A stretch of DNA of 64,000 nt, taken from positions 124,001 to 188,000 of the forward strand of contig NZ_MUHR01000006.1 of assembly GCF_002105285.1 (NCBI RefSeq), read 5' to 3'. The stretch is from Planktotalea arctica (GTDB lineage Bacteria; Pseudomonadota; Alphaproteobacteria; Rhodobacterales; Rhodobacteraceae). The notes under the pieces were generated by a model. The model worked only from the letters and a program-made list of their open reading frames with translations, had not been told where the DNA came from and did not search any database. The translations under genes were made by a program, and so were the position numbers. Positions 1 to 64,000 of this stretch are shown here, piece by piece (position 1 is the stretch's first letter; every line of letters starts with the position of its first letter).

Positions 1-368
1 CAGCCAAATGGTCTGCGATCCGCGCTGCCCGCCGCGTTGTGACCGCGGCGCTGGAAGTGCAGCGCACTGATAAGGTGATCGGAGCATCGCTTGAAGCTGC
101 ACCGACGGTCTACATCGCAGATGCGGACCTGCATGCGGCGCTGCAAAGCGTGCCGTTCGACGATATTGCGATTACCTCAGCGATCACAGTATCTGGCGAT
201 GCGGCCCCCGCGGGCGCGTTCACGTTGCCGGATGTGAGCGGTGTCGCGGTGTCCTTTGCCAAGGCTGAGGGTGAGAAATGCCAGCGCTGCTGGAAAATCT
301 TGCCGGACGTTGGCACGCATAGCGCTGTTGGTGTGTGTGGACGTTGTAGCGATGCGCTTGATGGCTAA
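1..368 (+). CDS. ileS: Isoleucyl-tRNA synthetase, C-terminal end (partial)
   Basis: Only the last 121 or so codons are inside the window; the reading frame enters from the left edge at base 3. The end of the protein carries the C-terminal zinc finger of bacterial IleRS, seen as a CQRCW pair followed by a CGRC pair just before the stop. This part of the enzyme supports tRNA-Ile binding and aminoacyl transfer in the cytoplasm. The stop codon TAA directly abuts the TTG start of the following transporter gene, so the two were probably co-transcribed. The family assignment rests on the zinc-finger motif and the charged tail; the catalytic core cannot be seen. Confidence 0.9.
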   Translation, partial: AKWSAIRAARRVVTAALEVQRTDKVIGASLEAAPTVYIADADLHAALQSVPFDDIAITSAITVSGDAAPAGAFTLPDVSGVAVSFAKAEGEKCQRCWKILPDVGTHSAVGVCGRCSDALDG

Positions 369-1205
369 TTGAGCGCGCTCGTCTTCTTGGCCGTCCTTGG
401 GGCGGCGCTGCTGCATGCTAGTTGGAATGCAATGATAAAGAGCGGGGCGAGCAAGCTGACATCTATGCTGATCCTCACTGTGGTGCAGGGGGGATTTGGC
501 GGCTTCATCGCGCTTTTCAGCGCTTTTCCGAGCGGCGCGATCTGGCCGTGGCTTTTGGCGTCGGGGGTGTTCCACTCCGGCTACAAACTGTTTCTCGCTT
601 TCGCATATGAGCAGGGTGATCTGAGCCGCGTCTACCCTATTGCGCGCGGTGCCGCGCCAATGTTGGTGCTCGCGCTCAGCGGATATGTTCTGAGCGATGC
701 GTTAAGTGTGCGCGAAGTGGCGGGGGTGCTGGTGCTTGGCGCGGGTATCTTGATGATGGCGCGGGGCGTGTTTTCCAATGGCGAGTCGCGCCGCTTGGTG
801 CCGCTGGCGCTCGGTTCGGCGCTGATGACCGCGGGCTATTCTATCGTGGACGGGCTTGGCGCGCGCGCCTCGGGCGATGCGGTGATGTATGTGGCTTGGC
901 TGTTTATCCTAGATGCGGTGTTCTTCACGCCGATCTGCCTGGCCTTGCGTGGGCGCGGCGTGTTTCGCGCCAGAGGCAAGGATTGGATGATGGGCAGCAT
1001 GGCGGCGGGGGCCTCCTAGGGAGCCTACGCGATTGCGGTTTGGGCCATGACAGTTGCGCCTATTGCACTGGTGAGCGCGCTGCGCGAAACCTCGATCTTG
1101 TTTGCGGTGCTCATCGGATGGCTGATCATGGGGGACAAGATGGATCGCAGCAAGGCGCTCGCCGCTGCTCTCATCGTGACGGGCGTCGCCCTTACGCGGC
1201 TTTAA
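369..1205 (+). pseudogene. EamA/DMT-family transporter interrupted by an in-frame amber codon
   Basis: Starting at TTG 369, next to the ileS stop, the frame encodes a hydrophobic EamA-type (drug/metabolite transporter) protein. It stops at TAG (1017-1019) after 216 residues. Reading through in the same frame, coding resumes at once (GAYAIAVWAMTVAPIALVSA) and runs to TAA at 1203-1205. The total of about 278 codons is the usual EamA length with ten membrane segments. No frameshift is needed: one base change in one codon explains the break. The start is TTG because the family N-terminus (LAVLGAALLHASWNAMIK) begins right there. Either the gene is a recent nonsense pseudogene or the stop is a sequencing error. 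A 216-residue product would lack the last membrane helices. Confidence 0.85.
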
Positions 1206-1237
1206 TCCGCTTCTCCGGTCTTCAAATACCTCGGGGA

Positions 1238-1266
1238 GTCCGTCTCGGCGGACGGGGCAGAGCCCC
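1238..1266. repeat. Two short hairpins between convergent genes
   Basis: GTCCG/CGGAC (1238-1242 with 1249-1253) is followed at once by GGGGC/GCCCC (1254-1258 with 1262-1266). They lie between the broken EamA gene and the converging pcs gene. There is no T-run, so this is a weak candidate for a factor-independent terminator and more like the hairpin-rich intergenic repeats seen elsewhere in the window. Confidence 0.5.
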
Positions 1267-1275
1267 TGCAACGTT

Positions 1276-1968
1276 TCAGCGTTTGGGCGCAATGACCTGC
1301 TGCGCGATGCCCGCAAACAGCAAGTAAACCGAGGTCAGGACCAAACCCCAATGCGCCCAGCTTTCCGGGTGAAAATCAACCCAGGCCGCCCAGCCTGCGA
1401 AAAAGGTCCAAGCCAGCGCGATGGGCAACGAGACGTTGCGCCATCTCTCTGTGCGCACGGGATGGATGAATTTTAGCGGGAGGAACATTGCCAGAGACAG
1501 AGCGGCAACAAGGGTGATGGAAATCCAGAAATTTGGCTCGATCGCGAATAGGACAAGGATCAGCATGTTCCAGCAACCGGGAAAACCGGAGAATGAATTA
1601 TCTTTTGTTTTCATGCGATTGTCGGCAAAATACATGGCCGATGCAAAGGTGATTACGATGATCGCAAACCAGCCGGTCCAGCCTGGCAAAAGCCCGGAGG
1701 CGAAGAGGGCGAAGGCTGGGATGAAAACATAGGTCAGATAGTCGATGATCAGGTCAAGCAGAACGCCGTCGAATTGCGGCGCGTATTGCTTGACGTCATA
1801 TTTGCGCGCAAGGGGGCCATCGATGCCGTCCACGGCGAAGGCGACGACGAGCCAGAGGAACATCATGTCCCACTTGGATTGCACCGCGGCGAGCATCGCG
1901 AGCATAGCGAAAACCGCACCTGTGGCGGTGAGCAGATGAACGGCGAGGGCGCGGTTTTGTGGTGTCAT
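1276..1968 (-). CDS. pcs: Phosphatidylcholine synthase (CDP-alcohol phosphatidyltransferase)
   Basis: The product, 230 residues, is an integral inner-membrane enzyme that condenses CDP-diacylglycerol with choline to give phosphatidylcholine in one step, a route typical of alphaproteobacteria. The CDP-alcohol phosphotransferase signature is visible: D50-G-x2-A-R55, then G68-x3-D72-x3-D76, whose aspartates bind metal and CDP. About seven hydrophobic segments follow. The ATG at 1968 (MTPQNR) is preferred over an upstream in-frame start at 2079, because the extra N-terminus would be read through the hairpin repeat at 2001-2066 and is not membrane-like. Choline as substrate fits the betaine and methylamine genes further along. 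The choice of Pcs over other CDP-OH transferases rests on length and on the tract after the signature. Confidence 0.85.
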   Translation of the reverse strand: MTPQNRALAVHLLTATGAVFAMLAMLAAVQSKWDMMFLWLVVAFAVDGIDGPLARKYDVKQYAPQFDGVLLDLIIDYLTYVFIPAFALFASGLLPGWTGWFAIIVITFASAMYFADNRMKTKDNSFSGFPGCWNMLILVLFAIEPNFWISITLVAALSLAMFLPLKFIHPVRTERWRNVSLPIALAWTFFAGWAAWVDFHPESWAHWGLVLTSVYLLFAGIAQQVIAPKR

Positions 1969-2000
1969 AAGGGCGTCATGGCCTATTTTTAGAGGAGGCG

Positions 2001-2066
2001 CAAATTTCTTTGTGAAGAAATTTGGAAATTCGTTTGCAACGAATTTGTTTCGCGTGAAGCGCGAGA
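2001..2066. repeat. Array of three adjacent hairpins
   Basis: Three inverted repeats follow one another almost without gaps: 2001-2024 (10 bp stem, loop TGTG), 2026-2046 (9 bp stem, loop TGC) and 2048-2066 (about 5-7 bp, GC-rich). The first two are AT-rich (AAATTTCTT and AAATTCGTT arms). They lie between xerC and pcs on the transcribed minus strand, next to the short repeat at 2065-2086. They may act as an mRNA-processing or attenuation site, or be a REP-like genomic repeat. Confidence 0.75.
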
Positions 2067-2086
2067 GTTTAATGGGCAAGATGAAG
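2065..2086 (+). repeat. Short dispersed repeat, copy 1
   Basis: The sequence GAGTTTAATGGGCAAGATGAAG is a diverged copy of a motif that recurs at 6765, 13815 and (reverse complement) 21225. All copies share GTTTA followed by a short G/A stretch and AAGATGAAG or a close variant. This copy directly follows the three-hairpin array. Confidence 0.6.
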
Positions 2087-2093
2087 CGGGGGC

Positions 2094-3014
2094 TCAGGCC
2101 TTTGGATGGGATCGTTCATAGACCTCCATGAGGCGTGCGGTGTCGACGGCGGTGTAGGCCTGCGTCGTTGAAAGTGAGGCGTGGCCAAGCAGTTCCTGGA
2201 TCGAACGCAGATCGCCCCCGGCGCTGAGCAGATGCGTTGCAAAGCTGTGGCGCATGGCATGAGGCGTCGCTGTGGCGGGCAGGCCAAGCTGCATGCGCGC
2301 TTTTGCCATAACCTCTTGAATGGCGCGCGGATTTAGCGCGCCGCCGCGTATCCCGCGAAACAGCGGTAAATTGTGCTCAAGCGGAAATGGGCAGGTATTG
2401 ATGTAAATTTCAACAGCCTCGCGCGCCGCTGGCAACACGGGAACAACGCGTTCCTTGCCGCCTTTGCCGATGATGCGCAAGGTATCTGGCAAGGGCACAT
2501 CCGCGCCAGTGAGGCCAAGCGCTTCGGAAATACGCAATCCGCAGCCATACAAGAGGGTGAGAACAGCGCTATCGCGCGCGGCGACCCATGCGTGCGGTGT
2601 TTGCAACTCAACCGTTTCAATCATCGCTTTGGCGGCGTCCACGGCCAGCGGACGCGGGAGTTTCTTTTGAAATTTGGGCGCTCGGATGGTGAGCACTGCT
2701 GTTGGCTCGAACCCCTCTCGTTCGGCCAGCCAGCGATAGAAATTTTTCACGGACGAGAGTTTGCGCGCGAGCGATCTTGCGCCAACCTCCGTTCCGCGCG
2801 TCGCAGCCATCCAAGCGCGCATATCGCGGGTTGTGATGCGCGCGAGGGCCGCGAACCCTTGGGACTCGCCCGTGTAACTGGTCATGAATGCGATGAAATC
2901 AGCGGTGTCGTTCGCGTAGGCTTTGATCGTGTTTTCTGACGCGCCCTTCAGGGATTTTTGCGTCTCGAGCCAATGCGAAAGCGCATCGCGCGCTTGCGGT
3001 GAGATCAGGCTCAA
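2094..3014 (-). CDS. xerC: Site-specific tyrosine recombinase XerC
   Basis: The 306-residue protein has an N-terminal SAM-like core-binding domain (about 7-95) and a C-terminal catalytic domain. The active-site set is complete: R161 (GLRISEA), a lysine in GKGGKER (184-188), H252-x2-R255 (HAMRHSFATH), H278 (LLGHASLSTTQ) and tyrosine nucleophile Y287. With XerD it resolves chromosome dimers at dif. The start is TTG at 3014, overlapping by 4 bases the stop of the DUF484 gene, so the pair is translationally coupled; a DUF484-xerC pairing is common in proteobacteria. No mobile-element genes are nearby, which argues for the housekeeping recombinase rather than an integrase. Confidence 0.92.
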   Translation of the reverse strand: MSLISPQARDALSHWLETQKSLKGASENTIKAYANDTADFIAFMTSYTGESQGFAALARITTRDMRAWMAATRGTEVGARSLARKLSSVKNFYRWLAEREGFEPTAVLTIRAPKFQKKLPRPLAVDAAKAMIETVELQTPHAWVAARDSAVLTLLYGCGLRISEALGLTGADVPLPDTLRIIGKGGKERVVPVLPAAREAVEIYINTCPFPLEHNLPLFRGIRGGALNPRAIQEVMAKARMQLGLPATATPHAMRHSFATHLLSAGGDLRSIQELLGHASLSTTQAYTAVDTARLMEVYERSHPKA

Positions 3015-3718
3015 GACAGCCAGCGGCGCATTGCGCGCTCGAACACACCGCCGAAGAAGGCCAAAAGATCAGTGCCTTGCTGCGGTGTGAACTGATGAGG
3101 ATCTTCCGCGCCCATAACCAGCATGCCGGGCAGGCGGCCCGCGCCAAAATCAAGGGTCAGGCAGGCCTCCGAGCGCACCCAGCCCGCGGCTTCTGCGTAA
3201 ATCGCTTCATCTCCTTCGGACATTTGGCGCAAAGTCACATTGCGCGAGGGACGATCGGGGTAGCCGCCAAGGTAAGTTGCGATGAAGCCGGGTTCGGCGA
3301 CGCAAAGCACATCGGAGAGTTTGCTGACTGCGGGTTCATCTTCGACTTGCACGGATTCCAGAACGAGACGGATACAATCAACGCGCAAAATTTCAGCGAC
3401 TTCACCGCCGAGGTCCTTGAGGAATGCCTCGAAATCGATGGGATCCAGCATACGCAAAATGGCACGGTGGACTTGGTTTGTGCCCGCGAGGTTCTCGTAG
3501 GCTGCGGCGATCACCGAACGATGCGTGTCCTCGAGGCGATCCAGGCGCGCCTCAAGTCGCTCCATCGCGATGCCGCGCAGATCGACGATATTACCGCCCA
3601 TCGCGCGTTCATTCGCTTCGATAAGGGCCTTCATCAGGTCCTTGTCTTCAAGGATCACATCAGGACGTGTGATGATCTGCTCGCGCAGATCATCTGTCAT
3701 TTTAGCGCTGGTGTTCAT
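3011..3718 (-). CDS. DUF484 family protein
   Basis: The 235-residue product matches the DUF484 family, which adopts a GAF-like fold and is usually encoded beside xerC; its biochemical role is not established. The N-terminus is helical and rich in charged residues (LREQIITRPDVILEDKDL), as in the family, and the C-terminus resembles a GAF domain (LTLDFGAGRLPGMLVMG). ATG 3718 (MNTSAKMTDD) is preferred to the upstream start at 3796, which would add an unconserved tail overlapping the transaldolase gene. The stop overlaps the xerC start, indicating one transcript. Confidence 0.8.
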   Translation of the reverse strand: MNTSAKMTDDLREQIITRPDVILEDKDLMKALIEANERAMGGNIVDLRGIAMERLEARLDRLEDTHRSVIAAAYENLAGTNQVHRAILRMLDPIDFEAFLKDLGGEVAEILRVDCIRLVLESVQVEDEPAVSKLSDVLCVAEPGFIATYLGGYPDRPSRNVTLRQMSEGDEAIYAEAAGWVRSEACLTLDFGAGRLPGMLVMGAEDPHQFTPQQGTDLLAFFGGVFERAMRRWLS

Positions 3719-3765
3719 TGCTGCTCTCGTTCTTTTTCCGTTCGTATAGCACGAGAGCTGCGAAA

Positions 3766-4419
3766 TCAGAGGATTTTCTGGCCGGTCTTTGCCCAATCGG
3801 CCATGAACTGTGCCAGACCTGCATCGGTTAGCGGGTGATCTGCCAACTTTTTGATGACGGCAGGCGGGGCTGTTATCACGTCAGCGCCGATCAGCGCGGA
3901 ATCCAGAACATGGTTGACCGTGCGAATGGACGCGACCAGAATCTCCGTGTCGTAGCAGTAGTTGTCATAGATCGTGCGGATGTCGCTGATAAGGTCCATG
4001 CCATCTACGTTGATATCATCGAGGCGGCCCACGAAAGGCGAGATGAAGGTCGCGCCGGCTTTGGCTGCAAGCAGGGCCTGATTGGCAGAGAAACAGAGTG
4101 TGACATTGACCATCGTGCCCTCGGACGAGAGCGTTTTGCAGGTCTGAAGGCCAGCCCATGTCAGTGGCACTTTTACGGTAATGTTTTCGGCGATCTTGGC
4201 AAGCTTGCGCCCCTCTGCAATCATCTCGGCTGCGTCTGTTGCGACGACCTCGGCAGAGACCGGGCCGTCAACGAGCGCGGCGATTTCTTTTGTGACCTCA
4301 AGAATGTCGCGGCCCGATTTCATGATCAGTGAGGGATTGGTTGTGACGCCGTCCACCATGCCAAGGTCATTGAGTTCGGCAATCTGGTCGATTTCGGCGG
4401 TGTCTACGAAAAATTTCAT
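3766..4419 (-). CDS. tal: Transaldolase (short, fructose-6-phosphate-aldolase-like type)
   Basis: This is a 217-residue single-domain TIM-barrel enzyme of the short transaldolase/FSA subfamily. The N-terminus [10 protein letters not shown] and the GVTTNPSL motif are diagnostic, and the Schiff-base lysine is K83 in [11 protein letters not shown]. It transfers a dihydroxyacetone unit in the non-oxidative pentose phosphate pathway (sedoheptulose-7-P plus glyceraldehyde-3-P to erythrose-4-P plus fructose-6-P). It starts 58 bases from the priA start and is divergent to it, so the two share a promoter region at 4420-4477. Sequence alone does not fully separate transaldolase from fructose-6-phosphate aldolase activity. 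Confidence 0.88.
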
Positions 4420-4477
4420 CTGCTTGGGTCCTTTGATGGGTTGGCCTATGTTGCTGGAGGCTTTACCTCATATACCT

Positions 4478-6706
4478 ATGTCCGAAAAGCCCCCTCTTGA
4501 TAGCGCTAACAGCGAGCCTGTCGAATTCTTCGATGAAGGGCAACTTGTGGGCGTATGGACGACGCAGCCCTTGGGGCGGATGCTGGATTACAAGGCACCC
4601 GAGGGGGGCTGTTGGCTTGGTGCGTTTGTCGAGGTGCCGCTGGGGCCACGTAAAGTTCTGGGTGTGGTCTGGTCTGCGGGCAGGGGCGATTTCGATTATG
4701 CCAAAGTGCGCAAGGTTGTCCGCGTTCTCGACGCCGCGCCCATGCGCGGTGAATTGCGCGAGTTTCTGGAAAAGGCGGGCGCGTATACGCTGACGGATAT
4801 GGAATCGATGCTGCGCCTTGGGGTGCGTGCGCCGGGGCTGGTTGATCCGCCGTCAATGCGCAAAGTGTATCGCAAGGGCGATGTCGAGCCGGACCGTATG
4901 ACCGTGCCGCGGGGGCGGGTTCTGGATGCGCTGCAAGAATATGGCGATTTGTCGTTTACTTTGAAGGAACTGAGCGAAGCGGCGGGGGTGACGTCTTCCG
5001 TAGTCAAGGGATTGGTCAAGCAAGGCGCTGTGCGAGAAGAAGATACGCCGCGCGATTTGCCCTATCCACGGCTTGATCCCAGCTTGCCCAGCAAGGAGTT
5101 GGCGGCGGATCAGGCAGAAGCAGCCGAAATATTGAAGGCAGGAATCAGATCTGGCGCATATGGCACGACCCTGCTGCGTGGAGTTACGGGATCGGGCAAG
5201 ACCGAGGTGTATCTGGAGGCGGTCGCGGAGTGTTTGCGCAAAGGGCGACAAGCACTTGTCTTGCTGCCCGAGATTGCTTTGACGGCGGAGTTTTTGACGC
5301 GCGTACAGGCGCGCTTCGGGGCGAAACCAGCTGAATGGCACTCCGGCGTGACCATGACAGAGCGGCGACGCGCATGGAAAATGGTCGGGCAGGGCGGTGC
5401 GCAACTAATCGTTGGTGCGCGCTCAGCGTTGTTCCTGCCGTTTCGTGATCTCGGTTTGGTTGTGGTCGATGAGGAACACGACACGTCCTATAAACAAGAG
5501 GACGGTGTTCTTTACAATGCGCGCGACATGACGGTTTTGCGCGCCTCGATTTGTTCAGCTCAGGTGGTTTTGGCGAGCGCCACGCCCTCGCTGGAGAGTT
5601 GGGCCAATGCGGAGGCAGGCAAATACAGGCGGATTGATCTGACGTCGCGCTTTGGCGATGCGGTGATGCCGGACATGCGCGCGATTGATATGCGCGGTGT
5701 GAAATTGCCGGGGAATCGCTGGATTTCACCGCAACTGAAAGGCGAGGTGGAGGCGCGGGTGGCCTCTGGTGAGCAGGCTTTGCTGTTCATCAACCGGCGC
5801 GGTTATGCGCCCGTTACGATCTGTCGTGCCTGCGGCCATCAGATCGGGTGCGATCACTGCGATGCGCGCATGGTGGAGCATCGTTTTCAAAAGCGGCTGG
5901 TGTGCCATCAATGCGGTGAGACGAAAGCGATGCCGGAGATTTGCCCGTCTTGCGAGGCGGAGGATCGCCTTGCAGCAGTTGGGCCTGGAGTGGAGCGCTT
6001 GGCCGAAGAAGCGGCGGAGTTGTTTCCAGACGCGCGCATCGCAACGCTAAGTTCTGACATGTATGGATCGGCGCGTGCGCTGAAGGCCGAGATTGTCGGG
6101 ATCGCAGAGGGCGCGGCGGACATTATTATCGGAACGCAATTGGTGGCGAAGGGGCATAACTTTCCCTTGCTCACACTTGTGGGTGTGATTGATGCGGACC
6201 TCGGTCTGCAAGGCTCGGATTTGCGCGCGGCGGAGCGCACGTTCCAACTCATGCGGCAGGTGGCAGGGCGCGCGGGGCGCTCATCCAAGAAAGGCACAGC
6301 CCTGATGCAGACCTATCAGCCTGAACATCCTGTGATCCGCGCGATTTTGGCGGGGGATGAGAACGGATTTTGGAGCGCTGAAGCAGGTGAGCGGCGCATG
6401 GCGTCGGTTCCGCCCTACGGGCGTTTGGCGGGGATTATCCTGTCCTCGCCCGATCCGCAGGAGGTGTTTGAATTGGGCGGTGAGTTGGCGCGGCTTGATG
6501 GGCCGCTGCGCGCCATAGGTGCGCAGGTCTTCGGGCCGGCGCCGGCGCCTATTGCGCGGGTGCGCGGGCGGCATAGAGTGCGTTTGCTGGTGAAGGCTGA
6601 AAAGAGCGCGCCGATCCAGCGTGCGATTGCAGCCTGGCTCAGGCAGGTGCGGGTGCCGCCGCAGGTCAGGCTGAGTGTGGATATTGATCCGCAGAGTTTT
6701 TATTAG
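4478..6706 (+). CDS. priA: Primosomal protein N' (replication restart helicase PriA)
   Basis: The 742-residue protein restarts stalled replication forks by loading the replicative helicase. An N-terminal DNA-binding domain (to about 200) precedes a superfamily 2 helicase core with Walker A GVTGSGKTE (about 236-245) and Walker B box VVVDEEH (about 328-334). A double zinc site follows (CRACGHQIGCDHC near 450, then CHQC and CPSC), and helicase motifs IV-VI come after it (IIGTQLVAKGHNFP, QVAGRAGR). The frame is open far upstream, but those codons lie opposite transaldolase. ATG 4478 (MSEKPPLD) gives the usual length; ATG 4448 is an alternative. It is divergent to tal. Confidence 0.93.
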   Translation: MSEKPPLDSANSEPVEFFDEGQLVGVWTTQPLGRMLDYKAPEGGCWLGAFVEVPLGPRKVLGVVWSAGRGDFDYAKVRKVVRVLDAAPMRGELREFLEKAGAYTLTDMESMLRLGVRAPGLVDPPSMRKVYRKGDVEPDRMTVPRGRVLDALQEYGDLSFTLKELSEAAGVTSSVVKGLVKQGAVREEDTPRDLPYPRLDPSLPSKELAADQAEAAEILKAGIRSGAYGTTLLRGVTGSGKTEVYLEAVAECLRKGRQALVLLPEIALTAEFLTRVQARFGAKPAEWHSGVTMTERRRAWKMVGQGGAQLIVGARSALFLPFRDLGLVVVDEEHDTSYKQEDGVLYNARDMTVLRASICSAQVVLASATPSLESWANAEAGKYRRIDLTSRFGDAVMPDMRAIDMRGVKLPGNRWISPQLKGEVEARVASGEQALLFINRRGYAPVTICRACGHQIGCDHCDARMVEHRFQKRLVCHQCGETKAMPEICPSCEAEDRLAAVGPGVERLAEEAAELFPDARIATLSSDMYGSARALKAEIVGIAEGAADIIIGTQLVAKGHNFPLLTLVGVIDADLGLQGSDLRAAERTFQLMRQVAGRAGRSSKKGTALMQTYQPEHPVIRAILAGDENGFWSAEAGERRMASVPPYGRLAGIILSSPDPQEVFELGGELARLDGPLRAIGAQVFGPAPAPIARVRGRHRVRLLVKAEKSAPIQRAIAAWLRQVRVPPQVRLSVDIDPQSFY

Positions 6707-6714
6707 AGAGGTTT

Positions 6715-6760
6715 CCGACGGGCTTCGCCCATCGGACCGTTTGGGGGCCAGCCCCCAAAC
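6715..6760. repeat. Two hairpins downstream of priA
   Basis: An imperfect hairpin at 6715-6735 (CCGAcGGGC/GCCCatCGG) is followed by a perfect 9 bp stem at 6739-6747 with 6752-6760 (GTTTGGGGG/CCCCCAAAC). They lie just after priA, in front of copy 2 of the short repeat. They could serve as a bidirectional terminator for priA and the converging small gene, but there is no U-tract. Confidence 0.6.
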
Positions 6761-6764
6761 CCCC

Positions 6765-6787
6765 GAAGTTTATCTGGAAAGATGAAG
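6765..6787 (+). repeat. Short dispersed repeat, copy 2
   Basis: GAAG then TTTATCTGGAAAGATGAAG; it differs from copy 3 at 13815 at only two positions. It sits immediately after a hairpin pair and ends within ten bases of the stop codon of the converging gene at 6796. Confidence 0.7.
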
Positions 6788-6795
6788 GGCGGCCT

Positions 6796-7089
6796 TCAGT
6801 TTTTATGAAAGGTGAGGGGTTTTGTTGGCAGGCGGGTTATGAGGCCCTTGGCTTCGAGATCGAGTTGTACGCATTTTGCCCACCACCCTGCGGTTTTACC
6901 GTCCGCAAAGAGCGTCGGAGAGAGATGCGGGAGAAAGGCCGCTTTCACGGCGGCAAAGGGCAGGCCTGGCGCAGAAGTGGGCAGGGCGTTTAGCAGGGCG
7001 GTGCGCATGTCGTGGTACTTATCGGCGCGCACGTTTTCGGTGCGGCCGGGGGTGTTGGGGTTTTGCACCGTTACTTTTTCATCTGTCAT
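6796..7089 (-). CDS. Small conserved protein, DUF6958-like
   Basis: A 97-residue soluble protein with no signal peptide or membrane segment. The pattern NPNTPGRTENVRADKY, a central APGLPFAAVKAAFLPHL and GKTAGWWAKCVQLDLEAKG resembles the small DUF6958 family, whose function is unknown. The C-terminal part looks like a winged-helix fragment, by impression only. It starts 19 bases after the stop of the YeeE/YedE gene, on the same strand, so the two probably form an operon. The family assignment is from memory of the motif and is uncertain. Confidence 0.65.
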   Translation of the reverse strand: MTDEKVTVQNPNTPGRTENVRADKYHDMRTALLNALPTSAPGLPFAAVKAAFLPHLSPTLFADGKTAGWWAKCVQLDLEAKGLITRLPTKPLTFHKN

Positions 7090-7108
7090 GACATGTGCTT
7101 ATCATACT

Positions 7109-8170
7109 TCAGGCCGTGGCCAAAGCGCCGCGTTGAAACACCAGCCAATCGGTCATCATGCCGCCCACCCAAAAGGCGGTCAGCGCGGCCCAAGCTGTGC
7201 CTGCGAAGATCGAGCCGCCCGTGACGCCCGCGCCGATGGCGCAGCCGCCAGCGAGCATGCCGCCAAAGCCCATGAGCGCGGCCCCGATCATGGATTGGCG
7301 CATGTTGGAGGTGGAATCGAAGCCCTGAAACTTCAACTCGCCTGTGAGCGAAGCGGCGATGAAGGCTCCGAGGAAGACGCCCGGAACGAGGCCGATGTCG
7401 AATTCCAGAACGGCATTGCGATCAAGGAAGAACATCAGCGTATGGGCCGAGGGACCCGTGAAGGTCGCGCTTTCGATTTGAACGGGATCAAAGGCCACCT
7501 GGCTGAGGGAGAATGTCAGGAACCAGCCCAAAGCCACTGCGAAACCGACACCCGAAGCGAAGACGAGGCGGGTTGCGCCTATGCGATTGCGGCGCGCGAA
7601 AACAAGGGCGAGCACGGCCAGCGCGAGACCGAATATCAGCCCCATGGATTGATCGAGGCCGAGTGTGGAGAGCAGGTTCATGTTGCGCCCGCCAGACGTG
7701 ATCCAGAGGCTCGCGATTTGATCGCGCATGGGCGAGAGCATGCCAGAGAGGCTCATCTGCGCGACCACGGCGAAGATCAGGCCGGAAACGAGGGAGCGCA
7801 GGTTGCCCGTTGCGGCCAGAACCAAAAGACGCCCCGAGCAGCCGCGCGCCAGCACCATGCCTGCGCCGAACATCAAGCCGCCAATGATTGCGCCGGACCA
7901 GCTGCCCGGCACTGCCATCATGCGCGCATCGGCGGTTTCGATCAGGCCGAGCATCTGTGCGCCCTGCACCCAGACCACTGCGGTGGAGAAGGTCAGCAGC
8001 CACACGGCGATCTTGTCACCCATTGTGCCACGCGCGAATTCCACCACGGCGGCGCGCAGGCAGAACCGCGAGCGCTGGGCGGCAATGCCGAATACTGTCC
8101 CTGTGATCAGGCCCAATAGCGCCGCAGTGGGGGCTTCGCCGATACGTTCTACAAGCGCGACAAGGTCCAT
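7109..8170 (-). CDS. YeeE/YedE family inner-membrane transporter
   Basis: The product, 353 residues, is a polytopic membrane protein with about nine or ten hydrophobic segments arranged as two sulphur-transport (DUF395) repeats. The characteristic small-residue cysteine motifs are present in both halves: ARGCSGRLLVLAATGN in the first and GGCAIGAGVTGGS in the second, with an early RSRFCLRAA. Members of this family carry thiosulphate or other sulphur species; the substrate here cannot be told. ATG 8170 is chosen because GGAAAGG stands about seven bases before it; an ATG two codons earlier lies too close to that site. The gene is divergent to the MFS gene at 8293 across 122 bases. Confidence 0.8.
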   Translation of the reverse strand: MDLVALVERIGEAPTAALLGLITGTVFGIAAQRSRFCLRAAVVEFARGTMGDKIAVWLLTFSTAVVWVQGAQMLGLIETADARMMAVPGSWSGAIIGGLMFGAGMVLARGCSGRLLVLAATGNLRSLVSGLIFAVVAQMSLSGMLSPMRDQIASLWITSGGRNMNLLSTLGLDQSMGLIFGLALAVLALVFARRNRIGATRLVFASGVGFAVALGWFLTFSLSQVAFDPVQIESATFTGPSAHTLMFFLDRNAVLEFDIGLVPGVFLGAFIAASLTGELKFQGFDSTSNMRQSMIGAALMGFGGMLAGGCAIGAGVTGGSIFAGTAWAALTAFWVGGMMTDWLVFQRGALATA

Positions 8171-8292
8171 TTTCATGCCTTTCCAAAGATATCCCGCTTT
8201 GCATGCGGGAAAATGAATGGGTGCGCTTTGATGCAGATCAGATAGCCCAAATGTCTCTCGCCAAGGCGCGCGGATAGGCATAAGGGAAGAAT

Positions 8293-9522
8293 ATGAAAGC
8301 GATTACCCTCAAAGACGCGCAGCACTTCCCGCTTTGGCGCAGGCCGATCGCGCTGCTATTTATGATGGCGATTGCGATGCCGATCGCCTTTTCCACATGG
8401 TCGGCGCTGCTCAATAATTTTGTGATCGAAGCGGCTAATTTTGATGGCTCCGACATCGGCTGGCTGCACACAGTGCGCGAAATCCCGGGCTTTCTGGCCG
8501 TCGGAGTGATCGCGATCATTATGTTCATGCGCGAGCAGGTTCTGGGCCTTGTGGCGTTGATCATGCTGGGCATCGCCACGGCGATGACGGCTTGGTTTCC
8601 GAGTATGGGCGGAATTTTGACGATCACCATGCTTAGCTCCATCGGGTTTCACTACTACGAGACGGTCAATCAATCGCTGCAATTGCAATGGATCGACAAG
8701 GCGCGTGCGCCGCAAATGCTGGGTTGGCTTTTGGCCGCGGGATCAGGGGCGACGCTGGTGGCTTACGGCTTGATCGTGCTGACATGGGAAGCTTTCGATC
8801 TAAGTTATAACCTTGTATACATGGTTTCGGGCGGGTTGACGGCGCTGATCGCGCTGGCATGCTTCTTTATCTACCCGCAGTTCGATGCGCCCCATCCGCA
8901 GCTTAAGAAAATGATCCTGCGCAAGCGTTACTGGCTGTATTATGCGCTGCAATTTATGGCCGGCGCGCGCCGGCAAATTTTCATGGTCTTTGCAGGCTTC
9001 ATGATGGTCGAGCGCTTTGGCTTTGAAGTGCACGAAATCACCGCGCTCTATCTGATCAATCTTGTGGTAAACATCTTCGTCGCACCTTTGATGGGCCGCG
9101 CAGTCGCGCGTTTCGGTGAACGTAACACGCTCATGTTCGAATATATGGGCCTTGCGCTGGTGTTCCTTGCCTACGGCGGCATCTATTGGTTCGGTTGGGG
9201 CGTGCTGCTTGCGGCGACGCTTTATGTGATCGATCACATCTTCTTTGCGCTGGCGCTGGCGTTGAAAACCTACTTCCAAAAAATTGCAGCCCCCGGCGAT
9301 ATCGCGCCAACAGCGGCGGTGGCCTTTACGATCAACCATATCGCTGCGGTGTTTTTGCCAGCGGGGCTGGGCTATCTATGGCTCGTCTCGCCCTCTGCGG
9401 TGTTCATCGTTGCGGCCTGCATGGCGCTGGTGTCTTTCGGATTGGCGCTGCTGATCCCGCGCCACCCCGAGCCTGGCAATGAAACGCGCCTTGGCGGTTT
9501 TGCACCGCAACCCGCAGAATAA
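8293..9522 (+). CDS. MFS transporter
   Basis: This is a 409-residue major facilitator superfamily protein with about twelve hydrophobic segments and short charged loops (FGERNTLMFEYMG between helices 8 and 9). The pattern does not identify a substrate. A ribosome-binding site AAGGGAAGA precedes ATG 8293. The gene is followed by prmA after 17 bases, so both may be on one transcript. The C-terminus is a short polar tail (GGFAPQPAE). It is divergent to the YeeE/YedE gene; whether they work together is unknown. Confidence 0.78.
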   Translation: MKAITLKDAQHFPLWRRPIALLFMMAIAMPIAFSTWSALLNNFVIEAANFDGSDIGWLHTVREIPGFLAVGVIAIIMFMREQVLGLVALIMLGIATAMTAWFPSMGGILTITMLSSIGFHYYETVNQSLQLQWIDKARAPQMLGWLLAAGSGATLVAYGLIVLTWEAFDLSYNLVYMVSGGLTALIALACFFIYPQFDAPHPQLKKMILRKRYWLYYALQFMAGARRQIFMVFAGFMMVERFGFEVHEITALYLINLVVNIFVAPLMGRAVARFGERNTLMFEYMGLALVFLAYGGIYWFGWGVLLAATLYVIDHIFFALALALKTYFQKIAAPGDIAPTAAVAFTINHIAAVFLPAGLGYLWLVSPSAVFIVAACMALVSFGLALLIPRHPEPGNETRLGGFAPQPAE

Positions 9523-9539
9523 CTCCTAAGGATAAGAGC

Positions 9540-10412
9540 ATGATGACCTTTACTGCATTGACTACGCTTATGGGAAAAGAGAACGCAGAGCGATTGGGCG
9601 AAGCCATGGAGCGGCTTATGCCCGAACCGACGGGCATTGGCGTGTTCGAGGTAGAGGACGGCTCTGGCCTGTGGGAAGTGGGTGGATATTTCATCGAGCG
9701 TCCAGATGCGGGCGGGCTTGATCTCTTGGCGGCGGCGTTTGGCGCGAAGCCTTTTGTGGTCTCAGAAATCCCTGAAACCGATTGGGTCGCGCATGTGAAG
9801 CGCGAGCTTGCGCCCGTCGAGGCGGGGCGCTTTTTCGTTTACGGAAGCCATGACGCCGACAAGATCCCCGCAGGAAGCGAGCCGTTGCTTATCGAGGCGG
9901 CGATGGCCTTCGGCACGGGGCATCACGGCACGACGCTGGGCTGTTTGCGTGCGCTGGACCGCCTTGCGGGTGAGGGGTTTGTCGGCAAGGCGGTTGCGGA
10001 TATCGGTTGCGGCACTGCCGTCTTGGCAATGGGGGCTGCGCGCATTTGGCCGGGCACTGTGTTGGCGAGCGATATCGACGAGGTCGCGGTAGACGTTGCG
10101 CGCGCCAATGTGGCGGCGAATGATCTGGTGGGCCGTGTAAGCTGCGTCGAGGCGGCGGGCTTTGACAATCCCGAACTGACCGGTGCGGGGCCGTTTGATC
10201 TGATCTTCGCCAATATCCTAAAAGGTCCGCTGATTATGCTTGCTCCGGACATGGCGGAAAATCTGCAAACAGGGGGCTATATGATTCTTTCAGGTATTCT
10301 GAACGAGCAAGCCGACGAGATCATTTCGGTTTATGCAAAATCGGGCATCAATATGGTGCAAAGAGATGAAATTGGTGAATGGACGTCACTAACACTGCGC
10401 AAAGATTTCTGA
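9540..10412 (+). CDS. prmA: Ribosomal protein L11 methyltransferase
   Basis: A 290-residue S-adenosylmethionine-dependent enzyme that trimethylates ribosomal protein L11. An N-terminal substrate-recognition domain is followed by a Rossmann methyltransferase domain with motif I VADIGCGTAVLAMGAAR (near residue 153), the acidic ribose-binding site SDIDEVAVDVARAN, and the substrate motif FANILKGPL (near 224), which is diagnostic for PrmA. The start is ATG 9540, with AGGATAAG upstream; a second ATG follows directly. It lies 17 bases after the MFS gene. Confidence 0.9.
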   Translation: MMTFTALTTLMGKENAERLGEAMERLMPEPTGIGVFEVEDGSGLWEVGGYFIERPDAGGLDLLAAAFGAKPFVVSEIPETDWVAHVKRELAPVEAGRFFVYGSHDADKIPAGSEPLLIEAAMAFGTGHHGTTLGCLRALDRLAGEGFVGKAVADIGCGTAVLAMGAARIWPGTVLASDIDEVAVDVARANVAANDLVGRVSCVEAAGFDNPELTGAGPFDLIFANILKGPLIMLAPDMAENLQTGGYMILSGILNEQADEIISVYAKSGINMVQRDEIGEWTSLTLRKDF

Positions 10413-10518
10413 TTTGAGGGGCATTTATCGCTATTTTGACGCATTTGCCTTTCATTTGACATAATTCAGGTTTAAAAATTACGAAAGTTTGGTGGGGGCC
10501 AAACAAACGGAGGCTGCC

Positions 10519-10872
10519 ATGGGATATCCCATTCTCCAACAAAAGACAGGCTTCATGCTGCTGCCGGAACGTGATCGGCAAAAAGGTGCAAGCTATGTTA
10601 CTCTTGTTGATAAAAACGGACTAATTCAAGTTGTTGCACAGCGCAAAAAGCGCAAGATTTCTCTTGTTCCGCTGAAATTTTTGGCACTGCTCGTCGTGCT
10701 TCTTACCGTCTTCAAAGCGCTTGCCGTGATGAACGTCGGTATGGTTGATTATGAAGAAGAACTGGCGCTGCTTCAAAGCGGCAACATCTTCGAGCAGGCC
10801 AGTGCATTCGCATTGCAGATCGACCCCGTCACCAAGGCGATTTATTCAAGCGCGGGTCCGCTGCTCCGATAA
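10519..10872 (+). CDS. Small single-span membrane protein of unknown function
   Basis: A 117-residue protein that I do not recognise. A polar N-terminal half (MGYPILQQKTGFMLLPERDR) is followed by a very basic stretch (AQRKKRKISLVP), one hydrophobic segment of about 22 residues (FLALLVVLLTVFKALAVMNV) and an acidic tail (DYEEELALLQSG). By the positive-inside rule the N-terminus should be cytoplasmic and the roughly 45-residue tail periplasmic. ATG 10519 follows the ribosome-binding site ACGGAGG. The gene is followed by two terminator-like hairpins, so it is probably transcribed alone. Similar small proteins occur in Rhodobacterales near prmA, to my recollection. Confidence 0.7.
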   Translation: MGYPILQQKTGFMLLPERDRQKGASYVTLVDKNGLIQVVAQRKKRKISLVPLKFLALLVVLLTVFKALAVMNVGMVDYEEELALLQSGNIFEQASAFALQIDPVTKAIYSSAGPLLR

Positions 10873-10884
10873 ATCGACTCGATA

Positions 10885-10916
10885 GCGCCTCAGACTTGGA
10901 TCAGGGTCTGGGGCGC
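10885..10916 (+). terminator. Hairpin after the small membrane protein
   Basis: An 11 bp stem (GCGCCTCAGAC with GTCTGGGGCGC, one G-T pair) and a loop of about ten bases, starting 12 bases after the stop codon. It is followed by a pyrimidine-rich stretch (CTCTCTTATTC) rather than a pure T-run. Confidence 0.65.
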
Positions 10917-10946
10917 ACCTCTCTCTTATTCACTTTCAGTTCTTCC

Positions 10947-10992
10947 AATGGAAAAGGCCGCAGCACATTTAAGTGCTGCGGCCTTTTCCATT
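10947..10992. terminator. Perfect palindromic bidirectional terminator
   Basis: A 20 bp perfect stem (10947-10966 with 10973-10992) and a 6-base loop, with AATGGAAAAGG at the left and CCTTTTCCATT at the right. It lies between the converging small membrane protein gene and the DUF1127 gene and is T-rich on the 3' side in both directions, so it can stop transcription from either side. Confidence 0.85.
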
Positions 10993-11032
10993 TTGTAACA
11001 GTTTGCCTGCCCCGAAGGGAACGAGGTGCGCC

Positions 11033-11239
11033 TTAGACGTGACGCGCGCCACCCGCAACATCGTCGATGTCGCCGCGGCAAAGACCGATGTCTTCCAGCT
11101 CGCGGTCCGTCAGCTCGTTCAGAGCCTTGCGTGTCTGACGCGCATCGTTCCATGTGGCAAAGGCTGCGAACAGCGTATTCAGAGCGGAGAACCCGCCGTT
11201 GGAGACGTATGCGGCGCGGGTGTTGTCGATAACAGCCAT
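11033..11239 (-). CDS. DUF1127 domain protein
   Basis: A 68-residue protein. Its C-terminal half is a DUF1127 domain (LNELTDRELEDIGLCRGDI), a small arginine-rich motif widespread in alphaproteobacteria; some members are linked to phosphate, carbon or stress regulation and RNA turnover. The N-terminus is MAVIDNTRAAYVSNGG. ATG 11239 is preferred to an upstream start at 11329, because conservation in such proteins begins near the tryptophan-containing helix. It converges on the palindromic terminator at 10947. Confidence 0.85.
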   Translation of the reverse strand: MAVIDNTRAAYVSNGGFSALNTLFAAFATWNDARQTRKALNELTDRELEDIGLCRGDIDDVAGGARHV

Positions 11240-11593
11240 GATCGTATTCCTATATAGCGGACCGCCCGGCGGGCAGGTCGTTTCGTTTCGTCTTGAGGCG
11301 CATCTAGGGACGTTGAATGACCCTGACAAGCGATCATTTTTGCATGGGACCTATGCACTTTCTGCATGGCAGAAAATAGGGTAAATGCCCTTTAAAATAT
11401 GACGTAAACGTGACCGGGCCAGTGTCGTTTTCTGCATCTGCGAAGGCGGATTTGACCCGCTGCAGAGGGCCTCGTGTCGCTTTTGATCCGCCTGTGGATA
11501 AAACCGACATTTTCGCATTAACCTTTCCCTTTGTTCGCCTTTCGTGCTACTGGAGCAAAAAAACAACATATAATTCGACAGGTGCAGAGCGGC
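11240..11593. other. Intergenic region between divergent DUF1127 gene and ruvC
   Basis: 354 bases without a convincing gene. Short open frames exist but lack ribosome-binding sites and recognisable sequence. The region must hold the promoters of both divergent genes. I see an AT-rich stretch near 11385-11400 and another near 11550-11580, but no clear -35/-10 pair. Confidence 0.5.
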
Positions 11594-12100
11594 ATGCGCG
11601 TATTAGGAATTGATCCCGGTCTTCGGAACATGGGGTGGGGCGTCATCGAGGTGGATGGAAGCCGGATGCGTCACCTTGGAAACGGGGTGTGCAAATCCGA
11701 GGGCAAGGACTTGGGGCTGCGTTTGTTGTCGCTGCACCGCCAGCTCACGGAGGTTTTGCGAGAGTATCAACCAACAACCGCGGCCGTTGAGCAGACATTT
11801 GTAAACAAAGACGGGGCAGGCACGCTAAAGCTTGGTCAAGCGCGCGGGATTGCCTTGCTGGTGCCTGCACAGGCAGGGCTTGAGATCGGCGAATATGCAC
11901 CCAACAAAGTAAAGAAGACGGTTGTGGGCGTCGGTCACGCCGCCAAAGAGCAGGTACAGCATATGGTAAAACTGCAATTGCCCGGCGTTGTGCTGAACGG
12001 TCCCGACGCGGCGGATGCGCTTGCGATTGCGATGTGCCATGCTCACTACACGCGCTCCACGAGCGTTTGGGAAAAAGCAAAACAGGCGGCAAACGGATGA
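11594..12100 (+). CDS. ruvC: Holliday junction resolvase RuvC
   Basis: A 168-residue endonuclease of the RNase H fold that cuts Holliday junctions. The four catalytic acidic residues are visible: D7 (LGIDPG), E66 (AAVEQTFV), D138 and D141 ([12 protein letters not shown]). ATG 11594 (MRVLGIDPG) is the family start; an upstream start would add an unrelated tail. The stop overlaps the ruvA start by 4 bases (ATGA), beginning a ruvCAB operon. Confidence 0.95.
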
Positions 12101-12765
12101 TCGGCAAACTCTCTGGACGCATTGATTATCGCGCGGCGGATCATGTGATGATCGACGTGCGCGGCGTGGGCTATATGGTCTATTGCTCGGACCGCACTTT
12201 GGCAGGTTTGCCGGGCAATGGCGAAGTTGTCTCTCTCTATACAGACCTTTTGGTGCGTGAAGACCTGCTGCAATTGTTCGGTTTCACGACCTTGGTCGAA
12301 AAGGAATGGCATCGCTTACTGATGAGCGTGCAGGGCATCGGCGCAAAGGCGTCTTTGGCGATCCTTGGCGCGCTTGGCGCAGACGGCGTGGGCCGCGCGA
12401 TTGCACTGGGTGATATGACCGCGATCAAGGCGGCCAAAGGCGTAGGCCCGAAAACTGCGCAGCGGGTGGTGATTGAGCTTAAGGACAAAGCACCCGGCGT
12501 GATGGCGATGGGCGGAGGTTCGCCCGCAAGTGCTCTGGGGGAAGTGCCCGCATCCGATGATTTCGACGTGATTGAAACGTCCGCGCGCGTGATTGCGGCA
12601 CCAAGCGCGAGCGCGCAGGCCGAAGCCTTGTCCGCGCTGAGCAACCTTGGCTATTCCCCCTCCGATGCCGCCAGCGCGGTGGCCGAGGCTGCTGGTACTG
12701 ATCCGGAGGCGCAGACGCCCGCATTGATCCGCGCCGCGCTCAAGCTGCTCGCACCGAAGGGGTAG
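12097..12765 (+). CDS. ruvA: Holliday junction branch migration protein RuvA
   Basis: The 222-residue protein binds the four-way junction as a tetramer and loads RuvB. An N-terminal OB fold ([19 protein letters not shown]) is followed by two helix-hairpin-helix motifs ([17 protein letters not shown] near 72-88 and [18 protein letters not shown] near 108-125). After a flexible linker comes the C-terminal RuvB-binding domain ([15 protein letters not shown]). The start overlaps the ruvC stop, and ruvB follows after 3 bases. Confidence 0.95.
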
Positions 12766-12768
12766 GGG

Positions 12769-13794
12769 ATGATCGAACCTGATCCCACAATGCGGCCGGC
12801 GGAATTGCCCGGAGATAATGACCGCGCTTTGCGTCCGCAGGCTTTGGATGAGTTTATCGGGCAAGCGAGCGCTCGCGCGAACTTGAAGGTCTTCATCGAA
12901 AGCGCGAAGCGGCGCGGGGAGGCGATGGATCACACGTTGTTTCATGGGCCGCCCGGATTGGGTAAGACCACATTGGCGCAGATCATGTCGCGTGAACTTG
13001 GTGTGTCGTTTCGCATGACCTCGGGGCCTGTGCTGGCCAAGGCGGGCGATCTGGCGGCGATCCTGACCAATCTGGAAGCGCGCGACGTTTTGTTCATTGA
13101 CGAAATTCATCGGCTCAATCCTGTGGTGGAGGAAATCCTGTATCCCGCACTTGAGGATTTCGAACTGGATCTGGTGATCGGCGAAGGGCCTGCTGCGCGC
13201 ACGGTGCGGATTGAACTGCAGCCCTTTACCTTGGTGGGAGCGACCACGCGGCTTGGCCTGTTGACCACGCCTTTGCGGGATCGTTTCGGCATTCCCACGC
13301 GGCTGGAGTTTTACACAGAGGACGAGTTGTTCACGATTGTGGAGCGCAATGCACGCAAGCTGGGCGCCCCCGCAGACGAGGGCGGCGCGCGCGAGATTGC
13401 CAAACGTGCGCGCGGCACGCCAAGGATTGCGGGACGCCTGCTGCGGCGCGTTGTGGATTTTGCGATTGTAGAGGGTGATGGGCACGTAACGCGCGCGCTG
13501 GCCGATAGCGCACTTACACGGCTTGGGGTGGACAAACTGGGCCTTGATAGCGCGGACCGGCGTTACTTGCGCTTGATCGCGGAGAACTATCAGGGCGGGC
13601 CTGTGGGGATCGAGACGATGTCGGCGGCGCTCTCGGAAAGTCGCGACGCGCTGGAAGAAGTGATCGAGCCGTTTTTGTTGCAGCAAGGATTGATCCAGCG
13701 TACGCCTCGCGGGCGGATGCTGGCGCAAAAGGCGTGGACGCATCTTGGCATGGCTGCGCCGGGCAAACCGGATCAGGCGGGTTTGTTTGAATGA
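12769..13794 (+). CDS. ruvB: Holliday junction branch migration ATPase RuvB
   Basis: A 341-residue AAA+ motor that drives branch migration. Walker A is GPPGLGKTT (60-68), Walker B is [10 protein letters not shown], and the sensor and arginine-finger region follows ([18 protein letters not shown]). A C-terminal winged helix ends with [15 protein letters not shown], as expected. The gene follows ruvA directly. The DNA just after its stop carries copy 3 of the short dispersed repeat. Confidence 0.96.
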
Positions 13795-13814
13795 GAGTGC
13801 GGGACGCTCCGCGG

Positions 13815-13837
13815 GAAGTTTATTTGGGAAGATGAAG
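13815..13837 (+). repeat. Short dispersed repeat, copy 3 (contains a start codon)
   Basis: GAAG then TTTATTTGGGAAGATGAAG. The ATG at 13832 inside the repeat is the likely start codon of the next gene, and the repeat's own GGGAAG provides a weak ribosome-binding site only two to three bases upstream. Confidence 0.75.
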
Positions 13838-14470
13838 AGCTTGTTGGACGTAAGCGAGATAGAGGCGCTGTTTACGCGCAGCGGCGGCGAATATGCGTTT
13901 GCACGTTGGGGGCGGGCGATTTCGCCGGTTGTTTTCGGGGTTAATGACGAGACTTTGAAGGTGGTCAAAGGCGCGATTGAAGCGGTATGTTTGGTGAGCA
14001 ATCATCACATGGCGGAAACTGACCCCGAGCTTGGCAGCAATGCGATGTTCTTTTTCTTCAGTGATTGGGTTGAGCTTCTGGAGGTTCCGAAGCTTGATGA
14101 GTTGGTGCCGGATCTGGCCGGTTTGGTGGCGCGCGTCACGGCGGCGGATGCCAATCAGTATCGCGTGTTTCGCTTTGACGAGGAAGGCGCGATCAAGGCC
14201 TGTTTTACTTTCATCCGAATGGATACGCACCTAAGCGATGTGCCTGCGGAAACGCTCGCGCTTAGCCAAGCGGTGCAGATGATGGTGCTTTGGTCGGATA
14301 CTGCGTTTCTGGGCGCTTCGCCTTTGGCGGTTATGGAGGGTGGCGGCGTGATTGTGAAACCCGAGATTTCGGGGCTTTTGGCCGCCTGCTACGATGCTGT
14401 GATGCCCATTGCGGCAAACGATCCAAGCCACGCTTTGCGCCTTGCTGCGCGTATGCCGAAAAAGCAGTAG
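13832..14470 (+). CDS. Conserved hypothetical protein between ruvB and ybgC
   Basis: A 212-residue soluble protein that I cannot assign to a known family. It has a mixed alpha/beta pattern, an aromatic-rich stretch (NAMFFFFSDWVELLEVPKLDEL) and no signal peptide or catalytic motif I can name. It lies in an operon-like row with ruvB upstream and ybgC 9 bases downstream, a position I recall being occupied by a protein of this size in other Rhodobacterales. ATG 13832 (MKSLLDVSEIEALFTR) lies in the short repeat. An in-frame start at 13745 would lie wholly inside ruvB and is less likely. Confidence 0.65.
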   Translation: MKSLLDVSEIEALFTRSGGEYAFARWGRAISPVVFGVNDETLKVVKGAIEAVCLVSNHHMAETDPELGSNAMFFFFSDWVELLEVPKLDELVPDLAGLVARVTAADANQYRVFRFDEEGAIKACFTFIRMDTHLSDVPAETLALSQAVQMMVLWSDTAFLGASPLAVMEGGGVIVKPEISGLLAACYDAVMPIAANDPSHALRLAARMPKKQ

Positions 14471-14479
14471 GAGAGCGAG

Positions 14480-14866
14480 ATGCACGAATTTGCGCTGCGG
14501 GTTTATTATGAGGACACAGACCTTGCGGGGATCGTCTATTATGCGAATTACCTGAAATTCATCGAACGCGGGCGCACCGAATGGGTACGCGAACAAGGGA
14601 TCGATCAGAGCCAGATGCGCGACGACGAGGGGCTGGTGTTTGCTGTGCGCCGCGTTGAAGCGGATTACTTGTTGCCTGCGCGCTTTGACGACGATCTGAT
14701 CGTGCGCACGAGCATTGAGCAGATGAGCGGCGCGCGCATCGTACTCAGCCAGGATGTGATGCGCGGCACGGACCTGCTGTTTAGCGCACAAGTGACGCTT
14801 GTTGCGCTCACGCTGGAGGGGCAACCGACGCGTTTGCCAGCGAATATCCGCCGAATCGTGCACTGA
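14480..14866 (+). CDS. ybgC: Tol-Pal associated acyl-CoA thioesterase YbgC
   Basis: A 128-residue hot-dog-fold thioesterase. The active-site signature DTDLAGIVYYANYLKF sits near residues 12-27, with the aspartate of DxxGIVYY acting in catalysis. YbgC enzymes hydrolyse short acyl-CoA or acyl-ACP and are encoded at the head of tol-pal operons. Here the gene lies 115 bases before tolQ. ATG 14480 follows GGAGAGCG. Confidence 0.9.
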   Translation: MHEFALRVYYEDTDLAGIVYYANYLKFIERGRTEWVREQGIDQSQMRDDEGLVFAVRRVEADYLLPARFDDDLIVRTSIEQMSGARIVLSQDVMRGTDLLFSAQVTLVALTLEGQPTRLPANIRRIVH

Positions 14867-14981
14867 GCGGGACGATTTCGCCGATCCGGCAAGCAGAGTT
14901 GTTGGTTTCTTCACGGATATCCTTTAAGTTTGAGTCAGAGCAAAGAGCCACATCAGTGGCCGGGCAGAAAAGAGCAGGCAG

Positions 14982-15677
14982 ATGGAAGTAGAAACCCTAG
15001 CAATGGCGCATGAGATTGATTTCTCCATGTGGGCGCTTTTTGCGCGTGCGACGATTACCGTGAAACTGGTGATGATCATGCTGGTCATCGCGTCGATCTG
15101 GGCATGGTCAATCGTTGTCCAAAAATACATGCAATACCGCGCCGCACGCAGCGAAGCGGCGACCTTCGATCAGGCCTTTTGGTCGGGCGAACCGCTGGAT
15201 CAACTGTTCGAGCAGATCGGGCCACAACCCAACGGTGCCTCTGAAAAGATATTCGCGGCGGGCATGACCGAATGGCGCCGCTCGCACCGCGTCGATGGTG
15301 GCTTGATCGCAGGGGCGCAAAGCCGGATCGATCGCTCCATGGATGTCGCGATATCCAAGGAAGCGGAAGAGCTTCAGGCGGGCCTCTCCGTACTTGCGAC
15401 CGTGGGATCGACCGCGCCTTTCGTGGGTCTGTTCGGGACGGTCTGGGGCATCATGAACGCCTTTATCGAGATCGCAGAGGCGCAGAATACCAACCTTGCC
15501 GTCGTCGCACCGGGCATTGCGGAGGCGCTGCTGGCGACGGGCCTTGGCCTGCTTGCCGCGATTCCGGCAGTGATCTATTACAACAAATTCAGCGCCGACA
15601 GTGATCGCATCTTGGGTGGGTATGAGGCCTTTGCCGATGAATTTGCGACCATCCTGTCGCGCCAGTTGGACAGTTAG
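14982..15677 (+). CDS. tolQ: Tol-Pal system proton channel subunit TolQ
   Basis: A 231-residue inner-membrane protein of the MotA/TolQ/ExbB family that, with TolR, uses the proton-motive force to energise TolA during outer-membrane constriction. Three hydrophobic segments are visible: one near residues 25-45 (LVMIMLVIASIWAWSIVV) and two near 140-200 (STAPFVGLFGTVWGIMNAF and LLATGLGLLAAIPAVIYY). The threonines and glycines of the last two are typical. ATG 14982 follows AGGCAG. tolR follows after 3 bases. Confidence 0.93.
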   Translation: MEVETLAMAHEIDFSMWALFARATITVKLVMIMLVIASIWAWSIVVQKYMQYRAARSEAATFDQAFWSGEPLDQLFEQIGPQPNGASEKIFAAGMTEWRRSHRVDGGLIAGAQSRIDRSMDVAISKEAEELQAGLSVLATVGSTAPFVGLFGTVWGIMNAFIEIAEAQNTNLAVVAPGIAEALLATGLGLLAAIPAVIYYNKFSADSDRILGGYEAFADEFATILSRQLDS

Positions 15678-15680
15678 GCG

Positions 15681-16160
15681 ATGGTTACCAGCGTGATGCA
15701 AAAAGGCAGCGGGGGTTCGCGGCGCAAACGGCGCGGTGGGCGTTCGAGGCCGATGGCGGAGATCAACGTGACGCCCTTCGTGGATGTGATGTTGGTGCTG
15801 CTTATCATCTTCATGGTGGCTGCGCCCTTGATGACAGTGGGCGTGCCTGTGGAGCTTCCCAAGACCGCCGCAGGCGCGCTGCCCTCTGATGCGGAGGAAC
15901 CTCTGACTGTGACCATCACGGCCGACGGGCGCGTGATGATCCAGACGACAGAGGCGAATTTGCCCGAACTGGTCACCAAGCTGCGCGCGATTGCAGCAGA
16001 GCGCGAAAGCGCAAAGGTCTATCTGCGTGCGGACGGGGCGGTCGCCTATGCGCAAGTCGTGCAAGTCATGGGCGCACTCAATGCGGGCGGGTTTAATGAT
16101 ATCGGCCTAGTCACCGATACCGGCGGTCCAGAGTTGAACGCCGATATCAGCGGCAACTAG
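15681..16160 (+). CDS. tolR: Tol-Pal system subunit TolR
   Basis: A 159-residue ExbD/TolR protein. A basic N-terminus (GGSRRKRRGGRSRPMAEINV) precedes one membrane segment containing the proton-carrying aspartate (VTPFVDVMLVLLIIFMVAAP). A periplasmic domain follows (VTITADGRVMI). It lies between tolQ and tolA with tiny gaps, in one operon. Confidence 0.93.
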   Translation: MVTSVMQKGSGGSRRKRRGGRSRPMAEINVTPFVDVMLVLLIIFMVAAPLMTVGVPVELPKTAAGALPSDAEEPLTVTITADGRVMIQTTEANLPELVTKLRAIAAERESAKVYLRADGAVAYAQVVQVMGALNAGGFNDIGLVTDTGGPELNADISGN

Positions 16161-16170
16161 GGCGCGCGCG

Positions 16171-17196
16171 GTGCACAAGAGCACCTATATTTCCGCAGGC
16201 GGTCATGCGCTGTTGCTGGGCTACGCGATGTTTGGCGGGCTTTTCAATGCAGAGCCGTTGGAACTGCCAAGCATGGATGTTTCGGTAATTTCGGAAGCGG
16301 AGTTTGCGGCTTTGACGCAAACGCCCCAGCCGCCTGATGTCTTGGCGGATGCGCCAGAACCTGTATTTGCAGCGCCGGAGCTTGAGCCTGAGCCCGTCGT
16401 GCCAACGCCTGAACCCGAGCCTCAGCCGCGTCCGGAGCCGCCGCAGTTTGTAGTGCCCGAGCCAGTGGAGCCGCAGCCGGAACCTGCGCCTGAACCCGAA
16501 GCGGTAGTGGTTCCCGATATTGCGCCCGATGCGTCCTTGCGCCCCAAGCCGCGCCCCGCGCCGCGCGTTGCGCCCGAAGCCGTTGCTGCGCCGGAGCCGG
16601 AGGTGGAGATCGACAATACGGCGCGGGAAGCGACGCAGCCGGATGAAAATGCGGAGCAAGCGGTTGAGGAGCAATCTCAAGCTGCGCCAGAAGACGCCGC
16701 AACAGAGATTGTCACCGAGGCCGAGCAACCCGCTGGGAGTGCGCCAATTGCGACGCCGCGCCCAAGAGCGCGTCCGCGCGAATCTGTTGCCAGCGCGCCC
16801 GAAACCTCATCGGCGGTGAACGCCGCATTGGCCGAAGCCTTGGGTGAACCGGCCGCAAGCGACGTGCCAAGCGGGCCAGCCTTGACGGCGGGTGAAACCG
16901 ACGCGCTGCGCATCGCGGTGCAGGATTGCTGGGTCGTCGATGTGGGTAGCCTGGCGGCTGACGTGACGGTCGTGCTTGGCATGTCGATGGATTTGCGCGG
17001 CAAGGTCGTACCTGGCAGCTTGCGCCTCGTATCCTCGTCCGGGGGCGAGGGGGCGGCGGTGGATACCGCGTTCCAATCTGCGCGCCGCGCGGTGCTGCGC
17101 TGCCAGAAAGAAGGCTATGATTTGCCGCAGGACAAATACGAGCAATGGCAAGAGATAGAAATGACGTTCAATCCCAAAGATATGCGCATCAGATGA
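16171..17196 (+). CDS. tolA: TolA-like protein of the Tol-Pal system
   Basis: The 341-residue protein should span from inner membrane to periplasm. A short N-terminal hydrophobic anchor (GGHALLLGYAMFGGLF, about 10-26) is followed by a long linker very rich in proline, glutamate and alanine (PEPEPQPRPEPPQ, about 55-225). A C-terminal globular domain comes last, with two cysteines (QDCWVV and VLRCQKEG), as in the TolA/TonB type. The linker has little helical heptad pattern, unlike the alanine-rich helix of E. coli TolA. The start is GTG 16171, ten bases after the tolR stop. Position in the operon supports the name more than sequence does. Confidence 0.85.
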   Translation: MHKSTYISAGGHALLLGYAMFGGLFNAEPLELPSMDVSVISEAEFAALTQTPQPPDVLADAPEPVFAAPELEPEPVVPTPEPEPQPRPEPPQFVVPEPVEPQPEPAPEPEAVVVPDIAPDASLRPKPRPAPRVAPEAVAAPEPEVEIDNTAREATQPDENAEQAVEEQSQAAPEDAATEIVTEAEQPAGSAPIATPRPRARPRESVASAPETSSAVNAALAEALGEPAASDVPSGPALTAGETDALRIAVQDCWVVDVGSLAADVTVVLGMSMDLRGKVVPGSLRLVSSSGGEGAAVDTAFQSARRAVLRCQKEGYDLPQDKYEQWQEIEMTFNPKDMRIR

Positions 17197-17315
17197 GCCT
17201 CTTTCGTCACAACTTCGTCATAACCATGGGTAAGCGCCTGCTGATCGCGCGCGTCCCCCTTTTTTACAACGCGTATATCAAATAGGGTAGCCACGTGGCA
17301 GGAGCAGGACAGGCA

Positions 17316-18635
17316 ATGACCTTTCGAGTAATGATCGCAGTTTTGGCAATGCTTGCAATGCCTTTCGTTGCAGTGGCCCAAAACGGACCCTTGCGCATCG
17401 AAATCACCGAAGGCGTGGTCGAACCCATGCCCTTTGCCGCGCCCGATTTCGTGGCCGAAAGCACCGCCGCGAACGAGTTCGCAGAGCAACTCGCCCGTGT
17501 CGTGGTCAGCGATTTGCAAGGCACGGGCCTGTTTCGCGAAGTGCCGCGCGCCGCCTATATCAGCCAGATCACCAGCTTTGATGCCCCTGTGCAATACGCC
17601 GATTGGAAGGCCGTTAATGCGCAGGCCCTTGTCACAGGCGCGGTGAACGTGAACGGCACGACCTTGAGCGTGAAGTTTCGCGTCTATGACGTGTTCTCCG
17701 GCACCGAAATCGGATCGGGTCTGCAGTTTGCCGGCACCACGCAGGGCTGGCGGCGCATGGCGCATAAGGTGGCCGATCAGGTCTACGCGCGCATCACCGG
17801 CGAGCAGCCCTACTTTGATAGCCGCGTGGTTTATGTTGCAGAGCAGGGACCAAAGGACAAACGTCTCAAGCGCCTTGCGATCATGGATTATGATGGCGCT
17901 AATGTGCAGTTTTTAACCGGCTCCGAGCACCTCGTGCTGGCACCGCGCTTTTCGCCCACCGGCGACCGCGTGCTTTATACCTCCTACGAGACAGGCTTCC
18001 CGCGGATTTACCTGCTCGACGTCGGCTCTGTGCAGCGCCGCGTGTTGGAAAGCCAGGAAGGCTCGATGAGCTTTGCGCCTCGTTTTTCCCCCGACGGGCG
18101 CACGGTGGTCTATTCACTGGCGCGCGGCGGCAATACGGATATCTACCGTATGGATATCACAAGCGGCACCAGCGCGCGCCTGACCTCTGCCCCCTCAATC
18201 GAAACCGCGCCAAGCTACAGCCCCGATGGCACCCGTATTGTTTTCGAAAGCGATCGCTCTGGATCGCAGCAAATCTACATCATGGGCGCAAATGGCGGCG
18301 AGCCGAAGCGCATCAGCTTTGGTCAGGGGCGCTACGGCACGCCCGTTTGGTCGCCGCGCGGCGATCTGATTGCCTTCACCAAGCAATCCAAGGGGCGTTT
18401 TCATATTGGCGTGATGAAGACCGACGGCTCTGAAGAACGTCTGCTGACCGCCTCCTTTCTGGATGAGGGGCCGACATGGTCCCCGAACGGGCGGGTCATC
18501 ATGTTCACCCGCGAAACCCAAGGTGCAAGCGGTAAGGCTTCGCTTTATTCGGTGGATATTTCAGGGCGCAATCTTAAACCCATTCCCACGACAGGCGGCG
18601 CGTCCGATCCTTCATGGTCCCCCCTTCAGCGCTAG
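17316..18635 (+). CDS. tolB: Tol-Pal system beta-propeller protein TolB
   Basis: A 439-residue periplasmic protein. A signal peptide ([22 protein letters not shown]) is followed by an N-terminal alpha/beta domain and a C-terminal six-bladed propeller of repeated PRFSPTGD / [11 protein letters not shown] / [19 protein letters not shown] units. It binds Pal and is released by TolA. ATG 17316 is preferred to GTG 17295, because GGAGCAGGACAGG precedes it and the signal peptide begins there. The 119-base gap after tolA is longer than others in the operon and may hold a second promoter. Confidence 0.94.
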
Positions 18636-18680
18636 GTTGAACGGGGTATGAAACAGAATAGTAAGCAGTGAGACAAATAG

Positions 18681-19208
18681 ATGAAAATGATCACCAAAGC
18701 CCTTCTGCTGACAGGCGTTCTTGCGTTGGCGGCCTGCTCTAACAAAAATGACTTTGCTGGCGATGACGTCGTCGACTTGAACGCGGGCGCAAATGCCGGT
18801 GCTGGGTTCGGTGCCGATGCGGGCGGCGCGAGCGATCCACGCTCGGTTGCGTTTTTCCAGCAAAACGTCGGGGACCGTGTGCTTTTCGACGTGGATCAAT
18901 CCAGCCTGACGGGGCAGGGGCGCATCATCCTTGACGGCCAAACGCGCTGGTTGACGGAAAACTCAGATTACACCGCCATCATCGAGGGTCATGCGGATGA
19001 GCAAGGCACACGCGAATATAACGTCGCCCTCGGCGAGCGGCGCGCTAACACGGTGCGCGACTATCTAGTGAGCAAAGGCGTGCCATCCTCGCGTCTGCGC
19101 GTGGTCAGCTACGGCAAGGAACGCCCGATCGAGATTTGCAGCGCAGAGGATTGCTATGCTAAGAACCGCCGTGCGGTGACAGTGCTGGCCGCCGGCCTTT
19201 CAGGCTAG
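18681..19208 (+). CDS. pal: Peptidoglycan-associated lipoprotein Pal
   Basis: A 175-residue outer-membrane lipoprotein. The signal peptide ends in the lipobox LALAAC with the lipidated cysteine near residue 20, followed by a glycine/alanine-rich linker. An OmpA-like peptidoglycan-binding domain follows, with the conserved diaminopimelate-binding region (IIEGHADEQGTREYNVALG and RRANTVRDYL). It anchors the outer membrane to the cell wall and binds TolB. The gene lies 45 bases after tolB. Confidence 0.95.
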   Translation: MKMITKALLLTGVLALAACSNKNDFAGDDVVDLNAGANAGAGFGADAGGASDPRSVAFFQQNVGDRVLFDVDQSSLTGQGRIILDGQTRWLTENSDYTAIIEGHADEQGTREYNVALGERRANTVRDYLVSKGVPSSRLRVVSYGKERPIEICSAEDCYAKNRRAVTVLAAGLSG

Positions 19209-19233
19209 GCGCAGCGCATTGGGGGAGGTCCAT

Positions 19234-20076
19234 ATGAAGGCTCGGATGACACAGGTTTGTGCAGCAGCGGCGGTGGCTCTTTGCCTGTTGCCACCCCTTG
19301 CTTTGGCGCAGGCCAGCAAGGAACAGACGCTCGCCGATATCCGGCAGGACCTCACCGTATTGTTTGTCGAAATGCAGCGCCTCAAGCGCGAATTGTCCAC
19401 GACGGGCGCATCAGCGCCTGCGATTGGCGGCACTAGCGCGAACGATCGCATCACATCGGTTGAGGGGGAATTGCAGCGCCTCACGGGCAAAATCGAGCAG
19501 CTTGAGTTTCGTATTGAAACCATCGTCAAGGACGGCACCAACCGCATTGGCGATCTGGAATTCCGCCTTGTCGAATTGGAGGGCGGCGATGCTGGCGCCA
19601 TCGGCGAGACCAGCACGCTTGGCGGCGGCGTGGCGGCGCCTGCTGCTGCCAGCGTGCCAGCGTCGAGCTCTGATGCGGGCGGCGCGCAGCTTGCTGTCGG
19701 CGAGCAGGCGGACTTCGATGCGGCCGACAAGGCACTGAGCGACGGCGATGCCAGCGCAGCGGCCGAGCAATTCGCGCTCTTTAGCCAGAATTACCCGGGT
19801 AGTCCGCTGGAGGGCCAGGCACGCCTCAAACAGGGTGAAGCCTATGAGGCTGACGGCGATATGCGCGAAGCGGCGCGCGCCTATCTGGAGGCCTATTCGC
19901 GCGATCCGAATAGTGCGGTTGCACCTGAAGCCTTGTTCCGCTTGGGCCGCAGCCTTGGCCGGCTTGGCAAAGTGTCCGAAGCCTGCGTCACCCTTGGCGA
20001 GGTCGGCGCGCGTCACCCTGGCAGCGACGCGGCAAGCAGCGCAGCCGCTGAGATGAGCGCGCTCGCCTGTACCTAA
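19234..20076 (+). CDS. cpoB: Cell division coordinator CpoB (YbgF)
   Basis: A 280-residue periplasmic protein. A signal peptide (MTQVCAAAAVALCLLPPLALAQ) is followed by a coiled-coil trimerisation region (DLTVLFVEMQRLKREL and LTGKIEQLEFRIETI, about 30-120). After an alanine/serine-rich linker come TPR-like repeats (FALFSQNYPGSPLEGQARLK and AARAYLEAYSRDPNSAVAPE). CpoB links Tol function to peptidoglycan synthesis at the septum. ATG 19234 follows GGGGGAGG; a TTG at 19219 lies inside that site. The stop overlaps the tilS start (TAATG). Confidence 0.92.
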   Translation: MKARMTQVCAAAAVALCLLPPLALAQASKEQTLADIRQDLTVLFVEMQRLKRELSTTGASAPAIGGTSANDRITSVEGELQRLTGKIEQLEFRIETIVKDGTNRIGDLEFRLVELEGGDAGAIGETSTLGGGVAAPAAASVPASSSDAGGAQLAVGEQADFDAADKALSDGDASAAAEQFALFSQNYPGSPLEGQARLKQGEAYEADGDMREAARAYLEAYSRDPNSAVAPEALFRLGRSLGRLGKVSEACVTLGEVGARHPGSDAASSAAAEMSALACT

Positions 20077-21242
20077 TGCTGAATACGGCGCTGCTTTGCC
20101 AGCATATTCCTTTGGGCATCGCGCTTTCTGGCGGGAGCGATTCAAGCGCGCTTTTGACTTTGGCTGTTGATGCGCTTGGCGCTGAAAACCTGCGCGCGGT
20201 CACCGTGAACCATGGCCTTCGCGATGAGGCTGCGCTTGAAGCTCTGGCCGCCAAGCAGCTTTGCGCGCAACTGGGCGTGGCGCATGACACGCTTGATCTG
20301 CATGTGGCTGCGGGCAGCGGTCTGCAAGCGCGCGCACGCGGCGCGCGCTATGATGCGCTTTGCGCTTGGGCGCGCGAGAGCGGCGTTAGCGCGCTCGCAC
20401 TTGGCCACACGCAAAACGACGTCGCCGAAACCTTCATGATGCGCCTTGCGCGCGGCTCGGGCGTGGATGGGCTAGCGCAAATGCCTGCGCGCTTCGAGCG
20501 CGAGGGTACGCTGTTTCTGCGTCCTTTGCTCGATGCGACCCGCTCTGATCTTCAGTCGATGCTGCGCGGGCGTGGCATCCTCTGGAGCACGGACCCCTCC
20601 AATGCTGACCCGCGGTTTGCCCGCGTTCTGGCACGCAATGCGGGACCAGAACTCGCGGCGCTTGGCCTCACGCAAGAGCGGCTTAGCCAGAGCGCCAAAT
20701 GGATGCGCGCGGCCTGCGAGGTGCTCGAGCATGCTGCGGATGCGTGGATCGCACGCCATGCGCAGGGCGCGCACGGCGATGCGGTTTTCGACCTTGCAGA
20801 GTTGCGCCGCTGCCCCGAGGAAACGGCGGGCCGTGTTCTGACGCGCGCGCTCTGCGCGATCTCGGGCAAGCCCTATCGCCCGCGCTATAACGCGCTTGCT
20901 GAAATGATGGAAACCTACGCAGGGCGCACCCTGCATGGCTGTCTGATCTACCGCCACAAAGCCACGTTGCGCATCACCCGCGAGCTAAACGCGATGACCC
21001 CCGGCGACACGAAACGATGGGTGATTTCAGGTCCCTTGACGGCAAATCATACCATCGCACCGCTCACAGAGGCGGGGCTATCACAAGTCACGGACTGGCG
21101 CGCGACGGCTCTCTTGCCGCGCCGCTCGCTCTTGGCCAGCCCTGCAATCTGGCAAGGCCGCAGCCTTGTCGCCGCGCCGCTCGCTGCGCCTGATGGCACT
21201 TGGAGCGCGGCCGCGCCGAACCCGCTTCATCTTGCCAAATAA
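20076..21242 (+). CDS. tilS: tRNA(Ile)-lysidine synthetase TilS
   Basis: A 388-residue N-type ATP pyrophosphatase that converts cytidine 34 of the AUA-reading tRNA-Ile to lysidine. The PP-loop is SGGSDSS (18-24). The domain continues with AVTVNHGLRDEA and ALGHTQNDVAETFMMRLARGSG, all typical. The C-terminal domain is shorter than in E. coli. The start overlaps the cpoB stop by one base. The last codons (HLAK, TAA) coincide with copy 4 of the dispersed repeat, so the extreme C-terminus is probably not native sequence. Confidence 0.92.
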   Translation: MLNTALLCQHIPLGIALSGGSDSSALLTLAVDALGAENLRAVTVNHGLRDEAALEALAAKQLCAQLGVAHDTLDLHVAAGSGLQARARGARYDALCAWARESGVSALALGHTQNDVAETFMMRLARGSGVDGLAQMPARFEREGTLFLRPLLDATRSDLQSMLRGRGILWSTDPSNADPRFARVLARNAGPELAALGLTQERLSQSAKWMRAACEVLEHAADAWIARHAQGAHGDAVFDLAELRRCPEETAGRVLTRALCAISGKPYRPRYNALAEMMETYAGRTLHGCLIYRHKATLRITRELNAMTPGDTKRWVISGPLTANHTIAPLTEAGLSQVTDWRATALLPRRSLLASPAIWQGRSLVAAPLAAPDGTWSAAAPNPLHLAK

Positions 21243-21246
21243 ACTC
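21225..21246 (-). repeat. Short dispersed repeat, copy 4 (overlaps the tilS stop)
   Basis: Forward sequence CTTCATCTTGCCAAATAAAC followed by TC, the reverse complement of the motif at 2065, 6765 and 13815. It supplies the final codons and the stop of tilS and lies in the tiny gap to the converging hisE. Confidence 0.75.
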
Positions 21247-21257
21247 AAATCCCGAAT

Positions 21258-21575
21258 TCAGCTCTCGGCGCGCGCCGCTTTTTCGGCAATCCCCGATGTG
21301 CCTTTACGGCGCGCGAGCTCTGCCTCCACATCCGCCAGCGACACATCGCGCGCGGCCAGCATCACCAGCAGATGATAGAGCACGTCCGCCGCCTCAGATG
21401 TCAGCGCAGCCTTGTCGCCCTTCACTGCTTCGATAATCGCTTCAATCGCTTCTTCGCCGAATTTTTCGGCGCATTTCTCGGGGCCTTTGGCAAGCAGCTT
21501 GGCGGTCCAGCTTTTCGGGTCGCCGCCCGCTTTGCGCGCTTCTATCGTAGCGAAAAGGTCGTGCAAAATGCTCAT
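21258..21575 (-). CDS. hisE: Phosphoribosyl-ATP pyrophosphatase
   Basis: A 105-residue all-helical enzyme that hydrolyses phosphoribosyl-ATP to phosphoribosyl-AMP, step two of histidine synthesis. The MazG-like metal-binding pattern is clear ([14 protein letters not shown] and [14 protein letters not shown]). It starts in a 4-base overlap with the hisF stop and is the last gene of hisA-hisF-hisE. The hisI function is not fused and not in the window. Confidence 0.93.
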
Positions 21576-22333
21576 GTCAGCCTCACTGGAATACCCGCGG
21601 CGGCCATATGCGCCTTGGCCTCGGCTATGGTGAATTCCCCGAAGTGAAAGATCGATGCGGCAAGCACGGCGCTTGCGCCGCCTTGTGTTACGCCCTCGAC
21701 CAGATGATCTAGCGTGCCAACGCCTCCCGAGGCAATGACGGGAATATTGACTGCATCCGAAATGGCGCGGGTCAAAGGCAGGTTGAACCCCGCCTTGGTG
21801 CCATCGCGGTCCATCGAAGTCAGCAAAATTTCGCCGGCACCTTTTTCGGCGACGAGCTGTGCAAATTCCACCGCATCAATTCCGGTTTCCTTGCGCCCGC
21901 CATGGGTGAATATCTCCCAGCGGCCCGGCGCGACAGTTTTGGCGTCTATGGCGCAAACGATGCACTGGCTGCCGAATTGGTCTGCTGCTTCGCTGAGCAC
22001 ATCAGGGCGCGCAACGGCGGCAGAGTTGAAACTGACCTTATCCGCGCCCGCAAGCAGCAATGCGCGTACATCTTCAACTTCGCGCACGCCTCCACCCACG
22101 GTCAGCGGGATATAACATTGCTCTGCGGTGCGGCGCACCACGTCGAACATGGTGCCGCGATTTTCGTGCGTGGCATGAATATCAAGGAAGCAAAGTTCGT
22201 CAGCGCCAGCAAGATCATAGGCGCGCGCGCTTTCAACCGGATCGCCTGCATCGCGCAGCCCGACGAAGTTCACGCCTTTGACAACCCGCCCGTCAGCAAC
22301 ATCAAGGCAAGGAATAATACGGGTTTTAAGCAT
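21572..22333 (-). CDS. hisF: Imidazole glycerol phosphate synthase, cyclase subunit
   Basis: A 253-residue TIM-barrel cyclase that, with HisH, makes imidazole glycerol phosphate and AICAR. The catalytic D11 is in [16 protein letters not shown], and D130 is expected in [13 protein letters not shown] 22333 (MLKTRIIP) matches the family; an upstream start adds five residues only. Paired hairpins precede the gene at 22346-22390, and hisE follows in overlap. Confidence 0.95.
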
Positions 22334-22345
22334 TGCAAGCGGCTC

Positions 22346-22390
22346 CAATTTTTCTTGAAAAATTGCACCCCGGTTTTTCGCAGAAAAATC
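22346..22390. repeat. Two AT-rich hairpins between hisA and hisF
   Basis: A perfect inverted repeat, CAATTTTTC / GAAAAATTG (22346-22354 with 22357-22365), is followed by TTTTTC/GAAAAA (22374-22379 with 22383-22388). They fill the whole 60-base hisA-hisF gap on the transcribed strand. They resemble the hairpin array at 2001-2066 in style and may be the same kind of element, or modulate expression or processing between hisA and hisF. Confidence 0.65.
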
Positions 22391-22393
22391 TTA

Positions 22394-23113
22394 TCATTTT
22401 AGCGCTTTCAAAGCTGCGCCAAGATCAAGTGCACCATCATAAAGCGCACGGCCCGAAATCGCGCCGTCAAGGCCCGCACCGCAATCGCGCAAAGCGATCA
22501 GATCGGCCAGTGAGGACACGCCGCCCGAGGCGATCACAGGAATGGAGACTGCGCGCGCCAAAGCCGCCGTCGCCTCCACGTTCGGCCCCTGCATCGCGCC
22601 GTCGCGGTTGATGTCGGTGTAAATGATTGCCGCCACGCCTGCGTCCTCGAACGAGCGCGCAAGGTCCGTGACCTCCACATCGGTCTCTTCGGCCCAGCCT
22701 TTTGTTGCAACCTTGCCCGCGCGTGCATCGATACCGACGGCCACCTGTCCGGGAAAGGCTTTGGCCGCCTGCCGCACCAGATCGGGGTTCTCCACCGCCA
22801 CGGTGCCAAGGATTACGCGCTGCAAACCTTTGTCCAACCACCGCTCGATCGTGGCCATGTCGCGGATGCCGCCGCCAAGTTGGGCAGGCACTTTGCAGGC
22901 CTTCAGGATCGCTTCCACAGGGGCGGCATTCATCGGCTCGCCTGCAAAAGCGCCATTGAGATCAACGAGGTGCAGCCACTCGCACCCCGCCTCTACAAAG
23001 GCCATTGCCTGCGCGGCAGGATCATCGTTGAACACCGTGGCCTGGTCCATTTCACCGTGCACGAGGCGCACGGCCTGACCGTCCTTGAGATCGATTGCAG
23101 GATAGAGGATCAT
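22394..23113 (-). CDS. hisA: Phosphoribosyl-formimino-AICAR ribotide isomerase
   Basis: A 239-residue TIM-barrel isomerase of histidine synthesis. The catalytic D8 is in [17 protein letters not shown] and the second aspartate lies in [21 protein letters not shown] 23113 gives the conserved N-terminus; the open frame extends 25 codons upstream without similarity to the family. It is homologous to HisF and precedes it. Its own promoter should lie between it and the divergent DUF2147 gene at 23245. Confidence 0.94.
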
Positions 23114-23244
23114 AGCGCGCAGCCCTTTCATTTCTTGCGCTTTGCATTCGCACGGGATCGCCGGATTTGCAACGGGGCGTAGCGTCAAGGCTTGCTTTGC
23201 GCGCCGCGCGCTTGCACGCTGCGTGGATATATTGGGAGGATACC

Positions 23245-23634
23245 ATGAAAATAGTGATGACAGCCGCTGCGATTGCCCTGCTGGCGAGTTCGGCGCTGGC
23301 CGATCCGATCTACGGCACGTGGCGCACGATCAAAGACGACAACGGCAACTTCGGAGACATTAAGGTTTCGGCCTGCGGTGCCAAGATTTGCGGTGTTTTG
23401 ACCACGTCCTATAATGGCGAAGGCAATGTCTGGAAATCGCCCAATGACGGTAAAAACATTATTTGGGACATGCAGGCTGACGGCGGCGGTGCCTATTCGG
23501 GCGGCAAGGTCTGGGCACCTGATCGCGACAAGACCTACAACAGCCGTCTTGAATTGAATGGCACTACGCTAAGCGTCAAAGGCTGTGTGCTGGGCATCTG
23601 CCGCAGCGGAGGCACGTGGACGCGCGTCAACTAG
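23245..23634 (+). CDS. Secreted DUF2147 protein, copy A
   Basis: A 129-residue protein: signal peptide ([19 protein letters not shown]), then a DUF2147 domain (DPIYGTWRT near the start, [45 protein letters not shown] at the end). DUF2147 is a small beta-rich domain of unknown function in periplasmic or outer proteins; four cysteines may form two disulphides. ATG 23245 follows GGGAGGA. It lies in tandem with copy B on the plus strand, against the his genes. Confidence 0.85.
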
Positions 23635-23764
23635 GGTCTCTATCACTTTATTGTTTCAGCGCCGATTTCGTAGCGTGTTTCGCGCGCCCGGGTGTAGAGG
23701 GCGAAAGAGCGCGGTTAACTCCGCGTCCCGTGCGCTCCGGATCGGGCGTTTGGATTTTTTCGAA

Positions 23765-24154
23765 ATGCAATGGAGCGGTTTTATCACTGCCCTCTTCCTA
23801 AGCCTCGCGCCTTTGGTGGCGCAGGCCGAAAACCCCATAGGCACATGGCATACAGAGCCAGACGCGAAAAAGCAGACTGCGCATGTTCTGGTGACGAAAT
23901 GCGGCACTGGTTTTTGCGGCAAGATGGTGCGCGCCTTTGATCAGTCCGGTAAACAGATCGCCCATAAGAACGTCGGCAAACGCCTGTTCTGGGATGCCAA
24001 ACCCATAGGCAAGGGTGATTTCGCGGGCCGCGCCTATGTGCCGTTGCTGGGCAAGGACTTCCCAGCAACGATGACGGTCACGAACAGCCGCATGATCGTA
24101 AAGGGTTGCGGCGGCCCCGTGTGCAAATCCCAGCGCTGGACCCGCGTGAACTAA
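23765..24154 (+). CDS. Secreted DUF2147 protein, copy B
   Basis: Also 129 residues and a paralogue of the preceding protein: signal peptide (MQWSGFITALFLSLAPLVAQA), NPIGTWHTEPDAKKQ, VTKCGTGFCGKMV, MTVTNSRMIVKGCGGPVCK and an identical WTRVN end. The identical length, matching cysteine positions and head-to-tail order point to tandem duplication followed by divergence. ATG 23765 begins the signal peptide. The gene ends exactly where the converging hisH ends. Function unknown. Confidence 0.83.
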   Translation: MQWSGFITALFLSLAPLVAQAENPIGTWHTEPDAKKQTAHVLVTKCGTGFCGKMVRAFDQSGKQIAHKNVGKRLFWDAKPIGKGDFAGRAYVPLLGKDFPATMTVTNSRMIVKGCGGPVCKSQRWTRVN

Positions 24155-24793
24155 TCACGGCGACCATGTCAGAAAATTCGAGATCAGCCGCAGGCCAACC
24201 TGCTGGCTTTTCTCGGGATGAAATTGCATCCCCAGCATCGTGCCGCGCCCGACCACTGCAGTGACATCACCTGCATACTCGACATGGGCAAGGCGCTCTT
24301 CGGGTTTGGCCACATCAAAGTGGTAGGAATGCACGAAATAGGTGTGATCGCCGGTTTGAACGCCCTCGAACACAGGGTGGGGCGCATCGATCACCAGATC
24401 GTTCCACCCCATATGCGGCACCTTCAATGATGTATCACGCGGCGTGATTTTCACCACTTCGCCGTCGATCCAGCCAAGCCCGTCCGTGTCTTCATATTCG
24501 CGCCCCAGCGTGGCCATAAGCTGCATCCCGACGCAAATTCCAAGGAAGGGCCGCGCCTTGATTGTGACCGCCTCTTGCAGGGCGTCGAACAATCCGCCCG
24601 TGCCTTTGAGCGCTTTGACGCAGGCAGGAAAGGCACCGTCACCCGGCAGAACGATCCGGTCCGCGCGGGCCACGACATCGGCGTCCGATGTCACGATAAC
24701 CTCACCTGCACCGACTTCGCGCGCCATGCGGCCAAAGGCCTTCTCTGCGGAATGAAGATTGCCGCTCTCGTAATCAATAATTGCCGTCAGCAC
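24155..24793 (-). CDS. hisH: Imidazole glycerol phosphate synthase, glutaminase subunit
   Basis: A 212-residue class I glutamine amidotransferase that feeds ammonia to HisF. The nucleophile cysteine lies in LGICVGMQLMA and the His/Glu pair in GMQFHPEKSQ near the C-terminus. The N-terminal DYESGNLHS is the family oxyanion region. It follows hisB after one base. The partner hisF is separated from it by the two DUF2147 genes and hisA. Confidence 0.94.
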   Translation of the reverse strand: MLTAIIDYESGNLHSAEKAFGRMAREVGAGEVIVTSDADVVARADRIVLPGDGAFPACVKALKGTGGLFDALQEAVTIKARPFLGICVGMQLMATLGREYEDTDGLGWIDGEVVKITPRDTSLKVPHMGWNDLVIDAPHPVFEGVQTGDHTYFVHSYHFDVAKPEERLAHVEYAGDVTAVVGRGTMLGMQFHPEKSQQVGLRLISNFLTWSP

Positions 24794-24794
24794 G

Positions 24795-25382
24795 TCACAG
24801 CGTTCCTTTGGTGGACGGGACTGCGTCTGATTTTCGCTGATCGGTCTCTACTGCGATCCGCAGCGCGCGCGCGACCGCTTTGAATGCGGCCTCTGCAATG
24901 TGGTGGCTGTTGAAGCCGTGAAGCTGATCGACGTGCAGTGTAATGCCGCCGTGCGTGGCAAAGGCCTGGAAAAACTCGCGTATCAGTTCGCAATCGAAAG
25001 TGCCGATTTTCTGCGTCGGTAGGTCGAGGTTCCACACCAGAAATGGCCGCGCAGAGAGGTCCAAGGCGCAGCGCACCTGTGCATCGTCCATTGGCAAATG
25101 GCACGCGCCATACCGGACAATTCCGCGTTTATCGCCAAGCGCTTGGGCCAGTGCCTGGCCCAAAGCAATGCCCGTATCCTCGACTGTGTGGTGATCATCG
25201 ATATGCAGATCGCCCTTGGCGCGGATGCTCATGTCGATCAGGGAATGGCGTGCCAGTTGATCCAGCATATGATCGAAGAAACCGATGCCGGTCTGGTTGT
25301 CGTAAACGCCGGTTCCATCGAGGTTGATCTCGACCGAAATATCCGTTTCCGCCGTGGCGCGTGTCACTGTGGCCGTCCGCAT
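24795..25382 (-). CDS. hisB: Imidazoleglycerol-phosphate dehydratase
   Basis: 195 residues, the usual length of the monofunctional enzyme. Manganese-binding histidine motifs are [18 protein letters not shown] in the first half and [13 protein letters not shown] in the second. ATG 25382 ([15 protein letters not shown]) is chosen over an upstream frame start that would overlap the divergent gene. It is the promoter-proximal gene of hisB-hisH. Confidence 0.95.
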
Positions 25383-25516
25383 AGGGCTATCCTCAAGGCT
25401 AATGTTTGCGCCCTTATAACAGTCGCGCGGCGCGCGCCAAGCACAAGCGTTTCGCGATTGCACTGGCGTGACCTCTATGCCAGCTTTGGCGCAACCCATC
25501 AAAAGGATCAGACCCA

Positions 25517-25756
25517 ATGGCCACCTGCGTTTTCGTGCAGATCAGATGCAAACCCGGCAGCACTTATAAGGTGGCCGAAAAGATTGCGCTCGAAGAGATT
25601 CATTCCGAGATTTATTCAACCTCGGGCGAATATGATCTGATCGTGAAGATGTATATCCCGAGCGAGGAAGACATTGGTATGTATATCAACGACCATCTGC
25701 TCCCCATTGAGGGGATTGAGCGCTCGCTTACCACGATGACCTTCAAGGCGTTCTAA
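25517..25756 (+). CDS. Stand-alone Lrp/AsnC ligand-binding (RAM) domain protein
   Basis: A 79-residue protein consisting only of the AsnC-type effector-binding domain: [55 protein letters not shown]. There is no helix-turn-helix. Such stand-alone RAM proteins form dimers or decamers, bind amino acids and probably act as sensors or partners of full-length Lrp proteins. It is divergent to hisB and 3 bases ahead of the CoA-transferase gene, so it is the first gene of a two-gene unit. Confidence 0.85.
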
Positions 25757-25759
25757 AGC

Positions 25760-26842
25760 GTGCTCGAAGGGATCAAAATCGTCGAGATCGAAGGCCTCGG
25801 ACCTGCGCCTTTCGCGGGAATGATGCTGGCGGATCTTGGGGCTGATGTGACGGTCATTCACCGCAAGGGCAAAGCGGGGGGTGTTACGGCAGCGGCTAGT
25901 CTGCTCGATCGTGGAAAACGCTCGATTGATTTGGATTTGAAGGATGCAGGTGATCTTGAGATTGCACGCAAGCTGATTGCGCGCGCGGACGGTGTGATCG
26001 AGGGCTTTCGCCCCGGCGTGATGGAGCGATTGGGGCTGGGTCCAGAGAAATGCCGCGTGGATAACCCCAAACTGGTCTATGGGCGCATGACGGGCTGGGG
26101 CCAAACCGGCCCGCGCGCGCAGCAGGCGGGGCATGATCTTAACTATATCGCTACCTCCGGCGCGCTGCACTATGCCTCTCTGCCAAGTGATGCGCCTGTG
26201 ACGCCCGCAACATTGGTTGGCGATATCGGCGGCGGTGCCTTGTACCTGGTTGCAGGCATGCTGGCGGGCATCATCAAGGCCGCGCGCACGGGGCAGGGCA
26301 CCGTTGTGGATGCGGCAATTGTCGACGGCTCGGCCCATATGATGAACCTGCTGATGGCATTGGGGCAGGGGGGTGGCCTGTCGGAGGGGCGTGGTCAAAG
26401 CCTGCTGGACGGGCCGCATTGGTCGCGCACATATCGCTGTGCCTGCGGCGGCTTTGTTTCGGTACAGGCGCTGGAGCCACAGTTCTATGCGGCGCTGCTC
26501 GCAGCGCTTGACCTTGGCGCGGATGCTAGCATGCACAGCCAGCACGATGCGCGCGCCTGGCCTGCGCAAATCGCTATCTTCAAAGGCATTTTTGCCGCAG
26601 AGACGCGTGCCCATTGGGCCGCGCATTTCGCAGATTCTGAGGCCTGCGTCGCTGCGGTGTTGTCGCCGCAGGAGGCTGCATGCGAGCCGCATATCGCTGC
26701 GCGCGGCATCTGGGCTGCGCCGGGCGGTACGCTTCAAGCCGCCCCTGCACCGCGCTTTGATGCAGAGCTCCCCGCCATAGCCAAAGCTCCCGAGCGCGGG
26801 GCTGACCGCGTAGCGATTCTGGCTGAAATTGGCGTGCATTAG
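25760..26842 (+). CDS. Family III CoA-transferase, alpha-methylacyl-CoA racemase type
   Basis: A 360-residue CaiB/BaiF protein. The N-terminus (GIKIVEIEGLGPAPFAGMML) and the central GRMTGWGQTGP and AGHDLNYIATSGAL motifs are those of the alpha-methylacyl-CoA racemase branch, which epimerises 2-methyl branched acyl-CoA esters. The conserved His-Asp of AGHDLNY would be part of the active site. The start is GTG 25760, just after the RAM-domain gene. Other branches transfer CoA between acids, so the exact substrate is open. Confidence 0.82.
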   Translation: MLEGIKIVEIEGLGPAPFAGMMLADLGADVTVIHRKGKAGGVTAAASLLDRGKRSIDLDLKDAGDLEIARKLIARADGVIEGFRPGVMERLGLGPEKCRVDNPKLVYGRMTGWGQTGPRAQQAGHDLNYIATSGALHYASLPSDAPVTPATLVGDIGGGALYLVAGMLAGIIKAARTGQGTVVDAAIVDGSAHMMNLLMALGQGGGLSEGRGQSLLDGPHWSRTYRCACGGFVSVQALEPQFYAALLAALDLGADASMHSQHDARAWPAQIAIFKGIFAAETRAHWAAHFADSEACVAAVLSPQEAACEPHIAARGIWAAPGGTLQAAPAPRFDAELPAIAKAPERGADRVAILAEIGVH

Positions 26843-26896
26843 GGCGAATTTACCCTTGCACCGACCCGCTACTTTGCGCGATAGACAAGTCAATGC

Positions 26897-26973
26897 GGTC
26901 CCGTAGCTCAACTGGATAGAGCACCTGACTTCTAATCAGGGGGTTGGGGGTTCGAGTCCTCCCGGGATCGCCA
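26897..26973 (+). tRNA. tRNA-Arg (anticodon UCU)
   Basis: A 77-base cloverleaf with the CCA end encoded. The acceptor stem pairs GGTCCCG with CGGGATC (one G-U); the D-arm is TAGCTCAACTGGATAGAGC; the anticodon stem CCTGA/TCAGG encloses loop CTTCTAA with anticodon TCT (26931-26933); the T-arm contains GGTTCGAGTCC. Discriminator G at 26970. It reads AGA codons, which are rare in this GC-rich DNA. It lies alone between the racemase and the peptide transporter. Confidence 0.96.
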
Positions 26974-27010
26974 TTTTCCAGTTCATTCGGTGAATACAGA
27001 GTGCCTAGCT

Positions 27011-27973
27011 CTACTCGGCGAGGTGGCACGCGACGCGCGTGTTGCCCAAGGGTCGCATAACCGGGCGCTCCGCTTTGCAGATGTCGCGCGCGATTGGGCA
27101 ACGCGGATGAAAGGCGCAGCCGCTTGGCGGATTGATCGGATCGGGGATTTCACCTTCGGGCAATTCGGCTTCGCGCCCGAAACCATCCATTCGCGGTGCC
27201 GCTTCAAGAAGCATCTTGGTGTAGGGATGTTTGGTGTCAGCGAACAGATCCTCGGGGCTGGCTTCTTCCACGAGGCGGCCCAGATAAAGCACACCGATGC
27301 GATCGGCCATGTGTTGCACCACGGTCAAATCATGGCTGATAAGCACATAGGTCAGGCCGAAATTATCCTTGAGATCGCTCATCAGGTTCAGAACCTGCGC
27401 CTGTACCGACACATCGAGCGCCGAAGTCGGCTCGTCGCAGACAATCAGCTTCGGCTCGGAGGAAAGCGCGCGCGCAATGCAGATACGCTGGCGTTGACCG
27501 CCCGAAAACTCATGGGGAAACTTGCCCGCATCCAGCGCAGAGAGGCCGACCTGCTCCAGCAATTTTTCCGCGAGGCCCGTCGCATCACCGCCGCGCGCCA
27601 CCACAGGTTCGACGATGATATCACGCACGCGCCAACGCGGGTTGAGCGATGCAAAAGGGTCCTGAAAAATCATCTGGATATCAGACCGGATCAGATCAAT
27701 CTTGGCCGCATCGCTTTCCGAAGCGAGGTCCACGCCGTTGATTTCCACATTGCCTGACGTGGGCTTCAAAAGCCCGACCAGCATACGCCCGATCGTGGAT
27801 TTTCCCGAGCCGCTTTCGCCCACGAGCGCATAGGTGCTGCGCTCCGCCACTTCGAAATCCACCTCGGATACGGCGGTCAAAAGCGCTTTGGGGCGCCGCT
27901 CGATCACGCGGTTGAGCCAGGGTTTCGAAACATCGAAGACGCGGGTCAGGGATTTGACGGAAATGAGTGACAT
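27011..27973 (-). CDS. Peptide ABC transporter ATP-binding protein (DppF/OppF type)
   Basis: A 320-residue cytoplasmic ATPase. Walker A is GESGSGKSTIG, the ABC signature is FSGGQRQRICIARAL and Walker B is LIVCDEPTSALD. A C-terminal oligopeptide-transporter extension holds cysteines (CAFHPRCPIARDIC) typical of the Dpp/Opp ATPases. The start overlaps the stop of the preceding ATPase gene by one base. It is the last gene of a six-gene operon running from 34237. Confidence 0.92.
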   Translation of the reverse strand: MSLISVKSLTRVFDVSKPWLNRVIERRPKALLTAVSEVDFEVAERSTYALVGESGSGKSTIGRMLVGLLKPTSGNVEINGVDLASESDAAKIDLIRSDIQMIFQDPFASLNPRWRVRDIIVEPVVARGGDATGLAEKLLEQVGLSALDAGKFPHEFSGGQRQRICIARALSSEPKLIVCDEPTSALDVSVQAQVLNLMSDLKDNFGLTYVLISHDLTVVQHMADRIGVLYLGRLVEEASPEDLFADTKHPYTKMLLEAAPRMDGFGREAELPEGEIPDPINPPSGCAFHPRCPIARDICKAERPVMRPLGNTRVACHLAE

Positions 27974-28947
27974 TAAGATACCTTTTCCGCAGCAATCGGG
28001 AACCAGCACGCAGCTGCGCCATCGGTGATTTGTGGGCTGGGGGCTGCGCGGCATTTGTCCTGTGCAAAGGTGCAGCGCGGATGAAAGGGGCAACCCTCGG
28101 GGACTTTGTTCAAACGCGGCATCGCGCCTTCGATCTGGTGCAGGCGTGCCTTGCCTTGCGATGCCAGCGGCGTCGATGCCATGAGGCCCTGAGTGTAGGG
28201 ATGGCGCGGCGCGGTCAGCACATCGCGCACATTGCCCAGCTCGGCTAGGCGGCCAGCATACATTACCGCAACGCGGTCCGCCGCTTCGGCAATCACGCCC
28301 ATATCATGCGTGATCAGCATGACGGCCGTACCGCGCTCACGGCACAGGCGTTTCAGCAGCGCGATGATCTGCGCTTGCACGGAGACGTCGAGCGCCGTGG
28401 TCGGCTCATCGGCGATGATCAAAGAGGGCTCGGCGCAGAGGGCAAGCGCGATTACGACACGCTGGCGCATGCCGCCGCTGAATTCATGCGGATAACTGTC
28501 GATGCGCTCGGCAGCCCCGGGAATTCCGACTTCTTCGAGCGCGGCAATAGAGCGTTTGCGCGCCTCGTTGCGTGAAATATCCAGATGGGTCAGCATGGTT
28601 TCGCTCAGTTGATCCCCGATGCTGAGCAGCGGGTTGAGCGATGTCAGAGGGTCCTGAAACACCATGCCGATCTTCTTGCCGCGCAGACGGCGCATGTCCT
28701 CGCCCTGCAGCGCATCGATGCGGGTACCGTTCAGCCAGATTTCCCCTGCCGCGATATGCGCAGGCGGGGTGAGCAGGCCGATCACCGCATTGCCGGCCAT
28801 GGATTTCCCTGCGCCGCTTTCGCCAACGACGCCAAGGATTTCGCCCGCGCGGATGTCATAACTGACACCATCGACGGGTTTTACCGTGCCCGTGCGGCTT
28901 GGAATTTCGACGGACAGACCGCGAATGGACAGGACTGGCTCGGACAT
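27973..28947 (-). CDS. Peptide ABC transporter ATP-binding protein (DppD/OppD type)
   Basis: A 324-residue ATPase, the partner of the preceding protein in the heterodimeric motor. Walker A is GESGAGKSMAG, the signature FSGGMRQRVVIALAL, Walker B LIIADEPTTALD, and the C-terminal cysteine-bearing tail CPFHPRCTFAQDKC. ATG 28947 overlaps by one base the stop of the permease gene, as in tightly coupled operons; the longer open frame upstream is not used. Confidence 0.92.
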   Translation of the reverse strand: MSEPVLSIRGLSVEIPSRTGTVKPVDGVSYDIRAGEILGVVGESGAGKSMAGNAVIGLLTPPAHIAAGEIWLNGTRIDALQGEDMRRLRGKKIGMVFQDPLTSLNPLLSIGDQLSETMLTHLDISRNEARKRSIAALEEVGIPGAAERIDSYPHEFSGGMRQRVVIALALCAEPSLIIADEPTTALDVSVQAQIIALLKRLCRERGTAVMLITHDMGVIAEAADRVAVMYAGRLAELGNVRDVLTAPRHPYTQGLMASTPLASQGKARLHQIEGAMPRLNKVPEGCPFHPRCTFAQDKCRAAPSPQITDGAAACWFPIAAEKVS

Positions 28948-29906
28948 CAGCGTAACCTCGGGTTCAGGGCATCGCGCAGCCAGTCGCCCAGCAAATTGAC
29001 GCTGAGCGCGAGGGTCAAGAGCGTGACCGCAGGGAAGAGCAGGATCCACCATTCGCCCGAGAACAAGAAGCCTTGTCCGATGCGAATGAGCGTCCCGAGT
29101 GAGGGCTGCGTCGCAGGTGCGCCGACCCCCAGAAAGCTAAGCGTAGCTTCCGCGATGATTGCCAGTGCAAGCGAAATGGTCGCGATCACGAGCACGGGCG
29201 AGAGGACATTGGGCAGGATATGGCGCAGCATGATCGCGTAAGGCGTGCGCCCTATCAAGCGGGCTGCTTCGACGTATTCCTTGCGCTTTTCGACCATCGT
29301 CGCGCCGCGCACGACGCGCGCGAATTGCACCCAATCGCTCAGGCCGATGGCAAGGATCAACACCCAGATCGCCATTTGATCGCGGTACTCGACAGGGGTG
29401 ATACCCTTTGCGACGCCAAAGATAAGCATCGCAACAAGGATCGAGGGGAAGGTCAGTTGCACATCCGCGGTGCGCATGATGATGGTTTCCGTCCAGCCGC
29501 CGACATAACCCGAAATCAGCCCCAGAGTGATGCCGATGACCATAGCGAGCAGCACGGCGGCGACCCCGACAAAGAGCGACACGCGCATACCGTAGAGAAT
29601 GGTCGAGAATACATCGCGGCCCTGATCATCGGTGCCTAGAAAGAAACTCTCGCCGGTGAAGGCGTTGGGCGTCATCGGTCCGGTGAAGCCGTTCATCAGA
29701 TTGAGCGATGCGGGGTCAAAGGGGTTCGTCGGCGCGATCAGCGGCGCGAAAAGCGCCGAGAGCACGAGGCTGGCGAATATGATCGTAGAGATTACTGCGA
29801 CGGGTGATTTCTTGAACATGTAGAACACGTCGCTGTCGAGGAACACGCGCAGGCGCGATTGCTCCACCACTTTTTGCGGCGCATCCTTGATTGGCATATC
29901 GGTCAT
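28947..29906 (-). CDS. Peptide ABC transporter permease (DppC/OppC type)
   Basis: A 319-residue inner-membrane permease. It has the extra N-terminal membrane helix and domain of OppC proteins (SPVAVISTIIFASLVLSALF), then a BPD_transp_1 domain with five more helices and the EAA-like coupling loop (YVEAARLIGRTPYAIMLRHI). It pairs with the DppB-type permease encoded just upstream; start and stop codons overlap by one base. Confidence 0.92.
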   Translation of the reverse strand: MTDMPIKDAPQKVVEQSRLRVFLDSDVFYMFKKSPVAVISTIIFASLVLSALFAPLIAPTNPFDPASLNLMNGFTGPMTPNAFTGESFFLGTDDQGRDVFSTILYGMRVSLFVGVAAVLLAMVIGITLGLISGYVGGWTETIIMRTADVQLTFPSILVAMLIFGVAKGITPVEYRDQMAIWVLILAIGLSDWVQFARVVRGATMVEKRKEYVEAARLIGRTPYAIMLRHILPNVLSPVLVIATISLALAIIAEATLSFLGVGAPATQPSLGTLIRIGQGFLFSGEWWILLFPAVTLLTLALSVNLLGDWLRDALNPRLR

Positions 29907-30886
29907 CAGTGGCCTCCTGCGCGATCGACGCGCAACCGTGGGTCAATAAAGAAATAAAGGATATCCACGATCAGGTTGATTCCCACGAACATGACCGAAA
30001 TCAGCATCAGATAGGCGGCCATCACCGGAATATCGACAAATTGTACCGCGTTGATGAACAGCAGTCCGACACCGGGCCATTGAAAGACGGTTTCGGTGAT
30101 GATGGCGAAGGCGATGATCGCGCCGACTTGCAGACCGATCACAGTGATCACCGGAACCATAGTGTTTTTCAGCGCATGGCGGAAATTGATCGCGCGATCG
30201 CGCAGGCCCCGCGCGCGCGCGAAGCGGATGTAGTCCTGGCGCAGCACTTCGAGCATTTCAGAGCGCACCAGCCGCATGATCAAGGTCATTTGATAAAGAC
30301 CGAGCGTGATAGAGGGCAGGATAAGCGCCTTTAACCCCGAAGCGGTTAACAGCCCGGTTGACCAAAAGCCGATCTGTACCGTTTCTCCGCGCCCGAAACT
30401 TGGCAGCCAGCCAAGTTCCACCGAGAACACGTAGATCAGCAGAATACCGATCAGGAAGGTGGGCAATGACACCCCGATGAGCGAGGCGGACATGATAAAA
30501 TTGGCGAGAAACCCGTTGCGCCGGATCGCGGTGAACACGCCGAAGGCAATGCCAAGCGCGATGGCGAGCAAACCCGACACGGCGGCAAGTTCTAGGGTGG
30601 CCGGAGCGCGCTCGAGCAGGATCTCGGCGACGGGGCGACCTTGGCGATAGCTGACGCCGAAGTTGCCCTGTGCGGCTTCGCTCAGGAATTTGTAGTATTG
30701 TACGGGAAAGGACTGATCGAGGCCAAGCTGCTCGCGCAGTCGTTCAATATCCTGCGCCGTGCGTTCCTGCCCAAGCATATTGTCGACGGGATCGCCAACG
30801 AAGCGAAACATCGAGAACGCCGTAAGCCCCACGATCAGCAAAACGAGCGCCGATTGCAGGACGCGCCGGATGATAAAGGCAAGCAT
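29906..30886 (-). CDS. Peptide ABC transporter permease (DppB/OppB type)
   Basis: A 326-residue permease with the typical DppB N-terminus (MLAFIIRRVLQSALVLLIVG), a periplasmic loop (GQERTAQDIERLREQLGLDQ) and a BPD_transp_1 domain with the coupling loop DYIRFARARGLRDRAINFRH. It lies 83 bases after the second solute-binding protein gene and one base before the next permease. Confidence 0.92.
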   Translation of the reverse strand: MLAFIIRRVLQSALVLLIVGLTAFSMFRFVGDPVDNMLGQERTAQDIERLREQLGLDQSFPVQYYKFLSEAAQGNFGVSYRQGRPVAEILLERAPATLELAAVSGLLAIALGIAFGVFTAIRRNGFLANFIMSASLIGVSLPTFLIGILLIYVFSVELGWLPSFGRGETVQIGFWSTGLLTASGLKALILPSITLGLYQMTLIMRLVRSEMLEVLRQDYIRFARARGLRDRAINFRHALKNTMVPVITVIGLQVGAIIAFAIITETVFQWPGVGLLFINAVQFVDIPVMAAYLMLISVMFVGINLIVDILYFFIDPRLRVDRAGGH

Positions 30887-30969
30887 AGTGATGATTATCC
30901 CAATGTGTCGACAGATTCAGCAGCGCAGCTAAAAGCGCGCGAGGGGCTCTCATAGCCCCTCGTGCCGGA

Positions 30970-32544
30970 TTAGTTAACAGTGACCCAACGCAAGATGAAG
31001 AAATTGTCCGGGCGCTGCACCAGATCAATGTTGGCACGCGTGCCCCAGATCAGCGGCTGAACGTAGAGCGGCACATAGGCCGTGTCGTCCTGTAGGGTCT
31101 GCGCGACCTCGTTCAGTATCGCCTGACGCTTGGTGTCATCGATTTCCGACTGGATCATTGGCAGCAATTCGTCAACGCGTGCGTTGGAATAGCCTCCGAA
31201 ATTCCAGCTTCCAAGGCGCTTGTCCGCATCTGGCGTTGCTGCAAGAAAGCGGATGGGGTGCTCCGCGTCAAACGTGCCGGGAGACCAGCCGAGCAGATAC
31301 ATATCGTAGTTATCCGCGCGCAGTTCCGGCCAGTAATTCTGCACGGGCATCGCATCAAGCGCGGCGCGCAGGCCGACCTGCGCCAGCATGCCAGTGATCG
31401 CTTGGCAGACGGCTTCGTCATTCAGGTAACGGTCATTGGGGCACTTGAGCCCAAAGGAAAACCCGTCCTCATAGCCTGCCTCTGCAAGCAGTGCACGGGC
31501 CGCATCGGGGTCATAGGCCGCATCGCCGCCAAGCGCGTCCGAGTAGCCGCGCATCGCAGGGCTGACCAGCTGGTTCACGGCTTCTGCGTTGCCGCGCATC
31601 GTGGTCTGCAAGATCGCAGGCACGTTGATGGCATGTGCCACCGCGCGGCGCACGCGCGGATCGGCGAAGGGGTTGGCATCGCTGGTTTCGGAGGAATATT
31701 TCAGCGTCTCTGCCTCATGCGGAAAGCCCAGCATGATCACACGCGCTTCGATGCCTTGGATGACCTTGACGTTGGCATCGCCTTGCAAGCGCGCCGCGTC
31801 CTGAACCGGGACGGGGTTGATGAAATCAACATCCCCTGAAAGCAGCGCCGCAAGGGCGGTGGCGGGGTTCTGGATCGGTGTCATTTCGGCGCGGGTGATG
31901 TTGTGGCTTGCCTCGCCCCACCATGTCGCGTGTGGCTCGAGAACGGTGCGCAGGCCCGGCGCGCGCTCGGTTAGCGCGAAGGCACCGGTGCCGTTGGCGT
32001 TAAGGGTGGCGAAATTGCCCGCTTCTTTGTCGGGGCGGGCGGCATCGTTGGCCATGGCCCAATCGCTGTCCATAATCATCCAGTTGGCGATGGAATCGGG
32101 AAAGATCGGATTGGGCGATGTGGTCATGATGTCGACGGTGAAGTCATCCACCACGACAACGTCCGACACCGGAGAAAACCAGCTGCGGGTATCTGCCTGC
32201 TTGCTTGAGGCGCGTTGATAGGAAAACAGCACATCTTCTGCGGTGAAGGGCGCACCGTTCTGGAAGGTCACGCCTTGGCGCAGATTGAAGCGCCAGCCTT
32301 CGCCCGCGCCAATCGGCTCCCAGCTTAGGGCGAGGGCTGGTTCGATCGCCATTTCGCGGTCACGGCGCACGAGGCCTTCATAGATGTTGTTCAAAAACCC
32401 GAGCACCGGCGCGGAGTTGACCGCGTGCGGGTCCATGGTTTGAGGGTCGGTGGTGACGGCCCATGTGAACTCTTCTGCATTGGCCAGCGGCGCGAGCGGC
32501 GCCAAAAGTGCAATAGCGGCGGCGAAGCTTAGTTTGCGTATCAT
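30970..32544 (-). CDS. Peptide ABC transporter solute-binding protein, second copy
   Basis: A 524-residue periplasmic binding protein of the SBP_bac_5 family. A signal peptide ([23 protein letters not shown]) is followed by EEFTWAVTTDPQTMDPHAV, the family N-terminal lobe, and later motifs NLRQGVTFQNGAPFTAEDV and NGTGAFALTERAPG. It shares these blocks with the upstream 527-residue protein, so the two are paralogues. ATG 32544 is chosen for the signal peptide. Ligand unknown. Confidence 0.9.
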   Translation of the reverse strand: MIRKLSFAAAIALLAPLAPLANAEEFTWAVTTDPQTMDPHAVNSAPVLGFLNNIYEGLVRRDREMAIEPALALSWEPIGAGEGWRFNLRQGVTFQNGAPFTAEDVLFSYQRASSKQADTRSWFSPVSDVVVVDDFTVDIMTTSPNPIFPDSIANWMIMDSDWAMANDAARPDKEAGNFATLNANGTGAFALTERAPGLRTVLEPHATWWGEASHNITRAEMTPIQNPATALAALLSGDVDFINPVPVQDAARLQGDANVKVIQGIEARVIMLGFPHEAETLKYSSETSDANPFADPRVRRAVAHAINVPAILQTTMRGNAEAVNQLVSPAMRGYSDALGGDAAYDPDAARALLAEAGYEDGFSFGLKCPNDRYLNDEAVCQAITGMLAQVGLRAALDAMPVQNYWPELRADNYDMYLLGWSPGTFDAEHPIRFLAATPDADKRLGSWNFGGYSNARVDELLPMIQSEIDDTKRQAILNEVAQTLQDDTAYVPLYVQPLIWGTRANIDLVQRPDNFFILRWVTVN

Positions 32545-32653
32545 GAGATTTCCCAATCTTGGCCAAAGCGGAAGTGTTCGAGGGTAAGTAAAGAGTGAAC
32601 CGCGAAAAAACATGCGGCGCGCCAAGTCCTGACGGCGCGCCGCAATTTCGCAA

Positions 32654-34237
32654 TTACTTCGACATTGTGAAGTATTTCACTTTTGGCTGATCCTCTGCAT
32701 CAACTTCGATGCCGACTTTTTCGGACATGCCCCAGTTCAGAACCTGATGGTGGATCGGAATGTAGAGCTGCTCGTCCTGCACAACACGCCAGATTTTAGC
32801 GATATCTGCGTTACGCGCGTCCAGATCGGTGTTGGAGGCCAGCGATTTGATCATGCCGTCCAGATCCGCATCGGCAAAACCGGTGCCGTTCCACGTGCCG
32901 ATGTCAGATTCGCGGCTGTGCACCAGAAAGTTGAACACATATTCGGAATCGTAGGTCGGAACGCCCCAACCGAGCATGTAGAAATCGGTTTTGCCATCGG
33001 TGATCAGCGGGAAGTGCTGCGCCTTCGGCTTGGCATCGAGGTTCACCTTGACGCCGATCTGGCCAAGCATGCCGACGGCCGCCTGACAGATGCCTTCATC
33101 GTTGACATAACGGTCATTCGGGCAATCGAGGCGGATGGAGAAACCATCGCCATAGCCAGCTTCGGCCATCAACGCCTTGGCGCCTTCGATGTCCGTGGAG
33201 GATTCCGCGTCCATTTCAGCCGTCCAGCCATTCACGAAGGGCGGTGCGATCATGCCCGCAGGCGCGCTCTGGCCGCGCATCACAACCTGGCGGATCGCAT
33301 CGCGATTGATTGCCATGGACATCGCCTTGCGCACGCGCACATCTGCGAGCGGGTTGGCACCATCGACGTTGTCACCCTCGATATCAGCCGCGCCCTGGTT
33401 CATCCCGAAAAAGATGACGCGGTTCTGCGGTGCTTGCTTGACCACAAGGCCATCGACTGCATTCACGCGCTCAAGGTCTTGTACGGGCATGTCTTGCAGG
33501 AAATCGATCTCGCCCGAAAGCATCGCAGCGACGCGCGTTGCGGCGTTCTGGATCGGCGTGTAGACGATTTCGCTCACTTCGAGTGGGAACTGATCGCGGC
33601 CCCAATAGGCTTCGTTACGCGTCATGACGGTTTTCACGTCAGGCTCGCGATTGGAGAGAACGTAGGGACCTGTGCCGTTTACGTTGGTGGTGGCGAATGT
33701 GATTTCGCCGCCCTCGAAGTCCTGCACGTTGACGGTGTTGTTCGCCTCGGTCCAACCTTTGTCCATCATGAACAGGTTGGTCAGGTTGGAGGGCAGGATC
33801 GGGTTCGGGCCGTCGGTGACGATCTCGACCGAATACTCGCCCACGGCGCGTACTTCGGTGATCGAGCCAATCAGCTCTTTCATGTCCGAGTTGGGCTGTT
33901 TCGCGCGCTCGAAGCTGAACACGACGTCCTCGGATGTGAAATCCGCACCATCGTGGAATTTCACGCCTTGGCGCAGGTTGAAGACCCAAACCGTCGGATC
34001 ACCGGCTTTGGGTGCCCAATCGGTTGCGAGCGCTGGCTCGAACGCGCCAGAAATGTCGCGGATGATCAGCGGCTCATACATCTGGTGACGGATTGTATGT
34101 GTCGGACCTTCGTTTTGCGCGTGCGGATCGAGCGTCAAAGCATCGCCGGAGCGCGCCCAGCGGAGCGTTTCCGCGCTAATGGGCGCTGCCGTAGAGATCA
34201 GCAAAGCGCCAAGCATGGTTGCCATCGTCAGTTTCAT
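32654..34237 (-). CDS. Peptide ABC transporter solute-binding protein, first copy
   Basis: A 527-residue SBP_bac_5 protein with signal peptide MKLTMATMLGALLISTAAPISA. The lobes carry RWARSGDALTLDPHAQNEGP, NLRQGVKFHDGADFTSEDV and NGTGPYVLSNREPDVKT, parallel to the second copy. It is the first gene of the transporter operon, divergent to the cyanophycinase gene with a 291-base shared upstream region. Two binding proteins feeding one permease pair would widen the ligand range. Import of peptides such as beta-Asp-Arg is possible given the neighbours but is not shown by the sequence. Confidence 0.9.
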   Translation of the reverse strand: MKLTMATMLGALLISTAAPISAETLRWARSGDALTLDPHAQNEGPTHTIRHQMYEPLIIRDISGAFEPALATDWAPKAGDPTVWVFNLRQGVKFHDGADFTSEDVVFSFERAKQPNSDMKELIGSITEVRAVGEYSVEIVTDGPNPILPSNLTNLFMMDKGWTEANNTVNVQDFEGGEITFATTNVNGTGPYVLSNREPDVKTVMTRNEAYWGRDQFPLEVSEIVYTPIQNAATRVAAMLSGEIDFLQDMPVQDLERVNAVDGLVVKQAPQNRVIFFGMNQGAADIEGDNVDGANPLADVRVRKAMSMAINRDAIRQVVMRGQSAPAGMIAPPFVNGWTAEMDAESSTDIEGAKALMAEAGYGDGFSIRLDCPNDRYVNDEGICQAAVGMLGQIGVKVNLDAKPKAQHFPLITDGKTDFYMLGWGVPTYDSEYVFNFLVHSRESDIGTWNGTGFADADLDGMIKSLASNTDLDARNADIAKIWRVVQDEQLYIPIHHQVLNWGMSEKVGIEVDAEDQPKVKYFTMSK

Positions 34238-34528
34238 CGAGATTCCCCTGTTCAGATTTATCCTCCAAAAATGGATTATTCTGCGCGAATGGCAAGGGGT
34301 CGTGTGGTGCGCATGCAGATTTCGCCATTTGACGGGGCGTGCATGATCGATCGGGTGTCGCGATAGGCTGTGTCCAGCGTTTGCGTATTTATCGCTCTTT
34401 CCTCCCCATTCAGACAGGTTTGCTCGTGAATTTCACCTATTCGCTGCAAGGCGACCGTGTTGGCTGTGGACACGCGCGTGATTTGCCCCGACAGGTGCAG
34501 AGCTCGTAAATTGGAAAGAATCGTATCG

Positions 34529-35359
34529 ATGTGCCCGGCTCAACCGACCAAGACCATGCAGCGTGGATGGATCATCCCGATCGGCGGGGGCGACAAGAAA
34601 GTGCGCTCCTCCACTATTCTTCAACGCTTTGTTGAATTGAGCGGCGGCGCGGATGCGCGCATGGTGATCATTCCCACTGCCTCGCAACTGGATACTGCGG
34701 GGCAACGCACGCAGGACGTCTTTGGCCAGTTGGGCGTCAGCGACATCGAAATTGTTGACCTTGCGACGCGCGCGGATTGCGCAGACCCCAAGTTTCTTGA
34801 AAAGCTGAATGCTGCCACAGGAATATTTTTTACCGGTGGCAACCAGCTTCGGCTGGCCACGACCATCGGTGGCACTTTGGCGGCCAAGGCGCTGCGTGCG
34901 GCCAATGCGCGGGGCGTGCATATTGCGGGTACTTCGGCAGGTGCCGCTTTCGTGTGCGAGCATATGATTGCGATCGGTAAATCAGGTGGCACGCCCAAAC
35001 GCGGCATGGCATCGCTGTCACCGGGTCTCGGGTTGACCAACCGGGTGATCGTCGATCAGCATTTTCGCGAACGTGACCGGCTGGGACGTTTGATGACGGC
35101 ATTGGCCTATAATCCCTTCGCGACGGGGGTCGGCGTCGACGAAGATACAGCGGCGTTTATCGGACCTGATGATGTGATCGAGGTCTTTGGCAGCGGCGGA
35201 TTGACTATCGTTGATCCATCCGAGCTGGAGTTTTCGTCTATGGCCGATGCCCAGACAGGCGCTGCCGTTGGACTTATCGGTCTAAAGCTGCATATCCTTC
35301 TCGCTGGGGATCGCTATGATCTAAATACGCGCCGTGCCTTTCCAAGCGCAGGACCGTGA
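34529..35359 (+). CDS. cphB: Cyanophycinase
   Basis: A 276-residue serine peptidase of the S51-like family that cuts cyanophycin to beta-Asp-Arg dipeptides. No signal peptide, so it acts inside the cell. The catalytic residues match the known set: S136 in HIAGTSAGAAF, H178 in IVDQHFRERDRLG and E205 in GVGVDEDTAAFIG, each four positions higher than in the Synechocystis enzyme as I recall it. The core also has IIPTASQLD and FFTGGNQLRL. ATG 34529 has GGAAAGA upstream; ATG 34556 is an alternative. It lies 45 bases before cphA on the same strand, so synthesis and breakdown genes may be co-expressed. Confidence 0.92.
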   Translation: MCPAQPTKTMQRGWIIPIGGGDKKVRSSTILQRFVELSGGADARMVIIPTASQLDTAGQRTQDVFGQLGVSDIEIVDLATRADCADPKFLEKLNAATGIFFTGGNQLRLATTIGGTLAAKALRAANARGVHIAGTSAGAAFVCEHMIAIGKSGGTPKRGMASLSPGLGLTNRVIVDQHFRERDRLGRLMTALAYNPFATGVGVDEDTAAFIGPDDVIEVFGSGGLTIVDPSELEFSSMADAQTGAAVGLIGLKLHILLAGDRYDLNTRRAFPSAGP

Positions 35360-35404
35360 CGCGCGCGATATCTGCCTAACATCTGAACAAAAAGGGGAAC
35401 TTGC

Positions 35405-38290
35405 ATGAAGATTCTTGAAACATCCGTTTTTCGAGGTCCTAACATTTATGCAAAGTTCCCGGTCATTCGACATGTGGTTGATATCGGTATTCTGGAAGAC
35501 TGGCCCTCTGCGAAAATCGGAGAGGATTTTATCGAGCAGCTTCTGGACGCTTTGCCCGGCCTAGCAGAGCACGGCTGCTCGTACCGCGAACATGGCGGGT
35601 TTATTCGCCGTCTGCGCGAGGACGAGGGCACGTGGATGGCCCATATCTGGGAACATATGTCGATCGAGTTGCAAAACGTTGCAGGGTTGGACGTCACCTT
35701 CGGGCGCACGCGCGGCGCAGGCGAGAGCGGTCTCTACAACATGGTGTTCCAATACGAGCAAGAAGAGGTCGGCCTGCACGCCAGCCAGCTTGCGCTGGAT
35801 TTTATTCACAACCTGTTGCCGGATCATCTGCTCGAAAATAGCGAGCGCGTGGAAGGATTTGATTATACCGCGGAGCGCGAAAAGTTCATTCGCGCCGCGC
35901 AGCGCAAAGCGCTGGGGCCATCCACCGCTTCGCTGGTCAACGCGGCCATTGCACGTGATATTCCCTGGATGCGGCTGAATGAATACAGTCTGATCCAGCT
36001 TGGCTACGGAAAATACCAAAAGCGCATTCAGGCGACGATTACCTCCGAAACCGATTATATCGCGACCGATCTGGCCTCGGACAAAAAAGCCACCAACCGT
36101 ATTTTGGGCGATCTTGGCCTGCCAGTGCCGCGCCAGATTGCGGTAAGCGATGCGCCAGCGGCAGTAAGTGCGGCGGAGCGCATCGGTTATCCGGTCGTCG
36201 TCAAACCTTTGGACGGCAATCATGGCAACGGGATTTCGATCAATCTCAAGACGGGCGAAGCGGTGGCAGAGGCATTCGAATTCGCGCTCGTTCATAACAA
36301 GCGCGGGCGCACGGTTATCGTGGAGACCTTCATTGAGGGCCTCGATCATCGGATGTTGGTGATCGACGGCAAACTTGAGGCCGTGTCCAAGCGGGTACCG
36401 GGGCATATTGTGGGCGACGGCAAACATAGCGCCGCGGAACTGATCGAGATCGTCAACTCCGATCCGCGCCGCGGCGTCGGGCATGAAAAGGTGCTGACGC
36501 GGCTAGAGCTGGACAAGACCGCCGAAGACCATCTGGCCGAGGTCGGGTACTGCGCCGCTGATGTGATCAAAGATAAAGAGGTGGTGTTCCTGCGCTCGAC
36601 CGCGAACCTCTCCACGGGGGGCACGGCGGTGGATGTCACCGATATCGTGCATCCGGACAACCGCAACATGGCAGAGCGCGCGATCAAGGCGATCGGGCTG
36701 GATATCGGCGGCGTTGATTTTCTGTCAGCGGATATTTCGCAATCCTACAAGGACATTAATTCGGGCATATGCGAAGTGAACGCTGCTCCGGGCTTTCGCA
36801 TGCACGTCGCCCCAAGCGAGGGCAAGTCACGTGACGTTGCCGGCGCGGTAATGGAAATGCTCTTTCCCGCTGGCACGCCCAGCCGCGTTCCTATCGCCGC
36901 GATCACCGGCACCAATGGCAAGACGACCGTGTCGCGCATGGTTGCGCATATTCACAAGCTGAGCGGCAATACCGTAGGTTTGGCCACGACGGATGGCGTT
37001 TATATAGACGGCAATCTGACGGTCAAAGGTGATTTGACTGGACCGCGTGCGGCGCAGATGATCCTGCGTGATCCAACGGTGGACGCGGCTATTCTGGAAA
37101 CGGCGCGCGGTGGATTGCTGCGCAGTGGCATGGGCTATGAGCGCTGTGATGTGGGTGCGGTGCTGAACATCGACGCGGATCACCTTGGCCTCAAAGGTGT
37201 CGAAACCGTCGAAGACCTTGCCCGCGTCAAGCGTATCGTCGTCGAAGTGGCGCGAGACACGGCGGTTCTGAACGCGGATGACGAGCTGTGCCTGAAGATG
37301 GCCAGCCACACGCAGGCGGATCATATTTGCTACGTCACCATGAACGCCAATCACCCGCTGGTGCGCGAACACGTGCGCATCGGTGGGCGCGCGATAGTGC
37401 TCGAACAGGGCATGAACGGACATATGATCACGATCTACGAGAATTCTTCGAATATCCAGTTGATGTGGACCCATCTGATCCCGGCAACCATCGACGGTAA
37501 AGCGATGCACAATGTGCAAAACGCGATGTTCGCAGCGGCGATTTGCTACTCGATGGGCAAATCACTCGAAGATATCCGCCAAGGACTGCGCACTTTTGCG
37601 ACCTCGTATTTTCAGGCCCCCGGACGTTTGAACGTATATGAGGAACATCCGTTCAAGGTTATTCTGGATTATGGCCATAACCCCGCCGCGATCAATGCGA
37701 TGACCAAGCTATGCACCCAACTGGAGCCCAAAGGACGCAAATTGCTTTGCTTCTCGATGCCGGGGGATCGACGCGACGAAGACATCGTGGCCGCTGCGCA
37801 TACGGTCGCGGGCAAGTTTGATCACTATATTTGCCGCGCTGATGACAACCGCCGTGGGCGCGGTAATGCCGAAGTGCCTGAATTGCTGAGCAAGACCTTG
37901 ATCGAATGCGGCGTGCCCAAAGAGTGCATCGAGATTATTCCCGACGAAACTCAAGCGGTCGAGGCTGCATTGCAACACGGGCAAGCGGATGATCTGTTGT
38001 TGGTCTTTGGCGACAACATAGCGCGCACTTGGAAGCAGATCATTTACTTTAACCGCCCTCAGGATGCTCTGGATGCAAGCATGGGCGATGGCTCTGGTGC
38101 AAACGGGGGCGCAGACGTGACTGGCCAAGGCGGCGATCATGACCAAAGCGCGCCCGATCCGCTTGCGGGCGCAACGCCGGTGGAGGGTGCGCCGCAGGTG
38201 CCCGAGAATATTCTCTTGGGCGGTATGCGCATGATCCGCGATGCGCGCGGCGTGCGCCTTGTGGACACACAGGAGGAAGACGGTGATTGA
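35405..38290 (+). CDS. cphA: Cyanophycin synthetase
   Basis: A 961-residue enzyme that builds multi-L-arginyl-poly-L-aspartate, using ATP to add Asp to the backbone and Arg to its side chain. Domains in order: an N-terminal domain (1-160, FRGPNIYAKFPVIRHVVDIG), an ATP-grasp domain (about 210-480, YPVVVKPLDGNHGNGISIN, GICEVNAAPGFRMH), and a Mur-ligase-like module with P-loop GTNGKTTVSRM (about 502-512), ETARGGLLRSGMGYERCD and DYGHNPAAINAM (about 754-765). It is longer than typical CphA because of a Gly/Asp/Pro-rich tail (about 890-961). ATG 35405 follows AAAGGGGAAC. Its 3' end overlaps the next gene. Confidence 0.95.
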   Translation: MKILETSVFRGPNIYAKFPVIRHVVDIGILEDWPSAKIGEDFIEQLLDALPGLAEHGCSYREHGGFIRRLREDEGTWMAHIWEHMSIELQNVAGLDVTFGRTRGAGESGLYNMVFQYEQEEVGLHASQLALDFIHNLLPDHLLENSERVEGFDYTAEREKFIRAAQRKALGPSTASLVNAAIARDIPWMRLNEYSLIQLGYGKYQKRIQATITSETDYIATDLASDKKATNRILGDLGLPVPRQIAVSDAPAAVSAAERIGYPVVVKPLDGNHGNGISINLKTGEAVAEAFEFALVHNKRGRTVIVETFIEGLDHRMLVIDGKLEAVSKRVPGHIVGDGKHSAAELIEIVNSDPRRGVGHEKVLTRLELDKTAEDHLAEVGYCAADVIKDKEVVFLRSTANLSTGGTAVDVTDIVHPDNRNMAERAIKAIGLDIGGVDFLSADISQSYKDINSGICEVNAAPGFRMHVAPSEGKSRDVAGAVMEMLFPAGTPSRVPIAAITGTNGKTTVSRMVAHIHKLSGNTVGLATTDGVYIDGNLTVKGDLTGPRAAQMILRDPTVDAAILETARGGLLRSGMGYERCDVGAVLNIDADHLGLKGVETVEDLARVKRIVVEVARDTAVLNADDELCLKMASHTQADHICYVTMNANHPLVREHVRIGGRAIVLEQGMNGHMITIYENSSNIQLMWTHLIPATIDGKAMHNVQNAMFAAAICYSMGKSLEDIRQGLRTFATSYFQAPGRLNVYEEHPFKVILDYGHNPAAINAMTKLCTQLEPKGRKLLCFSMPGDRRDEDIVAAAHTVAGKFDHYICRADDNRRGRGNAEVPELLSKTLIECGVPKECIEIIPDETQAVEAALQHGQADDLLLVFGDNIARTWKQIIYFNRPQDALDASMGDGSGANGGADVTGQGGDHDQSAPDPLAGATPVEGAPQVPENILLGGMRMIRDARGVRLVDTQEEDGD

Positions 38291-40013
38291 GACCGGGGCC
38301 GAGCTTGCCAACACACGCCGGTTGAGCGGCGCAAATTTCCTGATGAGCGCACATGGCGCCGCCGCCGAAGCCCGCATTGGCGATGACGGCAAAGGTTTGG
38401 TCATGGCGCTGTGGCGCGCGGCGGCGCGTGATTTACTGGACGCCGTCGGCTGGCCTGATAGCAAGATCGCACTGCGCGCCTTCGAGGGTGGGGCCACGTT
38501 GCAAATCAGCGCGCCCACAGATGCGCTTTACGCGGCGACAGAGCTGCTCGAGACCTCTTGGGCGGCATGTTTGGCCCGTATGGCTGGGCACACGTTCGAT
38601 ATCGAGGCTGCAGCGCGTGCCGTCACGCCGCGCATTGCAGCAGAACGATCGCCCAAGGAAGTCGCGCTGGCGCAGGCGGCTGGGGTGCGCGGCGTCACCT
38701 ATCTCGGGCATGACGACAAGATTTCGCTCGGCATGGGGCGGGGCGGCAAAGTCTTCGATATCACAGATCTACCTGCGCCCGACGATGTGGATTGGGACGC
38801 TTTGCACGATATCCCGGTTGCCATGGTCACAGGCACCAACGGTAAATCCACGACCGTCAGGCTGGCCGCTGCAATCGGCGCGGCGGCGGGAAAATGCGTC
38901 GGCCTGTCGTCAAGCGATTGGGTGCGCGTCGGGGGCGATATTCTGGATGAGGGGGATTATTCAGGCCCCGCAGGCGCGCGCTTGGCGCTGCGTGATCCAC
39001 GGGTGGAACTGGCTGTTATTGAAACGGCGCGCGGAGGGCTGATGCGCCGCGGCTTGCCCGTTCCGCGCGCGGATGTTTGCCTGCTTACCAATATTGCCGC
39101 CGATCATTTGGGGTCCTACGGGATCATGGACTTGGCTGCGTTGGCCGATGCGAAGTTTCAACTTTCGCAAGCGGTGCGCCCGAGTGGGCGATTGGTTTTG
39201 AACGCAGATGATCACGAACTTGTTGCGCGAAGTGCAGGGTTTGACGGTGCGATCACCTGGTTCGCCCCTACGTTCGAGCAACCCCTGCTCGATGTCTGGA
39301 TCGCAAGCGGCGGGCGTGCCGCCTTCGTTTCTGGCGGGCAGATGATGCTCGCGCGCGATGGCGGTGTGGCTGCGGTTCTGGCCGTGGATGATTTCGTGCC
39401 TGCGCTGGGCGGCGCGGCGCAGTTCAATGTTTACAACGCGCTTGGTGCGATTTGCCTTGCTGATGCTTTGGACCTGCCGCTCGCGGCGATGCGCGAGGGG
39501 CTTCGGGGCTTTACCGATACGCCCGAGGAAAACCCGGGGCGCGGCAATTACATCGAGCTTGGCGGGCTGACCCTGCTGATCGATTTCGCCCATAACCCTC
39601 ACGGTCTTTTGGCTTTGGCCCCTGCAATCAAATCTATTCCCGCAGAGCGCAGGCTGGTGATCGCCGGGCAAGCGGGGGATCGCAGCGATGCAGATACCTG
39701 CGATATGATCCGTGCGCTGTGGACGTTCGAGCCGGATATGGTCGTGGTTGCCGAGTTGCCCACATTGCTGCGCGGGCGTCCCCTTGGTCAGTTGAGCGAG
39801 GTGATGAGCGCTGAGTTGCGCAGGCTCGGGGCAGGCGAGGATAATATCCTCGAGACGGAAACCGAATATAAGGCCGTGCTCAAATCGCTTGAATGGGCGC
39901 GCAAGGGTGATTTCCTCGCGCTGCTGTTGCACGACAGCCGTGTGCAGACCATGGCGCTTCTGGAGCGCTTGCGCCTGTCGGGGTGGCAAGCGGGACAGCC
40001 TTTGCCGCTTTAG
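38283..40013 (+). CDS. CphA paralogue with Mur-ligase module but no ATP-grasp domain
   Basis: A 576-residue protein. The C-terminal two-thirds is a Mur ligase module closely parallel to CphA: P-loop VTGTNGKSTTVRLA (about 180-193), IETARGGLMRRGLP, LLTNIAADHLG and LIDFAHNPHGL (about 432-442). The N-terminal 175 residues contain a short CphA-like start (RRLSGANFLMS) and a piece resembling the end of the CphA N-domain (DDKISLGMGRGGK beside CphA's SLIQLGYGKYQKR), but the ATP-grasp domain is missing. Nucleotide-binding residues are intact, so it should be an active ligase. The start is GTG 38283, inside the last codons of cphA, with AGGAGGAAG five bases upstream, so translation is coupled. It may be a second Arg-ligating or dipeptide-handling subunit; substrate unknown. 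Confidence 0.85.
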   Translation: MIETGAELANTRRLSGANFLMSAHGAAAEARIGDDGKGLVMALWRAAARDLLDAVGWPDSKIALRAFEGGATLQISAPTDALYAATELLETSWAACLARMAGHTFDIEAAARAVTPRIAAERSPKEVALAQAAGVRGVTYLGHDDKISLGMGRGGKVFDITDLPAPDDVDWDALHDIPVAMVTGTNGKSTTVRLAAAIGAAAGKCVGLSSSDWVRVGGDILDEGDYSGPAGARLALRDPRVELAVIETARGGLMRRGLPVPRADVCLLTNIAADHLGSYGIMDLAALADAKFQLSQAVRPSGRLVLNADDHELVARSAGFDGAITWFAPTFEQPLLDVWIASGGRAAFVSGGQMMLARDGGVAAVLAVDDFVPALGGAAQFNVYNALGAICLADALDLPLAAMREGLRGFTDTPEENPGRGNYIELGGLTLLIDFAHNPHGLLALAPAIKSIPAERRLVIAGQAGDRSDADTCDMIRALWTFEPDMVVVAELPTLLRGRPLGQLSEVMSAELRRLGAGEDNILETETEYKAVLKSLEWARKGDFLALLLHDSRVQTMALLERLRLSGWQAGQPLPL

Positions 40014-40062
40014 GGCTGCGCCTTAGAAACGGGCCACAAGCTTGGACCCATTAGGCTGGACA

Positions 40063-40935
40063 TCATGGCTCCGGCTCGAACACGCGTACGACGGGGGCAA
40101 GCGTGCTGGACACGGCGGCGCGCTTCATAACGTGGCTGTTATAGGGCATTGAAATGCTGCCCTTCGCATCGATTGCGATAAGCCCGCCATCGCCGCCAAA
40201 GCGTGCGACTTCATCCAGAACTTGCCGGCTCGCGCTCTGCAATGGCGTGTTCGCGTAACGCATTCTTGCTGAGACGTCATAGGCGCTTGCGGTGCGCATG
40301 AATGCTTCGCCAAGGCCGGTGCAGGAAACGGCAACGGTTTCGTCGGCCCATGTGCCAGCCCCGATGATTGGCGTATCGCCGACGCGGCCTGCGCGCTTGC
40401 CAAAGGTACCGCCCGTAGAGGTGCCTGCGGCAAGTTCGCCGTGCAAATCGAGCGCCACAGCACCAACGGTTCCATGGTTCGCGCTGTCTGCGGAGCCGTG
40501 TGACAGATGTTCCGTGTAATAGGCGAGCGGATCAGTGATTTCGCTCAAACCGCTTGCTTTGGCGGCGTTTTGCGCGCCAAGCCCGGCGAGCATTACATGG
40601 TGTCCATCTTCAAGCACAGCCCGAGCTGCGCGAATCGGGCTTTTGATCCCTTCGATTGCAGCAACTGCCCCTGCGCGCCGCTGGGGGCCGTGCATAAGCG
40701 AGGCATCAAGCTCGAATCCGCCCGTCGAGTTGGGTGCAGAGCCTTTTCCCGCCACATATAGACCCGAGGCCTCGAGCGCTTCCACGGCCCAGACCACAAC
40801 GTCCAAGGCCGATTGGCGCGCGCGCAGCTTTTCCTGCCCCGCGATGATCAAACGTGTCAGATCCGCCTTTTGCGTCGTATAATCTGTACCTGGCCGTGCA
40901 CCGGCCCCGCCGTGAAGTACCAATGCGTATGTCAT
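40063..40935 (-). CDS. iaaA: Isoaspartyl peptidase / plant-type L-asparaginase
   Basis: A 290-residue Ntn-hydrolase precursor that cleaves itself before T156 (SANHGTVGAVALD) to form alpha and beta subunits; the new N-terminal threonine is the nucleophile. The N-terminus YALVLHGGAGARPG and FELDASLMHGPQRRAGAVA, and the beta-subunit GTSTGGTFGKRAGRVGDTPIIGAGTWAD, are family hallmarks. It hydrolyses beta-aspartyl dipeptides, including the beta-Asp-Arg made by cyanophycinase, which completes cyanophycin breakdown to Asp and Arg. It lies just after the two synthetase genes but on the opposite strand. ATG 40935 gives the family start. Confidence 0.93.
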   Translation of the reverse strand: MTYALVLHGGAGARPGTDYTTQKADLTRLIIAGQEKLRARQSALDVVVWAVEALEASGLYVAGKGSAPNSTGGFELDASLMHGPQRRAGAVAAIEGIKSPIRAARAVLEDGHHVMLAGLGAQNAAKASGLSEITDPLAYYTEHLSHGSADSANHGTVGAVALDLHGELAAGTSTGGTFGKRAGRVGDTPIIGAGTWADETVAVSCTGLGEAFMRTASAYDVSARMRYANTPLQSASRQVLDEVARFGGDGGLIAIDAKGSISMPYNSHVMKRAAVSSTLAPVVRVFEPEP

Positions 40936-41158
40936 GTTTTTGTCCTGAATAGAGCGGCTGGCGTTTCTTAAAGCGATGCGCAGACAGGCCGCTTTGCGTG
41001 CCGTCGATTTTTCTTGATCCCGTTTCATAATGAAAAATGCGCAGCATTTGAAGGGCTTGATCGCGCCTAAGGTTTGCTAGGTCCGTGCAAAGGTGCGCTG
41101 CAGCTTGCGTATTCGTGTTGACAAATCTGCGAGCATCACCACAAATCGCAATCATCGA

Positions 41159-41305
41159 CATCGGGAGAACCAGCGCTGCTGGTGCCGAAGGAGCAACCGC
41201 CCCGGAAACTCTCAGGCCCAAGGACCGATGCCGTTACGAACACTCTGGAGAGAGGCGCGATATGCGTCCGCCGAAGGGATAGCGATCTCAGGCCAAAAGA
41301 CAGAG
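41159..41305 (+). promoter_or_regulatory. Tandem glycine riboswitch upstream of gcvT
   Basis: Two consecutive aptamers. In the first (41159-41230), P1 pairs CATCGG with CCGATG, with the conserved core GGGAGAACC, GCCGAAGGAGCAA and AACTCTCAGGC. In the second (41243-41305), P1 pairs CTCTG with CAGAG, with GGAGAG, GCCGAAGGGAT and ATCTCAGGC. The 12-base linker is normal for glycine tandems. These RNAs usually switch on glycine-cleavage genes when glycine is high. The 95 bases between aptamer 2 and gcvT hold the expression platform, which I could not resolve. A TTGACA box at 41118 could be the -35 of the promoter; its -10 is weak. Confidence 0.93.
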
Positions 41306-41400
41306 GGGGCATCACGCCGGCGAGAGGATTCGCTTGGCAAAGTGTGGTGCCGTTTGCCGATTTTCAGCGCAGCCGGTCCGAATTTGGGAAAGGGCCGTAG

Positions 41401-42516
41401 ATGTCTGAATTGCTTGAGACGCCTTTGCACGATCTGCATGTTGCGCTTGGTGCCAAGATGGTGCCCTTCGCGGGCTATTCCATGCCGGTGCAATATCCGC
41501 TGGGGGTGATGAAGGAACATATCCAAACGCGCGAGCGGGCGGGGCTGTTCGATGTCAGTCACATGGGGCAGGTGAAGGTCTCTGGCACAGGCGCGGCCGC
41601 GGCGTTGGAGCGGCTTATTCCCGTTGATATCGAAGGGCTTGGCCTTGATCGTCAGCGCTATGGCATGTTCACCAACGCGGCAGGCGGGATCATGGATGAT
41701 CTGATGCTGGCCAATCGCGGCGATCATATTTTCATCGTGGTGAACGCCGCCTGCAAGGATGCGGATATTACCCATATGAAGGCGCATCTGGAGCCTGATG
41801 TAAGCGTGACGCCCGTGACGGATCGTGCGCTTCTGGCGTTGCAAGGTCCGAGTGCGCAAGCGGTGCTGAGCGCGCTTGATCCAAAGGCGGCGACTATGCG
41901 TTTCATGGATGTGGCGACGCTATCGCTGAACGGGGCTGAGTGCTGGGTGTCTCGATCAGGTTACACGGGCGAGGACGGGTATGAAATTTCCGTTGCCGAG
42001 GCGGATGCGGTCGCTTTGGCCGAAGCCTTGCTGGCGCACGGTGACGTAGAGGCCATCGGTCTTGGCGCGCGCGATTCCCTGCGCCTTGAAGGTGGGCTTT
42101 GCCTGTATGGCCATGACATTGACGCAAGCACGACGCCCGTTGAGGGCGCGTTAAGCTGGGCGATCCAGAAAGTACGCCGTAGCGGCGGCGCGCGCGCGGG
42201 CGGCTTTCCCGGAGCAGACATCATTTTAGGGCAACTGGAGCAAGGCGCACCGCGCAAACGTGTTGGATTGCTTCCCGAGGGCCGTGCGCCGATGCGCGAA
42301 GGCGTCGCGCTTTTTGCCAGTGCTGAGGGCGGCGCGCAGATCGGCGCGATCACCTCTGGCGGCTTTGGACCCAGCGTCGGCGGCCCCGTCGCCATGGGGC
42401 TTGTCGACCGCGCGCACAGCGAGGTCGGCACAACGGTATTTGGGGAATTGCGCGGCAAGCGTTTGCCACTTACGATCGCCAAGCTGCCCTTCACAGCGGC
42501 CAATTTCAAACGATAA
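41401..42516 (+). CDS. gcvT: Glycine cleavage system aminomethyltransferase (T protein)
   Basis: A 371-residue enzyme that transfers the methylene group from the lipoyl arm of GcvH to tetrahydrofolate, releasing ammonia. The N-terminus ([20 protein letters not shown]) and [15 protein letters not shown] are typical, followed by [15 protein letters not shown] with the folate-contacting region and a C-terminal barrel. It is the first gene of gcvT-gcvH-gcvP and lies under control of the glycine riboswitch. GAAAGGGCC precedes ATG 41401. Confidence 0.95.
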
Positions 42517-42533
42517 CTCACGGGAGACTCTCC

Positions 42534-42893
42534 ATGAAATACACTGAAGAACACGAATGGCTACGCGTTGAAGACGACGGCGTCGTCGTCGGCATCACCG
42601 AGCACGCGACGACTCAATTGGGCGATATCGTCTTTGTCGAACTGCCCGAAGTCGGTACGACCGTTACCAAGGACGAAGAGATCGTGGTGATCGAGAGCGT
42701 AAAAGCGGCCTCCGACATTCTTGCGCCTATTGATGGCGAAATTGTCGAGGTGAACGAGGCGCTTGCCGAGAACCCCGCGCTGGCCAATGAGGACGCCATT
42801 GGCGCAGGTTGGTTCTTCAAGATCGAGCCGTCCGATCCATCCCAGATGGACGATCTTATGGACGAAGCCGGTTACAAGAAATTCATCGCTTAA
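42534..42893 (+). CDS. gcvH: Glycine cleavage system H protein
   Basis: A 119-residue lipoyl carrier protein. The lipoylated lysine is K57 in [16 protein letters not shown]. It shuttles the aminomethyl group between GcvP, GcvT and lipoamide dehydrogenase. It lies 17 bases after gcvT and 13 before gcvP. ATG 42534 follows a GGGAGACTC ribosome-binding site. Confidence 0.96.
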
Positions 42894-42906
42894 GAGAGAG
42901 ATCAAA

Positions 42907-45750
<2,844 letters not shown>

Positions 45751-45758
45751 CGATTGAG

Positions 45759-45790
45759 AGAGCCGCCTGTGATGGGCGGCTCTTAAATTT
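45759..45790 (+). terminator. Terminator of the gcvTHP operon
   Basis: A 9 bp perfect stem AGAGCCGCC / GGCGGCTCT (45759-45767 with 45775-45783) with a 7-base loop, followed by TAAATTTTG. It lies nine bases after the gcvP stop. Confidence 0.88.
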
Positions 45791-45818
45791 TGATCAACGC
45801 GGCTCGCTTTTGATGCTA

Positions 45819-46262
45819 TTACTTCAGCAGGCTTCGATACGCTGCCTGCGCTTCTTTAGCGGCGATCAAAGGCAGGCCGCGCGCGATCCAGCCGGGGCCA
45901 CGGGCGTTGCCGAACATGCCCTCCGAAACATCGATCACGTCGGGAAAACCGTTCTTTGCCAAGAAGGACACCACATATTGCGTGCGCCCGCCCGTTGCGC
46001 AGATCAGAGCGACCGGTTGGTCCTTGTTTGCGTTAAGCAAGGCGCTGATTTGCTTGGGAAAAGCCGGATCGTGCATAGTGAGCGCGATGGCACCTTCTGC
46101 GACGCCGGTTTCCACCCACTCCGCGGGGCTGCGAATGTCTACGAGGATCATTTCGCCTGCGCTGCTTGCCGAAAAGGCGTCGGGCGCGGAAATGATGCTT
46201 GGCTCTGCGGCCAGCGGCGTGGTGATCAGTAAAAGAAAGCTCAGGAAAAGGCAGCGCAGCAT
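45819..46262 (-). CDS. Exported rhodanese-like sulphurtransferase domain protein
   Basis: A 147-residue protein with a signal peptide (MLRCLFLSFLLLITTPLAA) and one rhodanese domain (VDIRSPAEWVETGVAEGAI). The active-site loop LICATGGRTQ contains C88, so it should be catalytically able. It is predicted to be periplasmic, and its sulphur acceptor is unknown. ATG 46262 begins the signal peptide; a frame start 22 codons upstream is less likely. It lies 72 bases after rsmJ on the same strand. Confidence 0.82.
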   Translation of the reverse strand: MLRCLFLSFLLLITTPLAAEPSIISAPDAFSASSAGEMILVDIRSPAEWVETGVAEGAIALTMHDPAFPKQISALLNANKDQPVALICATGGRTQYVVSFLAKNGFPDVIDVSEGMFGNARGPGWIARGLPLIAAKEAQAAYRSLLK

Positions 46263-46334
46263 TCGGGTCCGTCCTTTGGCTGATGGGTTGAGGCAACCTA
46301 ACGCCCAAGGTGTCCCTCGGCAAATCAAATGAAA

Positions 46335-46937
46335 TCACGCAAGCATGAACACATCGTAGCGCGTTGATTTTCCTAGGATTTGATGCGAGCAGGGGCGCAC
46401 ACCTTCGATCGGATCGCCCTTGGCGGGCCATTTCAGCACGACCCGATTGCGCGCATGCTGAAGCGCGGTGCGCAGCAGATCGGCGGCGTCGGGATCGGTG
46501 CCGACGATCTCGCGCACCTGGCGCAGTTCGCGCTTCACAAGCGCAGAGTTTTTGCGCGGCGGGTGCATCGGATCAATCAGCACCGCTTCGGGGGACAATG
46601 TGGGCAGCAGGTCTTTTGCATCACCGTGCAAAAGCGTCATGCGGGCGATGATATCGCGAAAATCGCCCCCCGCATCATGCGCGCGCGCCATGCCGTCCGC
46701 GAGCAGCGCGTGCATCTTTTCACTGCGCTCGATCAAGGTCACTTGTGCTCCGAGCGAGGCCAGCAAGAAGGCGTCGCGCCCAAGCCCCGCCGTTGCATCG
46801 GTGATGTGCGGCGTCTTGCCCGCGCGCAGACCCATCGCCTTGGCGATGGCCTGACCGCGCCCACCGCCAAAGCGCAGGCGATGCGCGACAGCGCCGCTGA
46901 CGAAATCGACGCGCAAAGGCTCGGGTGTTGCTGGCAT
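46335..46937 (-). CDS. rsmJ: 16S rRNA (guanine-N2)-methyltransferase RsmJ
   Basis: A 200-residue SAM-dependent methyltransferase that modifies G1516 of 16S rRNA in E. coli. The SAM site is ITDATAGLGRDAFLLASLG with the acidic LIERSEKMHALL, and the catalytic motif is VLIDPMHPPRK. It is somewhat shorter than the E. coli protein at the N-terminus. It follows the dehydratase gene after nine bases and may be co-transcribed with it. Confidence 0.88.
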   Translation of the reverse strand: MPATPEPLRVDFVSGAVAHRLRFGGGRGQAIAKAMGLRAGKTPHITDATAGLGRDAFLLASLGAQVTLIERSEKMHALLADGMARAHDAGGDFRDIIARMTLLHGDAKDLLPTLSPEAVLIDPMHPPRKNSALVKRELRQVREIVGTDPDAADLLRTALQHARNRVVLKWPAKGDPIEGVRPCSHQILGKSTRYDVFMLA

Positions 46938-46946
46938 GGGGTGGCC

Positions 46947-48743
46947 TTAGTGATTGTCGCGCGGCATGCCTTTGCGCGCCACATCTTTGTAATCGTCCGC
47001 GCCGCGCAATGTCATCCCCTTGTCGAAAGGTTCGACCAATTCGCGGAAATACTGCTGCCATGGAGTCTGGCTTGCAGGGATTGGAAAACCGCCGTTCGCA
47101 ACCAGCGTATCGCGCCGTGCGTTGAATTCTTCATCTGAAATCATGATGTTGGCGCTGAACTCATTAAGGTCGATGCGGATCATATCGCCGGTGCGCAGCA
47201 CGGCTAATCCGCCGTTATCAGGTGCTTCGGGCGCTGCGTTCAGGATTGAAGGAGAGCCTGACGTGCCCGATTGACGCCCGTCGCCTATGCAAGGAAGGGC
47301 TTCGACGCCCGCCTTCAAAAGATACGCAGGCGCGCGCATGTTCACCACTTCCGCGCCGCCCGGATAGCCCTTGGGACCTGCGCCGCGCATCACGAGAATG
47401 CAGCGCGCGTCAATCGCTTCGGCGGGATCGTCGATGCGGTGGTGATAATCCTCAGGCCCGTCGAACACGACCGCGCGACCTTCAAAGGCGTTGGGGTCAT
47501 CCGGATTGCTGAGGTAGGCCGCGCGAAACGCGGGGCTGATGACGGAGGTCTTCATGATAGCGCTGTCAAACAGATTGCCCTTGAGGTTGATGAAGCCCGC
47601 ATCGGCCTTGAGCGGGGCCGCAATGGGCAGGATCACATCGTCATTGGTAGAGGGGCGCAGCGCGCAGTTCTCGGCGATGCTCTTGCCGTTCGCTGTAACC
47701 GCATCGGGATGCGGTAGCAGGCCCTCGGACAGGAGCGCGCTGATCACGGCAGGCACGCCGCCCGCGCGGTGAAAGTCCTCGCCAAGATATTTGCCCGCAG
47801 GCTGAAGGTTAACCAGAAGCGGAATTTTGTGGCCCAGGGTTTGCCAGTCGTCATTGTCCAGAGCCACGCCCAAATGCCGTGCAATCGCGTTGAGATGGAT
47901 CGGCGCGTTGGTCGAGCCGCCAATGGCTGAATTGACCACGACTGCATTCTCGAAGGCGTCGCGTGTCATGATGTCCGAAGGGCGCAGATCGTCCCAGACC
48001 ATATCCACGATGCGTTTGCCCGTTTCATAGCTGATCTGCCCACGTTCGCGATAAGGCGCTGGAATCGCGGCGCTTCCCGGCAATTGCATGCCAAGTGCTT
48101 CGGCCAGAGAATTCATCGTCGTGGCTGTGCCCATGGTGTTGCAATAGCCCACAGAGGGGGCAGAGGCCGCCGCGATTTCCATGAAACCGTCTTCGTCAAT
48201 TTCGCCTGAGGCCAACTTTTCACGCGCTTTCCATATCACCGTGCCAGAGCCCGCGCGCTCACCGTCCCACCAGCCGTTCAGCATGGGTCCAACGGACAAT
48301 GCAATCGCTGGAATATTAACCGTTGCGGCGGCCATCAGCAGGGCAGGGGTCGTCTTGTCACAGCCAATCGTCAACACGACGCCATCGACGGGATAGCCAT
48401 AAAGCGTCTCGACCAAACCAAGATAGGCGAGGTTGCGATCTAGCGAAGCCGTGGGGCGTTTGCCCGTTTCTTGGATCGGATGCACAGGCATTTCCAAAGG
48501 CACGCCGCCGCTCGCGATAATGCCGTCGCGCACGCGCTTGGCCAGCTCGATATGATGGCGGTTGCAGGGCGATAGATCGCTGCCGGTCTGGGCAATCGCG
48601 ATGATCGGCTTGCCCCCTTGCAGCTCTTCGCGGGTCAGCCCGTAATTCAGGTAGCGCTCTAGATACAGCGCCGTCATTTCGCGATTTTCGGGATTGTTGA
48701 ACCACTGACGCGAACGAAGGTTTTCTGGGGGCATTTTGGTCAT
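46947..48743 (-). CDS. IlvD/Edd-family dehydratase, sugar-acid type
   Basis: A 598-residue dehydratase with the iron-sulphur ligands of the family: C in [17 protein letters not shown] in [14 protein letters not shown] and C in [15 protein letters not shown]. The opening [20 protein letters not shown] belongs to the branch that holds L-arabonate, D-xylonate and related sugar-acid dehydratases, rather than the dihydroxy-acid dehydratase of branched-chain amino acid synthesis. ATG 48743 (MTKMPPEN) has AAGGATCC upstream. No partner sugar genes lie nearby, so the substrate is open. Confidence 0.85.
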
Positions 48744-48906
48744 ATCTGGATCCTTCAAAGCGGTTGGTTGCGCTGCAAAGCCCTATGCTGTCACCTGCGT
48801 GCGCGTTGTTGCCTATTGACCATGTGCGCGGTGATTTGTCGAGATTGAAGTGATTGCGCTAACACAAAACAGCGCTCAAAAGAGGCCGATTGCGCGGTGT
48901 CAGCCT

Positions 48907-48934
48907 CCCCTGCTGGCTGCCGGCTCAGCAGGGG
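48907..48934 (-). terminator. Hairpin downstream of the betaine transporter operon
   Basis: A 9 bp perfect stem CCCCTGCTG / CAGCAGGGG (48907-48915 with 48926-48934) and a 10-base loop, 60 bases beyond the permease stop on the minus strand. No U-tract follows, so it may be a Rho-dependent or processing element. The rest of 48744-48993 holds the dehydratase promoter, which I cannot place. Confidence 0.55.
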
Positions 48935-48993
48935 CTACAGCTAGTCTGATCTATCCCAAACCGAGATTGGCCCGGCCACGTTAAATCAGCTCT

Positions 48994-50973
48994 CTATTCG
49001 CCAAGTCCTAACAGCCGTTTGCGATCCGATGACCATTTCAGGATCGTGAGATCGAAGGTCAAAGCCATCAATGACACGCAGATGCCCAGAACAAAGTTTT
49101 TGCCCAGATCGGTGCCAGCAAGGGTGCGTTGCAACTCTTGGCCCAAGTCTTGCGTGCCAATGAAGGCCGCGATGATGACCATGAAGAAGGCGAACATGAT
49201 CGCCTGATTGAAGCCCACGGCCATGGTCGGTAGCGCGAGGGGAAGCTCGACCTTGATCAACCTTTGCATCCGCGTTGCACCAGACATTTCAGCGGCCTCG
49301 ATGACTTCCAGTGGAACCGTGCGCAGCCCCTCGATCGTGTAGCGGATCAGCGGCACCATGGCGAAGATCAGGATCGAGAAGATCACCGCGATATCTGTGA
49401 TGCCAAAGAGCATAATCGCAGGGATCAAGTAGATGAAGCTGGGAAAGGTTTGCGCGGTGTCGCAAACCAGTAGCATCCGCTTGGACCATTTTTCCGAGCG
49501 CGCAGCGAGGATGGCGATGGGCAGGCCCAGCAGCATCGCGAGGGATACGGCAGAGATCACCGAATAGAGCGTGATCATCGAGCGGTCCCACCAGCCCGAA
49601 AGCGCCACCAGCGAGAAGAAGATCGCAGCCGTGATCGCTTGGCGGCGGCCCCCCAGCCAAAGCGCAAAGGCAGTGACCAAAAGGATGACCGCAGGCGTCG
49701 GGATCGAGAGCAGGAAGTTGCGGAACGGGATCAGGATCTGCACATTCACGAAGGCGCGCATGAAATGGGTCGAGGCTTTGACCCATTCGATATTGAGGAA
49801 CCACTTGATCGCCACGTCCATTTCTTTACCCATGGACAGGCTTTGGCGGCGGCCAATCTCCGAGGCAAGTTCAAAAAACTGCGCCACGATACAGAAGAAA
49901 ACGAAGGCTGCCGTGCCAATCACCAGCATGAAATGCCGCTGCCACCACGGCGTGCCGCGCTCGAAATGTTCGGGTTGTTTCGCAACCCAAGCCTTTGACA
50001 TGCGATCCAGCGTCACCGCGAGCAAGACAATAGTGATGCCAATCTCGAAGGAGCGGCCAAGTTTGAAACTGCCCATCATCGCAAGCAGTTTCGCGCCAAG
50101 GCCAGGCATGCCGATAAAGGCGGTCAGAACCACCATGGCAAGACAGAGCATGATCACCTGATTGACGCCCACAAGAATTTCGGTGCGCGCAGAGGGCAGG
50201 TAGACATGGCGCAAGAGTTGTAGCTTGGTGCAGCCGCTCATATGGCCGGCCTCGACCACTTCGGGGCTGACTTTTTGCAAGCCGAGCGTCGTCATCAGGA
50301 TCATCGGCGGGATCGCGTAGATCGTCGTCGCCACTGCGCCAGCCGTTGGGCCGACCTTGAAAAAGATCACCGCTGGCAAAAGATAGGTGAAGAAGGGCAG
50401 GGTTTGCAGCACCGAGAGTACCGGCTTGAGCCCTCTGTCAAACGCGGGGGATTTCCACGCGGCTATGCCTAGGGACAGGCCGATCACGAAGGCGCTTGGT
50501 GCGGCGATCACCAGCACGGACATGGTCTGCATAGCGATGCTCCACTGGCCGACCAAGGCGGTCCAGATGAATGTGGCTGCCGCAAGGCTCGCCATTTTCC
50601 AGCCCCCCAGATAGTAGCCGAGCACAGCCGCCGCAGCCGCAATTGCGGTCCAAGGGATCGGGCCGATATTGGGCCAGCGGCGTTTGCCGTAAAACAGATT
50701 GCCAGTGACATCGAGGAACCATTGCAGGATTTCGGTAAGCCAGCGCGTGAGCACCAAAAGCCCCAGATCGTCCTTTACGAAGTTGAAGATCGCATCGAGC
50801 CAGTCGGCAAAGTTGGGGACCAAGGCTTCGGGCAGGCGATGCAGGGCTGCGGGCAAAAGGCCAGTGTATTGCAGAGCGGTCAGAAAGATTGCGATGCACA
50901 CGAGCAGTACTGCGCCGCGAGGGCGCGAGAGAGTTGCGATTTCAGCGGGGGCTTGCGTCGTTGCGTCGCTCAT
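48994..50973 (-). CDS. Glycine betaine/proline-type ABC permease, fused double permease
   Basis: The 659-residue protein holds two complete BPD_transp_1 permease domains in tandem. The first (about 145-330) contains VLSVLQTLPFFTYLLPAVIF and the coupling loop EVVEAGHMSGCTKLQLLRHV. The second (about 455-650) contains VCDTAQTFPSFIYLIPAIML and EVIEAAEMSGATRMQRLIKV. Each has extra N-terminal helices, and about fourteen membrane segments are expected in all. ProW proteins usually carry one such domain and dimerise; here a single chain can form the pore. The gene overlaps the ATPase gene by 4 bases. The substrate is likely glycine betaine or another quaternary amine. Confidence 0.9.
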   Translation of the reverse strand: MSDATTQAPAEIATLSRPRGAVLLVCIAIFLTALQYTGLLPAALHRLPEALVPNFADWLDAIFNFVKDDLGLLVLTRWLTEILQWFLDVTGNLFYGKRRWPNIGPIPWTAIAAAAAVLGYYLGGWKMASLAAATFIWTALVGQWSIAMQTMSVLVIAAPSAFVIGLSLGIAAWKSPAFDRGLKPVLSVLQTLPFFTYLLPAVIFFKVGPTAGAVATTIYAIPPMILMTTLGLQKVSPEVVEAGHMSGCTKLQLLRHVYLPSARTEILVGVNQVIMLCLAMVVLTAFIGMPGLGAKLLAMMGSFKLGRSFEIGITIVLLAVTLDRMSKAWVAKQPEHFERGTPWWQRHFMLVIGTAAFVFFCIVAQFFELASEIGRRQSLSMGKEMDVAIKWFLNIEWVKASTHFMRAFVNVQILIPFRNFLLSIPTPAVILLVTAFALWLGGRRQAITAAIFFSLVALSGWWDRSMITLYSVISAVSLAMLLGLPIAILAARSEKWSKRMLLVCDTAQTFPSFIYLIPAIMLFGITDIAVIFSILIFAMVPLIRYTIEGLRTVPLEVIEAAEMSGATRMQRLIKVELPLALPTMAVGFNQAIMFAFFMVIIAAFIGTQDLGQELQRTLAGTDLGKNFVLGICVSLMALTFDLTILKWSSDRKRLLGLGE

Positions 50974-51992
50974 AAATCGGCCCCGACCAGAATGCCCAAA
51001 GCCGTCTCGCGGCGCATCGCCCCGATGAGCGCGCCATCCTTGTGCACGGGAATGGCGTCGCGCGTGTCCTGAACAAGCAGTTTGGCAAGGGAGTGCACAG
51101 ACGCGCCAGCATCGATTGGCGCGCCGTCGCCCACCAACCCGTCCTCGGCCAGTGTTCCGGCAAGCACGACGCGGGCCTTGTCGATCTCTTCGGTGAATTT
51201 GCGCACATATTCAGTGGCTGGGTGCAGCACGATTTGATCGGGGGTGCCGCATTGCTCTACTGCGCCGTCCTTCATGATCGCGATGCGATCGGCAAGGCGC
51301 AGGGCTTCGTCAAAATCGTGCGTGATAAAGACGATTGTTTTGTTCAAAAGTTGCTGAAGACGCAGGAATTCATCCTGCATTTCGCGCCGGATCAGCGGGT
51401 CGAGTGCAGAGAAAGGTTCGTCCAGGAACCAGATGTCCGGCTCGATCGCCAAGGATCGCGCAATACCGACGCGCTGTTGTTGGCCACCAGAGAGCTCACG
51501 TGGGAAATACTCCTCGCGCCCCTCAAGGCCGACCAGTTTGATCACTTCAAGTGCGCGTTCGCGGCGCTCGTGTTTGTCCTGGCCACGCATTTCCAGTGGA
51601 AAGGCCACATTCTCTAGCACTGTGCGGTGCGGAAGCAGGCCGAAACTCTGGAACACCATACCCATCTTTTTGCGGCGCAGCTCGATCAGTTCTTTCTCGG
51701 AGAGGGACATGATGTCCTGTCCCTCGACCTCGATGGTGCCGCCGGTGATTTCGTGAAGGCGCGAGAAACAGCGCACCAAAGTAGATTTGCCAGAACCCGA
51801 AAGGCCCATAATCACTAACATCTCGCCGCGCGAAACCTCGATCGACACATCCTTGACGCCCGCGATATAGCCATCGCTGCGAATGTCATCAAAACTGCGT
51901 CCCGCGGGCATTTTCTTGAGGTAGCCCTCGGGGTCATTACCAAAAATCTTCCAAACATTCTTGGCGGAAATAACGGGGGCACTGTCGGTCAT
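50970..51992 (-). CDS. Glycine betaine/proline-type ABC ATPase with CBS region
   Basis: A 340-residue ProV/OpuAA-type ATPase. Walker A is GLSGSGKST (63-71), the signature LSGGQQQRVGIARSL and Walker B IWFLDEPFSALD. The C-terminal region (about 260-335) is CBS-like (VHSLAKLLVQDTRDAIPVHK and GALIGAMRRETALGILV), which in this family senses ionic strength or nucleotides. The N-terminal KNVWKIFGND is typical. It follows the binding-protein gene and overlaps the permease gene. Confidence 0.92.
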   Translation of the reverse strand: MTDSAPVISAKNVWKIFGNDPEGYLKKMPAGRSFDDIRSDGYIAGVKDVSIEVSRGEMLVIMGLSGSGKSTLVRCFSRLHEITGGTIEVEGQDIMSLSEKELIELRRKKMGMVFQSFGLLPHRTVLENVAFPLEMRGQDKHERRERALEVIKLVGLEGREEYFPRELSGGQQQRVGIARSLAIEPDIWFLDEPFSALDPLIRREMQDEFLRLQQLLNKTIVFITHDFDEALRLADRIAIMKDGAVEQCGTPDQIVLHPATEYVRKFTEEIDKARVVLAGTLAEDGLVGDGAPIDAGASVHSLAKLLVQDTRDAIPVHKDGALIGAMRRETALGILVGADL

Positions 51993-52008
51993 GGGAAATC
52001 CTGTATAG

Positions 52009-52042
52009 GAAGCCCCGCGCGAATTTGATCGAACGGGGCTTT
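52009..52042 (-). terminator. Intercistronic hairpin between binding protein and ATPase
   Basis: A stem AGCCCCG / CGGGGCT (52011-52017 with 52034-52040) extending by an A-T pair and a G-T pair, loop about 16 bases, 25 bases after the binding-protein stop on the minus strand. Such hairpins usually protect or partly terminate the transcript so that more binding protein than ATPase is made. Confidence 0.65.
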
Positions 52043-52066
52043 TGAAAGAATGGTCGGCTTTAGGTT

Positions 52067-53065
<999 letters not shown>

Positions 53066-53300
53066 CTATGGATCGTCGCATCTGTGCTTTTTGCGAATCT
53101 GCATGCGACGGTATGGCAATATTTGTCAGTGTCCCTCTTTTTTCCTCTCAATCAAGTTTTTTTCTTGTGTGTAGCGATTTCAAATGGTTTGGTTTGTTGG
53201 AATTGCACAAAATTTGTCCAAATGGGCGCAAGCTTTGTCGCATTTCAGCATCCTCTGGGTGCGCGTTTTGAGGACTGTGGGCGCTGGAGGCCCGAGGCAC

Positions 53301-54551
53301 ATGCGATATTCTGGATTCAAGGTGATCAAAGAGGCCCTAAGCGGTCACAAAGGTTGGAAACCTGCGTGGCGCGAGCCTGATCCAAAGCCCCACTATGACG
53401 TCGTCATCATTGGCGGCGGTGGCCATGGTCTTGCCACCGCGCACTACCTTGCAAAGGTGTACGGTCAGAAAAATATCGCGGTGATCGAAAAGGGCTGGAT
53501 TGGCGGGGGCAATGTGGGCCGTAACACTACGATTATCCGCTCGAATTACCTGTTGGACGGGAACGAGCCGTTCTATGAGTTCTCGCTCAAGCTCTGGGAG
53601 GGCTTGGAGCAAGACCTGAACTACAACGCAATGGTGTCCCAGCGCGGTATTATGAACCTCATCCATTCCGATGCGCAGCGCGACGCGTTTGTGCGGCGCG
53701 GCAACGCGATGATGCTAAACGGCGCAGACGCGGAATATCTGGACGAGGCACAGATCCGGCGCGAATACCCGTTCCTGAAATTTGATGATCAACGCTTCCC
53801 GATAAAGGGCGGCCTTGCCCAGCGGCGCGGCGGCACCGTGCGCCATGATGCGGTCGCTTGGGGCTATGCGCGCAGCGCTGACAGCCACGGGGTCGATATT
53901 ATCCAGAACTGCGAAGTCACCGGATTTCGCATCGAGGGCGGTGTGTGCAAAGGCGTTGAAACTTCGCGCGGCTTTATTGGCGCGGGCAAGGTGGGCTGCG
54001 CGGTCGCGGGAAACTCCAGCCGCGTGATGGCTATGGCGGGCATGCGTCTGCCGATCGAGAGCCATGTGTTGCAGGCGTTCGTGTCCGAGGGCCTCAAACC
54101 AGTGCTGCCCGGCGTCATCACCTTCGGTGCGGGACATTTCTATGTGAGCCAGTCTGACAAAGGGGGCCTTGTCTTTGGCGGCGATCTGGACGGCTATAAT
54201 TCCTATGCGCAGCGTGGCAACTTGCCGGTGGTTGAGGATGTCTGCGAGGGCGGCATGGCGATCATGCCGATGATCGGACGCGCGCGGCTTTTGCGCATGT
54301 GGGGCGGCATCATGGATATGTCGATGGACGGCTCGCCCTATATCGACCGCACGCATATCGAAGGGCTCTATTTCAATGGCGGCTGGTGCTACGGCGGCTT
54401 CAAGGCGACGCCAGCTTCGGGCTACACCTTTGCGCATTTACTCGCCAAAGACGCGCCGCACGAGACGGCGACGGCCTATCGCCTCGACCGTTTTAAGACA
54501 GGTCACATGATCGACGAAAAAGGGATGGGCAATCAGCCCAATTTACACTGA
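53301..54551 (+). CDS. soxB: Sarcosine oxidase subunit beta
   Basis: A 416-residue flavoprotein that oxidises sarcosine to glycine and formaldehyde-level carbon. The FAD fold is YDVVIIGGGGHGLATAHYL, and H182 in RRGGTVRHDAVAWGYAR matches the histidine that covalently holds FMN. SNYLLDGNEPFYEFSLKLWE is typical of the beta subunit. ATG 53301 (MRYSGFKVIKEALSGH) is the family start; the frame is open to 53184 but without similarity. It leads soxB-soxD-soxA-soxG with overlapping genes. Confidence 0.93.
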   Translation: MRYSGFKVIKEALSGHKGWKPAWREPDPKPHYDVVIIGGGGHGLATAHYLAKVYGQKNIAVIEKGWIGGGNVGRNTTIIRSNYLLDGNEPFYEFSLKLWEGLEQDLNYNAMVSQRGIMNLIHSDAQRDAFVRRGNAMMLNGADAEYLDEAQIRREYPFLKFDDQRFPIKGGLAQRRGGTVRHDAVAWGYARSADSHGVDIIQNCEVTGFRIEGGVCKGVETSRGFIGAGKVGCAVAGNSSRVMAMAGMRLPIESHVLQAFVSEGLKPVLPGVITFGAGHFYVSQSDKGGLVFGGDLDGYNSYAQRGNLPVVEDVCEGGMAIMPMIGRARLLRMWGGIMDMSMDGSPYIDRTHIEGLYFNGGWCYGGFKATPASGYTFAHLLAKDAPHETATAYRLDRFKTGHMIDEKGMGNQPNLH

Positions 54552-54838
54552 TGATTATCAATCACCCCCTCCTTGGCCCGCGCGACAGTTCCGAGTTTGT
54601 TTATATGGGCGATGCCAGCCTGATCGAGCGGCCAGATCCCGAAGCGGAAACCGCCGCAAGCGATTTTGTTGAGTACGCTTACCTGCGCGACAACCCTGCG
54701 AGCTGGCTGCGCGAGTTGTGGTTTCATGAGGGGGGCGATCGCTCTTGGCTTGTCGTTACGCGCAACACGGTGACGCATGAAATTTCACAGGTTGAAATGG
54801 CCCGCGATGTTGCGCGCAGCAAGGGGCGGTCAAAATGA
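54551..54838 (+). CDS. soxD: Sarcosine oxidase subunit delta, lacking zinc-ligand cysteines
   Basis: A 95-residue protein identified by position and conserved blocks (GPRDSSEFVYMGDA, YAYLRDNPASWLRELWFHEG, RNTVTHEI). Classical delta subunits bind zinc through an N-terminal CPxCG pair, a histidine and a further cysteine. Here the N-terminus reads MIINHPLLGPRDSSEF and the later site GGDRSWLVV, so all cysteines are gone (none in the whole protein) and only the histidine remains. It is probably still structural. Start and stop overlap soxB and soxA. Confidence 0.85.
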   Translation: MIINHPLLGPRDSSEFVYMGDASLIERPDPEAETAASDFVEYAYLRDNPASWLRELWFHEGGDRSWLVVTRNTVTHEISQVEMARDVARSKGRSK

Positions 54839-57774
54839 GCCAAGTGAACCGGTTGGACGGCGGCCAGATTGATCGCGCGGCAAGTTTCAAATTCAAATTC
54901 GACGGTAAGGACTTCTTTGGCCACCCCGGCGACACGCTGGCCTCTGCCTTGCTCGCCAATGGTGTGCGCCTTATGGGGCGTTCGTTCAAATATCACCGCC
55001 CGCGCGGTCCATTGACGGCGGGCAGTGAAGAGCCGAACGCGCTTGTCACCTTGCGAGACGGCGCGCGCGCAGAGCCGAACACGCGGGCGACGACGGCAGA
55101 GCTGTTCCATGGTCTCACCGCGCGTTCGCAAAATTGCTGGCCTTCGGTGAAATTCGATATGATGGCGGTGAACGATGCCGCCTCTGATTTCCTTGCTGCG
55201 GGATTCTATTACAAGACTTTTATGTGGCCCGCGCCCTTCTGGGAAAAGGTCTACGAGCCGATCATTCGCCGCGCCGCTGGCCTTGGTGCTTTGTCGATGA
55301 AGGAAGACCCAGATGAGTACGACAAGGGTTTTCGTCACTGCGATCTGCTGATCATCGGGGCAGGGCCGTCTGGCCTGATGGCGGCTTTGAGCGCGGGGCG
55401 CGCTGGCAAGGAAGTGATCCTTGCCGATGAGGATTTCGCGCTTGGGGGGCGGTTGCTGAGCGAGCGGCTTGAGATTGGCGGTGCGTCTGCGCTGGATTGG
55501 ACCGCGCAAACGGTTGCCGAGCTTTCCTCCATGCCCAACGTGCGCTTGATGCCGCGCACGACCATCATCGGCGCGTTCGATCATGGCATTTACGGTGCCG
55601 TGGAGCGGGTGTCTGACCATCTGGCTGTGCCCGCCAAGGGCAAGCCACGTCAAATCCTGTGGCGCATCTACGCGGATAAAACCCTGCTTTGCGCGGGCGC
55701 GACAGAGCGTCCTATCGCGTTCGAGAACAACGACCGCCCCGGCATTATGCTGGCCTCTGCCATGCGCTCTTATGTGAACCGCTGGGCCGCAACGCCTGCG
55801 CATCGCGTGGCGATCTTTACCTCATGCGATGATGGCCACCGCACGGCGGCGGACCTGCATGCCAAAGGCGTAAAGATTGCAGCGGTAATTGATACGCGCG
55901 CGCAGGCTCCGCAGTCCTTTGACTATGAGGTTCTGGCAGGCGCTGAAGTGAGCAACACCAAAGGGCGGCTTGGCCTTACATTTGTTGAGGTCAAGCTAGC
56001 CGACGGCAGCAGCCGCACGGTTGAATGCAGCGCGCTTGGCATGTCGGGCGGGTGGAACCCGAATGTGCATCTGACCTGTCATCAACGCGGACGCCCGGCG
56101 TGGGATAGTGTGCTTTCAGCTTTTGTTCCGGGTGGATCTTTGCCGCAGGGGATGAGCGTTGCTGGCGCTGCAATGGGCGATTTCACCACCCACGGTGCAT
56201 TGCTCTCTGGTGCGAAGGGTGCAGCCGATGCACTGGGGATCAAGACCGCAGATGTGCCAATGGCAGAAGATGCACCGCCCAAACAGGCGGCATTCTGGTT
56301 CGTTGAGGGGGCCAAACGCGCATGGCTCGATCAACAGAACGATGTGACTGTGAAAGACGTAGTGCTTGCACATCAGGAGGGGTTCCGCTCTGTCGAGCAC
56401 CTCAAACGCTACACGACGCTTGGCATGGCGACCGATCAGGGCAAGACCTCCAACATGGGCGGCCTTGCGATCATGGCAGAGCTTGCGGGCAAAGCCATTC
56501 CCGAGGTCGGCACTACCATTTTCCGCCCGCCCTATACGCCTGTTGCGATTGGCGCGCTTGCGGGGCGTATGCGCGGCATGGAGTTTCATCCGACCCGTCT
56601 GACCCCTTCGCATGTCTGGGCGAAAGAGCGCGGCGCGGTCTTTGTCGAGGTGGGCAACTGGCTGCGCGCGCAGTGGTTCCCGATTGCGGGCGAGACACAT
56701 TGGCGTCAATCGGTGGACCGCGAGGTTGCGCAAACCCGCGCCTCTGTGGGCGTGTGCGATTGCACCACATTGGGCAAGATCGACGTGCAGGGGGCGGATG
56801 CAGCACATTTTCTCAATAAGCTCTACTGTAACCCTTTTGCGAAACTGGCGGTCGGCAAGGTCCGATATGGATTGATGCTGCGCGAGGACGGGATCGCGAT
56901 GGATGACGGCACCGCCGCGCGCCTTGCCGAGGATCATTTCGTCGTCACAACGACCACGGCCAAGGCGGGGCCTGTGTATCAGCACATGGAATTTGTGCGT
57001 CAGTGCCTGATGCCGGATGCGGATGTTCAGTTGATATCTACGACCGAGGCTTGGGCGCAATATGCGGTGGCTGGCCCCAATTCGCGCGCGCTGCTGCAAA
57101 AGATCGTGGACCCCGAATTCGACATATCCAACGAGGCGTTCGAGTTCATGGCCTGCGCCAATATCACCGTCTGCGGCGGCCTGCGTGCGCGCCTGTTTCG
57201 GATTTCCTTCTCTGGCGAAATGGCGTTCGAGATTGCGGTGCCGTCGCGCTACGGTGATGCGCTGATGCGCCGTCTTATGGCCGCGGGCGAAGAATTCGAT
57301 GTGGTTCCATACGGCACCGAAGCGCTTGGCGTGATGCGGATCGAAAAGGGGCATGCGGCGGGCAATGAGCTGAATGGCACGACGACGGCGAACAATCTTG
57401 GCATGGGGCGGATGGTGTCCAAGAAGAAGGATAGCATCGGCACGGTTTTGTCCGAGCGTGCGGGCCTCAACGAGGAGGATGCGTTGAAACTGGTTGGTGT
57501 GAAGCCGTTGAACCGCGCGGAAAAGATCACCGCAGGCGGGCATTTGATGGCCGCCGCTAGCCCCGTCGATGCGGCGCATGATCAGGGCTATGTGACATCT
57601 GCGGCCTACTCGCCCGAGGTTGGCTCGATGATCGGTCTTGCGTTTATCAAATCGGGGGACGCACGCATGGGCGAGAAAATGCGACTGGTCTCGCCCTTGA
57701 CTAAAAGCGAGGTTGAGGTGGAAGTCACTTCTGCCCATTTCGTTGATCCAGAAGGGGGGCGCCAACGTGCATGA
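54835..57774 (+). CDS. soxA: Sarcosine oxidase subunit alpha
   Basis: A 979-residue subunit. An N-terminal ferredoxin-like domain (GHPGDTLASALLANGVRLM, 20-110) is followed by an NAD-binding Rossmann domain (DLLIIGAGPSGLMAALSAGR, near 172-192). A C-terminal GcvT-like aminomethyltransferase domain (about 595-979, ASVGVCDCTTLGKIDVQG, EKGHAAGNELNGTTTANNL) binds tetrahydrofolate and accepts the methyl carbon as methylene-THF. The start overlaps the soxD stop by 4 bases and soxG begins before its stop. Confidence 0.94.
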   Translation: MSQVNRLDGGQIDRAASFKFKFDGKDFFGHPGDTLASALLANGVRLMGRSFKYHRPRGPLTAGSEEPNALVTLRDGARAEPNTRATTAELFHGLTARSQNCWPSVKFDMMAVNDAASDFLAAGFYYKTFMWPAPFWEKVYEPIIRRAAGLGALSMKEDPDEYDKGFRHCDLLIIGAGPSGLMAALSAGRAGKEVILADEDFALGGRLLSERLEIGGASALDWTAQTVAELSSMPNVRLMPRTTIIGAFDHGIYGAVERVSDHLAVPAKGKPRQILWRIYADKTLLCAGATERPIAFENNDRPGIMLASAMRSYVNRWAATPAHRVAIFTSCDDGHRTAADLHAKGVKIAAVIDTRAQAPQSFDYEVLAGAEVSNTKGRLGLTFVEVKLADGSSRTVECSALGMSGGWNPNVHLTCHQRGRPAWDSVLSAFVPGGSLPQGMSVAGAAMGDFTTHGALLSGAKGAADALGIKTADVPMAEDAPPKQAAFWFVEGAKRAWLDQQNDVTVKDVVLAHQEGFRSVEHLKRYTTLGMATDQGKTSNMGGLAIMAELAGKAIPEVGTTIFRPPYTPVAIGALAGRMRGMEFHPTRLTPSHVWAKERGAVFVEVGNWLRAQWFPIAGETHWRQSVDREVAQTRASVGVCDCTTLGKIDVQGADAAHFLNKLYCNPFAKLAVGKVRYGLMLREDGIAMDDGTAARLAEDHFVVTTTTAKAGPVYQHMEFVRQCLMPDADVQLISTTEAWAQYAVAGPNSRALLQKIVDPEFDISNEAFEFMACANITVCGGLRARLFRISFSGEMAFEIAVPSRYGDALMRRLMAAGEEFDVVPYGTEALGVMRIEKGHAAGNELNGTTTANNLGMGRMVSKKKDSIGTVLSERAGLNEEDALKLVGVKPLNRAEKITAGGHLMAAASPVDAAHDQGYVTSAAYSPEVGSMIGLAFIKSGDARMGEKMRLVSPLTKSEVEVEVTSAHFVDPEGGRQRA

Positions 57775-58333
57775 TCTTATCGCCATTACCGCGCTTGGCG
57801 GGCTTGAGCCACGCGTCGATACCGTTGCGGGTACGATACTGAGCGAAAACCCGGGGCTTGCGCTGGCCTCCGTTCATGCGCGCATGGGGCACGAGGACGC
57901 GTGCCGCGCGCATTTGGCAGATTTGCTAGACGGGCAAGTGCCCGAGGTTGGCCGCACCGTTCTGCGCGATCCCGAAGCGGCGTTCTGGACGGGGCCGGAT
58001 CAATGGATGGTCGGCGCGCCGTTCGACACGCACGAGGATCTGGCGGCAGAGCTTAAAGCGCGCTTTGGCGATACCGCGTCTGTGAGTGAACAAACCGATG
58101 CCTGGGCTTGCTTTGATCTGCGCGGGCCGGGGATGGCGGCGGTGATAGAACTGCTGTGTCCGATCAATATCCGCCAGATGCAAACGGGTGATGCGCAGCG
58201 CACATCCATTCATCACTTGGGGTGTTTTGTCCTTCGCCGTGATCCGAGCGACTGGGTGCGCATCCTTGGACCGCGCGCTTCGGCGACGTCGCTGCATCAC
58301 GCGGTGTTAAGCGCAATGCGCTCTGCGCTTTGA
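57767..58333 (+). CDS. soxG: Sarcosine oxidase subunit gamma
   Basis: A 188-residue subunit with a reduced GcvT-like fold (GPDQWMVGAPFDTHEDLAAE, ACFDLRGPGMAAVIELLCPI, RTSIHHLGCFVLRRDPSDWV). The start is GTG 57767 with a GAAGGGGGG ribosome-binding site, overlapping the soxA stop by eight bases; no in-frame ATG fits better. It is the last gene of the sox operon, 127 bases before the regulator. Confidence 0.88.
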   Translation: MHDLIAITALGGLEPRVDTVAGTILSENPGLALASVHARMGHEDACRAHLADLLDGQVPEVGRTVLRDPEAAFWTGPDQWMVGAPFDTHEDLAAELKARFGDTASVSEQTDAWACFDLRGPGMAAVIELLCPINIRQMQTGDAQRTSIHHLGCFVLRRDPSDWVRILGPRASATSLHHAVLSAMRSAL

Positions 58334-58348
58334 GCAAGGCTAAAAATG

Positions 58349-58386
58349 TTTATCCTTAGGAATTTTTTTATCCTATTGTGATAAGG
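58349..58386. promoter_or_regulatory. Possible operator before the XRE-cupin regulator
   Basis: TTTATCC occurs twice, 18 bases apart (58349 and 58367), and the second is followed by an inverted GATAAGG, giving the dyad TTATC-7-GATAA (58368-58384). The AT-rich stretch stands out from the surrounding GC-rich DNA and lies 75 bases before the regulator start. It may be an autoregulatory site or part of a promoter. Confidence 0.35.
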
Positions 58387-58460
58387 GTGGGCTTTAAGTC
58401 GCGTATGCGGCGATGTGGAGGCCTTGTTTCAGTGTGCAATTGGGAGCTAAGGGTGATATT

Positions 58461-59120
58461 ATGAATATCGAAAAAATATTACCCGAGATGGCCGTGAAGC
58501 TAAGCCAGGACCCTCACCGCACCAGCACGCAAGATCGAGAAAAGGTTCTCGAGATTGCGATCGGGCGCGAGGTGCGTGCCTTTCGCAAGCAAAAAGAGAT
58601 CACCGTTGCCGAGTTATCGTCGCAAACGGGCCTTTCTATCGGCATGCTCTCCAAGATCGAGAATGGCAATACGTCGCCCTCGCTCAGCACGTTGCAGACA
58701 CTTGCCAACGCGCTCTCTGTGCCGCTGACCAGCTTTTTCCGCCGCTTTGAAGAGCAGCGCGCGGCGGTGCATACGAGATCGGGCGAAGGCGTCGAGCTGG
58801 AGCGTGATGGCACACGCGCAGGACATCAGTACAATCTGCTTGGACACATCGGCGCGAACACCAGCGGGGTGATCGTAGAGCCGTATTTGATTACCTTATC
58901 CAAAGAATCGGATGTATTTCCAGTGTTTCAGCACGGCGGGATTGAGACGATCTATATGCTTGAGGGTAAAGTGGATTATCGCCACGGCGATGAGGTGCAT
59001 GCGCTCTTGCCAGGGGATACTTTGTTTTTTGACGCGGATGCGCCGCATGGCCCTGAGCGTCTGGTCGAACTGCCAGCGCGCTATCTGTCCATTATCAGCT
59101 ATCCGCAATCGCTCGGCTAA
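58461..59120 (+). CDS. XRE-family regulator with cupin domain
   Basis: A 219-residue transcription factor. A helix-turn-helix (about 36-92, AFRKQKEITVAELSSQTGLS and MLSKIENGNTSPSLSTLQTL) is followed by a C-terminal cupin sensor domain (about 130-215, TIYMLEGKVDYRHGDEVHAL, GDTLFFDADAPHGPERL). Regulators of this type often respond to small nitrogenous ligands. Its position between soxBDAG and dmmDABC suggests control of one or both, but this is inference. ATG 58461 follows GCTAAGGGTGAT. Confidence 0.87.
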   Translation: MNIEKILPEMAVKLSQDPHRTSTQDREKVLEIAIGREVRAFRKQKEITVAELSSQTGLSIGMLSKIENGNTSPSLSTLQTLANALSVPLTSFFRRFEEQRAAVHTRSGEGVELERDGTRAGHQYNLLGHIGANTSGVIVEPYLITLSKESDVFPVFQHGGIETIYMLEGKVDYRHGDEVHALLPGDTLFFDADAPHGPERLVELPARYLSIISYPQSLG

Positions 59121-59156
59121 AGGGGCCCTGTCGCGGCGGCGCGGCGGCTACGAACG

Positions 59157-60224
59157 TTATTTCTGCAAAGGTGGCTCGGTTTCGAACTCGGGCCAAATGC
59201 CGGGGCTGGTCGGCAAGCCGTCATCGAATTTTTCCAAATAATCCAGCATCATCGGGCGGTTGTCGATGAAGCCTTTGTAAGTGGCCAGTTCTTCGGGTAA
59301 ATCGCGGATTACACGGTGCAGACGGCGCCCCCATTTGGGCATACTCATCAGGTCTTGAAAGTTGCACAGATAGCAGCGGATCGGGAATACCAGCGCATTG
59401 GAGCGCGGCAGACGGAAGAAGGTTTGCAATTCCACACGCAAATGCTGTTTCGAGCCGATGTTCTCCGGTGTAATTTCAGTCTTTTGCACGCCCCATTTGT
59501 GGTAGTTTTCTGGCGATGTATCGAGCAGCGGATTGACTGTCATCGTCCAGTTGAGCCGCCGCGCGGGCGCACCTTGCTGGATGTTCAAAAGGAATTTCAG
59601 AGCGCGCACAAAGATGCCCTTTTCATGTGCCAGCGGCACAGGCGCGTGCCACTCAAAGAAGTTCATGCCGATGTCGAAATCCAGCGACCAATCGGCCTGC
59701 GTGGTGATCATGCCTGCGTCCATCCACAAGTTGTCATCGCGCTGGTCCAGAACGGCGAAATCGCCTTGCGCTTGGCGGGTGATGTATTCCATTGGACCAT
59801 AGGGCAGGGTGGCTGCGTCAAGGAAAGTGAAGCTGTCATCAATGCCCATGGGCTTGTTGATCCAGCGCCATTGATCGCCATTGCGGTGCAACTCGAACAG
59901 GTCGGGATAGTCCTCGGATTTGGAGACCATGATCAGTTCCAGTAAATCCCAGCCCGCCAGCGTCATATGCGGCAGGGACTGGCAGCGCAGGGGATCATCG
60001 TCCAGCACCATCGCGCGGTCGCGCATTTCGGCGAGGTAGTGTTCATCCACGTCAAAGCGTTTTTCGTAGATCGAGCCTTTCGGTCCACCGCGATGCTGCT
60101 CCATGTTCACGGAGTACATGTAGCTGTCCTCATGGAACGGAAAGGGGAAGCGCTGGATCGCCCAATCGGAGTTCTTGAACGAGTAATCGCCGCGAAAGGT
60201 TTCATCGTTGAATTGTATTGTCAT
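59157..60224 (-). CDS. dmmC: Heme-dependent oxidative N-demethylase catalytic subunit (DUF3445)
   Basis: The 355-residue protein is of the DUF3445 / HODM alpha-subunit type, a heme-binding PAS-like enzyme that oxidatively demethylates dimethylamine to methylamine and formaldehyde. Visible features are the GDYSFKNSDWAIQRFPFPFH start, ITRQAQGDFAVLDQRDDNLW and the arginine-rich RLPRSNALVFPIRCYL block. I cannot pinpoint the heme ligand from sequence alone. It is the last gene of dmmD-A-B-C on the minus strand. The letter is assigned from gene order. Confidence 0.88.
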   Translation of the reverse strand: MTIQFNDETFRGDYSFKNSDWAIQRFPFPFHEDSYMYSVNMEQHRGGPKGSIYEKRFDVDEHYLAEMRDRAMVLDDDPLRCQSLPHMTLAGWDLLELIMVSKSEDYPDLFELHRNGDQWRWINKPMGIDDSFTFLDAATLPYGPMEYITRQAQGDFAVLDQRDDNLWMDAGMITTQADWSLDFDIGMNFFEWHAPVPLAHEKGIFVRALKFLLNIQQGAPARRLNWTMTVNPLLDTSPENYHKWGVQKTEITPENIGSKQHLRVELQTFFRLPRSNALVFPIRCYLCNFQDLMSMPKWGRRLHRVIRDLPEELATYKGFIDNRPMMLDYLEKFDDGLPTSPGIWPEFETEPPLQK

Positions 60225-60238
60225 GTTTTGGTCCCCCC

Positions 60239-61201
60239 CTATCGGTCCAGCACGAGGGTCTTACCCTCGAACCGGCTCACGCAGGGCATGATTTTCTCGC
60301 CAGAGGCATGTTCATCGTCCTCCAGCCAATGATCGCGGTGGATAAAGGCACCCGCATAGTCGATCACCCGCGTCTCGCATTGCCCGCAGGCACCCCCGCG
60401 GCACAGATAGGGCGCATCAACACCGCTGCGTTCCATCGCTTCCAGCAGGCTTTCGTCCTTGCCCACTTGGATGGTCTTGTTTGAAACGGCCAGCCTCACC
60501 TCGAAAGGTTTGCCCGGTTGCGGCGCGAGGAATTCCTCGTAGTGCACCGCCTCGCGCGGCCAGCCGAGTTTTTCAGCCGTGGCGCGCACCCAAGTGATCA
60601 TCCCCTTGGGACCGCACACATAAACATGCGTGCCAATGGGTTGCCCGTTCAGCAGGTTCTCAAGCGCGATCACCTGCTTTTCATCGTCATAATAGACATG
60701 CGCCTCAAAGGGGTGCGCGGCGGTGAGTTCATCGACGTAAGAGCCAAGCGCCGCGTTGCGGCAGGCATAGTGCAACTCCCACGCATCGCCCAAGCGCTCG
60801 CATTGTTTGATCTGGCTGAGGAAGGGCGTGATGCCGATACCGCCTGCTAGGAACAGATGTTTTTTGGCCCGCAAATCGAGGCTGAACAGGTTCACAGGAT
60901 AGCTGATAACCATTTCATCGCCAACACTGACCTTATTGTGCATGAAGAGCGAGCCGCCACGCCCCTCGTCATCACGGCGCACGGAAATTGTGTAGGCGCT
61001 TTGATCCATCGGATCGGACATGAGCGAGTAGGGGTTCAGGCGGGTAATATCGCCGTCCTTCATTTCAACAACCGTATGCGCGCCGCCCGAAAACGTTGGC
61101 AGAAGGCCACCATCTCTGCGCTCGAACTTGAAGCGTTTGACAAGCGCGTTCACGGGAACAATTTCGGTAACGGTGACGTCGATTTTCTCTGCGCCGCTCA
61201 T
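60239..61201 (-). CDS. dmmB: Dimethylamine mono-oxygenase reductase subunit
   Basis: A 320-residue phthalate-dioxygenase-reductase-like flavoprotein. The N-terminal flavin-binding domain has RLNPYSLMSDPMDQ, the NAD domain HLFLAGGIGITPFLSQIKQC, and the C-terminal plant-type ferredoxin carries CRGGACGQC with a distant fourth cysteine (IMPCVSRFEG) for a 2Fe-2S centre. It passes electrons from NAD(P)H to the heme subunit. The start overlaps the dmmA stop by 4 bases (ATGA). Confidence 0.9.
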   Translation of the reverse strand: MSGAEKIDVTVTEIVPVNALVKRFKFERRDGGLLPTFSGGAHTVVEMKDGDITRLNPYSLMSDPMDQSAYTISVRRDDEGRGGSLFMHNKVSVGDEMVISYPVNLFSLDLRAKKHLFLAGGIGITPFLSQIKQCERLGDAWELHYACRNAALGSYVDELTAAHPFEAHVYYDDEKQVIALENLLNGQPIGTHVYVCGPKGMITWVRATAEKLGWPREAVHYEEFLAPQPGKPFEVRLAVSNKTIQVGKDESLLEAMERSGVDAPYLCRGGACGQCETRVIDYAGAFIHRDHWLEDDEHASGEKIMPCVSRFEGKTLVLDR

Positions 61202-61794
61202 GGGTATATCCCCTTCGATGGAGGGACATTTCCGGGATCTTCCGCGTCAACGCAGACACCCTGATAGGCCGCATAGCGGCGCGAATAGTGATCGCGCACG
61301 AATAGGTTTAACCCGCAGTGCGAACACACAAACGGGTCAATCGCCACGTCCTCGGTGAAGCCCTTGCAATGCACGCATTGCATGCGGCGCGCGGTAGAAC
61401 CGCGATGCTCGGTCTGGATTGCGGTATGGGGAATACCTGCATTGGTGCACTCCAGCATGGCTTGGCCCATCAGGCTTTCGGTGCCGGACAGGTAGACCTG
61501 CGTGCTCATCTTCGCGCCGAGCAACACGCGCTGGATGCGCGTGACAGAGGCGGCGTAGGACGGGCCGTCATAGAATTGGGCGGGGTTCAACGCGCGCAGT
61601 CGTTTCGCATAGTCCGTGCCTTTGGGGATAAAGATGATATGCGCGCTTTCCATCATTTCAGGCGTCGCAACATCCAATATCGCTTCTGCGCCCTCGGCGT
61701 CGGCGATCATCAGGTGATGAAGGCCTCTGCGCGGCTCCAGCGTGCCCCAGACGGGGCGGCTCAGGATGGATTTTGGAAATTCGAATTTCGACAT
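61198..61794 (-). CDS. dmmA: Dimethylamine mono-oxygenase subunit DmmA
   Basis: The 198-residue protein has a C-terminal rubredoxin-like zinc or iron site (CVHCKGFTEDVAIDPFVCSHCG) typical of the DmmA family. The N-terminal domain (VTRIQRVLLGAKMSTQVYLS) is of unclear fold. It is thought to be part of the electron-transfer complex. ATG 61794 (MSKFEFPKS) is chosen with an AGGG site upstream; ATG 61818 or 61827 are alternatives. It lies between dmmD and dmmB. Confidence 0.82.
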   Translation of the reverse strand: MSKFEFPKSILSRPVWGTLEPRRGLHHLMIADAEGAEAILDVATPEMMESAHIIFIPKGTDYAKRLRALNPAQFYDGPSYAASVTRIQRVLLGAKMSTQVYLSGTESLMGQAMLECTNAGIPHTAIQTEHRGSTARRMQCVHCKGFTEDVAIDPFVCSHCGLNLFVRDHYSRRYAAYQGVCVDAEDPGNVPPSKGIYP

Positions 61795-61857
61795 GGAAAA
61801 CCCTGCGGTGTAAGTCATGGGGCGCATGTCTGTGCTTTGCGCCCCGTTATTGATCGA

Positions 61858-63006
61858 TCAACCCTTGGCGGTGCGGATTGACTTGTCCTTGTCATAAAAC
61901 GGCATTTCTTCGGCTGTCGCCGCGAGTTCCGTGCCATCAGGCTGTACCACCGTTAGCTTGGTGCCGGCCTTTGCCACCTCTGGCGAGAGGCGCGCAATGG
62001 CGACGGAATAATCGTTCAAATCTGACGAGAGACCATAGGTAATCACGCCCACATCCTTGCCGCCTTGCATCACGCGGGCAAACATTTCCATCTGCTCCAT
62101 GCTGTCGGACAATTGAACGCCGTAAATCTTGAAGCGCTCTTTGCCCTTGGTCGCATAATGGTTCTCTGCGCCAATAAATCCGATTTTGTCGGGCGAGACC
62201 GTAAAGTCGAGGCCAAGCTCCCAAAGCGTGTCGCCGCAGGGTTCGTCGTCGAAGGGGAAGGTCTCGGAGTTATCGCCGGGGTAGAACAGCAGATAGCTCT
62301 CGATGCGCAGCATATCGAGGGTGGAGAACTGGACAGGGCGCACGCCCATGTCCTTGCCTGCCTCTAAAATGCTGTCCCAAAGATGCACGGCATCCTTGGC
62401 GCGGCAGAAGATTTCATAGCCCCGCTCGCCGGTATAGCCCGTGCGCGAGATCATCACGTCGCGGCCATAAAGGCGTGTTTGCATCAACCCGAAATAGGCC
62501 AGATCGCGAATGCCGGGGATTTCTTTGGCGAGCAGATCGACAGAGACCGGACCTTGCAGCGACATATCGTGCAGATCGTCGTCCATCAGAACTGTGCAGT
62601 TCTTGGCCGCTGCGACGGAGGTCAACTGCTCCATGCCCGTACCGGTGCCATGCACAACCAGCCATGAATTCACCGCGAGGTGATATATGATGCAATCATC
62701 GATGAACTTGCCATCTGCGTTCAAAATGGACGCGTATGTCGAGCGCCCCGGCGCGATCTTCTCGACATTGCGCGTCGTCACGCGGTCGATGACATAGGCA
62801 GCGTCCGGTCCGGTGACATGCACTTTTTTGAGGCCAGAGACGTCCATGAGGCCAGCCTTGGTGCGCACGGCTTCATAATCGGCCTTCGCGCGCTCGGGGG
62901 TATGATCGTAGAACCAAGCGGTTCCCATGCCGTTCCAGTCCTCAAGCTCGCCGCCGATTGCTGCGTGGCGCTGCGCCAGTGCCGAATGTCTCCAAATGAT
63001 CGCCAT
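61858..63006 (-). CDS. dmmD: Dimethylamine mono-oxygenase GcvT-like subunit
   Basis: A 382-residue GcvT-like aminomethyltransferase (GLMDVSGLKKVHVTGPDAAY, LHDMSLQGPVSVDLLAK, SRTGYTGERGYEIFCRA). In the dimethylamine demethylase complex such a subunit is proposed to bind tetrahydrofolate and capture the released formaldehyde. It heads dmmD-A-B-C; 63007-63114 should hold its promoter. The family name alone would also fit a dimethylglycine or sarcosine-type enzyme, but the neighbours favour Dmm. Confidence 0.85.
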   Translation of the reverse strand: MAIIWRHSALAQRHAAIGGELEDWNGMGTAWFYDHTPERAKADYEAVRTKAGLMDVSGLKKVHVTGPDAAYVIDRVTTRNVEKIAPGRSTYASILNADGKFIDDCIIYHLAVNSWLVVHGTGTGMEQLTSVAAAKNCTVLMDDDLHDMSLQGPVSVDLLAKEIPGIRDLAYFGLMQTRLYGRDVMISRTGYTGERGYEIFCRAKDAVHLWDSILEAGKDMGVRPVQFSTLDMLRIESYLLFYPGDNSETFPFDDEPCGDTLWELGLDFTVSPDKIGFIGAENHYATKGKERFKIYGVQLSDSMEQMEMFARVMQGGKDVGVITYGLSSDLNDYSVAIARLSPEVAKAGTKLTVVQPDGTELAATAEEMPFYDKDKSIRTAKG

Positions 63007-63114
63007 CGGATTCCCCTGTTTGTTGTAGTGAGTCTTGTTGAGCTTATTCAGCCCGACCGCGTTTCAAAAAGCAACATTCTTGTGAAACTTTTTTTCCTGT
63101 CAGGTGGTGAAGCC

Positions 63115-63146
63115 AAAAAAGGGGGGAGCCAATCGCGGCTCCCCCC
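63115..63146 (-). terminator. Rho-independent terminator of the amt operon
   Basis: On the minus strand, a 10 bp stem (63137-63146 with 63121-63130, GGGGGGAGCC type) and a 6-base loop are followed by six U residues (63115-63120). It ends the transcript of the 56-residue gene and amt, upstream of dmmD. Confidence 0.88.
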
Positions 63147-63167
63147 CCCTCGTGTGTCTTCGCAGAC

Positions 63168-63338
63168 TTAACTGTCGAACTTTTTGGTCTTTGCCGCTTC
63201 GGTGCGCCCTCCGATCACCAGCACTGCGATGCAGACGACGATCGCAAGAAAGGTCGTGATCCCGGGCAATGCGGTGCCCCAGCCGATGAACATGGCACCG
63301 TCCACGACATCCCAAGAGGCTTCAGAATATGGAAACAT
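63168..63338 (-). CDS. Small single-span membrane protein between amt and dmmD
   Basis: A 56-residue open frame on the minus strand with a good ribosome-binding site (AGGAGA six bases before ATG 63338). It begins MFPYSEASWDVVDGAMFIGW, then has one hydrophobic segment (ITTFLAIVVCIAVLVIGG) and a basic C-terminus (TEAAKTKKFDS). It starts 21 bases after the amt stop and is followed directly by a terminator, so it is the last gene of the amt transcript. Small proteins of this kind can modulate their transporter partner; no function is known to me for this one. Confidence 0.75.
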   Translation of the reverse strand: MFPYSEASWDVVDGAMFIGWGTALPGITTFLAIVVCIAVLVIGGRTEAAKTKKFDS

Positions 63339-63359
63339 GTGTTTCTCCTTAGTGTTTGA

Positions 63360-64000
63360 TTATTCAGCAGGTGTAATGGGCGCGTCCGCACCCCATTCAG
63401 GATAGCTCTCGGCGGGAACCTTCACATGATCCATGCCGGCAAGTTCGGCGCCTTTGGGAATACGCAACATGCCAAGCATCTTGAGGATGTAGGACACGAT
63501 GTAGCCCGGAACGAAACCGCACAGAAAGAAGACGACAGCGCCGATGATTTGACCCATCAGATTGATCGTCGGCGTGTCGCCTGCCGCGCCTTGAAGGGCA
63601 GGATAGCCCGATGCCCAGACACCCAGCATCACCACGCCATAAAGACCGATGGTGCCATGAACTGTTACCGCGCCCACCGCATCGTCGATGCCGCGCCGTT
63701 CCAGCCAATCTGCGCAGGGCTTCAGGATAAGACCCGCAGAGAATGCAATCAGGAACGCATGGGCAGGGAAGTAGATATCAAGGCCGGACGCGACCGAGAT
63801 GATCCCGGCAAGCGCGCCAGACATCATCCAGAACGGATCGCGCGTTAACAGCCATGCTCCGATGATACCGCCTGCGATTGCCATAAGGATGTTGAACGAC
63901 AGGGCCGATAGGGTGATGGGCGTGCCGTAGATCGTGGAAGGTTTATCGGCGAACCAGCTCCAGGCTTCGCCCGGAACGATCACACAGGCCATGAGGAAGC
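63360..64000 (-). CDS. amt: Ammonium transporter, C-terminal part (partial)
   Basis: The last 213 residues or so of an Amt/Rh-family channel; the gene continues past the right edge. Membrane helices and the second pore histidine are visible in GAVTVHGTIGLYGVVMLGVW, with HAFLIAFSAGLILKPCADWL before it and a cytoplasmic tail (MDHVKVPAESYPEWGADAPI). It would recover ammonium released by amine breakdown. Its neighbourhood to dmm genes matches other marine Rhodobacterales. Confidence 0.9.
   Translation of the reverse strand, partial: FLMACVIVPGEAWSWFADKPSTIYGTPITLSALSFNILMAIAGGIIGAWLLTRDPFWMMSGALAGIISVASGLDIYFPAHAFLIAFSAGLILKPCADWLERRGIDDAVGAVTVHGTIGLYGVVMLGVWASGYPALQGAAGDTPTINLMGQIIGAVVFFLCGFVPGYIVSYILKMLGMLRIPKGAELAGMDHVKVPAESYPEWGADAPITPAE

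Follow-up and report, generated by a model that had tools for sequence, protein, structure and literature searches.

A Mur-type ligase without an ATP-grasp domain is linked to one subtype of cyanophycin synthetase

The locus

The window, a 64,000-nucleotide stretch of DNA from Planktotalea arctica, holds a cyanophycin cluster in which a complete cyanophycin synthetase gene, cphA, is directly followed by a second CphA-like gene, here called the partner:

34457..35359, + strand: cyanophycinase ORF (TIGR02069, 238.5 bits, matched from residue 40; the true start may be later)
35405..38290, + strand: cphA, complete cyanophycin synthetase with N, G and M domains, 961 aa, HxxEH in the N domain (NCBIfam, motif count)
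38271..38276, + strand: AGGAGG, likely ribosome-binding site of the partner gene, within the 3' end of cphA (read directly)
38283..40013, + strand: partner gene, N-part plus Mur ligase, no ATP-grasp; GTG start, 576 codons and a stop; product P0002
38283..38801, + strand: partner N-part, residues 1-173 (hhalign, motif count, model, Foldseek)
38808..40010, + strand: partner Mur-ligase M domain, residues 176-576 (NCBIfam, Pfam, PDB sequence matches)
40063..41028, - strand: asparaginase-2 family gene, isoaspartyl aminopeptidase (IaaA)-like (PF01112; PRK10226 at 210.7 bits, cut-off of 567 not reached)

Genes that look glycine-cleavage-like, judged by the appearance of their ORFs, occupy 41401-45750, after the cyanophycin cluster.

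The partner is open and in frame over its whole length. Its best start is the GTG at 38283, which overlaps the cphA stop codon (38288-38290) and stands six bases after the end of AGGAGG. We prefer it to a later ATG at 38343 because of this spacing and because R12, R13 and G16, invariant among 16 aligned members, are all encoded upstream of that ATG. The open frame, the likely ribosome-binding site and 78 homologues with catalytic residues rule out an assembly error or a decayed duplicate. The initial annotation had described a "reduced" paralogue, a word that suggests decay; what we find is a conserved family of 78 ORFs that carry their catalytic residues.

A CphA relative without its G domain

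At E <= 1, Pfam gives only Mur_ligase_M (63.9 bits) and Mur_ligase_C (40.2 bits) in P0002, both above their gathering scores (24 and 28.4), and no ATP-grasp match at that threshold. The NCBIfam model for cyanophycin synthetase (TIGR02068) matches P0002 over the M part only, at 301.6 bits, below its curated cut-off of 850. We defined the partner set as ORFs that score above 400 bits to a 16-member profile and have no G-domain match; no ORF above 400 had one. NHGxG, the G-domain motif, occurs in 0/78 partners and in 69/69 of the CphAs that have a partner. By an estimate from alignments, the absent G domain amounts to some 280 residues, roughly 209-489 of the neighbouring CphA.

An AlphaFold2 model of the partner, built from a 16-sequence alignment, has a mean pLDDT of 90.2, and its best PDB matches in Foldseek are CphA1 structures. 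The top four CphA1 chains give query TM scores of 0.80-0.82 and rmsd values of 7.0-7.6 over 873-882 alignment columns, a span which means that the N and M ends of the partner are both matched and that G is skipped; further CphA1 chains score lower (TM 0.54-0.70). Thus the structure prediction and comparison with CphA proposed at the outset agree with the first reading that the whole ATP-grasp domain, put there at about 270 residues, is missing.

What precedes the M domain resembles the CphA N domain plus the short stretch that leads into ATP-grasp in CphA. In one-against-one hhalign comparisons, partner columns 16-168 align with N columns 1-195 of partnerless CphAs (95.2%, E 2.7e-8, 11% identity); against partnered CphAs, just 52 columns at the end of the N-part align (62.7%). 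The N-domain fold of CphA1 is therefore recognisable in the partner by Foldseek, and by hhalign strongly against partnerless and partially against partnered CphAs. Of the initial view that remnants of both ends of the N domain survive, the N-domain likeness stands, but in place of two remnants the N-part looks like one whole small domain. It is acidic, as are the N domains of partnered CphAs: net charge per 100 aa is -6.9 in partners (n=76), -6.1 in partnered CphA N domains (n=69) and -2.3 in others (n=26).

HxxEH, the primer-making site of CphA1, is found in 0/78 partner ORFs; in two of these the contig start removes the N-part. The motif is present in 69/69 partnered CphAs and in 32/38 other CphA ORFs, and most but not all CphA1s have it. 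Its absence rules out primer-making by the partner N-part.

An intact M-domain active site

The initial annotation reported that the P-loop, ETARGG and AHNP motifs are kept, and all three are present in the translated product. By alignment, the M domain contains:

38832..38849, + strand: P-loop GTNGKS, residues 184-189
39021..39038, + strand: ETARGG, residues 247-252; E247 aligns with TeCphA1 E558
39102..39107, + strand: D274-H275, aligned with SuCphA1 D585-H586
39540..39542, + strand: R420, aligned with TeCphA1 R731
39582..39599, + strand: DFAHNP, residues 434-439; H437 aligns with TeCphA1 H748
39771..39779, + strand: RGR, residues 497-499; the preceding loop is unlike that of partnered CphAs (DDxxRGR)

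G184, N186, G187 and K188 are invariant across 78 partners, 69 partnered CphAs and four PDB CphA1s. In TeCphA1, E558 is a Mg ligand and R731 contacts the ATP phosphate, and the roles of K499 and H748 come from the same account (PMC9427784); the double mutation D585A/H586A inactivates the M domain of SuCphA1 (PMC9262961). K499 is the P-loop lysine. The residues aligned with these six positions are identical in 78/78 partners, so the partner keeps the catalytic residues of a CphA1 M domain.

Linkage to one CphA subtype

Among 394 genomes of the same family, 11 (counting the window's own) show a partner match at E <= 1e-70. Samples of the class (385 genomes) and phylum (398) added a few further partners, the weaker matches being CphA-length frames (three candidates per genome were scored in one scan). 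A scan of named genomes, covering the best 80 loci of the candidate list, supplied 61 of the 78 partner ORFs counted. Within these best 80 loci, 44 of the 61 belong to Pseudomonadota (24 Gamma-, 14 Alpha- and 1 Betaproteobacteria, 5 unplaced), and the records behind the other 17, often metagenome bins, bear labels such as Planctomycetota, Myxococcota, Acidobacteriota and Gemmatimonadota. Among plasmids, 4 of 72,556 records match at E <= 1e-60, and all four matches are annotated "Mur ligase family protein"; plasmid carriers include Shinella zoogloeoides ATCC 19623 and Ruegeria sp. THAF33. Four of 20 plasmid CphA records have a partner; those four are 59-63% identical to the window CphA, the rest less than 49%. 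All four are cphA-partner pairs, three of which were viewed and the fourth judged by coordinates.

The survey of genomes suggested with the first annotation shows the same gene pair again and again. Counting as complete a cphA of more than 650 aa with N and G, and leaving out one fusion (L110) and one frameshifted gene (L128), we find a complete cphA directly upstream of 69/78 partners, on the same strand and with frames within 400 bases. Six more partners follow a cphA cut by a contig end (L069, L078, L086, L092, L104, L105), two begin at a contig end (L101, L106) and one is a lone extra copy (L192). The gamma sample holds six more cphA-partner pairs.

We also assembled CphA-bearing genomes independently of the partner: 29 of 398 in a phylum draw and 15 of 312 in a draw from the class of genome G1010, where one CphA fell below the family cut-off, together 41 distinct genomes. 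The G-domain score against the window CphA splits them cleanly into 11 at >= 433 bits and 30 at <= 310, a subtype cut set after the scores were seen. A partner is present in 11/11 genomes of the high-scoring subtype (10/10 excluding the window's own), and lies beside cphA in 0/30 genomes of other subtypes, the partnerless genomes of the gamma sample being examined around cphA only. Over 69 pairs, partner and CphA distances correlate with r 0.86 (the highest of 500 permutations reached 0.147), which speaks for co-inheritance and not for contact. The partner is thus tightly linked to one CphA subtype, and the first impression of a one-off reduced paralogue gives way to a separate lineage inherited with that subtype.

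The neighbours that recur around the partner are cyanophycin genes. Cyanophycinase is upstream in 62/69 partner loci and downstream in one. In 21/69 there is an upstream gene that, where typed in one member, is a metallo isoaspartyl dipeptidase, and the IaaA-like gene is downstream in 13/69. The next commonest neighbour cluster reaches 6/69.

A few relatives are unusual. In a Neisseriaceae MAG (L110 6669-9584), a CphA M domain is fused in frame to a complete partner; the fused gene has no N or G domain, its ATG is preceded by GGAG, and cyanophycinase and an asparaginase-2 family gene come next. The genome also has a complete cphA, on a different contig. The stand-alone homologue of L192 (5996-7735, - strand), away from cphA, is surrounded by 2-oxoacid dehydrogenase, KAS III, nitroreductase, acyltransferase and HAD genes. 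In L128 (7680-9631) the partner gene is broken by a frame change. A Deinococcus taeanensis plasmid (L201 8861-11452) carries a CphA-like protein, annotated "Mur ligase family protein", with a G domain that scores only 92 bits and has no NHG. M-only enzymes may thus have arisen by a further route.

A sister lineage, not a copy or a fragment

We placed the partner in a quick M-domain tree, built without bootstrap. From 112 M domains left after near-copy pruning, partners were thinned from 58 to 30, giving 84 rows: 30 partners, 30 partnered CphAs, 19 partnerless CphAs, three PDB CphA1s and two MurE. All 30 partner rows fall on one side of a branch with SH-aLRT 95. Partnered CphAs sit in a different clade (SH-aLRT 100), joined by Acinetobacter CphA1 and the CphA of the fusion-bearing genome. 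These separate branches make the partner a sister lineage rather than a recent copy of the neighbouring cphA, a recent duplication being ruled out by the partner branch at the strength of this quick tree. A split CphA is ruled out as well: the neighbouring CphAs are complete and keep their own N, G and M sites, so the partner is not half of a divided enzyme.

Comparison with known systems

CphA1 is the best PDB match of the partner by both sequence and fold (7lg5, 7wac, 7lgm, 7lgn). The two share an N-type and an M domain with the same catalytic residues; unlike CphA1, the partner has no ATP-grasp G domain and no HxxEH, and its M domain is on a separate branch.

The cyanobacterial dipeptide polymerase CphA2 is likewise a specialised CphA relative with one synthetic activity and also lacks the N-site motif. 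CphA2, however, polymerises dipeptides at a single site, whereas the partner lacks G and keeps M. That single active site of CphA2 is the G site. The working G domain that marks CphA2 has no counterpart in the partner, which gives no ATP-grasp match and no NHGxG. The partner is therefore the mirror of CphA2, and the initial judgement that it is not like CphA2 was right.

In other Pseudomonadota, a second CphA-like gene also adjoins cphA in tandem cphA'-cphA loci (L186, L187, L188, L189, L190, L195 and L196; the extra copy in L188 is longer). Unlike the partner, that extra copy keeps N and G and mostly ends at model position 714-721 of 862, so that the M lid should be gone; the exceptions end at 625 and 852. 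Tandem pair and partner occur together in 0/41 CphA-bearing genomes. Finally, MurE and other Mur ligases share the Mur M and C domains with the partner, but its 70.6 bits to the MurE model fall below the cut-off of 257.3 and far below its 301.6 to cyanophycin synthetase, and its N-part is CphA-like.

The initial annotation named no characterised enzyme of this architecture, and we too found none among PDB sequences, in NCBIfam or in an open-access literature search, which returned no paper on the partner protein. An earlier notice of the gene is possible, in the supplement of PMC3646047 or elsewhere: that study describes a cyanophycin gene cluster in Octadecabacter arcticus with a CphA of Fueser and Steinbuechel's group IV, and its list of supplementary material names a tree of "cyanophycin ligase-like proteins".

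A second side-chain ligase for cyanophycin?

How might such an enzyme work? The roles offered in the initial annotation, ligation of Arg to aspartyl chains, a different polymer or a complex with CphA, all stay candidates. With a probability of roughly 55%, the partner would be an active Mur-type enzyme that uses ATP and provides cyanophycin synthesis with a second, free-standing side-chain ligase. The neighbouring CphA would extend the aspartate backbone with its G domain and add arginine with its M domain. The N-part would hold the partner to the chain or to CphA, and the partner would phosphorylate the side-chain carboxylate of an aspartate in the polymer, then join an amino acid there, most simply arginine, at residues that CphA has left bare. 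We infer activity, the cyanophycin chain as acceptor and docking by the N-part from the kept catalytic residues, the separate lineage, the tight linkage to one CphA subtype and the cyanophycin-gene neighbours; we also count in its favour the acidic N-part, similar to partnered CphA N domains, and the L110 fusion.

Some observations count against this side-chain ligase. Since all 69 partnered CphAs keep their G, M and N sites, there is no gap in the synthesis that a partner would have to fill, and the lone copy of L192 sits among genes without an evident cyanophycin link. Moreover, Acinetobacter and Tatumella CphA1 are similar to the partnered subtype, with G-domain scores of 421.6 and 411.0 bits, the former falling inside the partnered clade and the latter having been pruned before the tree was built. 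Given a primer, TmCphA1 makes cyanophycin in vitro alone (PMC9262961). This subtype can thus work without a partner, which argues against a strict need.

A bolder version puts the partner (N+M) in a class of its own, the third among cyanophycin synthetases: a side-chain ligase that acts in trans and has a distinct preference for acceptor or amino acid. We propose this tentatively, at clearly less than even odds.

Alternatively, the partner could add mainly an amino acid other than arginine, for example lysine, ornithine or glutamate, yielding a mixed polymer. Lys, Orn, Cit or Glu do occur in known cyanophycins (PMC8560796). The loop before RGR bears on this idea. In MurE, a DNPR motif binds the amino acid, and we take this loop to be its counterpart. 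It reads D-D-x-x-R-G-R in partnered CphAs (D at -4 in 65/65 and at -3 in 64/65 readable sequences) and mostly E/D-[LMI]-x-x-[YH]-L-R-G-R in partners (E/D at -6 in 67/74 readable, Y/H at -2 in 63/74), which also have a one-residue insertion there (L492, M-domain alignment). However, the loop varies in partnerless CphAs too, 26/74 partners have an acid at -4, and just two M-domain columns (F435, A464) separate partners from CphAs at > 80% conservation on both sides. Nor did we recognise a gene supplying another amino acid among those recurrent neighbours that were identified, a minority of the non-cyanophycin clusters, which reach at most 6/69 loci. We therefore regard a change of amino acid as doubtful. 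Two further conserved partner arginines, R233 and R256, were considered as the sign of a new acceptor site and dropped, because CphAs carry arginine there too: at the position of R233 in 26% of those with a partner and 50% of those without, and at that of R256 in 37% of those without.

It is improbable that the partner is a starter enzyme, one that turns free Asp and Arg into beta-Asp-Arg or short primers for CphA to extend. The joining of Arg to free Asp has been proposed as a very slow first step of CphA1 (PMC9262961), but the primer-making motif HxxEH is absent from the partners and kept in every partnered CphA, so primer supply seems already solved. Least probable of all is a non-catalytic subunit that would attach to CphA or to granules and control chain length or localisation: a CphA self-sufficient by sequence and a tightly linked gene pair would suit it, but ATP-binding and catalytic residues kept in 78/78 partners are not expected of a pseudoenzyme.

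Cyanophycin synthesis has so far been described as the work of a single enzyme, CphA1 or CphA2. A second ligase, co-inherited across one CphA subtype in several phyla, implies an unrecognised step in the synthesis or composition of the polymer, and suggests a testable role for a gene that the four plasmid records call just "Mur ligase family protein". It also offers a natural stand-alone side-chain ligase with which to study or tune a biodegradable polymer. If the partner does represent a third class of synthetase, the polymer side chains of this CphA subtype would be set by two enzymes, not one.
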